Assembly: GCF_000272405.2 (NCBI RefSeq)
Contig: NZ_AJZM02000278.1
Coordinates: 1-50,205 of the forward strand
DNA: 50,205 nt
Reading direction: 5' to 3'
Origin: Vibrio tasmaniensis 1F-187
Lineage (GTDB): Bacteria; Pseudomonadota; Gammaproteobacteria; Enterobacterales; Vibrionaceae
Below are positions 1-50,205 of this stretch, piece by piece. The notes beneath the pieces were generated by a model. The model made no database searches. It was given only the letters and a program-made list of their open reading frames with translations, and was not told where the DNA came from. Numbering within the stretch: the first letter of the stretch is position 1; each line of letters opens with the position of its first letter. A program made the translations under genes and the position numbers.

Positions 1-79
1 TCGAGGATGACGGAGTCGGAAGTTGTCATTAATCACTTCGCCGTCATCCCTTAATGTCAGGATCGAATAAAAAGCAGCT

Positions 80-241
80 GTCATTCCCTAAAGTGAGGCA
101 CGAGCGTAATAGGGAATCTGGGCTTGTTGGTATTACTTTCTTCATTTCCTAAAGTGAGCTACGAACGTAGTAGGGACTCTAGGTTTGTTGGTTTTACCTT
201 CGTCATTCTATGAAGCGAGAATCGAGCGTAATAGAGAATCT
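80..241. repeat. Three tandem copies of a ~61-bp repetitive palindromic unit
   Basis: Three related units begin near 80, 141 and 202. Each starts with a (G/T)TCATT(C/T)CCTA-like arm, has a core resembling AAGTGAGNNACGAACGTA, and closes with a TAGGGAATCT-like arm, so each unit can fold on itself. The spacers (GGCTTGTTGG and GGTTTGTTGG types) are also conserved, giving a regular 61-bp period. This resembles the repetitive extragenic palindromes scattered in Vibrio genomes (recognition from memory). The array lies directly upstream of the DUF2256 gene. A more degenerate related stretch may lie in 1-60. Confidence 0.75.
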
Positions 242-283
242 TTAGTAGACGCGAGAAGTGGACTCATCAAAAAGGAAACGGCC

Positions 284-427
284 ATGCACAAGAAGCCCCA
301 TTTACCAACTAAGACATGTCCTATTTGCCAAAAGCCTTTCTCATGGCGTAAAAAGTGGCAACGTTGTTGGGATGACGTGATTTACTGTTCTGAACGTTGT
401 CGTCGTCATAAGCCAACTTTGGCGTAA
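284..427 (+). CDS. DUF2256 family mini zinc protein
   Basis: A 47-residue protein with five cysteines at positions 12, 15, 28, 35 and 39 (CPIC, then C...YCSERC), the pattern of DUF2256, presumed to bind zinc. The reading frame stays open upstream to 185 through the repeat array, but the ATG at 284 is preceded by AAAGGAAA and begins the family-like [12 protein letters not shown] sequence, so it is chosen. DUF2256 genes are often found near or fused to cryptochrome/photolyase genes. Here the photolyase operon lies about 2 kb away, separated by a RIO kinase gene and on the opposite strand. The molecular function is unknown. Confidence 0.85.
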
Positions 428-520
428 TTTCTGTTCGTTTTTAGAACACGTTAATAGTTTCGTCATTCATTTCTTAAGTTAATATTTCTATCTGTAAGAC
501 AACTAATGTATAAAGGCGGC

Positions 521-1405
521 ATGAAGATACCTAAAAGAATACAGCCCTTAGTTGACGATGGTTTAGTCGACGAGGTGACAAGCCAATTAATGAGTGGCAA
601 AGAAGCGTCAGTGTACATAGTACGCTGCGGCGATACGATCCGTTGTGCCAAGGTATATAAGGAAATAAGCCAGCGCAGCTTTAAAAAAGCAACGGCGTAT
701 CGTGAAGGCCGAAAAGTACGTAATAGCCGCCGTGCCAGAGCGATGGAAAAAGGCTCTGGTTTTGGCCGAGAACAACAAGAGAAAGTGTGGCAAAGCGCTG
801 AAGTGGATGCCTTGTATAAACTGGCCGAAGCGGGTGTTCGTGTGCCTGTGCCTTATGGCTGTTTTGATGGTGTGCTGCTTATGGAGCTAGTCACTGATGA
901 TGACGGTTATGTGGCTCCTAGATTGAACGATGTTGTGATGCCACCAGAACAAGCGATTGAAGATCATGCGGTGATGATGACTTACGTGGTTAAAATGCTT
1001 TGCGTTGGTTTGATCCATGGTGACTTGTCTGAGTTTAACGTATTGGTTGATGAATACGGCCCTGTGATTATCGATCTACCGCAAGCTGTCGACGCTTCGG
1101 CTAATAACAACGCTGAGTGGATGTTGGCTCGTGACATCAATAACATCCGTGATTATTACGCTCAATTTGCCCCTGAATTGGCGAAAACCGAGTATGCCAA
1201 GGAAATGTGGGCGCTGTACGAGAAAGGCGACTTAAAGCCAGACAGCAAGCTGACGGGCGAGTTTACAGAAACTGACGATTTGGCAGACATCGAAGCCATT
1301 ATGCAAGAGATAGACGCTGCGCGAATTGAAGAGCAACACCGACGCGAGCGTGTTAAAGAAGAAAAAGAAGGTGTTGACGACAGCAAGTTCAATTGGGCTG
1401 AGTAA
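521..1405 (+). CDS. RIO1-like atypical serine kinase (PA4780 family)
   Basis: A 294-residue RIO-type kinase. The sequence shows an SGKEASVY nucleotide-binding loop near residue 26, a lysine in CAKVYK near 44, the catalytic loop HGDLSEFN near 166 and the metal-binding IDLPQ near 184, all typical of bacterial RIO proteins of the PA4780 type. A charged C-terminal tail rich in Glu, Arg and Lys follows. An upstream in-frame ATG at 506 exists, but the ATG at 521 has AAGGCGG just before it and gives the family-like MKIPKRIQPLVDDG start. RIO proteins phosphorylate serine or act as ATPases; the bacterial substrate is not established. The gene is monocistronic and followed by a terminator. Confidence 0.9.
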   Translation: MKIPKRIQPLVDDGLVDEVTSQLMSGKEASVYIVRCGDTIRCAKVYKEISQRSFKKATAYREGRKVRNSRRARAMEKGSGFGREQQEKVWQSAEVDALYKLAEAGVRVPVPYGCFDGVLLMELVTDDDGYVAPRLNDVVMPPEQAIEDHAVMMTYVVKMLCVGLIHGDLSEFNVLVDEYGPVIIDLPQAVDASANNNAEWMLARDINNIRDYYAQFAPELAKTEYAKEMWALYEKGDLKPDSKLTGEFTETDDLADIEAIMQEIDAARIEEQHRRERVKEEKEGVDDSKFNWAE

Positions 1406-1483
1406 TCGTAATGATCTGTTTTGATCTTTCGTAAAATGTCAGTCATAACGCCTTAAAAAACTAAGGCGCTCTTTCAAAAAAAT

Positions 1484-1522
1484 AACCCAATAGAGCCTCA
1501 ACTCTGTTGGGTTTTCTTTTTT
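1484..1522 (+). terminator. Rho-independent terminator after the RIO kinase, probably bidirectional
   Basis: The arms AACCCAATAGAG and CTCTGTTGGGTT form a stem around a short loop, followed by TTCTTTTTT. A second weaker hairpin (CGCCTTA/TAAGGCG) lies just upstream at 1449-1468. The convergent SDR gene ends at 1554, so the structure may end transcription from both sides. Confidence 0.85.
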
Positions 1523-1553
1523 AGCACTCATGAAAGACGGCCACTGATATTAA

Positions 1554-2294
1554 CTACCACTTTAACTGCTCACCATCGTAAGCGTAGAAGTGCCCACTTT
1601 TGTCCGGCGTGGCAGTGCGAATAATATCGACCAAGTGATGGGCGACATAGCTCGACTCAAACAACTTACCCTCAGGGACATTGGTCTGAAAAGGCTTCGA
1701 TAAAGCCGTGTCTGTTGTGCCCGGGTGTAGCGCTAATACTGTGCCTTTCTTTATGGTGCGTTGCCATTCAATCGACATGGTTTTGATGAACATGTTGAGT
1801 GCCGCTTTCGATGAGCGATAGCTATACCATCCACCTAATCGGTTGTCTGAAATGCTGCCGACTTTGGCTGATACCACGGCAAATTTTGGATTGTCACTGG
1901 CTTTGAGAATCGGCGTGAAGTGCTTGGCCAGTAACAAGCTAGGCAGGGTGTTTACCGAGATGTTTTTCAGAAAGAATTCTGGGTCGATAGAGGACAAATT
2001 CTTTTCCGGACCAAGGTCTGGCGTATGAAGCATACCCACGCAGTTTATCAACCAGTCCAATTTTTCAAACTGTTTGCTGAGTTGCTCAATATCAGCTTCA
2101 TTGGTTGCATCGACTTTGTGCCAGTTCAAACGACTGTTTTCTAGTTCTGGCTGTTGAGAGTGGTAAGTCGCGTCTACATGCACATCAAGAAAATCAAAGC
2201 GAGACAGCTCAGACAGCAGGTGCTTAACCACAGCGAAACCAATACCGCCACTCCCACCAACAACTAGTATGTGTAATCTGAGTTGCTCAACCAT
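1554..2294 (-). CDS. Short-chain dehydrogenase (CsgA/C-factor-like SDR) in the photolyase operon
   Basis: A 246-residue classical-type SDR. It has the dinucleotide-binding GGSGGIG at residues 13-19, the INCVG stretch near 83 in place of the usual NNAG, and the active-site YRSSK at 159-163 with a serine around 147. Its ATG overlaps the stop codon of the upstream photolyase gene by one base (TAATG), which indicates translational coupling. The substrate is unknown. SDRs sitting with photolyases recur in marine gammaproteobacteria, so a role in making or recycling a pigment or cofactor is possible, but that is inference. It is the last gene of the three-gene operon. Confidence 0.88.
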   Translation of the reverse strand: MVEQLRLHILVVGGSGGIGFAVVKHLLSELSRFDFLDVHVDATYHSQQPELENSRLNWHKVDATNEADIEQLSKQFEKLDWLINCVGMLHTPDLGPEKNLSSIDPEFFLKNISVNTLPSLLLAKHFTPILKASDNPKFAVVSAKVGSISDNRLGGWYSYRSSKAALNMFIKTMSIEWQRTIKKGTVLALHPGTTDTALSKPFQTNVPEGKLFESSYVAHHLVDIIRTATPDKSGHFYAYDGEQLKW

Positions 2295-3853
2295 TATAAA
2301 TTCTCCAAGTTTGTGATTCGTTGCTCTGCGGTCTCGAGTATCGCTTGTTGGTCTTGTTCATCCATATTGTCCCAAGAGCGATATAACATGCCCATGCGTG
2401 GGTTACGGTTTAACGCATCGCGGTGCTGGTTCATAAAGCGCCAGTACAAGCTATTGAAAGGGCAAGATTGCTCTCCGCTGCGTTCTTTTATCTTGTAGTG
2501 ACAGCCTTTGCAGTAGTCACTCATACGGTTGATGTAAGAACCGCTGGCAGAGTATGGTTTGGTTCCGACGATCCCGCCATCAGCAAAAAGTGCCATACCT
2601 CGCGTATTCGGCATTTCGACCCACTCAATCGCATCAACATAAATACCAAGGTACCAACTATCAACTTGATCCGGAGCAATGCCCGTAATTAAGCAGAAGT
2701 TACCGGTGATCATGAGCCTTTGAATGTGGTGCGCATAAGCAAAGTCGAGGGATTGATCAATCGCGTGCTTCATACAATTCATCTTGGTTTGCCCATCCCA
2801 AAAATAATGAGGCAACTGACGGTCTGCTGCGTAATGGTTTTTGTTGGCGTAAGCAGGCATGTTCGACCAATAAACGCCACGTATGTATTCTCTCCAACCT
2901 AGAATTTGGCGTACGAACCCTTCAACTTGCGTAATATCGATAGTGGGTGCGTTTGGCTTAGAAGAGGACTGATAAGCCGACAGCGCTGCATCAATCACTT
3001 CTTTGGGGCTTAGCAGTTTGCTGTTCAACGAAAAGGAGAGGCGACTGTGATACAAACTCCATTTTGAATCGTGCTCGGTCGTCATTGCATCTTGAAACTG
3101 GCCGAATAGCGGCAAACAGACTTGGCAGAAGTGAGCAAGAAGAGAAAGACTTTGCGCTCGGTTGACTGGCCATAATAACTGATCACCAACTTCACCAATG
3201 GTTTGAACTTGATGATGCTCGATGCGTTTTAAAATCTCAGAAATATCGTTGGAAAACATTAATGGTTGCGGCAAGTTGTCGATGTCTTGCTTCTTGAGTT
3301 TCTTGCGATTGTTTGCATCGTAATTCCATTTTCCGCCAACCGGTTTGCCATCGTCGAGCAGGATGTCAAAGCGCTTTCTCATTCGACGATAGAAGTGTTC
3401 CATCATGATGTGTTTGTCTTTAGGAAACTGGGTTTCAATCTCGTCAAACGGAAACAGGAAGTGCTCGGAATCGCTACAGCCTTTGGTTACCCCAGTTAAC
3501 TTCAGCTTTGCCAATTGTTGGAGAAGTCGATATTCGTCTGGCTGTTGGTATTCAAATTTTTCAGCAGCAAACTCGTGGACATAGTGTTGCAATAGAGCAT
3601 CGAGATTTTCAAATTGAGTCGTGTCATCCAGAGTTAGGTGGAGTACCTGATGACCTTGTTGTTTGAGCTCGTCGGCAAAGTAGTCCATCGCAGAGAAAAA
3701 AGCGGCCACTTTTTGGATGTGCGATGCAACGTAGTCAGTCTCTTGCTTGAGTTCGGCAATGATATAAATGACGTCGTCATCAACCTGTTGAAACCAAGAG
3801 TGCTGGACATTGAGTTGGTCGCCTAAGACAAGGCGCACGGTTTTGAAGTTCAT
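2294..3853 (-). CDS. Fe-S cluster bacterial cryptochrome/photolyase (FeS-BCP, (6-4) photolyase-like)
   Basis: A 519-residue member of the 'deoxyribodipyrimidine photolyase-related' family. The N-terminal RLVLGDQL begins the antenna-binding alpha/beta domain and the C-terminal half is the FAD-binding helical domain. Cysteines at 360, 448, 451 and 464 (NC, CKGC, SCPF) have exactly the spacing of the four [4Fe-4S] ligands known in Agrobacterium PhrB (350, 438, 441, 454). This supports a (6-4) photolyase that repairs UV lesions using blue light. It overlaps the upstream DASH gene by four bases and the downstream SDR by one, so the three are translated as a coupled unit. Confidence 0.93.
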   Translation of the reverse strand: MNFKTVRLVLGDQLNVQHSWFQQVDDDVIYIIAELKQETDYVASHIQKVAAFFSAMDYFADELKQQGHQVLHLTLDDTTQFENLDALLQHYVHEFAAEKFEYQQPDEYRLLQQLAKLKLTGVTKGCSDSEHFLFPFDEIETQFPKDKHIMMEHFYRRMRKRFDILLDDGKPVGGKWNYDANNRKKLKKQDIDNLPQPLMFSNDISEILKRIEHHQVQTIGEVGDQLLWPVNRAQSLSLLAHFCQVCLPLFGQFQDAMTTEHDSKWSLYHSRLSFSLNSKLLSPKEVIDAALSAYQSSSKPNAPTIDITQVEGFVRQILGWREYIRGVYWSNMPAYANKNHYAADRQLPHYFWDGQTKMNCMKHAIDQSLDFAYAHHIQRLMITGNFCLITGIAPDQVDSWYLGIYVDAIEWVEMPNTRGMALFADGGIVGTKPYSASGSYINRMSDYCKGCHYKIKERSGEQSCPFNSLYWRFMNQHRDALNRNPRMGMLYRSWDNMDEQDQQAILETAEQRITNLENL

Positions 3854-5232
3854 AACACATCCTGATTGTTAGTTAAGACAGGTTCTTTGTTGCTCGTATT
3901 CCACTTGTTTATAAATATATGGTCTGGGTCATACATATCGGTCTGCCTAGACAAGTCGAAATGGTGTGATTTGGGTTGTGCTTGGTTAGCATTCTTTTGT
4001 TTCTTGGTTTGGGTGTTTACTTGAGAGTTCAGGGCTCCGGCTATATATGCCCAATTACCCCAGTTTGATGCCACGTCATAGTCGATAAGTTGGCTCTCAA
4101 AATAGGCTGCGCCGTGTCGCCAATCGCCACATAATTCGTAGATCAGACAGCTGGCTGTTAGTTGTCTTCCTCTGTTCGACATGTAGCCGGTTTCGTTAAG
4201 TTGACGCATACACGCATCGACAATCGGATAGTTGGTATTGCCACTTTTCCATTTGGCAAAATTCAGGTTCGATGTTCCCGAGGAGTTTGGGGTGTTGAGT
4301 TTTTGGTCTGAAGAATCACCGAATAACGATGAGCCCAGAGATAAGCATTTCCAATAGAAATATTCGCGCCACAACAACTCAAAGTAGATCCAATAGGTTG
4401 AATCGTTACAGCCATGTTCGGTTTCGAACTGTTTCAAATGGCGATAAATCGTTTTAGGCGAAACGCAGCCGAGTGCCAGCCACGGCGAGAACTTGGTTGA
4501 GTTTTCGATGCCGTCAAATGCGTTTCGAGTCTGCTTGTAGTTAAGGGCGTAATCATGTGAAAAGTAGTTTTCTAAATGCGCTAGTCCTCCGTCTTCGCCA
4601 CCCAAATAATCGTTTGTTGCTGCTCTTTCGATATTTGGAGAACTGGATAATGGGATTGCTGTTGTTTGTGCTGGTGTCACTGCTGGTGGAAGCTGCGCAA
4701 TAACCGTCTCGTCGCTATTAAGGTTCAAGTGTTCGACTAGCTTTCTAAATTTGGTAAACGAGCTCGGGACTTTTGATAATTCAAACGGCAGATCATGCGA
4801 GTCAAACAAGGTGGAGTTATGCGGCAAGCATGTTATCAAGTCAGGGTGACGACGGTGTACTGAATGAATCAATTGTCGCTCGTCGTGACCGCAGTGTGCA
4901 TTGGCGAAAAAGTGGGTGACGTGTTGTGTAGCAATGATTTGGCTGAGTGCATGCTCGACTACGTCTGGTTCTAAATGATTACTGTGAATCACGACAAGTT
5001 GCTGCCCAAGCCTCACTAAATTCGATTCTAAATTGTCTAACGATTGTGAAACAAAACTCTGGCGATGTACGCCATAATTTTGCTCTTGCGCGAAATCAGC
5101 AGAGAAACGAACCAAAGTGGGTTCGACAGTCACGCAAATGAGTTTATCGACGCTCTGTGCAGCGCAATCGAGCAATTGATTGTCGTTGATTCTTAAGTCG
5201 TTTGTAAAAAGATAGAGACCAATCTTTTTCAT
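3850..5232 (-). CDS. DASH-family cryptochrome/photolyase
   Basis: A 460-residue protein of the Cry-DASH family: FAD-binding light-activated proteins that repair cyclobutane dimers in single-stranded or looped DNA and may signal. It opens with LYLFTNDLRINDN, the family-type start. FAD-domain signatures include LLWREYFYW, GYMSNRGRQ and, near the C-terminus, DYDVASNWGNWAY. The C-terminal tail after that is rich in Asn, Gln and Lys, as is common in DASH proteins. It is the first gene of the minus-strand operon, so the promoter should lie in 5233-5469; no convincing regulatory box was recognised there. Confidence 0.93.
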   Translation of the reverse strand: MKKIGLYLFTNDLRINDNQLLDCAAQSVDKLICVTVEPTLVRFSADFAQEQNYGVHRQSFVSQSLDNLESNLVRLGQQLVVIHSNHLEPDVVEHALSQIIATQHVTHFFANAHCGHDERQLIHSVHRRHPDLITCLPHNSTLFDSHDLPFELSKVPSSFTKFRKLVEHLNLNSDETVIAQLPPAVTPAQTTAIPLSSSPNIERAATNDYLGGEDGGLAHLENYFSHDYALNYKQTRNAFDGIENSTKFSPWLALGCVSPKTIYRHLKQFETEHGCNDSTYWIYFELLWREYFYWKCLSLGSSLFGDSSDQKLNTPNSSGTSNLNFAKWKSGNTNYPIVDACMRQLNETGYMSNRGRQLTASCLIYELCGDWRHGAAYFESQLIDYDVASNWGNWAYIAGALNSQVNTQTKKQKNANQAQPKSHHFDLSRQTDMYDPDHIFINKWNTSNKEPVLTNNQDVL

Positions 5233-5469
5233 TACTTACACTCGTGATTTGTTAATTATTAGACGCTTACGAGTTGATAAGCTGACAAGATCACAAATGA
5301 TTTCAGCAAGTGAGTGATAGTTGGATTGGGGTAAACAAGAAGATTGAAGAGGGGATGTAAGCCAACCAATAATACCGATAGAGGCTGGCTATTGAAGCCT
5401 GGCTTTAAAAGCCAAAACAGCTATTTTTTAAGAGCGATAGTCTTTAGGAACCGTGGGGCTCTAGAAGCT

Positions 5470-5892
5470 CTAGTCCATAGGAACGACGAGTATGTCGACG
5501 GGAGAAGAGTCTATCAATTGCTTTGAGTGCGAGATGATCTTATGCCAAAAATCATGGTGATGACCACAAAGCATTAAGTCAATGTTGTGCGTTTTCACGG
5601 CATCCTTGAGTTTGTCATTCAAATCACCTGTACCTACAAAAATATGCTGAATCGGCTGTTTAGCGTAAGCCTCAAACTCTCTTAAGTGTTTTATCGCATC
5701 TTCATTGACAGGTAAGTCACCATTATTTTGCTGAATATCAACGAGTTCTGGGTAGATTTCTCCGTGAGTACCGTCGATATAAACAAACGAAAGTTCCGTT
5801 TCTAGTTTGTTCGCGAAGAAGGTTGCTCTATCAATGAGTATTTTCGAGTCATCAGACATTTCAAGTGCGACCAGAATATGTCGGTATTCCAT
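5470..5892 (-). CDS. Universal stress protein (UspA family)
   Basis: A 140-residue single-domain USP. It starts with the family-like YRHILVALEMSDDS strand-loop and ends with SPVDILVVP. The ATP-binding G-2X-G-9X-G(S/T) signature is not intact: the region reads GHHHDFWHKIISHSKQ, so it belongs with the non-nucleotide-binding UspA type rather than the ATP-binding MJ0577 type. It is cytoplasmic and probably stress-induced, as is usual for the family. It stands alone between the photolyase operon and the divergent PcfJ-domain gene. The distance to the photolyase operon (237 bp) argues against co-transcription. Confidence 0.88.
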   Translation of the reverse strand: MEYRHILVALEMSDDSKILIDRATFFANKLETELSFVYIDGTHGEIYPELVDIQQNNGDLPVNEDAIKHLREFEAYAKQPIQHIFVGTGDLNDKLKDAVKTHNIDLMLCGHHHDFWHKIISHSKQLIDSSPVDILVVPMD

Positions 5893-6135
5893 AATTAAAG
5901 CCTCTTGTTATTAGTGATGTTACAAGCATAGTTTCTATCTAAGTAAATGATATCGAAGAGGTCTCATATTGCGTAAAATCATCATTCAAAGATCTTCTAA
6001 GTACTCTCGTATTTATATCGCTTTGATTGATAAGAAATTTACAAAAGGTTGTTATAGTGACTTTAGACCGAGCTTTGTTTTTTTTGCTATTAGATAAGCT
6101 CGATAGTTCAACGCGCCATTAACGAAGAGGCATCA

Positions 6136-7266
6136 ATGACAGCACTACTTACCATTCCCACTCGCACATTAGGCTTTGATTACGATATTGAGATCAGTGA
6201 TTGGTCGCAAAAGCTCGTGGGCTTTCATGTGTTTGAAGATGGTAGACGACCGCTCGATGGTGGTATTGGTTTAAGCCTCAACCTCGTTGAGCAGTTTGAT
6301 GTGAATGGTCGTTGGTTAGATTCATTGCCAGCTCGTTATCGTGAGATAACCGATGATTTCCCAGAGTATCAATACCAGATGTTGTGGCTCGCGGCGAACA
6401 CTTATGAGGCGGCTCAATTGCTTGAATTAAGGCCGGTTATCTTGGCGTTAATCTGCATGAAACACAGTGTCGATAACAAGAAAGCATTGGAACTGAGTCG
6501 TCTAGGGCAGAAGAGAATCTTAACCAAACTGGGCTTAGACGGCAGTAAAGCGACCCTAAAATTCATCGATAAGCTAGAGCTTCATTACAACGTCGGTGAT
6601 GAGCTTGACCACATTGTACGAATTCTCGAACCCCTGCAAAGACGTGTTCTTAAATTCAAGCATTACTCCAAAGTTGGCTACACAGCGCTGCGTTTGGATC
6701 AGGTTCATCCGTTTCTAACCGGCAGTCGATTGGGTATTGCGATGGTGGAAGAGGGCAGGCTTAATGCGCCTTCAAAAATGGCAATGTTCCAAGATGCGAT
6801 ATTGTTAGGACTAGATTTGGAGATGGATGATCCATTACGCGCCATTACCAGCCAGAACTCATTTGCGATGTTCGAACAACTTCACGATAGATGGACAGAG
6901 CAACGTCAACTGCGTCGTTTAGAGGGTAACCGCCCAATGGATAAAGACATTCCTTATCCGGTTCCTTTGCTAGGTAACGACAATATTCATCCGCTTACTG
7001 ATTACTACGACCTTGAAAAAGAAGGCATGGAGCAAAAACACTGCATTGGTGTTTATCACAATCGAATCATGAGCGACCGCTATGTGGTATTCCGCATGTT
7101 CAAACCTCAGCGTTTAACCATAGGTTTACGTCGTGTCCCGAGCAAAGCGTTTCCGTTTGAAATTGACCAAATTTGCGGAAAACGAAATGCACCACCGTCG
7201 GAGTCGGCTCGCCAAGTCATCCATGACTGGTTAGAAGCGAGTAAGCAAAAGTACCCTAAGCAATAG
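6136..7266 (+). CDS. PcfJ-domain protein, chromosomal stand-alone copy
   Basis: A 376-residue protein. The C-terminal third carries the PcfJ-like signature: KHCIGVYHNRI near residue 301, then YVVFRMF, a TIGLR strand, and IDQICGKRNAPP near 345. PcfJ-like domains are known from conjugative plasmids and are widespread in uncharacterised chromosomal proteins; no activity is established. The N-terminal two thirds are helical and not recognised. The ATG at 6136 follows AACGAAGAGGC. The small zinc-ribbon gene at 7291 starts 24 bp downstream on the same strand and is probably co-transcribed. No mobilisation genes are nearby, so it appears to be a resident gene. Confidence 0.75.
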   Translation: MTALLTIPTRTLGFDYDIEISDWSQKLVGFHVFEDGRRPLDGGIGLSLNLVEQFDVNGRWLDSLPARYREITDDFPEYQYQMLWLAANTYEAAQLLELRPVILALICMKHSVDNKKALELSRLGQKRILTKLGLDGSKATLKFIDKLELHYNVGDELDHIVRILEPLQRRVLKFKHYSKVGYTALRLDQVHPFLTGSRLGIAMVEEGRLNAPSKMAMFQDAILLGLDLEMDDPLRAITSQNSFAMFEQLHDRWTEQRQLRRLEGNRPMDKDIPYPVPLLGNDNIHPLTDYYDLEKEGMEQKHCIGVYHNRIMSDRYVVFRMFKPQRLTIGLRRVPSKAFPFEIDQICGKRNAPPSESARQVIHDWLEASKQKYPKQ

Positions 7267-7290
7267 CCATGAAGTAGAAGGAATAGCAGG

Positions 7291-7425
7291 ATGTTTCAAC
7301 AAGGCGATTTATGTCCGCATTGTGGTTTGATTATTGTGATGCCAACAGATTTGCAAGCCGAATGCTTAGGGTGTGGCGAAGAAATCAATCAAGACCCTGC
7401 AGACGATTACGACGAAGAAGAGTAA
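7291..7425 (+). CDS. 44-aa zinc-ribbon miniprotein
   Basis: This small open frame encodes 44 residues with two CxxC pairs, CPHCG at residues 8-12 and CLGCG near 30-34, followed by a strongly acidic tail ending DDYDEEE. The paired CxxC motifs predict one zinc ribbon. AGAAGGAATAG precedes the ATG. It begins 24 bp after the PcfJ-domain gene and probably shares its transcript, so the two products may work together. Its function is unknown. It was found by reading the sequence because it is too short for routine gene calls. Confidence 0.75.
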   Translation: MFQQGDLCPHCGLIIVMPTDLQAECLGCGEEINQDPADDYDEEE

Positions 7426-7489
7426 CTTTACCTACACTAATATAAACCAAGGTTAGGATGGCCGTATTAGCCCTTCAAAGGATGGACAA

Positions 7490-7948
7490 ATGCAGAAAGT
7501 AATCTTTAGAAATTGCGATGAAAACTCACCTTATTGGAGTGAGTTAGAGGGCTTATTTCAAAGCGAATGGTGTAATTTCAAGTTTAAAGATACCTATAAA
7601 GAAAACGTAAAACTCCCTCCAGTAATAACAGTACTTCGCGATAATGTAGTCATTGGTGGCTTGGCATATTCCCATTTTCAGGAACCTCATCAAGTTCGGG
7701 ATGTGGTTTGGATTAATGCTGTTTATGTTGATGCTCAATGGCGTGGCCAAGGTATTGCAAGTGAATTGATTAATCGTGGTGTTGAACAAATGCCAGACTA
7801 TTATCAATCCCAACCCTCGAAAGATTCAACGTCTAAGTTGTACGCCTACACCAATATTGCGCCTTTGTATCTTTCTCTCGGTTGGTCAATCGTCGATATC
7901 GAATCAGAACCGAACCATAAAGTGATGAGTATTGAACTTAATCGATAA
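7490..7948 (+). CDS. GNAT family N-acetyltransferase
   Basis: A 152-residue GNAT domain covering the whole protein. The acetyl-CoA-binding motif A reads WRGQGIASELINRG (Q/R-x-x-G-x-G/A type) near residues 84-97, preceded by the strand VVWINAVYVDAQ. The C-terminal part has YAYTNIAPLYLSLGW, typical of the motif-B helix that ends the fold. The substrate cannot be deduced. An AAAGGATGGACAA stretch precedes the ATG. It is a single gene with 64 bp to the upstream zinc-ribbon gene. Confidence 0.88.
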   Translation: MQKVIFRNCDENSPYWSELEGLFQSEWCNFKFKDTYKENVKLPPVITVLRDNVVIGGLAYSHFQEPHQVRDVVWINAVYVDAQWRGQGIASELINRGVEQMPDYYQSQPSKDSTSKLYAYTNIAPLYLSLGWSIVDIESEPNHKVMSIELNR

Positions 7949-8123
7949 GTTCGGAATAAAAACTTTGATATTAGGTTATCTGCCTTTCGAGTAATGAAGC
8001 TCTCTCTTTCATCAACAATGCATAACTCTGTTAAATTTTCGTTGAAACTCATGCCTATATCGCCTTTAAATCAAACAACTCGCTGTTGATTAAAACGATC
8101 TCTACGATTTATTGCACCAGTTG

Positions 8124-8152
8124 TTGAGCACTAAGCCTATATTGACTAGAAT
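8124..8152 (+). promoter_or_regulatory. Candidate sigma-70 promoter for the DUF3297 gene
   Basis: TTGAGC at 8124-8129 and TAGAAT at 8147-8152 are separated by 17 bp, an ideal spacing, and lie 40 bp upstream of the DUF3297 start. This is read from the sequence only. Confidence 0.45.
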
Positions 8153-8191
8153 GACGCACTTTTTTTATTTACGTACATACAGGTAATGAAC

Positions 8192-8446
8192 ATGAGCGAT
8201 ACTAATTCAAGACCAGCTTTACCAGATCATCTTGCAGGTAACCCACGCAGCCCACACCACGTGGCTGAGTGTTTCGAATACCCAATCGGCATTCGTCTAA
8301 ATGGTAAAGAGCGTACTGATGTTGAAGAATACTGCATCAGCGAAGGTTGGGTTAAGATCCCTTCTCCAAAAGCGCTAGATCGTTTTGGTCAGCCAATGCT
8401 TATTACTCTTAAAGGCACAGTAGAAGCTTTCTACATCGAAGATTGA
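8192..8446 (+). CDS. DUF3297 family protein
   Basis: An 84-residue protein that matches DUF3297 along its length, with the conserved-looking stretches PDHLAGNPRSPHH, IGIRLNGKERTDVEEYC and GWVKI. An in-frame ATG at 8186 gives two extra residues, but the AGG at 8181 is better spaced for 8192. The function is unknown. It is single-gene, with a candidate promoter upstream and a strong terminator 50 bp downstream, suggesting a highly expressed housekeeping small protein. No signal peptide or membrane segment is seen. Confidence 0.85.
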   Translation: MSDTNSRPALPDHLAGNPRSPHHVAECFEYPIGIRLNGKERTDVEEYCISEGWVKIPSPKALDRFGQPMLITLKGTVEAFYIED

Positions 8447-8495
8447 TCACTTCGTGTAACTCGATAATGTCGAGTACAAAACGCTGTTTATATAG

Positions 8496-8527
8496 AAGGG
8501 TCTAGAGAAATCTAGGTCCTTTTTGTT
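8496..8527 (+). terminator. Rho-independent terminator after DUF3297
   Basis: The stem AGGGTCTAGA / TCTAGGTCCT closes a GAAA tetraloop and is followed by TTTTTG, just 50 bp after the DUF3297 stop codon. Confidence 0.85.
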
Positions 8528-8551
8528 TGCGTATGATTCCTTAAGTCGACT

Positions 8552-9052
8552 TTACCATGCGATACCTGCACCAATCGAAAACTCGACGTCTTCACCTTCT
8601 GCTTTATCAAAACCTGCGGTTACAACAAAGCCACTGTCCATAATATAGGTTGCATCTAAGCCACCGACTTGTTTGGTTGAGCTATCAGAGAACTCGCGGC
8701 TATCTAAAGTGACGTCCGTGTGGGTACGCTTGATCCCGTAACCTGGCGTGATGTACAAGTTTTCGGTGATACCAATAGGGGCGTGAAACTGATATTCGTT
8801 GTCGCGTTGTTTGTATTCGTACGATTCTTCATCTTCGTTATAAGCCGAGCGAGTAAACTCGATGCCATAACCTATGCTTCCCGGACCACGATATTTGATG
8901 TAAGAAGCAGACCAATCTCTCCACCCTCGTTCAGCTGATAGGCCAAATGTTATCGCAGTTTCTTCTTGGCTTTGTTCATTGGCTTGTGCGTTAGACATAG
9001 TGAACAGCAAGACAGCGGCTAATGTCAGAAGGGGGAACTTTTTGATGGTCAT
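8552..9052 (-). CDS. Small outer-membrane beta-barrel protein
   Basis: A 166-residue secreted protein. The first ~24 residues form a Sec signal peptide (Lys-Lys, hydrophobic core LLTLAAVLLFTM, cleavage near NAQA). The remainder alternates polar and aromatic residues in strand-like runs (for example GSIGYGIEFTRSAY, NLYITPGYGIKR, FSIGAGIAW) and ends in tryptophan, the usual terminal signature for BAM-assembled barrels. Its size fits an eight-stranded barrel. No specific ligand can be assigned. It is a single gene facing the DUF3297 terminator. Confidence 0.72.
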   Translation of the reverse strand: MTIKKFPLLTLAAVLLFTMSNAQANEQSQEETAITFGLSAERGWRDWSASYIKYRGPGSIGYGIEFTRSAYNEDEESYEYKQRDNEYQFHAPIGITENLYITPGYGIKRTHTDVTLDSREFSDSSTKQVGGLDATYIMDSGFVVTAGFDKAEGEDVEFSIGAGIAW

Positions 9053-9176
9053 TGGATCTCTCGCTTATGTATACAAAATATCGGCGAATTCAAAGTACTG
9101 AATGCCAGTAAATTAGTAACCTAGTCCGGATCTTCCTTGAGCTTTTTAGTTATGTATTCTTGGTTGATGCTTGATC

Positions 9177-9207
9177 GGCATCCTCTTGGATTTGAGGATG
9201 CCTTTTT
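9177..9207 (+). terminator. Plus-strand intrinsic terminator without an obvious gene
   Basis: GGCATCCTC and GAGGATGCC form a perfect 9-bp stem around an 8-nt loop, followed by TTTTT on the plus strand. Both flanking protein genes are on the minus strand, and read in that direction there is no T-run after the stem. The last plus-strand gene already has its own terminator near 8496, so this one may end a small RNA (see findings). Confidence 0.75.
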
Positions 9208-9229
9208 GATATGGGATTGGTGATAAGTA

Positions 9230-9949
9230 TTACTTCAAAGTACGTAGCTTATTAACCTGCATTTTTGCTCGCACTTTGGTGGCTTGTGCTTGCGACGGCA
9301 AGTTGTCTTTAACCTTGTTTTTAATGTCTGCGACAGGGATGAAGTTCCACTGACCGTCGTGATACTTAACCACAAATGTTTCACGGTTCATTTCTTCACG
9401 GAACACCCAAACACCATCGTCGAGACGCTTAAAGTCACCAACTACATTGCCGTTCGTACCTCGAATAGTCCAAAAGGTATGTTCAGTATCAAGATAAGAC
9501 TTCTGCTCACCTGAGATCATCTTGTCTCCAGAGCTAACTTTGACATAGTTATCACGAATGATGATTTCACCAACACGCTTATCATCCACGTAGATGCTGT
9601 ATAGCGTTTCGTTATCATCAGAACGTTGTTTTACGGCGCTTATATGAGCTTCACCTGTGTCTTTATTAAAAAATGGTACATCACCGATATCTGGGATGTA
9701 GACGAAGCCTAGATCAGCTTGTTCAATGGTATCAGCAATGTTTTTTGAATCATCTTTGCCATATCCAGGGTCGATATTCTCAAACCCATTGTCGACATCA
9801 CTATCAGAGTCGCCGTTTCCAAAACCTGGGTCAATGTTTTCGAAACCATAGTCACCATCAAATTGAGGTTGTGCCGGTTCAGAACCACTGCCAGATGAAC
9901 AACCTGCTAAAACAGCAGTAAGAACGAGTGCGATAAGTGATTTGTTCAT
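9230..9949 (-). CDS. Acidic lipoprotein with GFENIDPG(F/Y)G repeats
   Basis: A 239-residue predicted lipoprotein. The chosen ATG (9949) starts a textbook lipoprotein signal, MNKSLIALVLTAVLAGC, with lipobox VLAGC at the cysteine. The open frame extends 39 bases further upstream, but that start would put 13 residues before the signal. The mature N-terminus holds three copies of a GFENIDPGFG-like decapeptide separated by Asp/Ser/Asn-rich linkers. The rest (about residues 75-239) looks like a beta-rich globular domain with alternating strands and no recognised family. The Asp-rich repeats could bind calcium, but this is only a possibility. It is single-gene and its function is unknown. Confidence 0.78.
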   Translation of the reverse strand: MNKSLIALVLTAVLAGCSSGSGSEPAQPQFDGDYGFENIDPGFGNGDSDSDVDNGFENIDPGYGKDDSKNIADTIEQADLGFVYIPDIGDVPFFNKDTGEAHISAVKQRSDDNETLYSIYVDDKRVGEIIIRDNYVKVSSGDKMISGEQKSYLDTEHTFWTIRGTNGNVVGDFKRLDDGVWVFREEMNRETFVVKYHDGQWNFIPVADIKNKVKDNLPSQAQATKVRAKMQVNKLRTLK

Positions 9950-10503
9950 GATATTTCCTAACGTTTGTTGAATTCGTAAGATGCTCACTGACTAACCTCA
10001 CTACTAGGTGATGGGTACACACCTTGTGTATAGACATTGCTGCATCGCTTGAGATGTACAATAAACAACCTTGGTAATTCGATAAATAAACGGAAAGAAA
10101 TACAAAACATCACCATTGGCTATGTATTGCTAGTTATACGCATTGCCGATTGCGATGTGCGACTTATCTATTCACATTAATTGGGCGCAAAGAGGTTGAT
10201 TCTGTTTACAATTTTTTAACTTAATTGCATATCCTTGTTTGAAAAGTTCGATATTTGCTCACTCGAAAGATAGTTTTCTATACAAGCGCACTCTGCACTC
10301 AAGAACAACACAAACAAAAACATGAAGCGCAGTCTAATTAAATGAAACTAATGTGCTGTATTTAAAGTTATTTTTTGTTAATAACCACCTCTATCACAGA
10401 AATTAATTCTGAAGCACATACAATTCCCTTGATTTCGAATGAGCGCTAAATTTTTCGTTCGAGCATTTAAATTCTTCCTTCGCCCAATAATTATGAGGTT
10501 CCT
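9950..10503. other. Intergenic region upstream of glpT; possible GlpR-like half-sites only
   Basis: This 554-bp AT-rich divergent region should contain the promoters of the lipoprotein gene and of glpTQ. GTTCGATAT near 10246 and TTCGTTCGAGCATTT near 10456 partly resemble the GlpR operator (GTTCGATATCGAAC type known in E. coli), but neither is a full palindrome. TATCACA near 10391 resembles one arm of a CRP site without a good partner. Nothing else is recognisable, and the short open frames here do not look coding. Confidence 0.3.
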
Positions 10504-11877
10504 ATGTTTGGAATATTCAAACCTATGGCGCATATCGATCGCTTGTCATCAGATAAGATCGATAGCACCTACACACGACTACGATGGCAGCTGTTTCTCG
10601 GCATCTTCGTTGGCTATGCGGGGTATTACTTAGTCCGTAAAAACTTTAGTTTGGCGATGCCTTATCTCATTGAACAAGGTTTTAGCCGCGGAGAACTAGG
10701 GGTTGCATTAGCGGCGGTATCTATCGCTTACGGCTTATCTAAGTTCTTAATGGGCAGTGTTTCTGACCGTTCTAACCCCCGATACTTTCTCAGCGGTGGC
10801 TTGTTAATGTCGGCATTGGTCATGTTCTGCTTCGGCTTCATGCCATGGGCGACAGGCAGCATCACTGCGATGTTTATCCTGCTGTTCTTGAATGGTTGGT
10901 TTCAAGGCATGGGCTGGCCAGCTTGTGGGCGAACCATGGTTCACTGGTGGTCACGAAAAGAACGTGGTGAGATCGTATCGGTATGGAACGTTGCTCACAA
11001 CGTGGGTGGCGGTTTGATTGGCCCAATGTTCTTGTTGGGGCTGTGGGCTTTTAACGACGATTGGCGAACCGCTTTTTATGTTCCTGCATTTTTTGCCACT
11101 CTCGTTGCTGTCTTTGTTTGGTTTACTGTAAGAGATACACCTCAATCTTGCGGCTTACCACCGATTGAAGAACACAAAGATGATTACCCAGACGACTACG
11201 ATACGTCTCATGAGAAAGAAATGACGGCGAAAGAGATCTTCTTTAAGTACGTTTTCTCTAACAAGCTGTTGTGGTCAATCGCGATTGCTAATGCGTTTGT
11301 TTACCTTATCCGTTATGGCGTACTCGATTGGGCTCCGGTTTACTTAAAAGAAGCGAAAGACTTCTCTGTAGATAAATCCTCTTGGGCCTACTTCCTGTAT
11401 GAGTGGGCAGGTATTCCTGGCACGTTATTGTGTGGTTGGATTTCAGATAAATTATTCAAAGGTCGACGCGCTCCAGCAGGGATCCTGTTTATGGTTCTCG
11501 TAACTGTCGCAGTGTTGGTGTATTGGTTGAACCCTGCGGGTAACCCAACGGTTGATATGTTGGCACTGATTGCGATTGGCTTCCTTATTTATGGTCCAGT
11601 AATGCTAATCGGCTTGTATGCACTTGAACTTGCACCAAAGAAAGCGGCAGGTACGGCGGCAGGTCTTACTGGCTTGTTTGGTTACTTAGGTGGCGCAGTT
11701 GCTGCCAATGCGGTGCTTGGTTTCATGGTTGACCATTACGGCTGGGATGGCGGCTTCATGATTTTGGTCGGAGCTTGTGTTGCTTCAATAATTTGTCTGC
11801 TTTACGCCTTCCTCGGTGAGCGTGCGCACCATAAACAAAAAGATCTCGAACGAGAAAAAGAAGCGCTAACTCAGTAG
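10504..11877 (+). CDS. glpT: Glycerol-3-phosphate:phosphate antiporter GlpT
   Basis: A 457-residue major-facilitator protein with about 12 membrane segments, closely resembling GlpT along its length. Family features include [17 protein letters not shown] in the first helix, whose arginine is expected in the substrate site, [15 protein letters not shown] in the loop after helix 2, and [14 protein letters not shown] and [10 protein letters not shown] further on. It imports sn-glycerol-3-phosphate across the inner membrane in exchange for phosphate. It is followed after 78 bp by glpQ on the same strand, forming the glpTQ unit known from enterobacteria. The start is the ATG preceded by ATGAGGTTCCT. 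Confidence 0.95.
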
Positions 11878-11955
11878 TTTATTAGCTGAACCACACCATA
11901 CTAATAACAACAGAGACAGGTATATCCAGCTTCTGTTTTATCAAGGGAAACAATA

Positions 11956-13011
11956 ATGAAAACAACGTCACTGTCTCTGACCTTATTAGCCCTAAGTTTA
12001 TCTGCAAATACGTTCGCCGATCCTTTAGTGATTGCGCATCGCGGCGCTTCTGGTTATTTACCTGAACACACATTACCCGCTAAAGCGCTCGCTTATGCGA
12101 TGAAACCCGACTACATCGAACAAGATGTAGTGATGACTAAAGACGACCAATTGGTGGTTTTGCATGATCATTATTTAGATCGCGTCACTGATGTTGCTGA
12201 CCGCTTTCCAGACCGTGCACGAGCAGATGGCCGTTACTATGCGATTGATTTTACGCTTGCCGAGATCAAGTCATTAAAGGTGACCGAAGGCTTTAACTTA
12301 GATGAACAAGGCAACAGAGTTGCAGGGTACCCAACGCGCTTCCCAATGTGGCAGTCTGATTTCCGTGTCGCTACATTTGCAGAAGAAATCGAACTGATCC
12401 AAGGCTTAAATAAGACCTTAGGTTATGACGTGGGCATCTATCCTGAAATTAAAGCACCTTGGTTCCATCGTCACGAAGGCAAAGACATCTCCAAAGCTGT
12501 GCTTGCGACCTTGCATCAATATGGTTACCTATCAAAAGACGACAAAGTGTATTTGCAGTGTTTTGACGCCAATGAACTCCAACGCATCAATGATGAACTC
12601 ATGCCTGCGATGGAAATGGATCTTAAGCTCGTTCAGTTGATGGCTTATACAGATTGGAATGAAACCATGACGTACCAAGGCGACAAAGCAACGCCGTACA
12701 GTTACGACTGGATGTTTGAAGCTGGTGGCATGAAAAAAGTGGCGACTTATGCGGAAGGAATAGGCCCTTGGAAGCCAATGTTGGTGGATGATGCATCGAC
12801 CAAAGATAACATCATTATTAAACCGTTAATGAAGTCAGCAAAAGACGCGGGCTTAGATGTTCACCCGTACACGTTCCGTGCCGATCCGGGAAGAATCCCA
12901 GCTTATGCTGATAACTTTGATGGCATGTTGGATGTCTTCTACAACCAAGTCAAAGTCGATGGTGTGTTTACTGACTTCCCAGACAAAGCGGTCGACTTCT
13001 TGAACCGTTAA
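11956..13011 (+). CDS. glpQ: Periplasmic glycerophosphodiester phosphodiesterase GlpQ
   Basis: A 351-residue GDPD enzyme with a Sec signal peptide of about 21 residues (ending NTFA before DPLV). The active-site signature IAHRGASGYLPEHT immediately follows, with VVLHDHYLDRVT about 45 residues later supplying the second catalytic histidine and metal ligands; both match E. coli GlpQ closely. It hydrolyses glycerophosphodiesters from phospholipid turnover into glycerol-3-phosphate and an alcohol in the periplasm, feeding GlpT encoded just upstream. AAGGGAAACAAT precedes the ATG. The operon ends at a terminator near 13050. Confidence 0.95.
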   Translation: MKTTSLSLTLLALSLSANTFADPLVIAHRGASGYLPEHTLPAKALAYAMKPDYIEQDVVMTKDDQLVVLHDHYLDRVTDVADRFPDRARADGRYYAIDFTLAEIKSLKVTEGFNLDEQGNRVAGYPTRFPMWQSDFRVATFAEEIELIQGLNKTLGYDVGIYPEIKAPWFHRHEGKDISKAVLATLHQYGYLSKDDKVYLQCFDANELQRINDELMPAMEMDLKLVQLMAYTDWNETMTYQGDKATPYSYDWMFEAGGMKKVATYAEGIGPWKPMLVDDASTKDNIIIKPLMKSAKDAGLDVHPYTFRADPGRIPAYADNFDGMLDVFYNQVKVDGVFTDFPDKAVDFLNR

Positions 13012-13049
13012 TATCCTGCTAATTACGAGCGACTAGTAACGAGATATTC

Positions 13050-13100
13050 AGAGCCAAAAGCATACTCTAAAGCTGTTTTTGGCTCTTCTTTTGATTTTTT
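13050..13100 (+). terminator. Rho-independent terminator after glpTQ
   Basis: GAGCCAAAA and TTTTTGGCTC pair across a loop and are followed by TTCTTTTGATTTTTT, about 40 bp after the glpQ stop codon. Confidence 0.75.
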
Positions 13101-13273
13101 AGCTTTCTTGTATTGGCCTCGAAATCCTTCCGATATTCTTCTTTCTCAGCCCACATTTTGATATTCACTCGGTTTACAGCAATAACCTGGCTTGATAGGT
13201 TACTCCCAATGCAGCCAGATGCTTAATCTATGAGTATTTATCGGCTCAACCTAATATTGAATTTGGAAAGATC

Positions 13274-13738
13274 ATGGAAGAAAGAAGCAAAGCTTATCTC
13301 GATAGCTACCTCAACACATTGCCAGCAGAGGTTGCCTCGCAATACACCTCCTTTAGTGCCGACTATTACTGTGCTGATGAATATAACGCCAACCTATGTG
13401 CTCAGTTAATTCTCAAGGGTGAAAAACAAGCGTCTTGCAGCCTTGAATATTGGTACAGCCATGAAGGCGAGACGAGACCAGTAGTTGGTCACTTGCAAGT
13501 CGTCACTGACTGGGATGGCAAGCCAGTTTGCATTGTAGAGATCACTTCAGTCTCACAGTGCAAATACAACGAGGTGACGGCGGAGTTTGCTGCTGCAGAG
13601 GGCGAGGGTGACAAAACACTAGAATGGTGGAGAGAAGCTCACTGGAATTTCTTCTCAAGTGAATGTGAAGAGCTCAAGATCTCACCAAGTGAAGACATGT
13701 TACTTATGTTGGAGCGTTTCAAAGTGGTTTATCAATAG
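13274..13738 (+). CDS. ASCH domain protein
   Basis: A 154-residue ASCH-family protein. Supporting features are the beta-strand run LILKGEKQASCSLEYWY near residues 46-62, VVTDWDGKPVCIVEITSV near 76-93, and the characteristic GEGDKTLEWWREAHWNFF near 111-128. ASCH domains are PUA-like folds thought to bind RNA; some members, such as E. coli YqfB, hydrolyse N4-acetylcytidine. Which activity applies here cannot be told. The ATG at 13274 follows TTTGGAAAGATC. It stands alone, 96 bp before the next operon. Confidence 0.85.
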   Translation: MEERSKAYLDSYLNTLPAEVASQYTSFSADYYCADEYNANLCAQLILKGEKQASCSLEYWYSHEGETRPVVGHLQVVTDWDGKPVCIVEITSVSQCKYNEVTAEFAAAEGEGDKTLEWWREAHWNFFSSECEELKISPSEDMLLMLERFKVVYQ

Positions 13739-13834
13739 TGAAGTCCCTGTGAGTGCTATGTTGAATCTCGAGGTATGGCACTTTAGTCTTCATTTGAACA
13801 ATACAAGATAACTAACAATCACAAGGAGAGTGAT

Positions 13835-14779
13835 GTGAAAATAGCGATATTGGATGACTACCAGAACGTTGTAAAAGACCTCGATTGCTTCAACAAACTC
13901 GAACAACACGATGTGACTGTATTTACCGAGACTTACTCAGAGGAAGAGCTCGTCGCTAAGTTGGTCCCGTTTGAAGCCATTGTGCTCATTCGTGAAAGAA
14001 CCGAGATCACCGAATCTTTGTTATCGCAGCTCCCAAACATCAAGCTGATTAGCCAGACGGGCAAAGTGAGTAACCATATCGACCCGCAAATGTGTGAACG
14101 ATTTGGTGTTACCGTGTTAGAAGGCCGGGGCTCGCCAGTCGCCCCCTCTGAATTATGCTGGGCGTTGATTATGGTTGCATCGCGCCACATTCCTACTTAC
14201 GCGTCAAACCTTAAGCAAAACCAGTGGCAAGATTCTGGCTCACTAGGGTTAGGTCGAACTTTAAAGGGCTTGAAGCTTGGTATTTGGGGCTACGGCAAAA
14301 TCGGCAAATGCATTGCACAATATGCGCAAGTATTTGGGATGTCTGTCGTAGTGTGGGGTAGCCAAGCTTCACGCGATCAAGCGCAAGCAGATGGTTTTGA
14401 AGCAGCAACAACCAAACAAGACTTCTTCCGAGAAGTTGATGTGCTTTCTTTGCATTTGCGTTTGAATGATGTGACCAGAGGATGTGTTACGGCACACGAC
14501 CTCAGCTTGATGAAGCCGAACTCACTGCTTGTGAACATCAGCCGCGCGGAGTTAGTCGAACCGATGGCTCTGTATCATGAACTACGCGAGGTACCGACCA
14601 AAACAGTCGCTATTGATGTGTTCGATTGTGAGCCAGTAACAACAGACTCCGAACCGCTATTGTCCTTACCAAACGTCACTGCAACTCCACATTTGGGCTA
14701 TGTTGAACAAAATAGCTACGAACTCTATTTCGATATCGCCTTCGACAACATTCTGTCCTATCAAAAGGATGACATATAG
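13835..14779 (+). CDS. D-2-hydroxyacid dehydrogenase family protein
   Basis: A 314-residue NAD-dependent dehydrogenase. The cofactor loop is GIWGYGKIG near residues 149-157. The catalytic triad is visible: arginine in NISRAELV, glutamate in DCEPV and histidine in PHLGY. The family includes 3-phosphoglycerate and glyoxylate/hydroxypyruvate dehydrogenases, but the substrate here is unknown. The start is GTG at 13835, with AAGGAG seven bases upstream; no in-frame ATG lies nearby. It is the first gene of a compact run with GNAT, HAD and methyltransferase genes at 38-bp, 43-bp and overlapping junctions. Confidence 0.88.
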   Translation: MKIAILDDYQNVVKDLDCFNKLEQHDVTVFTETYSEEELVAKLVPFEAIVLIRERTEITESLLSQLPNIKLISQTGKVSNHIDPQMCERFGVTVLEGRGSPVAPSELCWALIMVASRHIPTYASNLKQNQWQDSGSLGLGRTLKGLKLGIWGYGKIGKCIAQYAQVFGMSVVVWGSQASRDQAQADGFEAATTKQDFFREVDVLSLHLRLNDVTRGCVTAHDLSLMKPNSLLVNISRAELVEPMALYHELREVPTKTVAIDVFDCEPVTTDSEPLLSLPNVTATPHLGYVEQNSYELYFDIAFDNILSYQKDDI

Positions 14780-14817
14780 CGATAGAATCTGCCCAAAGCA
14801 AAAAAAGGTAGAGAAGT

Positions 14818-15318
14818 ATGAGCTTAACAATCAGAGAAGTCGCGGTAGAAGATGCACAAGGCATTATTGATGTATTGAATCCAATCATTATCGAAGCGCG
14901 TTATACTATCTTGGATCAGACTTTTACTGTTGATGAAGAAAAGGGATTCATTGAGTCGTTTCCAGAACGTGGTGTATTTAGCGTTGCAGTCAACGAAACG
15001 ACCAACCAGTTACTTGGCTTTCAGAATGTAGAACCATTCGCGACTTACACCAAGGCCTTTGACCACGTTGGTATTATTGGCACTTATGTTGATGCAAATA
15101 GCCGTGGGCAAGGCGTTGCAAAACAGTTGTTCGATTACACATTCAAATCAGCCAAAGCCAAAGGTTACGAAAAGCTGTTCGCCTATGTAAGAGCAGACAA
15201 CGAGCGCGCGTTAGCGGTATACCTTAAGCAAGGTTTTGAAATCGTCGGAACGGCTAAGAAACACGGTAAGATTGGGGACCAGTACTTCGACGAGATCCTG
15301 ATCGAGAAGTTTTTATAG
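14818..15318 (+). CDS. GNAT family N-acetyltransferase (phosphinothricin acetyltransferase-like)
   Basis: A 166-residue GNAT. The order of features resembles the Pat/MnaT group: an N-terminal ILNPIIIEARYTILDQTF, the strand HVGIIGTYVDANSRGQGVAKQLFDYT carrying the acetyl-CoA loop (RGQGVAK) near residue 98, and LFAYVRADNERALAVYLKQGFEIVG in the C-terminal half. Relatives acetylate amino-acid-like substrates such as phosphinothricin or methionine sulfone; the actual substrate is unproven. AGAGAAGT precedes the ATG. It is second in a four-gene co-directional run. Confidence 0.88.
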   Translation: MSLTIREVAVEDAQGIIDVLNPIIIEARYTILDQTFTVDEEKGFIESFPERGVFSVAVNETTNQLLGFQNVEPFATYTKAFDHVGIIGTYVDANSRGQGVAKQLFDYTFKSAKAKGYEKLFAYVRADNERALAVYLKQGFEIVGTAKKHGKIGDQYFDEILIEKFL

Positions 15319-15361
15319 GCTCGCTTAAACATTAGAGAATTCATCGTATTCAGGAGGCAAG

Positions 15362-15868
15362 ATGACAAAGCTAATCGAATTAACAGAAATAGTCTTATTC
15401 GACTGGGGCAATACGCTGATGGTCGATTTCCCAGACGCACAAGGGAAGATGTGTGACTGGGAAACCGTACAAGAAGTGAGTGGTACTCGCGCATTACTTG
15501 CTGATCTATCGAAAACTCAACAAGTTTATGTTGCCACCAACGCTGGTGATTCCAGTAAAGACGACATCATTCGAGCCTTTGAGCGTGTTGGCCTTTCTCA
15601 ATATATATTGGGTTACTTTTGTAAGGCGAGCATTGGCTTTTCTAAGTTCGATTCGGGCTTTTATCCTGCCATCATTTCCAAACTCGGTGTAGCACCACAA
15701 GATATCACCATGGTGGGTGACACCTTAGACAAAGACATTTACCCAGCACTTGAAGCGGGTTTGAAAGCGGTGTGGTTGAACACGGAGGGCGCTGATCTTA
15801 AGTCAGGGCATCCGAATGTCATGCAAGTTCAATCCCTAAGCGAACTGTTGGAGAAGTACCATGGATGA
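15362..15868 (+). CDS. HAD-superfamily hydrolase with an altered first motif
   Basis: A 168-residue HAD protein. Motif I reads LFDWGNTL (residues 12-19): the nucleophile Asp is present but the second Asp of the usual DxDxT is Gly. Motif II is the threonine of VATNAG, a lysine lies in SIGFSKFD and motif IV is MVGDTLDKD. The missing second Asp normally serves as acid/base in phosphatases, so activity may be altered, as in some phosphonatase-like relatives. A strong AGGAGG precedes the ATG. The 3' end overlaps the methyltransferase gene by eight bases, implying coupled translation. Confidence 0.85.
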   Translation: MTKLIELTEIVLFDWGNTLMVDFPDAQGKMCDWETVQEVSGTRALLADLSKTQQVYVATNAGDSSKDDIIRAFERVGLSQYILGYFCKASIGFSKFDSGFYPAIISKLGVAPQDITMVGDTLDKDIYPALEAGLKAVWLNTEGADLKSGHPNVMQVQSLSELLEKYHG

Positions 15869-16457
15869 TCACTCTGAGATCTGGCGTCAGTATTACCAAA
15901 AGGCACTAAGCAAACCTCATTTAAAGAGAACTGAGTACGCAATTAAACTGAATGAGTCAGGCTTAAATGTTGCGATTGATTGTGGTTGTGGAACAGGTAG
16001 TGACATCGCCTTTTTAGAACAGCAAGCGTATCAAGTGTATGGCTTCGACGTTAATCCTGATTCGATTGCACTATGTCGGGATCGTTTTGGTCGCAAATCT
16101 TTGGTCGAGATATCTGAAAGTGGATTTGAACACTATGATTACCCGAAATCTGGCGTAGTGATTGCCAATTCGAGTCTGTTTTTTGCTGATCCAACCCGTT
16201 TTGACGAGGTTTGGCACAATATTGAAAACTGTCTTGAAGTGGGAGGCGTGTTCGCGGGCGATTTCATGGGCGTCGATGACAGTTGGGCACATGGCTATCG
16301 AACCCCAACAACGCCGTTAACAAAAGCCAAAGTACTTAGCTTATTCAACGACTTTGAGATAGTACGATTCCATGAGCGAGACGAACAAGCACTCACGTCG
16401 CTGGGTAGGATGAAGCATTGGCACACTTATTCGGTTGTTGCGATTAAGCGCTGTTAA
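15861..16457 (+). CDS. Class I SAM-dependent methyltransferase
   Basis: A 198-residue methyltransferase. Motif I is VAIDCGCGTGSD near residues 35-46, followed by the acidic VYGFDVNPDS that would hold the ribose of S-adenosylmethionine. VVIANSSLFF corresponds to the strand-4 motif. The overall form is like TehB or other small-molecule methyltransferases. The start overlaps the preceding HAD gene by eight bases, with GGAGAAG upstream, so the two are coupled. With the dehydrogenase and GNAT upstream it forms what looks like a small-molecule modification operon of unknown substrate. Confidence 0.87.
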   Translation: MDDHSEIWRQYYQKALSKPHLKRTEYAIKLNESGLNVAIDCGCGTGSDIAFLEQQAYQVYGFDVNPDSIALCRDRFGRKSLVEISESGFEHYDYPKSGVVIANSSLFFADPTRFDEVWHNIENCLEVGGVFAGDFMGVDDSWAHGYRTPTTPLTKAKVLSLFNDFEIVRFHERDEQALTSLGRMKHWHTYSVVAIKRC

Positions 16458-16570
16458 AATATCAGTATTTAAAACTCGTTTGGATGCATGTCTGTTTTGA
16501 CGCCAACCTCTCATCTCTTTGTTATTTAATCCTCTAAGCTAACTCTAGTTTCCACTATGAGGGCTAGGTT

Positions 16571-16951
16571 ATGAGTATCGAACGTCACGGAATATCAGTT
16601 GGAATTGAACGTCTTAGCAGTGAAACTATCGTTGTGTTCAAAGCGAAAGGTAAACTCACACACGATGACTATCAAGCAATGATGCCAATTCTAAATACTA
16701 CGCTAGAAGAACTCGATTCATCTAAACTCAAGATGCTGGTCGACATCTCTACCTTAACGGGTTGGGAGTTACGTGCTACTTGGGATGATTTCAAACTGGG
16801 ATTAGAGCTCAATTCGAAGATAGACAAAATCGCGATTTATGGTGATAAAAGCTGGCAAGAATTCGCTTCAAAAGTAGGGAGCTGGTTTGTGTCTGGTGAG
16901 ATAAAGTCATTCGAAGTCCATGACTCTGCGCTTAAGTGGCTAATCGATTAG
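16571..16951 (+). CDS. SpoIIAA-like STAS-fold protein
   Basis: A 126-residue protein matching the SpoIIAA-like (PF11964) type: VVFKAKGKLTHDDYQAMMP, LKMLVDISTLTGWELRATWDDFKLGLEL, IDKIAIYGDKSWQEFASKVGSWFVSGEIKSF given here in separate pieces along residues 19-115. The fold resembles STAS domains but the family lacks a proven anti-anti-sigma role; lipid or ligand binding has been suggested. GGGCTAGGTT precedes the ATG. It is a single gene. Confidence 0.85.
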   Translation: MSIERHGISVGIERLSSETIVVFKAKGKLTHDDYQAMMPILNTTLEELDSSKLKMLVDISTLTGWELRATWDDFKLGLELNSKIDKIAIYGDKSWQEFASKVGSWFVSGEIKSFEVHDSALKWLID

Positions 16952-17115
16952 CGGTTTGATTATTACGAGTGATTAACGTGATGGTTGAGATGTTGTGGTT
17001 AACCGTCACGGCTCTATAGCTTATGATTGGCTATTTTAGTCGTAACGATACAAATATATTGTTTCAAAGCAACAGTTTACGTTTGTACTATGCGTTCTTT
17101 TTTGAATAAATTAAT

Positions 17116-17709
17116 ATGAAAAAAGTTGTTGTAGCTCTTATTGCTTTAGTTGCGTTGAATGCTTGTGTAACGCGAAAAATTCCTGTTGTGAAAGAAGCCA
17201 TGTCTGTCGGTCAGATATCTGAAATTGCTGTACATAACTTAAATTGTACAATGTTCGATACTTATACACTTGAAGATTCCCATCCAAATAACGTGATTCC
17301 GGCTCTCAAAAACCAAGCATATATGTCCGGCGGAAATCGTTATCGAATAGCGGATGTGCTTGATACTCGCCGTGGACGACCAAGCAGTGTAGTTGCAGAA
17401 TTTTATCTTTGTCCGACGAATTCATATCAAGTGAAGCCATCGGGAGTAGTTCAATTGTTGCCAGGCGCTCATGAAGTTAAGCCTATTGCTTTTGCTGAGA
17501 TTGAAAACACAGCTTGTAACGTTATTGGCAGCCACGTAGTGCAAGAAACTAATCCTAAGTCAGTGTACACAGAGCTAGCCAATGAAGTATTTATGCGAGG
17601 TGGAAATCGCTACCATATTACGAATATTATAGCGACAGACGGGTCAAATCCGACTTCAATTTCCGCTGATGTCTACCGATGTAAGCATCGTTCAGTTGCA
17701 TTTAACTAA
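17116..17709 (+). CDS. Lipoprotein with a duplicated RcsF/DUF4156-like domain
   Basis: A 197-residue predicted lipoprotein; the signal is MKKVVVALIALVALNAC with the lipid cysteine at 17. Two similar halves follow. Each starts at a cysteine (LNCTMF; ACNVIG), contains an ALKNQAYMSGGNRYRI-like helix-plus-GGNRY segment (second copy ELANEVFMRGGNRYHI) and ends VAEFYLC or SADVYRC. The Cys...GGN...Cys layout resembles the RcsF/DUF4156 group of outer-membrane stress-sensor lipoproteins, which is normally one copy per protein. Each half could form an internal disulphide. The exact function is unknown, and homology to RcsF is weak by eye. Confidence 0.7.
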   Translation: MKKVVVALIALVALNACVTRKIPVVKEAMSVGQISEIAVHNLNCTMFDTYTLEDSHPNNVIPALKNQAYMSGGNRYRIADVLDTRRGRPSSVVAEFYLCPTNSYQVKPSGVVQLLPGAHEVKPIAFAEIENTACNVIGSHVVQETNPKSVYTELANEVFMRGGNRYHITNIIATDGSNPTSISADVYRCKHRSVAFN

Positions 17710-17730
17710 GTTAGCGTTAAGCGACTAGTT

Positions 17731-17777
17731 GTGCCGTTTGGAATTCCACTTATAGCAACTTCAATCGGCACTTTTGT
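17731..17777 (+). terminator. Probable terminator after the duplicated-domain lipoprotein
   Basis: GTGCCG and CGGCAC bracket a long, partly self-pairing loop and are followed by TTTTGTTTTCTTT, about 20 bp after the stop codon. Confidence 0.55.
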
Positions 17778-17874
17778 TTTCTTTGCTACTTGTTCACATT
17801 CGTTATTGTTTAACGGTTTAAAGTTCGTTAGTGTTCGGAAATAACAAATTGTTTAAATAACAAGGTCTAAGAAC

Positions 17875-18276
17875 ATGAATAAGGTAATTGATAAGCTGGC
17901 TTGGATATTCATCAAAGACGGCAAGTTGTTGATGGTGAGATCAAAAGGCAAAGAACTGTTCTACCTACCGGGTGGTAAGCGTGAAGCTGGCGAAAGTGAC
18001 GAGCAAGCACTGGTTCGCGAAATAAAAGAAGAGATCTCCGTAGATTTAGTGCCTGATTCAATCAAATACGTTGAAACGTTTACAGGCCAAGCTGATGGCA
18101 AAGCGGAAGGCGTATCAGTGCAATTGACTTGTTACCTTGCTGATTATACTGGCGAACTGTCTCCAGATGCCGAAATCGAAGAGCTTAAGTTTGTTGATGG
18201 CAACGACAGAGCGGTATGTTCATTGGCAGCACTGGTTGCGCTTGATTGGTTAGAAGCGAACCAGTATTTGGCTTAA
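17875..18276 (+). CDS. NUDIX hydrolase
   Basis: A 133-residue single NUDIX domain. The NUDIX box GKREAGESDEQALVREIKEEI (Gx5Ex7REUxEE pattern) lies near residues 38-58, with all metal-ligand glutamates present. The N-terminal strand LAWIFIKDGKLLMVRSKGKELFYLPGG is typical of small nucleotide or ADP-ribose pyrophosphatases. The substrate cannot be deduced. AAGGTCTAAGAAC precedes the ATG. It is a single gene, facing the convergent YkgJ-family gene. Confidence 0.9.
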   Translation: MNKVIDKLAWIFIKDGKLLMVRSKGKELFYLPGGKREAGESDEQALVREIKEEISVDLVPDSIKYVETFTGQADGKAEGVSVQLTCYLADYTGELSPDAEIEELKFVDGNDRAVCSLAALVALDWLEANQYLA

Positions 18277-18329
18277 GGTTTTAGCGGCTATTAGCTAACG
18301 CTGAAGATTGATCTTCAAAAGATCATCGC

Positions 18330-18764
18330 TTACGAATAGCTTGAAGGGCGGCTGTCTTTCATCAACAGGTCGAGTTTCCTTTGAGCTTTCTTCGTGTCTT
18401 GTAAATCCACCACCTCAATCATTTCACACTCATCTCGTACCATCTCATTAATCAGGCTTGGATAGTGTCGGCAATCTTCTGGTCGGTCTAAGTAAATGCT
18501 GCATGTGTACTTGGCTTGAGCCTTGGTGTCTTTCGTCGGAACCAGCTCTAGAAAAGGGCAGCGAGTTAAACGTTCGCCAGATTCAGGGTCGAACCAGATC
18601 TCGCTTCCTCGAACATATTCAAAGATGTCTGGGTTGAACAACTCCCACAAATCGATCTCTTCTTGAGTTGCGGCAAGGTCACCATCTCCGTATTTGATAC
18701 AGCATTTCCCGCATTGATTACAATTTTTCATTAGTGACTTCATTGGTTGGTGAGCTTTTATCAT
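18330..18764 (-). CDS. YkgJ-family cysteine-cluster protein
   Basis: A 144-residue protein with the CxxCGxCC core (CNQCGKCCIKYG) near residues 15-26, then RCPFLE and CSIYLDRPEDCRHYP further on. Together these are the metal- or Fe-S-binding cysteines of the YkgJ family (UPF0153 type), whose biochemical role is unknown. Internal methionines at residues 8 and 12 are alternative starts, and the family commonly begins just before the cysteine cluster, so the true start may be some 20-35 bases further in. It is isolated and convergent with the NUDIX gene. Confidence 0.85.
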   Translation of the reverse strand: MIKAHQPMKSLMKNCNQCGKCCIKYGDGDLAATQEEIDLWELFNPDIFEYVRGSEIWFDPESGERLTRCPFLELVPTKDTKAQAKYTCSIYLDRPEDCRHYPSLINEMVRDECEMIEVVDLQDTKKAQRKLDLLMKDSRPSSYS

Positions 18765-18939
18765 TTTACCACTGATAGGCGTGGCACGTTGACTTTGTTG
18801 TTCATGGTTAAGCCGTTAAGGGGCGAGAACATGGAATGACGGCGCTTAAAATCAATTTATCTATGCACCACCACTCCAATCAAAGCTGTAAACAGTGATA
18901 CAATTTGCGCCTAGCAAGTTATTAAAACAAGGCATAAAA

Positions 18940-19101
18940 ATGAGAACCGTATACACCACCGAAGGCGACATCAACGCAAAGAAACAGAAAGACGCTTACC
19001 CAAAATTGGCGCTATGTGATAACTGCGTTAGAGACTATGTGGTGATTGCTCAAGGCGAACGTACTTATAAGCCATGCGCAAAATGTGGTGCCGACGATTA
19101 A
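18940..19101 (+). CDS. 53-aa zinc-ribbon protein, coupled to the pseudouridine synthase
   Basis: A 53-residue protein with CDNC and CAKCG pairs 25 residues apart, predicting a zinc ribbon in its C-terminal half. The chosen ATG at 18940 gives MRTVYTTEGD; an ORF extension to 18895 adds 15 residues that look non-coding. Its stop codon overlaps the ATG of the RsuA-type gene by one base (TAATG), so translation of the two is coupled and the partnership may be functional. The function is unknown. Confidence 0.82.
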   Translation: MRTVYTTEGDINAKKQKDAYPKLALCDNCVRDYVVIAQGERTYKPCAKCGADD

Positions 19102-19799
19102 TGCGCCTTGATAAATACCTATGTAAAAGCACTGACCTAACTAAGCCTGAAGCGATTGAACGCATCCATAATGGCGAGGTGAACGTAAACAGCGAGACGG
19201 TCACCGATGAATCAGCTCAGGTTCATGAAAGCAACACCATCTTGTTGAATGGCACGCCGCTTAAGTTGCGTGAATTTCGATACCTCCTAATGCACAAGCC
19301 TGCGGGTACTATTTGCTCCAATATCGATGAAGTTTATCCCTCGCTGTTCAACCACATTGAGATAGACAAAGCATCAGAACTGCACATAGCAGGGCGCTTA
19401 GATGCCGACACCACAGGCTTAGTCTTGATTACCGATGATGGGCGATGGTCATTCAACATCACTCTGCCAACCAAGTCATGTAAGAAGGTGTACCGCGTGA
19501 CATTGTCACGAGATATCAAAGATGATGTCGCAGACAAGTTCAAAGCGGGTATTCAATTGCAGGGCGAACAAAAGCCGACGCGTCCGGCAGAGCTTGAAGT
19601 GATTACCAGTAAAGAAGTGCTGTTGACCATAACTGAAGGCAAGTTTCATCAAGTGAAACGAATGTTTGCTGCGATAGGGAATCGAGTTGTTGGACTACAC
19701 CGTGAGCAGATTGGTGATGTTCGTTTAGATGTTGAAGCAGGCCAGTGGCGTTATCTAACTAAAGCCGAAGTCGACTCATTTCAGCAAGACTCTGAATAA
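19101..19799 (+). CDS. RsuA/RluF-type pseudouridine synthase
   Basis: A 232-residue protein. An S4 RNA-binding domain (MRLDKYLCKS ... INGEV-like region) occupies about residues 1-55, and the catalytic domain contains GRLDADTTGLVLITDDG near 103-119 with the nucleophilic aspartate. HQVKRMFAAIGNRVVGLHRE in the C-terminal part matches E. coli RsuA closely. RsuA converts U516 of 16S rRNA to pseudouridine. Vibrio may carry more than one RsuA-like protein, so the exact target site is uncertain. A longer frame from 19074 exists, but the ATG at 19101 begins the conserved MRLDKYL. Confidence 0.88.
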   Translation: MRLDKYLCKSTDLTKPEAIERIHNGEVNVNSETVTDESAQVHESNTILLNGTPLKLREFRYLLMHKPAGTICSNIDEVYPSLFNHIEIDKASELHIAGRLDADTTGLVLITDDGRWSFNITLPTKSCKKVYRVTLSRDIKDDVADKFKAGIQLQGEQKPTRPAELEVITSKEVLLTITEGKFHQVKRMFAAIGNRVVGLHREQIGDVRLDVEAGQWRYLTKAEVDSFQQDSE

Positions 19800-19864
19800 A
19801 CGCCGTAACTACTTAAAGCGTTAAGCGTGTCAGCACAAGAATATCAACACTATAAGGATGTAGG

Positions 19865-20239
19865 ATGGAAAACCTCAAAGTCTCAGAAATTAAGTCTTTC
19901 GTACCCGCGAAAGACTTCGATTTATCCAAGCGCTTTTACCAGTCAATCGGCTTCGAAGTGATGTCTGAATTTCACGATATCGCCTATCTACGACACGGCG
20001 GTTGTGCGTTCCTTCTGCAAAACTTTTATGAACCTGCGCACTGTCACAATTACATGATGCACTTGCTGGTTGAAGACGTAAAAAGTTGGTATCAACACAT
20101 CCAGAACTCTAATGTAGTGTCGGAATTTGAAGTTACCGTTTCCGAGGTTGTTGAACAGCCTTGGGGAATGCTTGAGTTTTGTATCACTGACCCAAGTGGT
20201 GTGCTGTGGCGTGTGGCTGAAAACATCAGGCCGCGTTAA
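19865..20239 (+). CDS. VOC (glyoxalase/bleomycin resistance) family protein
   Basis: A 124-residue single-chain VOC protein made of two beta-alpha-beta-beta-beta modules: the first starts IKSFVPAKDFDLSKRFYQSIGFEV near residue 9, the second MMHLLVEDVKSWYQHIQ near 60. GMLEFCITDPSGVLWRVAE closes the fold in the way usual for the family. The metal ligands are not obvious and the substrate is unknown. TAAGGATGTAGG precedes the ATG. It opens the stretch of small single genes. Confidence 0.85.
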   Translation: MENLKVSEIKSFVPAKDFDLSKRFYQSIGFEVMSEFHDIAYLRHGGCAFLLQNFYEPAHCHNYMMHLLVEDVKSWYQHIQNSNVVSEFEVTVSEVVEQPWGMLEFCITDPSGVLWRVAENIRPR

Positions 20240-20333
20240 TTCATCCAACTTGCATTGATAGTATGTCTAGGTTCACGGTGCTTTTCTGTCCTATTTGCGA
20301 GAGTGACAATTTAATGAGCATGGAGGTTTTGTA

Positions 20334-20468
20334 ATGGGAACTGTAATCGGTTTGGTGATTCTAGCTGCTATAGATTTGTATCTTGTTCGTAAAACAGGGC
20401 TTCATATTCATAAATGGATCTCTAAAAAGTATGCCGCGTATCTGTCGGATAAGGGAAACAAAAAATAG
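20334..20468 (+). CDS. 44-aa single-pass membrane miniprotein
   Basis: This short frame begins MGTVIGLVILAAIDLYLV, a likely single transmembrane helix, then becomes strongly basic (RKTG, HKWISKKYAAY, DKGNKK). A well-placed GGAGG seven bases before the ATG and the coherent hydrophobic-then-basic pattern support a real gene. The basic tail after the helix suggests an N-out/C-in orientation by the positive-inside rule. The function is unknown; similar peptides occur among Vibrio integron cassettes and phage genes, but no family was recognised. Confidence 0.65.
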   Translation: MGTVIGLVILAAIDLYLVRKTGLHIHKWISKKYAAYLSDKGNKK

Positions 20469-20546
20469 CCTTTTCTTATTAAGTCATCGGTATAAAAAAC
20501 GTTATCTGCTATTCATTTTACACACATTGCAAAGGTTGGAGGATTC

Positions 20547-20960
20547 ATGAAAGGTAAAGGAAAGTGCCTATGTGGCTCGGTTGAGTTGGAAGTAGAGTAC
20601 GCCAGTAATGAATTGGGGGCTTGTCATTGTAGTATGTGTAGAAATTGGTCTGGCGGTCCGATGTTAGTCATTGATTGCGCTGACTCAGTTAAAATATCAG
20701 GTGAATCAAATGTAGTGAGATATAAGTCATCCGAGTGGGCTGAGAGAGGGTTCTGCGGTAAATGTGGTACTCACTTGTTTTACTTTTTGGTGCCGAATAA
20801 TCAGTATCACCTTCCTGTCGGTTTATTGATGTCTGGGGATGACTACAAATTAACTCATCAGATATTTATCGATGAAAAGCCCGAATACTACGAATTTAAA
20901 AATGAAACACAAAATATGACTGGCGCAGAAGTATTTGCCCACTTTGAAAGTGGAGAGTAG
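20547..20960 (+). CDS. GFA-family (glutathione-dependent formaldehyde-activating-like) protein
   Basis: A 137-residue protein with the zinc-binding pattern of the GFA/CENP-V family: GKCLCGSVELEVEY at the N-terminus, ACHCSMCRNWSGG near residues 29-41 and GFCGKCGTHLFY near 71-82. The central GSVE and the CxxCG-T-H order are typical. Most members have no proven activity. GGTTGGAGG precedes the ATG. An attC-like site begins 24 bp after its stop codon, so the gene and that site have the layout of an integron cassette. Confidence 0.88.
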   Translation: MKGKGKCLCGSVELEVEYASNELGACHCSMCRNWSGGPMLVIDCADSVKISGESNVVRYKSSEWAERGFCGKCGTHLFYFLVPNNQYHLPVGLLMSGDDYKLTHQIFIDEKPEYYEFKNETQNMTGAEVFAHFESGE

Positions 20961-20984
20961 CACTTAGTTTTTATTAGCTTAAGA

Positions 20985-21073
20985 CTAATTCACAACGCTC
21001 GGCATTTTTTAGTTGCGTCGAGTTTTGTGTTTGCAGTGTAATGGTTTCGGTTAGGTGTTGCTCACGCTTAACG
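20985..21073 (+). repeat. Degenerate attC-like (integron cassette) site 1
   Basis: The stretch starts CTAATTCACAACGCTCGGCATTTTTT in two pieces (20985-21010) and then carries GTGTTTGCAGTGTAATGG ... GGTTAGGTGTTGCT (21027-21062), ending CTCACGCTTAACG. The ACGNNNGGCATTT core is shared with two further sites in this window, and the 21027-21062 block aligns with 21519-21555 of site 2. The layout follows the long Vibrio integron repeats as remembered. The terminal GCGTTA is missing, so the downstream end is eroded. Confidence 0.65.
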
Positions 21074-21189
21074 TCCCAGCATCAACCCCCAATTTGAAGT
21101 GACTCGAAACTCGATTGTGTGAACTGCTAATAGTTGAATGGTTACTCTAAAGTACACTGAGTTTTCTAACGGCTCTTAGGGGGGCAGAA

Positions 21190-21441
21190 ATGACAGATAT
21201 GGCAATATCAAGCTACCTTGGCTGGTTGTTACTTCTTATAGGTTGTTATCCTTTCTGCCTTGTTGGTGTCAGTATGTTTTTCTATGATGCAGAGCGTAAA
21301 CAAGCATTAAGGTGGTTGAACGGCGTTAGTTTTCTATTGGCTGTATTCCTTCTTTATATGCATATGCAAACAGAAGTTATCTATGGTCGGGAACTGCTCG
21401 AAGCCTGGTATCGTGATAACCCAGGAGATAGCCCTCAATAG
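21190..21441 (+). CDS. 83-aa two-helix membrane protein inside a fossil cassette
   Basis: A small protein with two predicted transmembrane helices, about residues 9-31 (YLGWLLLLIGCYPFCLVGV) and 43-60 (LNGVSFLLAVFLLYMHM), and an acidic tail. No family was recognised. TTAGGGGGGCAG precedes the ATG. The gene lies between attC-like sites 1 and 2, with its stop codon nine bases before site 2, which is exactly how a gene sits in an integron cassette. This context rather than the sequence is what best explains its presence. Confidence 0.7.
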   Translation: MTDMAISSYLGWLLLLIGCYPFCLVGVSMFFYDAERKQALRWLNGVSFLLAVFLLYMHMQTEVIYGRELLEAWYRDNPGDSPQ

Positions 21442-21449
21442 AAAGCACA

Positions 21450-21582
21450 TAACAAGCGCTTATTATCTATATCAGCATGATGCTAAACGATTGGCATTTC
21501 CAGTTCGAATCAACTTTAGTGTTTTCGGTACAATGGTTGAGGTTAGGTGGTTGCTATGTCAGCCACTTAAAGCGGCGATAAC
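21450..21582 (+). repeat. Degenerate attC-like (integron cassette) site 2
   Basis: It begins TAACAAGCGCTT (compare TAACAAACG of Vibrio repeats), has the AACGATTGGCATTTCCAGTT core at 21484-21503, the GTGTTTTCGGTACAATGG ... GGTTAGGTGGTTGCT block shared with site 1, and ends TGTCAGCCACTTAAAGCGGCGATAAC, given here in segments. Only the terminal GCGTTA has changed to GCGATA. Its 133-bp length suits a full-size Vibrio repeat. It starts nine bases after the stop of the gene at 21190. Confidence 0.75.
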
Positions 21583-21764
21583 TCGTCTATCCAATTATGC
21601 TTATCTGAGTGAACCATGTTCTCTTAACAAGTATAGCTCACCATTTTTGGCATCAACTACGTACGGTTTTTGACTGGTAAAAAGAGTTACTTAATGTTGG
21701 TAATTACTTAGGTTACTATTTAGCAAAGTATTGATTTGATATAAAAAATTTTTGGACGAAGGTT

Positions 21765-22511
21765 ATGAGAAAAATAATATTAAACATTGTCTTACTATCG
21801 GTGTTTGTTGCGTCTTTATTTCTAACAATTTCATCAGCAATAGACATTTCAAAAGAAGTGACCGTAAAGCTCCATGAGTTTGATTGGAGTGGTGTCTCCG
21901 GTGTAATGGACATGGTCATGGTTATTTTAACTTTCGTCTTACTGGTTGGACTGAAACAAGGTTCGAAATCTATTGAGGAATCGACCCGAAGTCGTAACGC
22001 CGAATTGTTGAATTGGGCGATGGAAGAGATGTCAGCATTAAAACCTGCGATTAGGTTGGTGACAGACGCTCACAAAAGAGAGCCTTATAGTCAGGTAACT
22101 AGTGACGTTAGTGTGGATTATGTATCGACATGGAGCAAAGAAGAACTACAAGCAGCTCAAGCTGTAAGTGTCGCGTTGCAGAGAATGGGGTACTTTGCTA
22201 CTCATGATTTGGTATCAAAAAAGCATTTTCTGAATCTTTGGGGGCCTTTATATCTATCATGTTGGTACTCACTCGAAGGTTGGGTTAAACATAAGCGACT
22301 TCAACTTGATGAACCTTTTGATATCGCTGATGGTGCATACTCGAGGCTGTACTTTGAAAAATACGCCATGTACTGTGAAGAAAAGTTACCGCCTTTGTTA
22401 TTGAATAATACAAGAAAGCAGTTTGGCTTAGAGCCAATGGTTCAACCCAAAGCCCACATTAAGTTGGGCATAAAATTGAAAGCAAGGCTCACAGAAAAGG
22501 TTGATATCTAA
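21765..22511 (+). CDS. Membrane-anchored protein of unknown function (DUF4760-like)
   Basis: A 248-residue protein with two N-terminal membrane helices (about residues 4-26 and 46-63) and a large cytoplasmic helical part. The SIEESTRSRNAELLNWAMEEM region near 67-90 and LVSKKHFLNLWGPLYLSCWYSLEGW near 148-172 resemble DUF4760-like proteins, but the match is by impression only. GGACGAAGGTT precedes the ATG. It starts 182 bp after attC-like site 2, so it could be the next cassette in the former array. The function is unknown. Confidence 0.7.
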   Translation: MRKIILNIVLLSVFVASLFLTISSAIDISKEVTVKLHEFDWSGVSGVMDMVMVILTFVLLVGLKQGSKSIEESTRSRNAELLNWAMEEMSALKPAIRLVTDAHKREPYSQVTSDVSVDYVSTWSKEELQAAQAVSVALQRMGYFATHDLVSKKHFLNLWGPLYLSCWYSLEGWVKHKRLQLDEPFDIADGAYSRLYFEKYAMYCEEKLPPLLLNNTRKQFGLEPMVQPKAHIKLGIKLKARLTEKVDI

Positions 22512-22629
22512 CTACTCACCACACAATACTTTTTGGAATCAAAGGGGCTTGTTAGCTTGATCAACACATAAATGCTAAGAGTGTATTGGCTGATCGTATA
22601 TTGAAGAATGTTTCTTCAAAGGGAGATGC

Positions 22630-23490
22630 ATGTCATTGGTTATGTGTAATGGAGAGAATAAGGGAATAACGAAAGTATTAATTGCGGGGGCTAGTGGATA
22701 CATTGGTCGTCACGTTACATCGCTATTCACAAAAAGTGGCTTTGAAGTTTTTACATACGGTAGAGACAAAGTCGTCACACCTCCTATAGTTGGGTTAATA
22801 GAAGATAGAGCTGACTTTGAAGGCTTCTTTGACGTGGTTGTGAATTGTGCGCGTCCACATTGGTCACAATTCTCCGCACATGAAATAGCCGATGTGGAGC
22901 AGAAATTGCTCTCTGAGTTAGACCTACTTGCCGCTAAAGGCGCAACAAAGATACATACATCAGGTGTTTGGCTTTTTGGCAACGCATCTAGCGCTGATTT
23001 GAGACAGTTTAGACTGAAACCCTTAGACGCCGTTAGATTAGACGTAGAAACGATACATAGCGCTATTAGAAACAGGTGGCACGTCGTCTACTGTCCTAGT
23101 TTGGTTTATGGCGGTGAGGATTGTCAGCTAAAACGAATTGTAGAATCTTTCTCTAGCCAAACGATTGAAGTACGTATGCCGTCTATCGGCTTTAACCAAT
23201 ATGTTCATGTTTACGACATTGCGCGGTTCTATCTACTTTTGGCGCAAGGCCGGACGTTAGAAAAGCAGCATTTTATTGCTGAGACGCAAGGCTATAGCCC
23301 TGCAGAGTTCGCTCGACTCTTACTAGCTGCAAAAGCGGTAACAAAAGTACGAAAGATCCGTTGGGAAGAGTTTGAGGTAGAAAACGGTTCGTTAGCTGTA
23401 GAAGTCGAGAAGATGAATCTTACACTTCCAATTAGTTATTCGTTTGAGGCTACTGAGTCAATTAGTGAATATATTGAAAATTACATATAG
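22630..23490 (+). CDS. Atypical NAD(P)-dependent epimerase/dehydratase-like protein
   Basis: A 286-residue extended-SDR-type protein. The nucleotide-binding loop is LIAGASGYIGRHV near residues 17-29, and HTSGVWLFGNAS near 110 and YCPSLVYGGED near 151 occupy the usual positions of the active-site strand and the post-catalytic segment. A clear YxxxK is not visible, so it may bind NAD(P) without classical epimerase chemistry. QYVHVYDIARFYLL near 190 is typical of the family. GGGAGATGC precedes the ATG. It is a single gene. Confidence 0.82.
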   Translation: MSLVMCNGENKGITKVLIAGASGYIGRHVTSLFTKSGFEVFTYGRDKVVTPPIVGLIEDRADFEGFFDVVVNCARPHWSQFSAHEIADVEQKLLSELDLLAAKGATKIHTSGVWLFGNASSADLRQFRLKPLDAVRLDVETIHSAIRNRWHVVYCPSLVYGGEDCQLKRIVESFSSQTIEVRMPSIGFNQYVHVYDIARFYLLLAQGRTLEKQHFIAETQGYSPAEFARLLLAAKAVTKVRKIRWEEFEVENGSLAVEVEKMNLTLPISYSFEATESISEYIENYI

Positions 23491-23753
23491 TTGAGTGCTT
23501 ATTTCTAATTACCAACCCTAGGTACTTTTAGTTGAGTTTAGTCTCTCCGGCGTCTGTACTTAAGTTAATCGGTAGCGTCACAATAATTTCCTTTCGTAAC
23601 AGATATGAAGCTACCGAGTCGCAGGAATAGATCTTTTTGTAGAGCTGAGTCCGAGGTCAACGTTATCTTTGAGTTAGCTCTATATCATTGAATGACAAGC
23701 GTGCGTCACACCTTTGTTTGGCGTGAGGATTAGTTCAAACATGGAGTGAAAAT
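23491..23753. other. Intergenic stretch before the RraA-like pseudogene; no clear element
   Basis: This 263-bp non-coding segment contains CTTTTAGTTGAGTTTAGTCTC near 23527, vaguely similar to the middle of the attC-like sites, but no core GGCATTT motif and no GTTAGGC end. No terminator or promoter was convincing. Confidence 0.3.
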
Positions 23754-24372
23754 ATGAAGTCAGACTTTTCAAAACTTGCGACAACCGATTACGGAAACAT
23801 ACTAAGTAACGACCACTTTATTAATTTTAGTATTGGTCCTCTTTGGCAGGGAATGCCGCGAATTTGTGGAGAAGCATTTACTGTCCAGTTAACGTCTGGT
23901 GATAATTTAATGCTTCATTCAGCCATATACGAAGCACCAGAAGGTTCCATCATTGTAGTGGATGGAGTTGATAGCGAATATGCAGTAGCCGGCGGTAATG
24001 TATGCGCAGTCGCGAAGAGTCGAGGTATTAAAGGCTTTATTATTGATGGTGTCATTCGAGATTTGACTGAAATTTCAGATATGAAGTTTCCAGTTTTTGC
24101 GAAAGGTGTTCATCCAGTTCCGGGAAAGAAAGAGGTCTATTCTGAATTGGGCGCTCCAATCACTTGCGGGGGAGCAAAGGTCTCTGCGGGAGATATCATT
24201 GTTGCTGATGCAGATCAGTATTGTCGTTATTCCTAAATCAAAGAAAGACGAAGTGTTTTTAATGGCTTCAAAGAAAGCAAGTGACGAAGCTTCATTAACA
24301 CTCGCTGAGTGGGAAACGAGTCATAGGGCCAAAATAGCCCAAGCAATAACGTCTGCGAAACAAATATCTTAA
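23754..24372 (+). pseudogene. RraA-like (demethylmenaquinone methyltransferase-like) protein gene, frameshifted
   Basis: The first 160 codons encode an RraA-family protein: IGPLWQGMPRICGEAFTVQ, IVVDGVDSEYAVAGGN and GFIIDGVIRDLTEI are the trimer-core signatures, and the frame runs to GDIIVADADQ. There it shifts: the in-frame stop at 24234 cuts the protein short, while the continuation (SIVVIPKSKKDEV ... LAEWETSHRAKIAQAI) is intact in the next frame up to the stop at 24372. Skipping one base near 24217 restores ADxIVVIP, as in intact relatives. RraA-like proteins include RNase E inhibitors and HMG aldolases. Either the gene is broken or there is a sequencing error. Confidence 0.85.
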
Positions 24373-24432
24373 TTGATGCAGCAAGTTGATTTGTAACGCG
24401 TGGCATTTTTCATCAATTAACAGGCGTTAGGC
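24369..24432 (+). repeat. Short attC-like site 3 with an intact GTTAGGC core
   Basis: Perfect 10-bp inverted arms TTAATTGATG (24369-24378) and CATCAATTAA (24411-24420) flank TAACGCGTGGCATTTTT (24394-24410), the same ACGNNNGGCATTT core seen in sites 1 and 2. The end is CAGGCGTTAGGC, with GTTAGGC (24426-24432) fitting the integron core-site consensus GTTRRRY. At 64 bp it is a short attC, or an internally deleted long one. The next gene starts 20 bases later, a usual cassette distance. Confidence 0.72.
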
Positions 24433-24452
24433 GACAACGAATAAATTCATCC

Positions 24453-24941
24453 ATGGAGAAGAGAGTGATCGTACGGACTGCGACGAAAGAAGACTCAAGT
24501 GTCTTGTTAGAGTTTATTGAACAAAAAGCTGACTTTGACCGGAGTATGAAAGGGTTTAGTGGCGAAATCTCGACAACTATAGAGAAAATCGAACGCACAT
24601 TATTTGGTGATTACGCATTTGCCCATGCATTAATATTGGAACGGAATTGTGAGCCTTTTGGCTTCGCACTGTATCACTATCGATATTCATCCTTCAGTGG
24701 AGAGCCATCAATCTGGCTTGACGACCTATTGGTTACAGGAAATCAAAGATCAAAAGGGTATGGCCGTGAACTTATGTTGGCTTTAAAGTCACAAGCGGAG
24801 TCATCATATGCCTCTCACATCTCATGGACGGCAAGTCCACATAATAAGAAAGCGCATGATTTCTACAAAAGGTTGGGTGCAGAGGTTGAGCGAATGGATG
24901 ATCAAAGACCTTATTTCCGTTGGGCAATGTGCGATTCGTAA
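24453..24941 (+). CDS. GNAT family N-acetyltransferase next to an attC-like site
   Basis: A 162-residue GNAT resembling the diamine/PaiA-like group. IWLDDLLVTGNQRSKGYGRELMLAL near residues 90-114 contains the acetyl-CoA loop (QRSKGYG), and HISWTASPHNKKAHDFYKRLGAE near 130-152 the motif-B region. The start codon lies 20 bases after the GTTAGGC core of attC-like site 3, so the gene sits where the first gene of an integron cassette would. AATTCATCCATGGAG gives a weak ribosome site. The substrate is unknown. Confidence 0.88.
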   Translation: MEKRVIVRTATKEDSSVLLEFIEQKADFDRSMKGFSGEISTTIEKIERTLFGDYAFAHALILERNCEPFGFALYHYRYSSFSGEPSIWLDDLLVTGNQRSKGYGRELMLALKSQAESSYASHISWTASPHNKKAHDFYKRLGAEVERMDDQRPYFRWAMCDS

Positions 24942-24959
24942 ATGAATCAAAAGGGAACT

Positions 24960-25805
24960 ATGAAAATAACGACGCTGGTTGACAACTCTCGACTGGATAA
25001 CAGGAAAGATTTAGCCGTTGAGCGCGGACTATCACTGCATATTGAAACTGAATCGCTAAAGATCTTGTTCGATATGGGAAGTGGCGATACGTTTTGTCAA
25101 AACGCACCATTACTGGGTATTGATATCAAAGATGTAGACCTCGCTGTCATATCACACAGGCATCATGATCATTGTAATGGCACCGCTGATTTTGTTGCTC
25201 ATAACTCTAAAGCCAAAGTGTTTCTGAAAAATTGCGAACAGAAAAGCTATCATTTCCGAGCTTTCGGTTTTAAAAGTGATGTCGGGATCAATACGGACTT
25301 GCTAGAAAACAGCAACGATCGGTTAGTCTTCGTCAATCGTACGACTGAGATCGCACCGAATGTCTTTGCTATTACTGATATTAGTGCGAAACACGAACAA
25401 CCTAAGGGCAATAAATACCTATATACACAGTCGAAGAATCAACGAGAGCGCGACTCATTTGATCATGAATTACTGTTAGTGGTTAAAGAGTCAGACGGTT
25501 TAGTTATATTTACTGGTTGTGCGCATAGTGGCGTTCTCAATATGGTTGAAACAGCGGTTGCTATGTTCCCAGGAGCGAGAATAAAAGCCGTTGTCGGGGG
25601 CTTTCATCTAGTGGGGTTACCATTATTGAATAGTATTGGTGGCACAAAGCAAGACATTAGAGATCTTGGATTGACGTTGTCTCAATACCCCATTGATAAA
25701 CTGTATACAGGGCACTGCACAGGCAAGAAAGCTTATGGCCTGTTGAAAGAAGTATTAGGCGAGCGTTTGGAAGCAATGCCGACAGGTCGGCGTATTCATG
25801 TGTAG
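24960..25805 (+). CDS. Metallo-beta-lactamase-fold protein (DHPP-synthase-like)
   Basis: A 281-residue MBL-fold protein of the COG1237 type, related to archaeal dihydropterin-(beta-D-ribofuranosyl)aminobenzene phosphate synthases. Metal-binding motifs are SHRHHDHCNG near residues 65-74, FTGCAHSG near 183-190, VVGGFHL near 212-218 and YTGHCTG near 246-252. It most likely hydrolyses a phosphate or lactone-type bond, but the substrate is not known. A frame extends to 24942, touching the stop of the GNAT gene; the ATG at 24960 has AAGGGA before it and begins the family-like MKITTLVDNS. Confidence 0.87.
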   Translation: MKITTLVDNSRLDNRKDLAVERGLSLHIETESLKILFDMGSGDTFCQNAPLLGIDIKDVDLAVISHRHHDHCNGTADFVAHNSKAKVFLKNCEQKSYHFRAFGFKSDVGINTDLLENSNDRLVFVNRTTEIAPNVFAITDISAKHEQPKGNKYLYTQSKNQRERDSFDHELLLVVKESDGLVIFTGCAHSGVLNMVETAVAMFPGARIKAVVGGFHLVGLPLLNSIGGTKQDIRDLGLTLSQYPIDKLYTGHCTGKKAYGLLKEVLGERLEAMPTGRRIHV

Positions 25806-25861
25806 CGTTGGTCAAACCTTAGCTGTACGTTTGTCTTTTGGTAAGAATTAAGGAGTTTTAA

Positions 25862-26275
25862 GTGAGTCATGAAGTAAGAGTAGGTGTCGCTGCGGTTATT
25901 CTACGTGAAGGACGAGTACTACTTGGAGAGCGAATTGGTTCTCATGGGGCTCATACGTGGGCAACGCCGGGCGGACACCTTGAATGGGGTGAGAGCATTG
26001 AAGAGTGTGCCAAACGTGAAACACTTGAAGAGACAGGCCTAGTTGTTAGTGGATTTGAAAAGCTCTCTTTTACCAATGATATTTTTGAGAAAGAGAACAA
26101 GCACTATATAACGCTGTTTGTTGTTGCTTCTGACGCTAGCGGCGAACCACAGATAACAGAACCTGATAAATGTAAGCAATGGAAATGGTTTAAGTTAGAT
26201 GAGTTACCAGAGCCATTGTTTCTTCCTCTGACGAATCTGTTGAGCGATCCAGTCATCTTTGGGAAGCTGGCTTAG
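25862..26275 (+). CDS. NUDIX hydrolase (NUDT15/MutT-like)
   Basis: A 137-residue NUDIX protein. The box GGHLEWGESIEECAKRETLE continuing ETGL lies near residues 38-61, with the REx2EE-type pattern modified to RETLEET. The N-terminal VGVAAVILREGRVLLGERIGSHGAHTWATP is the NUDT15/MTH2-like form, suggesting nucleotide sanitation such as oxidised or modified dGTP. The start is GTG at 25862, with AAGGAG seven bases before it. It is a single gene. Confidence 0.88.
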   Translation: MSHEVRVGVAAVILREGRVLLGERIGSHGAHTWATPGGHLEWGESIEECAKRETLEETGLVVSGFEKLSFTNDIFEKENKHYITLFVVASDASGEPQITEPDKCKQWKWFKLDELPEPLFLPLTNLLSDPVIFGKLA

Positions 26276-26324
26276 TAAAACAGATTCTCCTCATATCTCT
26301 AATTGAATGACTAAAGGATCAATG

Positions 26325-26732
26325 ATGACATTACGAGTAGTTCCAGAGCTTTATTGTTTCGATATTAATGTGAGCAAATCCTTCTTTGTCGATGTGTTGG
26401 GGTTTGAAGTGAAATACGAGCGCCCAGATGAAGAGTTTGTTTATCTAACGCTTGATGGTGTTGATGTGATGCTTGAAGGGATTGCGGGCAAAAGTCGAAA
26501 ATGGCTTTCAGGTGATCTGGCGTTACCTTTAGGGCGTGGCGTTAACTTTCAATGGGATGCTATCGACATCGAACCTCTATATCAGAGAGTTAACGAAAGC
26601 GCCGCTGATTCTATTTACTTAGCGTTAGAGTCGAAGTCTTATCAATGTGGAGAGTCCATAGCGATTCAGAAGCAGTTCATCGTTCAAACTCCAGATGGTT
26701 ATCTCTTTAGGTTCTGCCAAGATATTCGTTAA
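26325..26732 (+). CDS. VOC-family protein (bleomycin-resistance-protein-like)
   Basis: A 135-residue VOC protein starting MTLRVVPELYCFDINVSKSFF, with DVLGFEVKYERPDEEFVYL, GRGVNFQWDAIDIEPLYQRV and VQTPDGYLFRFCQDI at the expected places. The order resembles bleomycin-sequestering proteins, which bind the drug without modifying it; resistance activity is unproven. Three in-frame ATGs are possible (26307, 26322, 26325); AAAGGA at 26313-26318 is best spaced for 26325. It is a single gene. Confidence 0.82.
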   Translation: MTLRVVPELYCFDINVSKSFFVDVLGFEVKYERPDEEFVYLTLDGVDVMLEGIAGKSRKWLSGDLALPLGRGVNFQWDAIDIEPLYQRVNESAADSIYLALESKSYQCGESIAIQKQFIVQTPDGYLFRFCQDIR

Positions 26733-26809
26733 CACATAAGTATTATTAGCTACTCATTTATTACGAGAAACACGGCTAACTAAGTACCCGTATAAACAAG
26801 GAGAGTAGA

Positions 26810-27244
26810 GTGGTCAACATTCGGGAAATGGACATTTCAGACTACGACTCAGTGATCGCGTTGTGGTGCCAGACAGAAGGCATGAGTATTCGCGATGCCG
26901 ATTCGAAAGAAAGCATTGCGAGCTATTTAGATCGTAACCCTGGTCTGAGTTTTGTGGCTGAAAGTAACAACGAGATCATTGGCGCTGTGTTAGTCGGAAC
27001 GGATGGACGTCGTGGGTATTTACAACATTTAGCTGTCTCGGCCAACTTTAGAGGGCAAAAGTTAGGTTGTAAGCTTGTCGCAGAGGCGGTCAACGCTTTT
27101 GCAGGGTTAGGCATCCCGAAGACTCACTTGTTTGTCTATAACGACAACATCAACGCTCAACAGTTTTACGAAAAGTTGGGCTGGTTTCCTCGAGATGAAG
27201 TTCGAATGTACTCGTTTAATAGCTCGAATAATAGTAACGTTTAG
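26810..27244 (+). CDS. GNAT family N-acetyltransferase (YpeA/RimI-like)
   Basis: A 144-residue GNAT with the YpeA-like beginning NIREMDISDYDSVIALWCQT. The acetyl-CoA loop is FRGQKLGCKLV near residues 82-92, slightly altered from the usual RxxGxG (Q-K-L-G), and FVYNDNINAQQFYEKLGW near 107-124 forms the C-terminal part with the typical tyrosine. The start is GTG at 26810, preceded by AAGGAG. It is a single gene with an unknown substrate. Confidence 0.87.
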   Translation: MVNIREMDISDYDSVIALWCQTEGMSIRDADSKESIASYLDRNPGLSFVAESNNEIIGAVLVGTDGRRGYLQHLAVSANFRGQKLGCKLVAEAVNAFAGLGIPKTHLFVYNDNINAQQFYEKLGWFPRDEVRMYSFNSSNNSNV

Positions 27245-27333
27245 CCTTAAAGGTTAGTGCTGGTTGAGCTTGAATTTGTAACAGATTCGCGCCCATCTTC
27301 CCAATATCAAAACAATCCTTGGAGTATTTAGGA

Positions 27334-27690
27334 ATGTTGTTTTTTAGTCTGTCTAAACCATTGATTCAAGGCTCCGAGTTATGTTCTGAGCTGCTCAATT
27401 TCTTAACCGAGCATAAGAGTGATTTCGAAGAAAAGTTAATCCCAGATCTGTCATACATCGATGATATGGCACATGTGGTGAACGGTATTAAAATCAAAGA
27501 CGTTCTACACATCAGTAGCAATCAATACCGACTTCAATATTCGTTTGATTGGGAGTTGTTTCTAGGTTGTTCAGATAGGAACGAAACTGGTGTAGAGAAT
27601 GGAAGTGTTCTATTCACGCTTGAGGACGATAACGTTCTTAATATCAACTTCCCAAACTACGGTTCTCGAGACACTAGCGATGAGCTCTAG
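27334..27690 (+). CDS. 118-aa protein of unknown function
   Basis: No family was recognised. The ATG at 27334 (MLFFSLSKPL) has GGAG at 27321 and is preferred to the TTG at 27319. The predicted protein is acidic, with mixed helices at the start and several beta strands later (DVLHISSNQYRLQYSFDWELFLG, SVLFTLEDDNVLNINFP), and lacks a signal peptide or membrane helix. It is a single gene between two GNAT genes. Codon usage looks like its neighbours. Confidence 0.7.
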   Translation: MLFFSLSKPLIQGSELCSELLNFLTEHKSDFEEKLIPDLSYIDDMAHVVNGIKIKDVLHISSNQYRLQYSFDWELFLGCSDRNETGVENGSVLFTLEDDNVLNINFPNYGSRDTSDEL

Positions 27691-27726
27691 TCGGTTTTTC
27701 GTGCGTGTTATACAGAAGGAACAACA

Positions 27727-28197
27727 ATGATAACTATCGAAAGGCTTGAAGAATCACATGTGGCGTCAGTTCAGGCCATCCAACTCGCCGATGAACAGGT
27801 TAAGTTCGCTGGTACAGCTGCAGAGTTTTTATTAGACGGGAGTGAAACCACGCACTTGCACGTGATTAAGTCTGATAACGAAGTTGTTGGTTTCTTTAAG
27901 CTGGATATCGCTTACGCAGAGCACTACGAATTCTGCCCTGAAGGAAGTATTGGCTTAAGAGCTTTTGTGCTTGATAAAAACCAGCAAGGTAAAGGTTTAG
28001 GAACGGGCACGGTCAAAGCTTTGTTTCCATATTTAAAAGCGAATTACTCAGCGTATGAGTTGATTTACTTAACCGTGAATTGCAAAAATCCCGCAGCATT
28101 CAACTGTTATAAGAAAGGCGGCTTCGAAGATACCAATGAACAGTATTTAGGTGGCGCAGCAGGCCCGCAATTTATCATGCGCGGTCAAATCGTTTAG
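27727..28197 (+). CDS. GNAT family N-acetyltransferase
   Basis: A 156-residue GNAT. SIGLRAFVLDKNQQGKGLGTG near residues 78-98 is motif A with the acetyl-CoA loop (QQGKGLG), and YLTVNCKNPAAFNCYKKGGFED near 118-139 is motif B with its tyrosine. The ATG follows CAGAAGGAACAACA. It is the fourth GNAT in the 20-kb accessory stretch and is not closely similar to the others, so it looks like an independently acquired gene rather than a duplication. Confidence 0.88.
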   Translation: MITIERLEESHVASVQAIQLADEQVKFAGTAAEFLLDGSETTHLHVIKSDNEVVGFFKLDIAYAEHYEFCPEGSIGLRAFVLDKNQQGKGLGTGTVKALFPYLKANYSAYELIYLTVNCKNPAAFNCYKKGGFEDTNEQYLGGAAGPQFIMRGQIV

Positions 28198-28246
28198 TCA
28201 CATAAATAGGTTAATTGTCGAACGACAAACGATCTAGGGAGGGATC

Positions 28247-28861
28247 ATGTCAATTACATCAGGAATTGCTCTATTTGTTGCGATGTTACTATCTGCAGCC
28301 ATACCGGGACCCAGCGTTCTCGCAGTTCTGTCGAGGTCTCTAAGCTTTGGTTGGAAACAAGGCTTGTTAGTGGTGCTTGGCGTACTAATCGCGGATTACA
28401 TTTTTATATTCTTAGCTTTGTCTGGTTTATCAGCTTTAGCTAGCGCAATGGGTGAATTTGCTACGGTAATTAAATATGTAGGCGTTACCTATTTGTTTTG
28501 GTTGGCTTACACAACATGGACGTCAGATGTTAGTGAATCATCGAGTACATCTTCGGAGCAAGGAACGAAAGCCTCAAGCGTGACTATCGGCTTATTGATG
28601 ACAGTTTCAAACCCAAAGGCGATTTTGTTTTACATGGGTTTCTTTCCCGCATTCATAGACCTAAAAACATTTACCACAACAGATGTGATGATGATTTTGG
28701 TGATTTCAACTGTAGCTGTAGGTGGAGTATTGAGTCTCTATGCTTGCACTGCCTCTAAAGCTCGTTTTGTATTTCAAGGGCGCTCAGCAAAGATGCTATT
28801 GAACAGGTTATCAGGTGGCTTTTTGGCGACTTGCGGTGCTTTGCTAGCAACTAAAACATGA
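28247..28861 (+). CDS. LysE/RhtB-family amino-acid exporter
   Basis: A 204-residue inner-membrane protein with about six hydrophobic helices. The N-terminal IPGPSVLAVLSRSLSFG near residues 20-36 contains the PGP motif of the family, and TVSNPKAILFYMGFFPAFID near 118-137 is the second signature. Members export amino acids or homoserine lactones; the substrate is not predictable. The ATG follows AGGGAGGGATC. It is a single gene within the accessory stretch. Confidence 0.9.
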   Translation: MSITSGIALFVAMLLSAAIPGPSVLAVLSRSLSFGWKQGLLVVLGVLIADYIFIFLALSGLSALASAMGEFATVIKYVGVTYLFWLAYTTWTSDVSESSSTSSEQGTKASSVTIGLLMTVSNPKAILFYMGFFPAFIDLKTFTTTDVMMILVISTVAVGGVLSLYACTASKARFVFQGRSAKMLLNRLSGGFLATCGALLATKT

Positions 28862-28971
28862 GTACTCTTAGGACTGTTTTAACCATAACACCAAACTAAG
28901 TGTTAACTCCTAGTGTCTTTGCCTGCTTCATGGCATCATTCCACGTAGCTAAAACCCCAACAAGGTATGTT

Positions 28972-29388
28972 ATGAAACAGAATATTGTCCACATTGCACT
29001 CGTGGTAAAAGACTACGATGAAGCGCTTGATTTTTATGTAAACAAGCTTAAGTTTGATCTCATCGAAGACACGTATTTACCAGAAGAAGATAAACGCTGG
29101 GTTGTTGTTGCTCCACCAAATTCAACCGGTGTGAGCCTGTTACTTGCTAGAGCTTCCAAGCCAGAGCAACTTGATTTCATCGGCAACCAAGCTGGTGGAC
29201 GCGTATTCCTATTCTTAAACACCGATGACTTCTGGCGTGATTACGAACGCATGACGTCTTTGGGCATTAACTTTGTCCGAGAGCCTAAAGAGCAAGGTTA
29301 CGGTACCGTTGCTGTGTTTGAAGATCTTTACGGTAACTTGTGGGATCTGCTTCAGTTAAACCCTGAACACCCTATGGCTAACAGGTAA
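28972..29388 (+). CDS. VOC (glyoxalase) family protein
   Basis: A 138-residue VOC protein starting MKQNIVHIALVVKDYDEALDFYV, with the second module near RVFLFLNTDDFWRDYERM and the closing strand GTVAVFEDLYGNLWDLLQL, where the glutamate would be a metal ligand. The longer frame from 28900 has no recognisable sequence, while AAGGTATGTT precedes the ATG at 28972. The substrate is unknown. It is the third VOC gene in the region. Confidence 0.88.
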   Translation: MKQNIVHIALVVKDYDEALDFYVNKLKFDLIEDTYLPEEDKRWVVVAPPNSTGVSLLLARASKPEQLDFIGNQAGGRVFLFLNTDDFWRDYERMTSLGINFVREPKEQGYGTVAVFEDLYGNLWDLLQLNPEHPMANR

Positions 29389-29441
29389 ATAAGCTAAGGC
29401 TCATTCGTGTGTTGCTCAAGCTCAATTAAAGGAAGCTCATC

Positions 29442-30023
29442 GTGGAAGAAATCAAAGGCATTCTGCAATTCATGGTCGAGATTGAACAATTAAAGGATGT
29501 TCATCGACAGACAAAACCGGTTGGATTGGATCGATATGAAAACTCCGCTGAGCACAGTTGGCACGTCTGTTTGAGCGCTCTTATGTTGAAAGACTATGCC
29601 AATGAACAAATCGATATTACGCGAGTGATGAAGATGTTACTGATACATGACCTTGGGGAAATCGATGCAGGAGACACCATCATTTATGCCAGTGAAACCG
29701 AAGAAAACAAACTCAAAGAGAGAAACTGTGTTGAGCGCTTGCTGAAATCATTGCCAAGCCATTTAAGAACCGAGTATTTGGATTTATGGCTTGAGTTCGA
29801 AGCGGGTGAGTCACCGGAAGCCAGATTTGGTAAGGCGATCGATAGAGTGCCGCCTTTGCTTCATAACATCCATGGTGGGGGTCATAGCTGGAAAAAGCAC
29901 AACATATCTAAAGATAAAGTACTGACCTTTAATGGCGAGCGTATTTCTAAAGGCAGTCGTGCTCTATGGAAAGAACTAGAAGTGCAGCTTGAAGGTGCTG
30001 CGGACAAAGGGCTATTAAAGTAA
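29442..30023 (+). CDS. HD-domain phosphohydrolase (HDDC2/YfbR-like nucleotidase)
   Basis: A 193-residue HD-domain protein. Metal-binding residues are in NSAEHSWHVCLSA near residues 34-46 and LLIHDLGEIDAGD near 68-80, the spacing of YfbR/HDDC2 5'-deoxynucleotidases. The N-terminal GILQFMVEIEQLKDVHRQT is also typical. It may dephosphorylate deoxynucleoside monophosphates. The start is GTG at 29442, with GGAAG before it. It is a single gene. Confidence 0.88.
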   Translation: MEEIKGILQFMVEIEQLKDVHRQTKPVGLDRYENSAEHSWHVCLSALMLKDYANEQIDITRVMKMLLIHDLGEIDAGDTIIYASETEENKLKERNCVERLLKSLPSHLRTEYLDLWLEFEAGESPEARFGKAIDRVPPLLHNIHGGGHSWKKHNISKDKVLTFNGERISKGSRALWKELEVQLEGAADKGLLK

Positions 30024-30144
30024 AAGTTAGCTATCTTGCCAAGTAATGGCAAACAAGTTTCACCTAACAACGTTTAAATTAAACCCGGGAATTCATAGTG
30101 TTACTTCAGAGTAGCAAGCCCATTGTTGAAGGAATAAGAACCAC

Positions 30145-30537
30145 ATGAAAACCACTGCTTTAGCTGTATTGTTACTTGGCGTTTCCGGTTGTGTATTTGC
30201 AACCGATAACAATATTGAAGCTATCGATTACCAAGTGTCGATCACTGTCGAGGATTCTGAATCAAAACTCAACTTCCCAACCTTTAAGTTCGACTCTTTC
30301 GGACAGGAAGTCTCATCTCAAACTGAAGAATGCATTTATTCGGGTGTTCTTTCTAAGCATGAAGCTAACGCTATTCTACTGGAAGCCAAAATGTCATGCG
30401 ATTATGAAAATGGAGAGTCTAGCGGACAGATGCCTGTTTTTATTCTTGATAAAGATGGTGGAGAAGCAAGTATCGAGCTCGGAGAAAATGAAGCAAACCT
30501 GTGGAAATACACGGTTCTAATTAAAGCGCTTAACTAA
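30145..30537 (+). CDS. Secreted protein of unknown function
   Basis: A 130-residue protein with a signal peptide (MKTTALAVLLLGVSGCVFA, cleavage near residue 19). A cysteine occurs at GC in the signal region and may act as a lipobox (GVSGC), so a lipoprotein is also possible. The mature part is acidic, with two further cysteines (EECIY, MSCDY) that could pair, and beta-strand-like segments. No family was recognised. AAGGAATAAGAACC precedes the ATG. It is a single gene. Confidence 0.72.
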   Translation: MKTTALAVLLLGVSGCVFATDNNIEAIDYQVSITVEDSESKLNFPTFKFDSFGQEVSSQTEECIYSGVLSKHEANAILLEAKMSCDYENGESSGQMPVFILDKDGGEASIELGENEANLWKYTVLIKALN

Positions 30538-30724
30538 ATTTCAAACGATACACGGTTACTCTTTTTGTTGTGCGCAATGCCAATAAAAGTAGATACATGG
30601 CACATGGTGTTATCTCGTGTCTCATTTCTTTCTAATAAAACTCTAAAGGACAACAATGAGTTCGAGAACCGAGTGATAAGTTGTTAGTATTCGTCAACTT
30701 TATAAATGTTAGATGGCTATATAA

Positions 30725-30982
30725 ATGCTTGATAATAAATATATTAAACACCCTTATCACTGTGAGCAGTGCAACGCACTTACCCCGCACCTTGCTGTTA
30801 ACGCTTCCGATGCTCAATCTAAAGCGGAAGCGGAATCTGAAAAGAAACAATGGAAACTAGGCGTGTTGATGGAGTACCTGATGACGTTATTGTTTAAAGG
30901 TGACCATAATGTTCCCGGTTTTTATGTCGACAGTGATTACGAATACCAGTGTGAAAAGTGTGGGACTAAGTCGTGGCACTGA
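30725..30982 (+). CDS. Two-CxxC small protein, paralogue A
   Basis: An 85-residue protein with an N-terminal HCEQCNALTPH and a C-terminal YQCEKCGTKSWH, separated by a charged, Ala/Glu/Lys-rich linker and a short hydrophobic segment (LGVLMEYLMTLLF). The two CxxC pairs would form one zinc site. The same layout, including CxxC-x3-T-x-H, the amphipathic middle and the CxxCG end, recurs at 32537 and 37200. The role is unknown; a membrane-associated or protein-binding zinc ribbon is possible. Confidence 0.75.
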   Translation: MLDNKYIKHPYHCEQCNALTPHLAVNASDAQSKAEAESEKKQWKLGVLMEYLMTLLFKGDHNVPGFYVDSDYEYQCEKCGTKSWH

Positions 30983-31163
30983 TCATGTGTTTAGCTTTTG
31001 AAACAATTCCTATCTCAACTGCTGATAATAAGACGCATTAGAAAAGTGATCCTCTCTGCAAATTGAGAATGGAAACGTGTCTATACTGACATGGGTTACG
31101 TCGCTGATTTTAGAAGTGGCGCTACGAATGTAAGTTTGATTAGGTTAAATCTCAGAGGTGACG

Positions 31164-31622
31164 ATGAAAAAATTACTACCACTATGCGCCATTTTACTCT
31201 CGGCATCATTTTCAGCTACGGCTTCTGATGGTTTGATTAAATATCAAAGTAATTACTCAGTGAAAGAGACCGCTGACCGCTTTGAAGAAATCGCCAAAAG
31301 CAAAGGATTGACCTTGTTTGCGAGAATCGACCATCAGAAAAACGCGAGTAAGGTCGATCTTGAATTGAGACCAACCGAAGTCATCATCTTTGGTAACCCG
31401 AAAGTAGGGACACCATTAATGCAATGTGCTCAAGAAGTCGCGATAGATTTACCGCAGAAGGTGTTAGTCACGGAAGATTCCAATAAGAAAGTATGGTTGT
31501 CTTACAACGATCCTAATTACTTGGTAGAGCGTCACGCGATCAATGGCTGTGACAAAGTGATTCAAAAAATATCGGGTGTACTAAGTAAGTTGTCAGAAGC
31601 GACAGTGGCTAAAGCTGAATAA
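31164..31622 (+). CDS. DUF302 family periplasmic protein
   Basis: A 152-residue secreted protein with a Sec signal (MKKLLPLCAILLSASFSATA). The DUF302 domain follows, with the typical KYQSNYSVKETADRFEEI, GLTLFARIDHQKNAS and VIIFGNPKVGTPLMQCAQ segments. The GNPKxGT signature is characteristic. The function is unknown; DUF302 proteins occur in envelopes and some bind metals or haem-like ligands by suggestion only. AGAGGTGACG precedes the ATG at 31164; a GTG at 31158 is in frame but less well placed. A candidate small-RNA locus lies downstream. Confidence 0.88.
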   Translation: MKKLLPLCAILLSASFSATASDGLIKYQSNYSVKETADRFEEIAKSKGLTLFARIDHQKNASKVDLELRPTEVIIFGNPKVGTPLMQCAQEVAIDLPQKVLVTEDSNKKVWLSYNDPNYLVERHAINGCDKVIQKISGVLSKLSEATVAKAE

Positions 31623-31703
31623 CCGAGCCAATAGGCACTCATTTAGACCATTAATGGGTGCGACTTGACGATGATATAGCTTCCCAATCAACGTTTGGCT
31701 GCA

Positions 31704-31848
31704 TTGACAACTAAGCAACAATATATAAAAGTAGTGTTATGAAACTGAATTTAGCGTCATCTAACCAACGAATTATCATCATTCCATAGGAATGGTGGGA
31801 TTGTTGATGCGCTTTGTTTATCGAACCCACCCGTAAGGTGGGTTTTTT
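31704..31848 (+). ncRNA. Candidate small RNA or leader with terminator
   Basis: TTGACA at 31704 and TATAAA at 31724 form a promoter-like pair with short (14-bp) spacing. About 95 bp further, ACCCACC and GGTGGGT form a GC-rich stem followed by TTTTTTGT (31824-31848). Another stem, CATTCC/GGAATG, lies in between. The region holds no protein-coding frame and is 200 bp from the upstream gene, so a short transcript is plausible; alternatively it is only a late terminator or a leader for the kinase-like gene at 31889. Confidence 0.4.
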
Positions 31849-31888
31849 GTCGCTGTCTTATGGGTTTTATCTGAATAGAGGAAGTCAT

Positions 31889-32404
31889 ATGAAAAAGGTC
31901 GCGGTTTTTGGCAAACCTGGGAGTGGAAAGTCCACAATCAGCAAGGCGTTGGCTCTAGCTACAGGCATAGAGCTTCACCAGTTGGACTCTATTGTTTATA
32001 AGGCCAACGGAGAGTTTGTTGAGCGTGAAGTGTTCGACCTAGCGCACGACAACATAATCAATTCTGAAAGCTGGATCATCGATGGTTTTGGCCCTCTAGG
32101 CTCGTTCAACACACGGTTAGATGCAGCTGATACCTTGGTTTATATCGACCTTCCTTATTCAACTAGCTACTGGTTTGTAACCAAGCGAATGCTCAAAGGT
32201 TTATTTGTTAAACCTGAAGGCTGGCCTGATGGAAGCTCAGTGATAAAAGGCACGATACAAAGTTATAAGACACTAAAACTGTGTCCTAAATTTTGGAATG
32301 ACGACTTTAGAGCGCAGTTAGAATTGCGCGCTAAAGAGAAAGAGGTTTACATCATCAGAAGCGTGACTGAATTGAATAACTTTGTTCATCAACACGTCAC
32401 TTAA
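31889..32404 (+). CDS. P-loop adenylate-kinase-like NTPase
   Basis: A 171-residue protein opening MKKVAVFGKPGSGKST, a Walker A loop (GKPGSGKST, residues 8-16). The following LHQLDSIVYKANGEFVEREVF and WIIDGFGPLGSFNTRLDAADTLVYIDLP resemble the shikimate/adenylate-kinase-like proteins often annotated as topology modulation protein. A likely phosphotransferase with unknown substrate. A longer frame from 31814 crosses the terminator stem and is rejected; GAGGAAG precedes the ATG at 31889. Confidence 0.88.
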   Translation: MKKVAVFGKPGSGKSTISKALALATGIELHQLDSIVYKANGEFVEREVFDLAHDNIINSESWIIDGFGPLGSFNTRLDAADTLVYIDLPYSTSYWFVTKRMLKGLFVKPEGWPDGSSVIKGTIQSYKTLKLCPKFWNDDFRAQLELRAKEKEVYIIRSVTELNNFVHQHVT

Positions 32405-32470
32405 CAGTCGAGAGCTTACCTTTCTTTGAAACGCTTTAATTTGCTCATAACTTTATGAAAATATATAGAT

Positions 32471-32523
32471 TTAACTCAACATGTGGCATATTTGCCATGT
32501 GTTGAATTTGTGCTTTGAGTTAA
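32471..32523 (+). promoter_or_regulatory. Nested inverted repeat upstream of paralogue B
   Basis: TTAACTCA (32471-32478) pairs with TGAGTTAA (32516-32523), and inside it CAACATGTGGCA pairs with TGCCATGTGTTG through two G-T wobbles. The structure ends 13 bases before the start of the two-CxxC protein at 32537. It could be a leader-RNA hairpin or an operator; no run of Ts follows, so it is not a typical terminator. Confidence 0.5.
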
Positions 32524-32536
32524 GGCTATAGATATT

Positions 32537-32779
32537 ATGTATGGAAGTGAGAAGACGAGAGCGTTCTGCTGTAACTGTAAGAAACTTACACTGCATAGGT
32601 ACACGATGTTCAGTAGCCAAGTGCAAAAGGCACCACAAGCTGAAGATAAAGAACCGAGTTTACTCCAACGAATTTTATCGGAGTTTCTATCTTTTGGTGT
32701 TACAGGTTCGGGCGCGACAGGTGATTACAAATGTACCCAATGTGGAACATATTTGAATACACCAGACAACCTCGACTGA
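32537..32779 (+). CDS. Two-CxxC small protein, paralogue B
   Basis: An 80-residue protein: FCCNCKKLTLHRY near residues 10-22, a polar linker, a short hydrophobic LLQRILSEFLSFGV, then YKCTQCGTYLN near the end. It shares the arrangement of the proteins at 30725 and 37200, including threonine and histidine after the first CxxC and the CxxCGT finish. No strong ribosome-binding sequence is visible before the ATG (TATAGATATT), and a nested hairpin lies upstream, so translation may be controlled. The function is unknown. Confidence 0.72.
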   Translation: MYGSEKTRAFCCNCKKLTLHRYTMFSSQVQKAPQAEDKEPSLLQRILSEFLSFGVTGSGATGDYKCTQCGTYLNTPDNLD

Positions 32780-32809
32780 GTTTGTGGGTTTGGCTTAGGC
32801 AAATAAAAA

Positions 32810-32834
32810 CGGGAAGACCTCAATGATCTTCCCG
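32810..32834 (-). terminator. Terminator for the SEC-C protein gene
   Basis: CGGGAAGA and TCTTCCCG form a stem around a nine-base loop; read on the minus strand it is followed by TTTTTATTT. It lies between the convergent genes at 32537 and 32885 and may also stop plus-strand transcription, although that side lacks a T-run. Confidence 0.8.
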
Positions 32835-32884
32835 TTAGATATTACTTAACTCATCGTGCTATTGGCAGTTTTGAGTGAGAAGCC

Positions 32885-33217
32885 TTATGCGCAACACTTC
32901 TTGTATTTCTTACCGCTACCGCAAGAACATGGATCGTTACGGTTAGGTGTTTTTTCGAACGTCATTGTTTTTGGCTTGTTTAGCAACGTGTCGAACTCAA
33001 GTGTGTTTTCTTCTTTCTCTGCATCCACAGATACAGTCACGAAGATTGAATGTTCAGCAGCGATTGCTTCAACTTCAGTTTTGCGAGCGTCAGTTTGAAC
33101 CGTTACATTGACTGGTGACTCTTCAGTACCCACTTTAACATCGCGGTTTACGTTGTAGCCTGCAAGAACGTGATTTTGTCTTGTTTCAATACGGCCTTTG
33201 AAAAATAGTTTCGACAT
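32885..33217 (-). CDS. SWIM/SEC-C metal-binding motif protein (PBPRA1643 family)
   Basis: A 110-residue protein ending in a SEC-C motif, NRNDPCSCGSGKKYKKCCA, with the CxCx(8)CC zinc ligands also seen at the SecA C-terminus. The preceding part starts MSKLFFKGRIETRQNHVLAGY, as in the PBPRA1643-type family (TIGR04102), typical of Vibrionaceae and relatives. Its role is unknown. The frame extends 28 codons upstream, but that extension has no family resemblance, so the ATG at 33217 is used. It is one of the few minus-strand genes in the accessory stretch. Confidence 0.88.
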   Translation of the reverse strand: MSKLFFKGRIETRQNHVLAGYNVNRDVKVGTEESPVNVTVQTDARKTEVEAIAAEHSIFVTVSVDAEKEENTLEFDTLLNKPKTMTFEKTPNRNDPCSCGSGKKYKKCCA

Positions 33218-33483
33218 TGGGTACTCGTTAAAATTTTGGATGACGCTATTCCAATGCTGGATAAGCGTTATAGAGCGGGGGATTATACTGATATATTGCA
33301 ATTGATAAAGCGGTTATGTGAGCAAAGCTTGTTTAGTTATTCTCGTATAACGATTCTACGCACCGCAACCTCTCAATTTTTTGCTTGTTCCGGGTTATAT
33401 TTCAAATTAGAAACAATAAAATTTTCCTCAATAGGGGGTAGAGTGATAAATTCAAATGGCCAATTTAAACAAAGAGATAGTGT

Positions 33484-34200
33484 ATGAAATTAGATGCCAT
33501 ACTGTGGGATTATGATGGAACCTTAGTCAACTCCGTTCCAAAGAATATCGCAATCACCAAAGACATTATCTCTTTAGTTGCGCCACACTTGTCAGGCGAC
33601 AACTTACCTAAATATTTGCTTAGCGAAGCGCTTTATCGTGAAGCTAACCACGGTGCTAAAAACTGGCAAGCCTTGTATGTTGACTATTATGGGATGTCTC
33701 ATGATGAAATGTTGATCGCTGGTGGTATGTGGGCAGAGCATCAAGAGCAAAATCAAACTCCCGTAGCCTTGTTTGAGGGAATGGAAACCGTGATCAGTCA
33801 GTTCGCGCACCTTCCTCATGGGGTTTGCTCGCAAAACTCTCAATTGAATATTCGAACTGTACTCGATAGCTACGGTATCGGTGAGGTGTTTAAGTCAGTT
33901 GTTGGCTATGACGATGTATCGAATGGTAATCAAAAACCGCATCCGTTTGGCGGCATGAAGTGTGTTGAGAACATATTTGGTGAAGCTCACTCTAAAGAAC
34001 TGTGTTTGATGTATATCGGTGACCATGAAGCGGATACACAGTTTGCTCGCAATATTGAAGCAGCATTGGGTAAGAACGCAAAAGTGATTGCGGTGGCTGC
34101 CGGTTATAGCCGTTCTGAGCCTAAAAACTGGCAAACCAAGCCCGATTATATTGCGAACCATGTCGATGATCTTTTAACGATCATCGGTAAGTATACGTAG
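33484..34200 (+). CDS. HAD-superfamily hydrolase
   Basis: A 238-residue HAD protein of the phosphoglycolate-phosphatase-like type. Motif I is LWDYDGTLVNS with both aspartates, motif II HGVCSQNS near residue 117, the lysine lies in NGNQKPHP near 145 and motif IV is YIGDHEADTQFA near 178. The cap region between motifs I and II is helical, as in subclass I HADs. The substrate is unknown. AAAGAGATAGTGT precedes the ATG. It is a single gene. Confidence 0.9.
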   Translation: MKLDAILWDYDGTLVNSVPKNIAITKDIISLVAPHLSGDNLPKYLLSEALYREANHGAKNWQALYVDYYGMSHDEMLIAGGMWAEHQEQNQTPVALFEGMETVISQFAHLPHGVCSQNSQLNIRTVLDSYGIGEVFKSVVGYDDVSNGNQKPHPFGGMKCVENIFGEAHSKELCLMYIGDHEADTQFARNIEAALGKNAKVIAVAAGYSRSEPKNWQTKPDYIANHVDDLLTIIGKYT

Positions 34201-34296
34201 AGGTATATAGTTTAAGTACGCTTAAAGCGATCTCTTCACGTACCTAAATAGCTATGTAAAAAATTCGTTATAACTGAACGATTTAAAGGAAGAATA

Positions 34297-34680
34297 ATGA
34301 CACCAAAAGAAGTGGTATTAGGATTTTGGGATGCAATGCGCAGTAATGATTTTGCCAAGGCAAGCGAATGGCTAGCCGCAGATTTTGAAGGCTATTGGCC
34401 TCAGTCATCTGAACTCACATTAGGGCGCGATAACTTTACGGCAATCAACTCTGAATACCCAGCTAATGGTGTTTGGGAATTCGCCCTCAATTCGATTGTC
34501 TGTGAAGGTGATACGGTAGTAACGGACGTTTCGGTTACTGACAGTGTATTGAAAGACCGAGTGATTACCTTTCACACGGTTGTTGATGGTTTAATTCAAA
34601 AGCAAACTGAATTTTGTCCAGACCCGTTCGAAGGGCCGGCGTGGCGATCGCAGTGGGTTCAGGTTGTATCGAAAAATTAG
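34297..34680 (+). CDS. SnoaL-like/NTF2-fold protein
   Basis: A 127-residue NTF2-like protein: VVLGFWDAMRSNDFAKASEWLAADFEGYWPQSSE near the start (given here as the helix-plus-strand signature), GRDNFTAINSEYP in the middle, and VVDGLIQKQTEFCPDPFEGPAWRSQWVQ at the end, in pieces. Such proteins include ketosteroid-isomerase-like enzymes; the function is unknown. AAAGGAAGAATA precedes the ATG. The last six codons (QVVSKN) form the first unit of an 18-bp tandem repeat that continues past the stop codon. Confidence 0.85.
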   Translation: MTPKEVVLGFWDAMRSNDFAKASEWLAADFEGYWPQSSELTLGRDNFTAINSEYPANGVWEFALNSIVCEGDTVVTDVSVTDSVLKDRVITFHTVVDGLIQKQTEFCPDPFEGPAWRSQWVQVVSKN

Positions 34681-34804
34681 TTTGTATCGATACGATCAGT
34701 TTGTAACGAAAACCCAGGTCGTATCGAATAATCAGGTTATATCGAACGATCAGGTTATATCGAACGATCAGGTTTCATCGAAAAATCAGGTTATAACAAA
34801 CAAG
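34660..34804 (+). repeat. 18-bp tandem repeat spanning the end of the SnoaL-like gene
   Basis: About eight tandem units of roughly 18 bp with consensus CAGGTTATATCGAACGAT. Units begin at 34660 (inside the coding sequence), 34678 (19 bp, containing the stop TAG), 34697, 34715, 34733, 34751, 34769 and 34787. Units five and six (34733-34768) are identical. The array ends seven bases before the AGGAGG of the next gene. Confidence 0.9.
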
Positions 34805-34822
34805 TGGCATTAGGAGGTTTCA

Positions 34823-35554
34823 TTGAGCAAGGTAGTGATTGTAACAGGCGGAAGCCGAGGCATTGGCGCAGCGACGTCTAAATTGTTGGCCAGTAAAGGC
34901 TATGCCGTATGCGTTAACTTTATACACAATGAGTCGCGAGCTGAAGATCTAGTGAACGAGATTCGCGAGCAGGGCGGAACCGCGATAAGCGTGCGTGCGG
35001 ATGTGTCTGTTGAATCAGATGTGAAATCTTTGTTTGAGATTGCTCGTAACAAGCTAGGCCCAGTGACTCATTTGGTCAATAATGCCGGGATCTTGTTTAC
35101 CCAGTCACCATTAGTTGACATCGAATTGGATCGCTTTGAAAAGGTGATGAAATCGAACGTATCAAGCTGCTTCTTGTGCAGTAAAGCCTTTATCAAACAA
35201 GCTGATGGTGCAGGTTCTATTGTGAATGTATCGTCTGCGGCTTCGCGAACGGGCGCACCGTTTGAGTACGTGGATTACGCAGCATCGAAAGGTGCGATGG
35301 ATTCACTCACCAAAGGCTTATCGCTTGAATTGGCTTCACGTAATATCCGAGTGAATGGCGTAAGGCCTGGTTGTATTTATACTGAGATGCACGCAGATGG
35401 CGGAGAGCCTGATCGCGTAGACAGACTAGCCTCGCAGCTACCATTACAACGAGGTGGCACACCAGAAGAGGTGGCTAACTCTATCGCATGGTTATTATCA
35501 GACGAAGCTTCGTATGTAACCGGTTCGTTTATTGATATTGCAGGCGGTCGTTAG
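34823..35554 (+). CDS. SDR-family oxidoreductase (FabG-like)
   Basis: A 243-residue classical SDR. Cofactor loop TGGSRGIGA near residues 8-16, NNAGI near 87, catalytic serine in NVSSAAS, YAASK with catalytic tyrosine and lysine near 151-155, and the conserved VNGVRPG near 174. It probably reduces a ketone or oxidises an alcohol with NAD(P). The start is TTG at 34823, with a perfect AGGAGG five bases upstream; no ATG or GTG gives a better N-terminus. It lies just after the 18-bp repeats. Confidence 0.9.
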   Translation: MSKVVIVTGGSRGIGAATSKLLASKGYAVCVNFIHNESRAEDLVNEIREQGGTAISVRADVSVESDVKSLFEIARNKLGPVTHLVNNAGILFTQSPLVDIELDRFEKVMKSNVSSCFLCSKAFIKQADGAGSIVNVSSAASRTGAPFEYVDYAASKGAMDSLTKGLSLELASRNIRVNGVRPGCIYTEMHADGGEPDRVDRLASQLPLQRGGTPEEVANSIAWLLSDEASYVTGSFIDIAGGR

Positions 35555-35647
35555 GGCACGTTGGCATTTACACTAAGATAAACCTGTTAAAACCATAAAC
35601 ACGCAACACAAGTACCTAACTAAAAGAACGAAACTAAGAGTACAAAC

Positions 35648-36274
35648 ATGAAAAACTATTTTGAGAGCCCGTTTGTCGGAAAGTCACTCAAAGAACAAGT
35701 GACCAACCCAAACATCATCGTGGGCGAACATAGCTACTATTCAGGTTATTACCACAATCACAGCTTTGATGATTGTGCGCGTTATCTGCTGCCTGATAGA
35801 ACAGACATCGACAAGTTGATCATCGGCAGTTATTGCTCGATTGGTTCAGGTGCCGTATTTATGATGGCGGGCAACCAAGGCCACCAAAATCAATGGGTGA
35901 GTACCTTCCCGTTCTTCTACCAACACGACGAGAAGTTTGAAGATGCGATAGACGGCTTTGAACGCTCTGGTGATACCGTGATTGGTAACGATGTGTGGGT
36001 TGGCACCGAGGCCATGATCATGAGTGGTGTTAAGGTCGGTGACGGAGCGATTATCGCAAGTCGAGCAGTGGTGACTAAAGATGTAGCACCATACTCGATT
36101 GTCGGTTCAAACCCTGCACGCCATATCCGTTATCGATTCGATGACACTGAGATTGCTCAGTTGTTAGAAATGAAATGGTGGGAGTGGAGCGAAGAACAGA
36201 TCAAAGGCGCGATGTCGTTGATGTGCTCTTCAGATATCAACGGGCTTTATCATTATTGGAAAGCGATCAAGTAA
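35648..36274 (+). CDS. CatB-related O-acetyltransferase (left-handed beta-helix)
   Basis: A 208-residue hexapeptide-repeat acetyltransferase. It carries [20 protein letters not shown] near residues 23-42 and [15 protein letters not shown] near 77-91 with the catalytic histidine, and [30 protein letters not shown] near 116-145 as the left-handed helix, in pieces. This is the xenobiotic acetyltransferase group of CatB and Vat, which acetylate chloramphenicol or streptogramins. CatB-type genes are common in Vibrio integrons. Resistance activity is not shown by the sequence alone. It is a single gene. Confidence 0.9.
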
Positions 36275-36353
36275 TCGCAGTCCCCGATATAGCCACGCGT
36301 GACAATGTTGCCCCTCATGGTGTTTATACAAGAATGCTCACACAAGCGAAAAC

Positions 36354-36719
36354 TTACTGAATTGAATCTACATACCACAAGATATCTAACGCATCTTGCT
36401 TTGTTATCACACCTTGCCACGCTGGCATGCCTTGTTCCACATCGCCCTCTAAAATGTCATCCGCCAAAGAGCTTGGGCTGGCAAAAAAGCCATTGAGTTT
36501 ATTAGCGATGTTAGCCGGTTTGTGTGGTAACGAAGCGGAAGTTGGTCCGTCGCCATGTCCTTTGTCGCCATGGCACACCTGACAAAGCTGTCGATATTTG
36601 GCTTTGCCATTGGCAAAGTGCCTCGCATCGATTTCTGAGGCGGCACTTGCATTAAACGTCATCATTGAAGCGACTAAGCCTAAAAAAGCTAACACGTGTA
36701 AATGGTTCATGGTTTTCAT
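36354..36719 (-). CDS. Small soluble c-type cytochrome
   Basis: A 121-residue periplasmic cytochrome with a Sec signal peptide of about 26 residues ending in NASA. The haem motif is CQVCH at residues 46-50, and GMPAW supplies the likely axial methionine at residue 98. ALDILWYVDSI at the end is the usual C-terminal helix of class I cytochromes. The partner oxidase or reductase is not evident, and no redox gene lies nearby. The first two residues of the signal are uncertain because of a second methionine at position 4. Confidence 0.9.
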   Translation of the reverse strand: MKTMNHLHVLAFLGLVASMMTFNASAASEIDARHFANGKAKYRQLCQVCHGDKGHGDGPTSASLPHKPANIANKLNGFFASPSSLADDILEGDVEQGMPAWQGVITKQDALDILWYVDSIQ

Positions 36720-36939
36720 TGTTTTGTTCTCGATTATTATTTAACAATGAAAGAATAAGCAGGCGTGAGTAGAAGAAACGTGAATGGGTTAAGCTGGATT
36801 AAGCTAAGTTTAGAAGTAGGTTTAGAAGCAAGTTTAGTTTCGGACGAACATCAATGTGATTTGGGTAAATGATTGATTATATGCATATTGCATAGTATGG
36901 CGTGTCGCATTAGCGTGGTGGATGAATTGGAGGGGTATT

Positions 36940-37191
36940 ATGATTAGTTGCAACGATTACGATTATATTGAGATTGTGTGTATGCACCGATACCCAATCA
37001 AATTAACGCTGAAGTCTGGCGAGCAGATTGAATGTGTCGGATTAGATACTCAACGCAATGATAGCCGTGAAGAGTGCATTAAGGTCAGTATTCAAGGTGT
37101 AGAACAACTTGTCGTACTCACTGATCTTTCCACACTAGAAGTCTGTGTCAACAATCCTCATTTTCAGCAAATTTCATTCAAAACGTCATAG
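36940..37191 (+). CDS. rof: Rho-binding antiterminator Rof-like protein
   Basis: An 83-residue protein resembling E. coli Rof/YaeO: ISCNDYDYIEIVCMHRYPIKLTLKSGE matches the CDDYDxxELACxHxxxLTLELKxGE pattern in the first half, and the second half is beta-strand rich. Rof binds Rho and inhibits Rho-dependent termination. The ATG at 36940 has GGAGGGG seven bases upstream; the ATG at 36922 is less well placed. The next gene (a two-CxxC protein) begins eight bases after the stop codon and is likely co-transcribed. Confidence 0.85.
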   Translation: MISCNDYDYIEIVCMHRYPIKLTLKSGEQIECVGLDTQRNDSREECIKVSIQGVEQLVVLTDLSTLEVCVNNPHFQQISFKTS

Positions 37192-37199
37192 GCTTTCAA

Positions 37200-37433
37200 A
37201 TGAATAACACCATAGAACAATGCTATTGCACCGCGTGCAGAGAAGACACACAACACGTTGTTGTGTTGGTCAGAAAGACCAGTGCGTTTGCAGACAAACC
37301 TAACCAAAAGCGAAGCGAGTTTTGGGCAGGCATGATAAAAGGTTGGTTCCTTGGCCCGTTTATCGCGTCAATGGATGAGTTTTCTCGTCATCTTGTCTGT
37401 GAAAAGTGTGGCCACAAAGAGATACAAGATTAG
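37200..37433 (+). CDS. Two-CxxC small protein, paralogue C
   Basis: A 77-residue protein: CYCTACREDTQHV near residues 8-20, a basic linker, a hydrophobic segment FWAGMIKGWFLGPFIASM near 41-58, and LVCEKCGHKEIQD at the end. It shares the layout of the proteins at 30725 and 32537. It starts eight bases after the Rof-like gene and probably shares its transcript, which is the only clue to function among the three paralogues. Confidence 0.75.
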   Translation: MNNTIEQCYCTACREDTQHVVVLVRKTSAFADKPNQKRSEFWAGMIKGWFLGPFIASMDEFSRHLVCEKCGHKEIQD

Positions 37434-37481
37434 TTAAGATTTTACATAGTTAAAACGTCGATTGGCTTAGGAATAAAACGA

Positions 37482-37931
37482 ATGAAAGTAGAAACGATTG
37501 AAGCCGTAAAGGCGTACGGGTTTTCAGTAAGAACCACTAATACCGATGAGATTGATCCAACAAAAGCAAAGATAGGTCAATTATGGCAAGGTTTTTTCGA
37601 TCAAGCTTTTCCTAAGCTGACACCAGATTCAAAAGTGTATGGTGTCTACACCAATTACCAATCGGATTTTACTGGTGAGTTTGATGTTATTGCATGTACC
37701 AATGCACTTACCGATAACAATTTAGATGACCTAGTCGAAACCGAAATTGAAGCAGGTAAATATCTGACGTTTTCTGCTGAAGGTGAACTTCCTCAAGCGG
37801 TCATCGATTTATGGGGCGAAGTGTGGGCGTACTTCAACGCAGCAGATTGCCCACATGTTCGAACTTACACGACAGACTTTGAATTTTACAAAGGCGAAAC
37901 TGAAGTCGAGATTTCGATAGCGATTCAATAA
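37482..37931 (+). CDS. GyrI-like/AraC effector-binding-domain protein
   Basis: A 149-residue single-domain protein of the GyrI-like fold, the drug-binding domain of transcription factors such as BmrR and Rob. VKAYGFSVRTTN near residues 9-20, KIGQLWQGFFDQAFP near 30-44, VYGVYTNYQSDFTGEFDVIAC near 52-72 and AGKYLTFSAEGELPQAVIDLWGEVW near 92-116 (in pieces) match the family. It lacks a DNA-binding domain, so it may bind small ligands alone. AAAACGA precedes the ATG. A terminator follows 43 bp later. Confidence 0.87.
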   Translation: MKVETIEAVKAYGFSVRTTNTDEIDPTKAKIGQLWQGFFDQAFPKLTPDSKVYGVYTNYQSDFTGEFDVIACTNALTDNNLDDLVETEIEAGKYLTFSAEGELPQAVIDLWGEVWAYFNAADCPHVRTYTTDFEFYKGETEVEISIAIQ

Positions 37932-37973
37932 GCTTTGGGTAGTCGTTAGTGATAGTCAAATTGAGTCATTAGT

Positions 37974-38005
37974 AAAAGAGTCGCTCTGTATGAGCGGCTC
38001 TTTTT
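37974..38005 (+). terminator. Rho-independent terminator after the GyrI-like gene
   Basis: AAAGAGTCGCTC and GAGCGGCTCTTT pair around a TGTAT-type loop and are followed by TTATT. The opposite-strand A-run could also serve the convergent gltS gene. Confidence 0.85.
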
Positions 38006-38010
38006 ATTGG

Positions 38011-38078
38011 GGTATACCGCCTAAATAAATTGCGGTACACCGCTTTAACAAATTGTGGTGTACCGTCTTAACAAAGGT
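38011..38078. repeat. 23-bp tandem repeat downstream of gltS
   Basis: Three units begin at 38011, 38034 and 38057: GGTATACCGCCTAAATAAAT-, GGTACACCGCTTTAACAAAT- and GGTGTACCGTCTTAACAAAG-like. Each unit begins with a small palindrome such as GGTATACC or GGTGTACC. The array lies between the terminator at 37974 and the stop codon of gltS, three bases away. Confidence 0.85.
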
Positions 38079-38081
38079 CAG

Positions 38082-39305
38082 CTACATCATTCTCATGAAG
38101 TAAGGAATAATCAGTGCGTTCGCTAAATCAATGAAGAACGCGCATACCAATGGCACGATGATGAAGGCTTGTGCTGAATGCCCATATTTCTGACTTACTG
38201 CCGACATGTTTGCCATGGCTGTAGGTGTTGAACCTAACGAAATCCCTCCAAACCCAGCACATACAACGGCTGCATCATAGGTCTTACCCATTGATGGGAA
38301 CACGATGAAGATATTGATTATCACGGCTAGTAGCAGCTGCATTGCCAATATCGCGAAGATAGGACCCGCCAAATCAATGAGCGTCCAAAGTTGCATGCTC
38401 ATTAGTGACATCGCCAAAAATGTACCCAAGGATATTTCAGCAATTAAGTCGATAGCAGGCGAGCGTGTTGGCCATTTAGTGCCTGATATTCTTGGGTAGG
38501 ACTCTGGCATTACGTTGGTGATCACGATACCTGCAAATAAACACGATACGAACAGTGGAAGCTGTAACCCGGTTTGACTGATCAATTCATTAAGCAACGC
38601 GCCGACAATGACACAAATATGAATCGCTAACACGGCGTCTAAAAATTGAAATGATGTAAGAGCTTGGTGTTGTTTTTTTGCATTTGAATCGATTGAGTTT
38701 GATTGCCCGTCAGCAGGTTTGAGGTTGTGACGTTTGATGAGAAACTTCGCAATAGGCCCCCCCATCAGGCTGGCTAAAATCAGCCCGAATGTTGCACTGG
38801 CGATACCTATTTCCATCGCGCTTTCTAGGCCGAACTCTTCTGCAACCTTGGGTGCCCAAGCAATCGCGGTACCATGTCCGCCAATCAGTGAAATACTTCC
38901 GCTGAGCAGGCCAAAGACAGGCTCTAGGCCAAACATTGATGCGACAGAAATACCGACGATGTTCTGCATAATCATGAAGAAGATAGTGATTGATAGCAAA
39001 ATCACCAAGGGCTTTCCGCCTTTGAACAGGTCTTTCAAACTTGAGTTAATCCCAATCGTGGTAAAGAAGTAGACCAATAATACATCGCGGGCAAACAGAT
39101 CAAACTGCACTTCGATTGAGGTCGTCGCGTATAAAACCGCGAACAGAAGCGATGCCAAAATCCCACCAGAGACAGGTTCAGGGATACTGAACTCTTTCAA
39201 AAAACCGATGACTTGATTCAGCCTTCGTCCGACAAATAGAACCACGATCCCCATGGTCACTGCAAAGAATGACCCGAGATGTAAGATGTTGTTTTCAAAT
39301 TCCAT
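38082..39305 (-). CDS. gltS: Sodium/glutamate symporter GltS
   Basis: A 407-residue inner-membrane transporter with about ten hydrophobic helices in two inverted halves. The N-terminal PEPVSGGILAS, the re-entrant-loop GSISLIGGHGTAIAWAP near residues 136-152 and the matching GFGGISLGSTPTAMANM near 345-361 are GltS signatures. It imports glutamate with sodium. AAGGATCA lies before the ATG on the minus strand. It is a single gene. Confidence 0.93.
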   Translation of the reverse strand: MEFENNILHLGSFFAVTMGIVVLFVGRRLNQVIGFLKEFSIPEPVSGGILASLLFAVLYATTSIEVQFDLFARDVLLVYFFTTIGINSSLKDLFKGGKPLVILLSITIFFMIMQNIVGISVASMFGLEPVFGLLSGSISLIGGHGTAIAWAPKVAEEFGLESAMEIGIASATFGLILASLMGGPIAKFLIKRHNLKPADGQSNSIDSNAKKQHQALTSFQFLDAVLAIHICVIVGALLNELISQTGLQLPLFVSCLFAGIVITNVMPESYPRISGTKWPTRSPAIDLIAEISLGTFLAMSLMSMQLWTLIDLAGPIFAILAMQLLLAVIINIFIVFPSMGKTYDAAVVCAGFGGISLGSTPTAMANMSAVSQKYGHSAQAFIIVPLVCAFFIDLANALIIPYFMRMM

Positions 39306-39381
39306 AGTGATCCTTGTAAAGGTGAAGTTATGACGTAACTTTAGTTGCCCAACCGTGTGTTAATAAGCAACTAGATTAGCA

Positions 39382-40767
39382 TTATTTGTTGCGTTCAAAT
39401 GATAAAAAGTTTCGGAATTCCGGATCGGCAACAAGTTGTTTGTTACCTTCTTCAATCAATAGATCGACGTTTTCTTTGTCTATCATAAAGTCCGTCGGAA
39501 TTTGATTGAGCAAATATCGCTTGGCGCTGTTGTCTGATTTATTTAAGCTGATCTCAATGAAGTAGGGTGAAACCTTACGACCTTGATGAGAGGCCAGTTC
39601 TTGCCAAGATTGCAACTCGTCAACGATCAAATCTTTTGTTGTATCGTTGTAGCGATGCAACTGGATATCGGTGATGACATCCACCGTTTGTTTCATGGAA
39701 GGCGCTTCAATCGACTCTCCAATGCCAGATTCTGGGTTCGTCGACGCATCAACCGAAATGATGACAATAGGACGCGCGTGCTGGGTGTCGTACAAGTTTT
39801 TCAGCTCTTCGTTGTCGTTGTAACGCAAATATTCAGACATCTCATACACCGACAGTAAACCGAGGTTGTCAGTAATCCCGCCATCCACAAGGTGGAGATA
39901 ACTCACATCATCCTTATTGCTATAGGACTCTAGCGATTTGATGAGATTTCTATTGCGATAACTCGTGGCTTCAAATGAGGGTTGTAAATGCTCTGATTTG
40001 TCACAGTCATTTTTGTTTTCTAGTACCACAGGTGTGAAAACGAAAGGCACAGCAGAAGAAGCCGTCACCGAACTGGACACTGAATAACTGTTCAAGTCTG
40101 AACAAATGAGGTCAAAATACTCTTGTGTGAATGAAAAACGCGAACCCGTTGAAATGTCGGTCGCGTTAATAACAATGTAGGGTGCATCTTCTCGGTGCAT
40201 GTCGGCAAATGTACTTTCACCGAAGATGTTGGCTTTGTAATAGTCGGTGGCTTTGTCTGTTCTGGTGGCGTACGAGAACCAATAAGTCGGAGATAAAAGG
40301 ATGGAGAACAGATCTTTCGAGACTTCGTGATAAAGGAACGTTTCTTCGTAATCTTCGAATATCTGGTCACCATACAAACCATAATACGCGGCGGTAAAGC
40401 TGCCACCGGATACCGAACTGATCATATCAACTTCTTCTAACAGATTAACCGTTTCACCATGAACTTCGATGTTGGTATCGCGCAATGCTTGCAACACACC
40501 ATATGAGAGCGCCGCCGCACGCGTGCCGCCACCAGAAAAAGAGAGGATCAACGTAACTTTGCTATTGGGCTTATTGAAGCTCTTCGCCGTGTAGGTTTGA
40601 TTCTGCTGCGCAGCAGATGGGCTTGTGTTGGTTGCTTTGTTTTTCGCGCTACAGCCTGAAAGGGCAAGCGAGAAGGCCACTAACAGTGAAACTTTCGCGA
40701 ACCCTTTAAAATCGGGGTTAGGTGTGTTGAATGTGTTTACTTTGTTTTTTGGCATAGCGCATTTCAA
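39382..40767 (-). CDS. Patatin-like phospholipase, lipoprotein
   Basis: A 461-residue predicted lipoprotein; the lipobox LALSGC lies near residues 34-39 after a long N-terminal region, and a shorter start at the second methionine (MPKNK) is possible. The patatin domain has the oxyanion-hole GGGTRAAALSYGVL near 80-93, the nucleophile elbow SSVSGGS near 118-124 and the catalytic-dyad DGGITDNLG near 292-300. It probably hydrolyses lipid acyl chains at the outer membrane or periplasm. It is a single gene. Confidence 0.9.
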   Translation of the reverse strand: MKCAMPKNKVNTFNTPNPDFKGFAKVSLLVAFSLALSGCSAKNKATNTSPSAAQQNQTYTAKSFNKPNSKVTLILSFSGGGTRAAALSYGVLQALRDTNIEVHGETVNLLEEVDMISSVSGGSFTAAYYGLYGDQIFEDYEETFLYHEVSKDLFSILLSPTYWFSYATRTDKATDYYKANIFGESTFADMHREDAPYIVINATDISTGSRFSFTQEYFDLICSDLNSYSVSSSVTASSAVPFVFTPVVLENKNDCDKSEHLQPSFEATSYRNRNLIKSLESYSNKDDVSYLHLVDGGITDNLGLLSVYEMSEYLRYNDNEELKNLYDTQHARPIVIISVDASTNPESGIGESIEAPSMKQTVDVITDIQLHRYNDTTKDLIVDELQSWQELASHQGRKVSPYFIEISLNKSDNSAKRYLLNQIPTDFMIDKENVDLLIEEGNKQLVADPEFRNFLSFERNK

Positions 40768-40960
40768 ACTAACGTTGTGATTGAGTGAAATGCGATTTTC
40801 GTTGATATCTAATATGCCATCAATAGCATCGCTTGCGATTCAGTGTCACGATTTTCATAACAATAGAGAGCTGTCTATGCATATTTAGAACTGTTTACAG
40901 TCATCTTCGGTAATCTTCAGCAATTTGGAGTTATCTCCAGCAATTCATGGAGACTTAATT

Positions 40961-41683
40961 CTACCCAAAAAAACAATCTTGCTTGGTTTCATTCCACAAA
41001 GGGTATTGCTTCATGACTTGGGTGTAGAGCTTACTTTCAAGGTGCGCTCTTAACCAACGTCCTACGTTTTTATATTCAGATTGCACAAACCACTTCTTCT
41101 CGACTCTTACGAACTGGCTAACAAACGGCATCACGGCAAAATCGGCTAAGCTTGGGGTTTCTCCGAAAAAGTAGGGCTGCTCGGTGAGTAGCGCTTCTAA
41201 CTGACTAATGAACGCTTCGCAGGCTTGTCGACGTTGTTCCGTATCGATGTTTCGGTAACGAACAGACGCACGGTATTTCTCTAAGTGACTAATAAACTCA
41301 TCATCGTTAACTTTAATGAGCTGGTGGACTTGTTGGCTAAGTGTTGGGTTACTTGAACGCAGAAGATCTTGAGGATCGTTTTGTTGAAGCGCCCAATTCA
41401 TCACGTCTAAGCTCTGTTCGATGATTTGGCCATCTGGCAATACCAATACTGGAACAGTGCCTTTTGGCGAACTGGCCAATAGTTCGCTAGGCTTATCTTT
41501 GGTAACAATTTCTCGAAGTAACACTTTCTGCTGTGATAGTGCGATACCCATCCTTCCTCGCATAGCGTAAGGGCAGCGTCTTAAAGAATAAAGGATAGGT
41601 AAATCGATTCGTTTGGCATTATTGAGGTCATTTAGTTTGGAAAGTGTTGTTAGGTGGTAAAGAGATCGTGTTGTAGGTAGAAT
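40961..41683 (-). CDS. Glutathione S-transferase family protein with an unconventional start
   Basis: A GST-like protein: ILYSLRRCPYAMRGRMGIAL is the thioredoxin-fold start with a CPYA motif, followed by KGTVPVLVLPDGQIIEQSLDVM (cis-Pro and Ser) and a helical C-terminal domain (FFGETPSLADFAVMPFVSQF). No in-frame ATG, GTG or TTG lies between the CPYA motif and 41723. The boundary given is an ATT at 41683 with AAGG upstream; CTG or ATC starts, or a small frameshift, are alternatives. The open frame continues to 41800 but would overlap the divergent U32 gene. Confidence 0.75.
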   Translation of the reverse strand: MLPTTRSLYHLTTLSKLNDLNNAKRIDLPILYSLRRCPYAMRGRMGIALSQQKVLLREIVTKDKPSELLASSPKGTVPVLVLPDGQIIEQSLDVMNWALQQNDPQDLLRSSNPTLSQQVHQLIKVNDDEFISHLEKYRASVRYRNIDTEQRRQACEAFISQLEALLTEQPYFFGETPSLADFAVMPFVSQFVRVEKKWFVQSEYKNVGRWLRAHLESKLYTQVMKQYPLWNETKQDCFFG

Positions 41684-41723
41684 ACGCGCCTTAAAAATTA
41701 TAAGTAAGTGAGCGACTTCAAAA

Positions 41724-43979
41724 ATGAGCAGAAAGATTGAGTTATTAGCCCCAGGTGGCGATGTCGAGGCGATTAAAGCCGCTATCGTGGCCGGTGCCAA
41801 TGCGGTTTATTGTGGTTTAGACACCTTCAACGCTCGTAACAGAGCCTCTAACCTTTCGTTAGATGAGTTGAATGGTGTGATTCGCCTTGCTCATGAATAT
41901 GGTTGTGAAGTGTTTCTGACTCTTAACGTTGTGCTGCTGGAGCATGAAATTAAGACTATCACTAAATTGCTGAACCAACTGGTGAACACCAAACTAGACG
42001 GCATCATCGTTCAAGATCTTGGTTTGTTTGATTTGGTGAAAAAGCATTTCCCATCGTTAGATGTTCACGCATCGACTCAGTTAACGACGCACAACGAAGG
42101 CCAGATTAAGTTCTTGTCTAAGATTGGCGCGACGCGCGTTAACTTGTCTCGTGAATTGAACCTACCAGAAATCAAAATGCTGACGGAAGTGGCACACGAT
42201 CACGATGTTCTAACTGAAGTGTTTGTACATGGCGCTTTGTGTATCGCATTCTCTGGCCAATGTTACTCAAGCTCTGTAAGTGTCGGTAACTCAGGTAACC
42301 GTGGGCGTTGTAGCCAAGCGTGTCGTGATGAATACGAAATCACCAACGCAGGCAACAAGTTCCCACTTAACCTGAAAGATAACTCCGCTTACTACGACCT
42401 ACCTGAACTGGTTGACGCGAAAGTTGACTCGTTGAAAGTAGAAGGCCGTATTAAAGGCGCACACTACGTATACACTGTGGTAGACACGTGGCGAAAACAG
42501 ATTGATAGCTTTGTAGAAAGTGGTTTGTTGATCGAAGACGATTCAAACCTACACAAAGTATTCAACCGTGATTTCACCAACTCTTTCCTTAAGGGCAACC
42601 TAACGAAAGACATGTTCATCGATAACCCTCGCGACAACAGCATGAACTACGCCGTTGATAAAGCGACGAAAGAGAACAATGAAATCTCTGTTGTGCAAAT
42701 TCAAGAAGTAACTAGCGATCTTTATGAAGCTAAGAATGCGCTAGGTAGCGAAATGCGCGACAAGATCGAGTTCCTTGATATTCGTAAAACACCTGTGTCA
42801 TTGTCGTTTAGTGCTAAGGTGGGTCAACCATTTACGGTGACAGTGAACACACCAAAAGAAAACTTTACGCTTCAATCTCAATCGTTATTGGCAACAGCTA
42901 AAGAGACTGCGATTACTCAGGCGTTACTTGAAAAGCGTTTCAAATCAGTGAAGAGTGCTGTTCATACGCTTGAAAACTGTAACTACGACAACTTAGATGA
43001 AGGTCTGATTCTTCCTTTGAAAGAAGTGTCGGTCTTAAAAGACGAAATCGATTTCATCTTAAACGGTTCTGTGAAAGTGATTAAGCACGTTGAAGTGCCA
43101 GCACTGCCTCAGCACCCGAAGGTGAACGAGAAGCCAACTATGTCGATGCTTATCGCGGATGTGGAAGACCTACACCTGTGTGACGTAACTGACGCGGATG
43201 TATACTTCAAACTGCCTGAAAGCTTCAAGAAGCGTTGTAACAAGTACATCGATATCTTGGCAGCAAACCCACGTTTGATTCCTTGGTTCCCTGCAGTATT
43301 GATCGGCAAAGATTACGACGAAGCAGTTCGTATCCTTGAAGAGATCAAGCCAGCTCGCATCGTGACCAACAACACGGGTATTGCCTACAAAGCTTACGAG
43401 ATGGGAATTGAGTGGGTAGCAGGCCCGTTCATGAACACCACAAACTCTCACGCATTGGTTACGCTGAAAGAAGAGCTAAACTGTGCTGGTGCTTTCATTT
43501 CGAACGAGATCAACAAAGGTCAGATTCGTCATATTCGCCGCCCAGAGAACTTCAAACTGTTCTACAGCATCTACCACCCAATCTTAATGATGACCAGCCG
43601 TCAGTGTTTCTTCCAAAGAACGGTAGGTTGTAACAAGCCAAGCATTGAAGCCGGTTGTATGCTGAAGTGTGAGAAAGCGACCACGATTACTAACGTGAAA
43701 GGTATCTCTTTCGCGGTTGATAAGCAGAAGGGTGGCTACCCAAGCATTTACAACCACGAGCAGTTCTTAAACCATGACGCTGTAACGGATTTCTCTGGTC
43801 TGTTCGACGAGTTCTTTATTGACCTAACCAACATCGGTGCGGGTTCGAAAGAAGTACAAGACAAAGTAGAGCTTATCAAACACTTCCAAGGTTTGATTGA
43901 CGGCGTTGATGGTTCACAACAGAACCTAGAGCAGATGGTTGAAGTTCGAACTAACGCTCAATACGTGCAAGGTCTATAG
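41724..43979 (+). CDS. U32 peptidase-family protein (RlhA/YegQ-like), long form
   Basis: A 751-residue member of the U32 family. The N-terminal half is the conserved part: ELLAPGGDVEAIKAAI, NAVYCGLDTFNARNRASN, DVHASTQLTTHN and EVFVHGALCIAFSGQCYSSS with CSQACR nearby are the family signatures, including cysteines thought to bind an iron-sulphur cluster. E. coli relatives (RlhA, TrhP) hydroxylate rRNA or tRNA bases, so this is more likely an RNA-modifying protein than a protease. More cysteines (CNKPSIEAGCMLKC) occur near 630-645. It is a single gene ended by a terminator. Confidence 0.88.
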   Translation: MSRKIELLAPGGDVEAIKAAIVAGANAVYCGLDTFNARNRASNLSLDELNGVIRLAHEYGCEVFLTLNVVLLEHEIKTITKLLNQLVNTKLDGIIVQDLGLFDLVKKHFPSLDVHASTQLTTHNEGQIKFLSKIGATRVNLSRELNLPEIKMLTEVAHDHDVLTEVFVHGALCIAFSGQCYSSSVSVGNSGNRGRCSQACRDEYEITNAGNKFPLNLKDNSAYYDLPELVDAKVDSLKVEGRIKGAHYVYTVVDTWRKQIDSFVESGLLIEDDSNLHKVFNRDFTNSFLKGNLTKDMFIDNPRDNSMNYAVDKATKENNEISVVQIQEVTSDLYEAKNALGSEMRDKIEFLDIRKTPVSLSFSAKVGQPFTVTVNTPKENFTLQSQSLLATAKETAITQALLEKRFKSVKSAVHTLENCNYDNLDEGLILPLKEVSVLKDEIDFILNGSVKVIKHVEVPALPQHPKVNEKPTMSMLIADVEDLHLCDVTDADVYFKLPESFKKRCNKYIDILAANPRLIPWFPAVLIGKDYDEAVRILEEIKPARIVTNNTGIAYKAYEMGIEWVAGPFMNTTNSHALVTLKEELNCAGAFISNEINKGQIRHIRRPENFKLFYSIYHPILMMTSRQCFFQRTVGCNKPSIEAGCMLKCEKATTITNVKGISFAVDKQKGGYPSIYNHEQFLNHDAVTDFSGLFDEFFIDLTNIGAGSKEVQDKVELIKHFQGLIDGVDGSQQNLEQMVEVRTNAQYVQGL

Positions 43980-44011
43980 CCAAAAGCTTCAAAGTCCAGA
44001 AGATCAAAAAA

Positions 44012-44038
44012 AAGGCCACTCAATCGAGTGGCCTTTTT
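44012..44038 (+). terminator. Rho-independent terminator after the U32 gene
   Basis: AAGGCCACTC and GAGTGGCCTTT form a stem around AATC-type loop bases, with AAAAAA before it and TTTTT after it, so it can work in both directions for the convergent U32 and thioesterase genes. Confidence 0.9.
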
Positions 44039-44080
44039 AATGTCTGAAACTTTCTGAGTTTTTCTGAATCAGCGAATAGG

Positions 44081-44545
44081 TTATTCCGTCACGGCTTCTT
44101 GTTTGAAGCATGGGCTCTTTAACGTGTTCATCTTCTCGATTTCATTGGTTAAACGCAGTGAAAGCAGCGCTTTTTGGTTTGAAGCAAAATCGAACATAAC
44201 GATAGTCGCAGTGCCGATTGTCGTCAGCTTCTGTTGAGCCTTACTGACGATCGCGTATTCCATGGTGAAGCGGTCGTCTTGAATGTCTGTAACACGCGAA
44301 CCGATCATCAGCGTGTCTGGATACGTGACTGGTCTGAAATATTTACAATAAGTGTCGCCAAGAACAGGGCCAACTTTGGTAATCGCCATCTCTTCCATCA
44401 GCTCGACATGCTTGAAAAAATCTAAGCGAGCCGTTTCGAAATAACGAAAATATACGGCGTTGTTAACGTGATTAAGGGCGTCCATTTCTCCCCAAGCGAC
44501 AGGGATTTCTGTTACTACCGGGTAGTCAGATAATAGTGCTTCCAT
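44081..44545 (-). CDS. Hot-dog-fold acyl-CoA thioesterase (YbgC/FadM-like)
   Basis: A 154-residue hot-dog protein. The active-site region is VAWGEMDALNHVNNAVYFRYFE near residues 17-38 (aspartate in EMDALNHVN), followed by GDTYCKYFRPVTYPDTLMIGSRV. It probably hydrolyses short or hydroxylated acyl-CoA thioesters in the cytoplasm. The region upstream of its start contains an 18-bp tandem repeat. It is a single gene. Confidence 0.9.
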   Translation of the reverse strand: MEALLSDYPVVTEIPVAWGEMDALNHVNNAVYFRYFETARLDFFKHVELMEEMAITKVGPVLGDTYCKYFRPVTYPDTLMIGSRVTDIQDDRFTMEYAIVSKAQQKLTTIGTATIVMFDFASNQKALLSLRLTNEIEKMNTLKSPCFKQEAVTE

Positions 44546-44560
44546 GCGAACTCTCTTATT

Positions 44561-44611
44561 GTTATCTGTGTAGTTAGTGTTATCTGGGTAATTAACGTTA
44601 TCTATTTACCC
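44561..44611. repeat. 18-bp tandem repeat upstream of the thioesterase
   Basis: Units start at 44561 (GTTATCTGTGTAGTTAGT), 44579 (GTTATCTGGGTAATTAAC) and 44597 (GTTATCTATTTACCC, partial). The array lies in the leader or promoter of the minus-strand thioesterase gene, 15 bases from its start codon. Confidence 0.8.
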
Positions 44612-44743
44612 TTCATCGGGATCAGTTGTTATTGGAATAAAAACCCTACCGCTAAATTAACAAAACTGCAACACGTGTGATTTAAGTTTTTGAAGCTTGA
44701 AACCACACAATGTCAGTGACTTAGTTGCACATCCACTCAATGT

Positions 44744-46579
44744 TCACACATTGAGGTGTTTGAATTGCAGTTCAACTAAGCGTTGGTACAATTCGCAGCT
44801 ATTGATGAGCGACTGGTGGTCGCCAATGTCTACTAGCTGCCCTTTATCTAGCACCGCAATCTGGTCGGCGTGTTTAATTGTTGATAATCGATGGGCGATA
44901 ATGATGGTCGTTCTGCCACGCATTAACTCTTCTAAAGCTTGTTGAACGTGATGCTCACTTTCACTGTCTAGCGCACTGGTTGCTTCGTCCAACAAGAGAA
45001 TATTCGGATCTTTTAAGATGGCACGAGCGATGGCAATACGCTGACGCTGCCCGCCAGACAATCTAACGCCACGTTCACCAAGAAAGCTGTGATAGCCTTC
45101 AGGTAAGTTCTGAATGAACTCGTGCGCGTGCGCTTTTTTCGCCGCTTCGATAACTTGCTCGTCCGTTGCTTCTGGGTTCCCGTATCGAATGTTATGGAAC
45201 ACATCGTTGCTGAACAGAGCGGGTTGCTGAGGGACTAATGCCATCTGCTTTCTTAGCTCGTTCGGATCAAACTGATTCAGTTCAACACCGCCTAACGTTA
45301 CTTTGCCTATTTGTGGGTCGTAGAAACGTTGCAGCAGTTCAAATAGGGTGGTTTTACCTGCGCCAGACGGGCCAACCAATGCCAACACTTTACCTTCATG
45401 GGCCGTTAGCGTGAGGTTGCTTGTTGCGGGCTGGTCGGGTCTTGATGGGTAACAGAAGGTCACATCATCAAAAGCGACTTCTGGTGTCACGTTATCGAGT
45501 GATGTTGGGTTTTCTACAGGCGCAACAATATGGCTTTCAACTTGTAGAATTTCAATTAATCGTTCTGTCGCACCTGCCGCACGTTGCAACTCACCCATCA
45601 CTTCAGAAATCGTACCTAATGACGAAGCGACCATAATGGCATAGAAGACAAATGCAGCCAGATCACCCGCCGACATCGTGCCGTTGATGACATCGCTGCC
45701 ACCAACCCAAAGCATGCCTGCAATCGCACTGAACACGATAACAATCACACCAGAGATAAGAATCGCGCGTTGTTTTACACGTTGGCGACCAATCTCATAA
45801 GCCTTTTCTACTTCAATTGCGAACGATGCTTTCTCTTGCGCTTCTCGGCTGTAGCTTTGCACCGTTTTGATGTGTTCAATCGCTTCGCCAGCATAAGAAC
45901 CCACATCAGACATCGAATCTTGGCTTTGGCGAGAGAGGGCTCTCACTCGTCGACCGTATACCAAAATCGGAATCAGGATAAACGGCACAGAGGCCAACAC
46001 GATCAGCGTTAGCTTAATATTAGTCGCGAACAGCATGATGATTGCGCCAATACACATCAGCGCGCTGCGCATCGCCATAGAGAACGACGAACCTATGATG
46101 CTTTGAAGCAGAGTTGTGTCGGTTGTGATGCGCGACATGATGTCGCCACTGCCATTGGTTTCAAAGTAACTCGGGTGAAGCGTCACCACGTGATTGAAAA
46201 CCGACAGGCGTATATCCGCACTTACTCGCTCACCAACAGAAGAGACCAAATAGAAGCGAAAGAAGGTGCCAATCGAGATCAGCACGACTACAACCATGAT
46301 GAATTGAATCGCACTGCCTAAATCTGATAACGATTGTTGGCTGAAGCCTTGGTCGATAAGAAGGCGAATACCGTGTCCGACCGAAAGGGTTAAGCTCGCC
46401 GTGAAGATCAAAGCGATCAGCGCTGCAATCACACGGCCTTTATAGGGCTGAATAAATTTGCTGAGCTCAAATAAAATACTGAGGCTTTTCTTCTCAGGTT
46501 TGGGTTGTGGCGCTTTTTTAGTCGATCGTTGAGCCGTTCGCTGAGTAGAGTCACGCGTAGAAGAGACATCGTTTTGCAT
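44744..46579 (-). CDS. MsbA-like ABC exporter (transmembrane plus ATPase half-transporter)
   Basis: A 611-residue half-transporter: about six membrane helices in the first 330 residues, then an ATPase domain with Walker A GPSGAGKTT near 396, signature LSGGQRQR near 501, Walker B ILLLDEATSALD near 519 and H-loop IIAHRLS near 553. It probably works as a homodimer that exports lipid or drug-like molecules; Vibrio relatives include multidrug exporters. A basic, Gln/Lys-rich N-terminal extension of about 30 residues is present. It is a single gene. Confidence 0.9.
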   Translation of the reverse strand: MQNDVSSTRDSTQRTAQRSTKKAPQPKPEKKSLSILFELSKFIQPYKGRVIAALIALIFTASLTLSVGHGIRLLIDQGFSQQSLSDLGSAIQFIMVVVVLISIGTFFRFYLVSSVGERVSADIRLSVFNHVVTLHPSYFETNGSGDIMSRITTDTTLLQSIIGSSFSMAMRSALMCIGAIIMLFATNIKLTLIVLASVPFILIPILVYGRRVRALSRQSQDSMSDVGSYAGEAIEHIKTVQSYSREAQEKASFAIEVEKAYEIGRQRVKQRAILISGVIVIVFSAIAGMLWVGGSDVINGTMSAGDLAAFVFYAIMVASSLGTISEVMGELQRAAGATERLIEILQVESHIVAPVENPTSLDNVTPEVAFDDVTFCYPSRPDQPATSNLTLTAHEGKVLALVGPSGAGKTTLFELLQRFYDPQIGKVTLGGVELNQFDPNELRKQMALVPQQPALFSNDVFHNIRYGNPEATDEQVIEAAKKAHAHEFIQNLPEGYHSFLGERGVRLSGGQRQRIAIARAILKDPNILLLDEATSALDSESEHHVQQALEELMRGRTTIIIAHRLSTIKHADQIAVLDKGQLVDIGDHQSLINSCELYQRLVELQFKHLNV

Positions 46580-47120
46580 ATGACTGCCTTAATGTGTTGT
46601 CGCTTTAAGAGTAGATGGCTTGTTGTTTGTACGTACTTGTCACGAATCAAGTGCTAGTCGTTCGTAAATGTTTGTTGCTTACAAGAGAAACCATTAAAGC
46701 ACGCATCGCTGACTGATGCTTCCTAGGATACTCAATTTTCGGACTTTGATGCCTAGCAAGTGAGGGAATCTTACTGTTCAAAAGGAACATTAAGCATTTA
46801 GTGGCGCTTGAAATAAAGATCAAACGAGCTATTTGATTCTAATTTTTATGCATGTGAGCGTAAGCCAATAGCGAATAGAAGCTACAGGTTCTTAGCTATT
46901 GTACTGATTTTTTAATTGGAAGAGAAACGTTTGCTTTTCCCTCGATTTCAAGCTTATCAGCAACTTGTGACTTTTGGTTGTAAGACCAGTTATAGCGACT
47001 GTTTTTTGCGCAACTTTCGTTACAAAAATTCAACAAAATAGTTTTTTATACATTTTTCTTGCATAAAAACTCGAATTGAATAGAATAACCAACAAATGAC
47101 AATTAATGCAGTATTGTGGC
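46580..47120. other. Long intergenic region upstream of the arginine importer operon
   Basis: This 541-bp divergent, AT-rich region contains no convincing gene. It must contain the promoters for the ABC exporter and for artP. ArgR-like sequences occur only at its right end (see 47058-47091). No strong hairpin was found elsewhere. Confidence 0.4.
47058..47091 (+). promoter_or_regulatory. Possible degenerate ARG boxes before artP
   Basis: CTTGCATAAAAACTCGAA and AATTGAATAGAATAACCA partly resemble the ArgR operator consensus WNTGAATWWWWATTCANW and lie 30-60 bases before the artP start. They overlap by two bases instead of being spaced by three, and the right arms are poor, so the assignment is weak. 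Arginine-dependent repression of this operon is known in E. coli. Confidence 0.25.
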
Positions 47121-47849
47121 ATGAGTATTCAAGTAAAGAGCATCAACAAATCATACGGTAATACCCAAGTTCTTCATGACATCAGCTTTGACTGTGAAAG
47201 TGGCGAAACCTTGGTATTGCTTGGCCCAAGCGGTGCGGGCAAGAGTTCATTACTGCGTGTATTGAACCTGTTAGAAATCGCGGACAACGGCGAATTAGAC
47301 ATTGCGAACGAGCAATTCGATTTTTCAAGCCAGATCCAAGAAAAGCAGGGGCTTAAACTTCGTCGTAAAGTTGGCATGGTGTTCCAACAATACAACTTGT
47401 GGCCACATATGACGGTGATGGAAAACTTAATTGAAGCTCCCACCAAAGTCGCGGGTTTAGATAAGCAAGAAGCGATTAAGCAAGCTCAAGAAGTGCTAAA
47501 GACACTTCAACTTGCCGACAAAGCAGACGCTTGGCCACTTCAACTGTCTGGTGGTCAACAACAGCGTGTTGCGATTGCACGTGCGCTGATGATGAAACCG
47601 GATGTGTTGTTGTTTGATGAACCAACAGCGGCGCTTGATCCTGAGATCACCAACCAAGTTGTGAGCATTATTAAAGAGTTGAGTGGAACGGGCATTACTC
47701 AAGTGGTTGTGACACATGAAGTTGATTTCGCGAAGAAGATTGCTAGCCACGTTCTGTATCTAGAAAAAGGGTACATCGTTGAACACGGCACCAGCGATTC
47801 ATTCGTTAACCCGCAGACACCCGAGTTTGCCGAGTATCTTACGCATTAA
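47121..47849 (+). CDS. artP: Arginine ABC importer ATPase ArtP
   Basis: A 242-residue ABC ATPase very similar to E. coli ArtP: Walker [10 protein letters not shown], then [10 protein letters not shown]-loop [10 protein letters not shown], signature [17 protein letters not shown], Walker [16 protein letters not shown] and H-loop THE. It powers arginine uptake with the binding protein and permeases encoded downstream. A frame extends to 47106, but [13 protein letters not shown] from the ATG at 47121 matches ArtP. The ribosome-binding site is weak. It is the first gene of the operon. Confidence 0.93.
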
Positions 47850-47952
47850 ACCTAAGTTGACTCACTAGATTTAGCTAAACACAACATCGATTAAAACAAT
47901 TAAATTATAAAAATGGCCACAGGTCAAAATCACACAGATTCGGAGTAACAAA

Positions 47953-48696
47953 ATGAAAAAGATTCTACTAGCTTCACTTATCGGCCTTTCTTCTGCAGGC
48001 ATGGCTGTTAATGCATCGGCACAAGACGAAATCAAATTCGCAATGGAAGCGACTTACGCACCATTCGAATACATGGACGAGAACAACCAAATCCAAGGTT
48101 TTGACGTAGACCTAGCAAACGCACTTTGTGAAGAGATGAAAGCAACTTGTACTTTTCACAACCAAGCGTTCGATAGCTTGATCCCAGCGCTTAAATTCAA
48201 ACGTTACGATGCCGCTATTTCGGCAATGGACATCACTGAAGCGCGTCTTAAACAAGTAAACTTCTCTAACGCTTACTACGACAACTCGGCAGCATTCATC
48301 TCTATTGAAGGTAAAGTAGCAGACCAAGCAGCACTAGAAGGTAAGCGTGTTGGCGTTCAAAACGGTTCAACTCACCAGAGCTTCCTACTTGAGCAAATGG
48401 CTGGCGTAACAGCGGTACCTTACTCAAGCTACCAAGATGCATTCATCGACATGAAAAACGGTCGTATCGATTCAGTATTTGGTGACACAGCGGTAGTAGC
48501 TGAATGGTTCAAAAAGCAAGACAACCTAACGTATGTAGGCGACCAAGTAACAAACCAAGAGTACTTCGGTAACGGCTTTGGTATCGCAGTAAACAAGAGT
48601 AACCAAGAACTTGTAGACCAGCTTAACGTTGCACTTGCAGCAGTGAAAGCGAACGGCGAATACGACAAGATCTTTAACAAGTACTTCGGTAAGTAA
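47953..48696 (+). CDS. artJ: Periplasmic arginine-binding protein (ArtI/ArtJ type)
   Basis: A 247-residue substrate-binding protein of the type-3 family with a Sec signal of about 23 residues (ending NASA before QDEI). The mature start EIKFAMEATYAPFEYMDENNQIQGFDVDLANALC is the standard binding-cleft module, with the arginine-contacting aspartates typical of ArtJ/ArtI further on. CxxxxxxC (ALCEEMKATC) near residues 58-65 may form the usual disulphide. Which of ArtI or ArtJ is orthologous is not decided. It lies 103 bp after artP and three bases before artQ. Confidence 0.9.
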   Translation: MKKILLASLIGLSSAGMAVNASAQDEIKFAMEATYAPFEYMDENNQIQGFDVDLANALCEEMKATCTFHNQAFDSLIPALKFKRYDAAISAMDITEARLKQVNFSNAYYDNSAAFISIEGKVADQAALEGKRVGVQNGSTHQSFLLEQMAGVTAVPYSSYQDAFIDMKNGRIDSVFGDTAVVAEWFKKQDNLTYVGDQVTNQEYFGNGFGIAVNKSNQELVDQLNVALAAVKANGEYDKIFNKYFGK

Positions 48697-48699
48697 TTT

Positions 48700-49386
48700 A
48701 TGGAATTAACGGGTTACTCTTTAGGGCTCGTCGAAGCAAGCTGGATGACAGTTCAGCTTGCGTTCGTAAGCCTATTGGTTGGATTGGTTCTAGCAGTGTT
48801 GTTTGCAAGTGGTGAGATGTCTCGTCGTATTGCAATCAAATGGCCAACGACTGCATTTGTGACGATTGTTCGTGGTTTACCAGAAATTCTGGTCGTACTG
48901 TTTATCTACTTTGGTTCGACACAAGTTCTGTTCATGATCACTGGCGACTTCATAGAAGTGAGCCCGTTCTTATCTGGTGTTGTTGCACTGTCACTTATTT
49001 TCGCTTCTTACGCTTCGCAAACTATTCGTGGTGCGTTGAAAGCAGTAAGCAAAGGGCAGAGAGAAGCAGCAAGTGCGCTTGGTATTTCACAATCTCGTGC
49101 TTTCTTCAGAGTCGTATTGCCACAAGCAGTGAGACACGCGCTACCAGGTTTAACCAACCAATGGCTGGTTCTATTGAAAGACACTGCACTGGTTTCATTG
49201 ATTGGCGTAACCGATCTATTGAAACAAGCGCAATTAACATCAGCGGCAACGCACGAAGCATTCACTTGGTACGCGACAGCAGCAGCAATCTATTTGGTCA
49301 TCACTTTAATCACACAAAGATTGGTAAAAGTGATTGATGGTAAGTTCTCTATTCAAGGTTTGGGTAACAAAGGGGCAATGGCATGA
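48700..49386 (+). CDS. artQ: Arginine ABC importer permease ArtQ
   Basis: A 228-residue permease with about five membrane helices. The cytoplasmic EAA loop is visible as [30 protein letters not shown] near residues 124-153, given in parts. It forms the membrane channel with ArtM. It starts three bases after the binding-protein gene, and its stop codon overlaps the artM start by four bases (ATGA), so the two are translationally coupled. Confidence 0.93.
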
Positions 49387-50051
49387 ATCAACAATACCTC
49401 TCCCAAATGCTTGAGGGCTTAGCGACCAGTCTGCAACTCACAGGCGCTTCATTGCTTGTTGGTTGTATCTTGTCATTGCTGATGACGGTAACGCTAATCC
49501 TAAGAATACCGGCGATTCACTGGTTAACTCGTGGCATCATTACGCTGTTTACCGGCACACCATTGTTGGTTCAGATTTTTTTGGTGTATTACGGCCCGGG
49601 TCAATTCGATTGGATTCGTGAAAGCTTCCTATGGACATGGCTTAGCCAACCTTGGTTCTGCGCAATGTTAGCACTCGCACTGAACACCGCGGCATACAGC
49701 ACGCTACTGTTCAGAGGTGCATTCAACGCGATTCCAGCAGGGCAGTGGGAAGCATGTCGCGCATTAGGCATGGACAAAATCGCAACGCTTAAAGTGTTAC
49801 TGCCATACGCACTACGTCGCGCCGTTCCAGCTTACTCGAACGAGGTGATTCTAGTCTTCAAAGGTACATCACTGGCAAGCACCATCACCATCATGGATTT
49901 GATGGGCTACGCTCAGCGTATCAACGGCCAAACCTACGACACACTCACAGTGTTCGGCATTGCTGGCGCATTCTACCTAGCAGTGAATGGTGTATTAACG
50001 CTGATCTTCCGTCAGGTAGAGAAGAAAGCCCTCGCATTCGAAGCGGCATAA
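49383..50051 (+). CDS. artM: Arginine ABC importer permease ArtM
   Basis: A 222-residue permease of the same family. [15 protein letters not shown] near residues 59-73 and the EAA loop [30 protein letters not shown] near 121-150 (in parts) are the family signatures. With ArtQ it makes the heterodimeric channel. The operon order ATPase, binding protein, Q, M matches that known in enterobacteria without a second binding protein. A strong terminator follows. Confidence 0.93.
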
Positions 50052-50081
50052 GCTAGCAATTCACAAGTTAACTAACGTATA

Positions 50082-50121
50082 AAGCCTGCCATTTATGTTC
50101 GCATAAATGGCAGGCTTTTTT
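50082..50121 (+). terminator. Strong Rho-independent terminator of the art operon
   Basis: AAGCCTGCCATTTATG and CATAAATGGCAGGCTT form a perfect 16-bp stem with a TTCG tetraloop, followed by TTTT. It lies 30 bp after the artM stop codon. Confidence 0.97.
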
Positions 50122-50205
50122 GTGTTTGGGGTATGTAAGGTGAATACTGTTTTTACGTACAGTTTAGTGAGATTTTCGCTAAAATCATACTATATGGAAA
50201 TATTC

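Follow-up and report, generated by a model that had tools for sequence, protein, structure and literature searches.

Positions of about 20.24–27.24 kb in the window, which is the whole analysed stretch of 50,205 nucleotides from Vibrio tasmaniensis 1F-187 (contig NZ_AJZM02000278.1), very probably represent the remains of a cassette cluster that has no integrase (a CALIN), located at a conserved array site, in which the attC sites have decayed and some of the genes have settled. At least two attC sites (S1 and S2, detected with a model of our own) are present and no integrase match lies on the contig, as defines a CALIN. Homologs of the 83-aa gene, the GFA gene and the RraA-like gene of this block are carried in live arrays, which marks the copies in the window as ex-cassettes.

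Cassettes would have entered this site in one orientation, through either an integrase that acted in trans or an ancestral integron. Comparison shows that the attC sites then decayed through point changes of the end boxes together with small insertions and deletions; the genes are probably no longer excisable, and S1 and S2 would no longer recombine. The fossil part would thus be the mobility, as some of the genes look to have been kept by selection. The original prediction had proposed that a fossil cassette between two attC-like sites, or a small block of cassettes including the GFA gene, lies outside a functioning integron. The attC scores and the live homologs support this reading, and both the cassette and the GFA block stand, but the extent first given does not, the block reaching well beyond it (Table 1).

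Table 1. Predicted features of the decayed cassette block and its flanks, in window coordinates
Feature	Position	Strand	Basis
Left flank, VOC/glyoxalase-family gene (PF00903)	19865..20239	+	conserved in place beside block
Decayed cassette block	20240..27244	+	0/11 tested genes at the G027 locus; 10-attC array here in G147
Putative ex-cassette 1, GFA gene (20547-20960) with relic attC S1	20517..21068	+	homology to live cassette starts near 20517
Relic attC S1	20977..21072	-	57.7 bits, E 3e-12; model positions 13-114 of 126
Putative ex-cassette 2, with 83-aa gene	21069..21577	+	alignment with live cassettes L082 and L083
83-aa ORF	21190..21441	+	open frame; hydrophobic by eye
Relic attC S2	21447..21583	-	43.0 bits, E 1.4e-8 over 21467-21583
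Possible relic attC S4	23700..23728	.	by-eye alignment with live RraA cassette L111; right arm only; no model score of its own
RraA-like ex-cassette gene (PF03737)	23754..24372	+	Pfam match; 89% to live cassette
Relic attC S3	24355..24432	-	11.5 bits, E 1.2; middle deleted; right box GTTAGGC kept
Right flank gene	27319..27690	+	conserved in place; follows array in G147

The relic attC sites S1 and S2

A repeat search pairs 20994–21057 with 21486–21549 at 70% identity over 64 nt, and the cores of the two sites are 492 bp apart. The local alignment score of S1 and S2 (47) was reached by none of 2000 shuffles; the chance maximum for such a score was 29 in another 2000 shuffles, and likewise 29 in 2977 random window pairs. 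The similarity between two non-coding stretches that had first drawn attention to the locus is therefore real, its core and most of its ~37-bp block lying inside the 64-nt pair, and GCGATA is found for GCGTTA at 21575–21580 as described. The second site does lie close behind the ORF, at eight bases by coordinates and not nine (the ORF ends at 21441 and TAACAA starts at 21450). The site extents first proposed were too short: attC model matches cover 20977–21072 and 21467–21583.

A DNA search of the genome of strain 1F-187 with S2 returned only S2 itself and 11 chance-level matches, and because this was uninformative a covariance-model search was needed. Rfam gave no match in the window at gathering thresholds, and an attC model was therefore built. 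A blastn search of plasmid records with 20960–21700 matched 51 records, 41 of them from Vibrio, at 122 places overall, with up to 16 places in one record among the matches listed. Four records were opened as a source of attC sites, three with cassette-like runs of small genes and a fourth unannotated, and an alignment of 40 attC from them yielded the covariance model R1 (126 positions, 20 pairs).

With filters off, R1 ranks S1 first and S2 second in the window, both on the strand predicted for cassettes that read in the + direction, and the third-best match has 15.3 bits. In control chromosome from three other Vibrio genomes, a run with default filters over 248 kb gave a single match (12.1 bits), and a run with filters off over 98 kb gave 11 matches, the best of 14.9 bits. 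Two further candidates, 44001–44109 (15.3 bits) and 17839–17873 (12.9 bits), were rejected as attC on account of the similar control scores (14.9 and 12.1 bits). The original prediction was to be dropped if no attC score rose above background and another repeat family explained the similarity; the sites instead score 57.7 and 43.0 bits against at most 14.9 bits in controls. Chance cores do occur, and a repeat family unrelated to integrons might in principle mimic attC, yet this explanation is refuted by the scores against controls, by the Rfam result and by live copies of the same gene that lie between intact attC.

The attC end boxes have the consensus RYYYAAC and GTTRRRY, with cleavage in GTT. 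In S1 the body is kept, both end arms fall outside the model match, both end boxes are lost or changed, and an ~11-bp gap lies near the right arm relative to the live copy. In S2 the left arm begins near 21447, before the model match, and contains an ~18-bp insertion; the left end box is retained as ACATAAC, a near-match to the consensus, and in the right box GTT has become GAT (GATAACT). Neither S1 nor S2 conforms to the RYYYAAC/GTTRRRY consensus, and GTTAGGC is retained in S3 only. An attC pairs its R and L boxes through folding of the bottom strand. Predicted single-strand DNA folds are weak, at −10.7 kcal/mol for S1 and −10.3 kcal/mol for S2, compared with −12.2 to −15.8 kcal/mol for three live attC of differing lengths. 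The z values are −1.02 and 0.09, respectively, against −1.37 to −2.04 for the live controls; DNA fold prediction is rough, and R-box pairing is absent from some minimum-energy folds of the live controls.

R1 recovers 66 sites from the four source records, 58 at ≥100 bits and 8 at 48–96 bits (40 of the 66 trained the model). As live array sites also score 48–96 bits, the score alone is no proof of decay, which rests on alignment with live copies. On this combined evidence from sequence, S1 and S2 are identified as decayed integron attC sites.

Live cassette homologs and shared decay

The 83-aa protein has no significant family match (best Pfam E 0.043; none in PADLOC or NCBIfam), and its gene was found in 45 of 196 genomes of the genus, the present one included (E ≤ 0.001). 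Named loci are those of Vibrio splendidus (94%), V. aquaticus (two loci, 86%), Vibrio sp. JPW-9-11-11 (86%) and V. tubiashii (71%). In JPW-9-11-11 (L083) the gene is flanked by attC of 113 and 131 bits. One V. aquaticus copy (L082) has a 117-bit attC 3′ of the gene, with the nearest upstream attC ~1.4 kb away, and the second (L084) has a 56-bit site ~0.6 kb upstream. Judging from these flanks, the 83-aa gene is a live cassette in other Vibrio species, at 86% identity. The 23 more distant homologs with a locus (L058–L080, ~1.5 kb of flank) and V. tubiashii (L085) had no attC match at E ≤ 1, which indicates that the gene also occurs outside arrays.

The GFA protein has 90.5% amino-acid identity to a cassette that lies between attC in a related genome, G027 (L118); nucleotide homology to this live cassette starts ~15 bp inside the cassette and continues through S1. 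The RraA-like protein likewise corresponds to a cassette between attC in G012 (L111). Its frame is broken in the window, with 160 aa to the first stop and a tail in another frame to 24372, and is open over 205–210 aa in the four relatives checked and over 205 aa in the live copy. The possible site S4 lies just upstream of this gene and is present in G109 too, and in G018, G146 and G190 other DNA extends up to about the same break point. S3, downstream of the gene, is not significant by itself in the window (E 1.2), and its counterpart in G190 is full-length but decayed (36.4 bits). Breaks in homology with live cassettes coincide with, or fall near, cassette boundaries.

Ranking of blastn matches bears on which site belonged to which gene. 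For five S1 copies, the attC of the GFA cassette ranks 3rd–25th of 398–443 matches, and 83-aa attC rank 83rd or lower. For three S2 copies, the 83-aa attC of L083 ranks 3rd–28th of 261–325 matches and the GFA attC 22nd–148th; the 83-aa attC of L082 ranks 56th, unlisted and 59th, with the RraA attC better placed (38th, unlisted and 31st). These ranks support, without proving, the retention by each gene of its own site. S1 most likely belongs to the GFA cassette as its attC, S2 to the 83-aa cassette and S3 to the RraA-like one. Ten proteins (the RraA-like protein left out) were examined with PADLOC and no defence role was shown, the matches being those of an MBL protein to two models (18.7 and 20.9 bits) and of a Nudix protein to one (50.1 bits).

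Decay was compared by aligning the window and five relatives (G146, G109, G018, G076 and G190) with live copies. R1 finds S1 in all five relatives (44–60 bits) and S2 in four (29–46 bits). Common to all six genomes are the ~18-bp insertion in the left arm of S2, the ~11-bp gap in the right arm of S1 and the loss of GTT at both right boxes. The left box of S2 has the same string as in live copies in the window, G146, G018 and G190, and is altered in G109 and G076; G146 has lost most of the remaining S2. As these lesions are common to the window and the five relatives, decay seems to have begun before the six lineages split.

These alignments also bear on whether S1 and S2 are divergent but working attC of an active CALIN. 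The retained left box of S2, the intact integrase gene (456 bits) on another contig of the same genome and the live-array sites that score no higher would be compatible with continued mobility. Such mobility is nevertheless highly improbable, given that neither site has kept GTT at its right box in any of the six aligned genomes, that the model match of S1 lacks both end arms, that the predicted folds of both sites are weaker than those of the three live attC (of differing lengths) and that the same lesions recur across several species.

The genes have fared differently from one another. The 83-aa frame is open in all five relatives, with dN/dS of 0.12–0.38 between the window and each of them (0.38 is the window–G190 pair, which has few changes). 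The GFA frame is open in four of the five and broken in G190 (L090), with 52 aa to the first stop; its dN/dS is 0–0.10 (on part of the gene for G190), compared with 0.05–0.09 for the flanking VOC gene. A 248-aa gene of the block has an open frame in one of the two relatives checked, and in G109 (L087) it is broken, with 115 aa and an interruption of ~0.9 kb; dN/dS is 0.02 (G076) and 0.15 (G109, part of the gene). Because of the open frames and the mostly low dN/dS, the 83-aa gene, and GFA in most relatives, look retained as ordinary chromosomal genes, and other genes of the block are apparently being broken or lost in single lineages.

The probable chromosomal array site, and integrases elsewhere

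The VOC gene on the left of the block has matches at E ≤ 1e-40 in 68 of the 196 genus genomes, the present one included, and 20 of its neighbourhoods were compared, one of them shortened by a contig end. Thirteen of the 20 together contain 51 attC by R1 at E ≤ 1e-3, and the other seven (G046, G121, G087, G116, G072, G194 and G017) contain none at this threshold. All 67 attC matches at E ≤ 1 in the 20 neighbourhoods point along the VOC gene.

Two genomes are particularly informative. In G147, ten attC (63–141 bits, best 140.9) lie between the VOC gene and the gene at 27319, and outside this array the tested genes of the window from 7490 to 50048 occur in the same order, except for those at 17116, 19074 and 33236, which were not found. 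No integrase match at E ≤ 1e-60 was found in G147, and 10 of its 15 attC at E ≤ 1e-8 sit at this locus. In G027, the VOC match ends ~67 bp from the match to the gene at 27319, so that the flanks are joined; none of 11 tested block genes is present at this locus, compared with 17 of 31 tested genes from outside the block (13.3–37.9 kb), which are in the same order at 75–98% identity. In seven genomes the RraA-like gene lies within 6 bp after GFA (GFA is cut down in G072 and G194), and a short shared sequence at this join suggests deletion of the part between.

The question of whether related strains lack the segment is answered by G027, which has no insert, and by other relatives without the gene; carriers include five relatives with the gene and at least one decaying site, and some relatives have well-formed attC at the same place. 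Gene order and attC content across these genomes identify the locus as a shared array location and no chance stray spot. The simplest account would be an array at a fixed site that has been worn down differently in each lineage.

An off-target insertion is recognised by a cassette at a G/TT site (attG) with its attC at the 3′ end and by a known empty site. The block could accordingly have arisen by separate off-target insertions, single cassettes having been placed one by one at attG sites with no array ever present in this lineage. By eye, the junctions against the G027 join are indeed G/TT-like (GCG/TTAATTC near 20236 and AACG/TTTAGCC near 27240). Off-target insertion is among the origins of CALINs given in the available part of one paper (PMC8618304), and cassettes outside integrons have been reported in Vibrio (Boucher 2006, PMC1382264, in the part available). 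However, at least two attC relics follow one another in the same orientation, G147 has its ten-attC array between the same flanks, and a single insertion would have left an attC at the right end, where R1 finds no match. Separate insertions are therefore unlikely, and a worn-down array remains the preferred reading, although the lack of R1 matches at the right end and between several of the block genes counts against this reading too.

No match to the integron integrase family (TIGR02249) at E ≤ 0.001 lies on the window's contig, out of 12 in the genome; with no intI on this contig, the locus is not a complete integron. The intact integrase gene of this genome is at 7880–8854 of another contig, C249 (L025; 456 bits). 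C249 (9.6 kb) has no attC match, and the neighbours of the integrase gene resemble P450 and ribonucleotide reductase genes by eye. An IntI-like tyrosine recombinase of 295 aa, which scores under the family cut-off, is encoded on a further contig, C44 (L002, 1426–2313), and starts 86 bases after an attC at C44:3386–3512. Similar attC–recombinase pairs occur at three places on C2 of G109, one on C1 of G109 and one on C2 of G076, and the pair might represent an insertion element, present in several copies, that is linked to cassettes. In G076, an integron integrase close to attC sites (C1:1963612–1964234) is also split into two pieces that overlap and differ in frame, and an intact one lies on C2. 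G018 and G146 have no integron integrase over the cut-off.

Known systems and the wider tract

A CALIN is a cluster of attC sites lacking an integron-integrase (Cury et al. 2016, as cited in the available parts of PMC8618304 and PMC9024848), and IntegronFinder 2 by default calls one from at least two attC sites in a cluster (PMC9024848, same part). The window resembles such clusters in its at least two attC sites in one orientation with a gene between them and in the lack of an integrase match on the contig. Unlike them, its sites are decayed, with changed end boxes and about half the score of most live Vibrio attC, some of its genes look settled and a relative has an array at this very site. 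The sedentary chromosomal integrons of Vibrio (superintegrons) share with the window the type of site, its length class and the cassette genes (83-aa, GFA and RraA-like), whereas the window contig is without intI and its attC are few and decayed.

In Treponema phagedenis, attC and cassettes remain at a syntenic place after integrase loss, according to the portion of that report available (PMC3607928); the Vibrio locus differs from the remnants described there in having several stages of attC decay across genomes and measurable dN/dS. Boucher 2006 described cassette-type genes situated outside the integron in Vibrio; in the available part of the text, the non-cassette vibrio homologs had no 59-be traces next to them, and the direction was left open (PMC1382264). 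The genes described there and those at the present locus are alike in being cassette-type genes outside an integron; unlike there, attC traces survive here. Broken integrase genes are common in bacteria and rare in vibrios, as stated in the available part of another study (PMC2426708).

A literature search gave no work on this locus among the matches listed, judged by titles and abstract openings. Cassette-type genes outside integrons are known, and special to this locus is the graded decay of attC at one place: related genomes range from well-formed arrays through half-decayed sites and bare genes to an empty join. With the stages of decay side by side, the conversion of a mobile cassette into a fixed gene could be dated and counted. 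A further implication of the locus is that some cassette-derived DNA may escape searches designed for intact attC.

Genes related to cassettes are found beyond the block as well. The 64 genes of the window were compared with live arrays of three other Vibrio genomes and with control chromosome, 248 kb of each. At ≥50% identity, 12 of the 64 match the arrays and none the control; one of these (49383) is a flank gene at an array edge, which leaves 11, spanning 7.5–34.7 kb (three in the block, seven outside it at 13–35 kb and one at 7.5 kb). At E ≤ 1e-3 and any identity, the numbers are 17 of 64 in arrays and 6 of 64 in the control, with 49383 left out. At the G027 locus, five of the eight array-matching genes from outside the block are in place (four at 93–98% and one at 87%) and three were not found; the cassette link of these genes would therefore be older or run in the reverse direction.

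The reverse direction would imply cassette birth, that is, that old chromosomal genes gained attC here and then spread into arrays. These five genes in place and the occurrence of the 83-aa family without attC at 23 distant loci speak for such an origin. It is, however, very unlikely for the block, as the relic sites are lesioned forms of standard attC, with lesions common to six genomes while live copies are intact, as well-formed attC occur at the locus in relatives, and as neither GFA nor RraA is present at the G027 locus though G027 has GFA as a live cassette.

It is conceivable, if somewhat doubtful, that the whole tract of ~7–38 kb between the array sites is a long-running nursery in which cassettes shed their attC and turn into permanent genes of the chromosome, some older than others. 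The 11 array-matching genes, and a second array site past the right end of the window in relatives, would fit such a nursery. If so, the locus would be a genus-wide conveyor from the integron to the core chromosome. A cassette origin of the whole 13–38 kb tract was rejected as the main reading because 17 of the 31 genes tested outside the block are collinear at G027, compared with none of the 11 in the block.

A second array site lies 0.6–2.8 kb past the gene at 49383–50051 in G140, G005, G147, G027 and G018. The window contig ends 154 bases after this gene, and its end is perhaps an assembly break at the second array site.

Three further observations concern other parts of the window. The ORF at 37482–37931, in the same tract, has a Pfam match (85.6 bits) to Cass2, an integron-associated effector binding protein. 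An 18-bp tandem repeat (34692–34799) lies just upstream of the ORF at 34823–35554, and a 61-bp tandem repeat in three copies (81–263) is located at the left end of the window.
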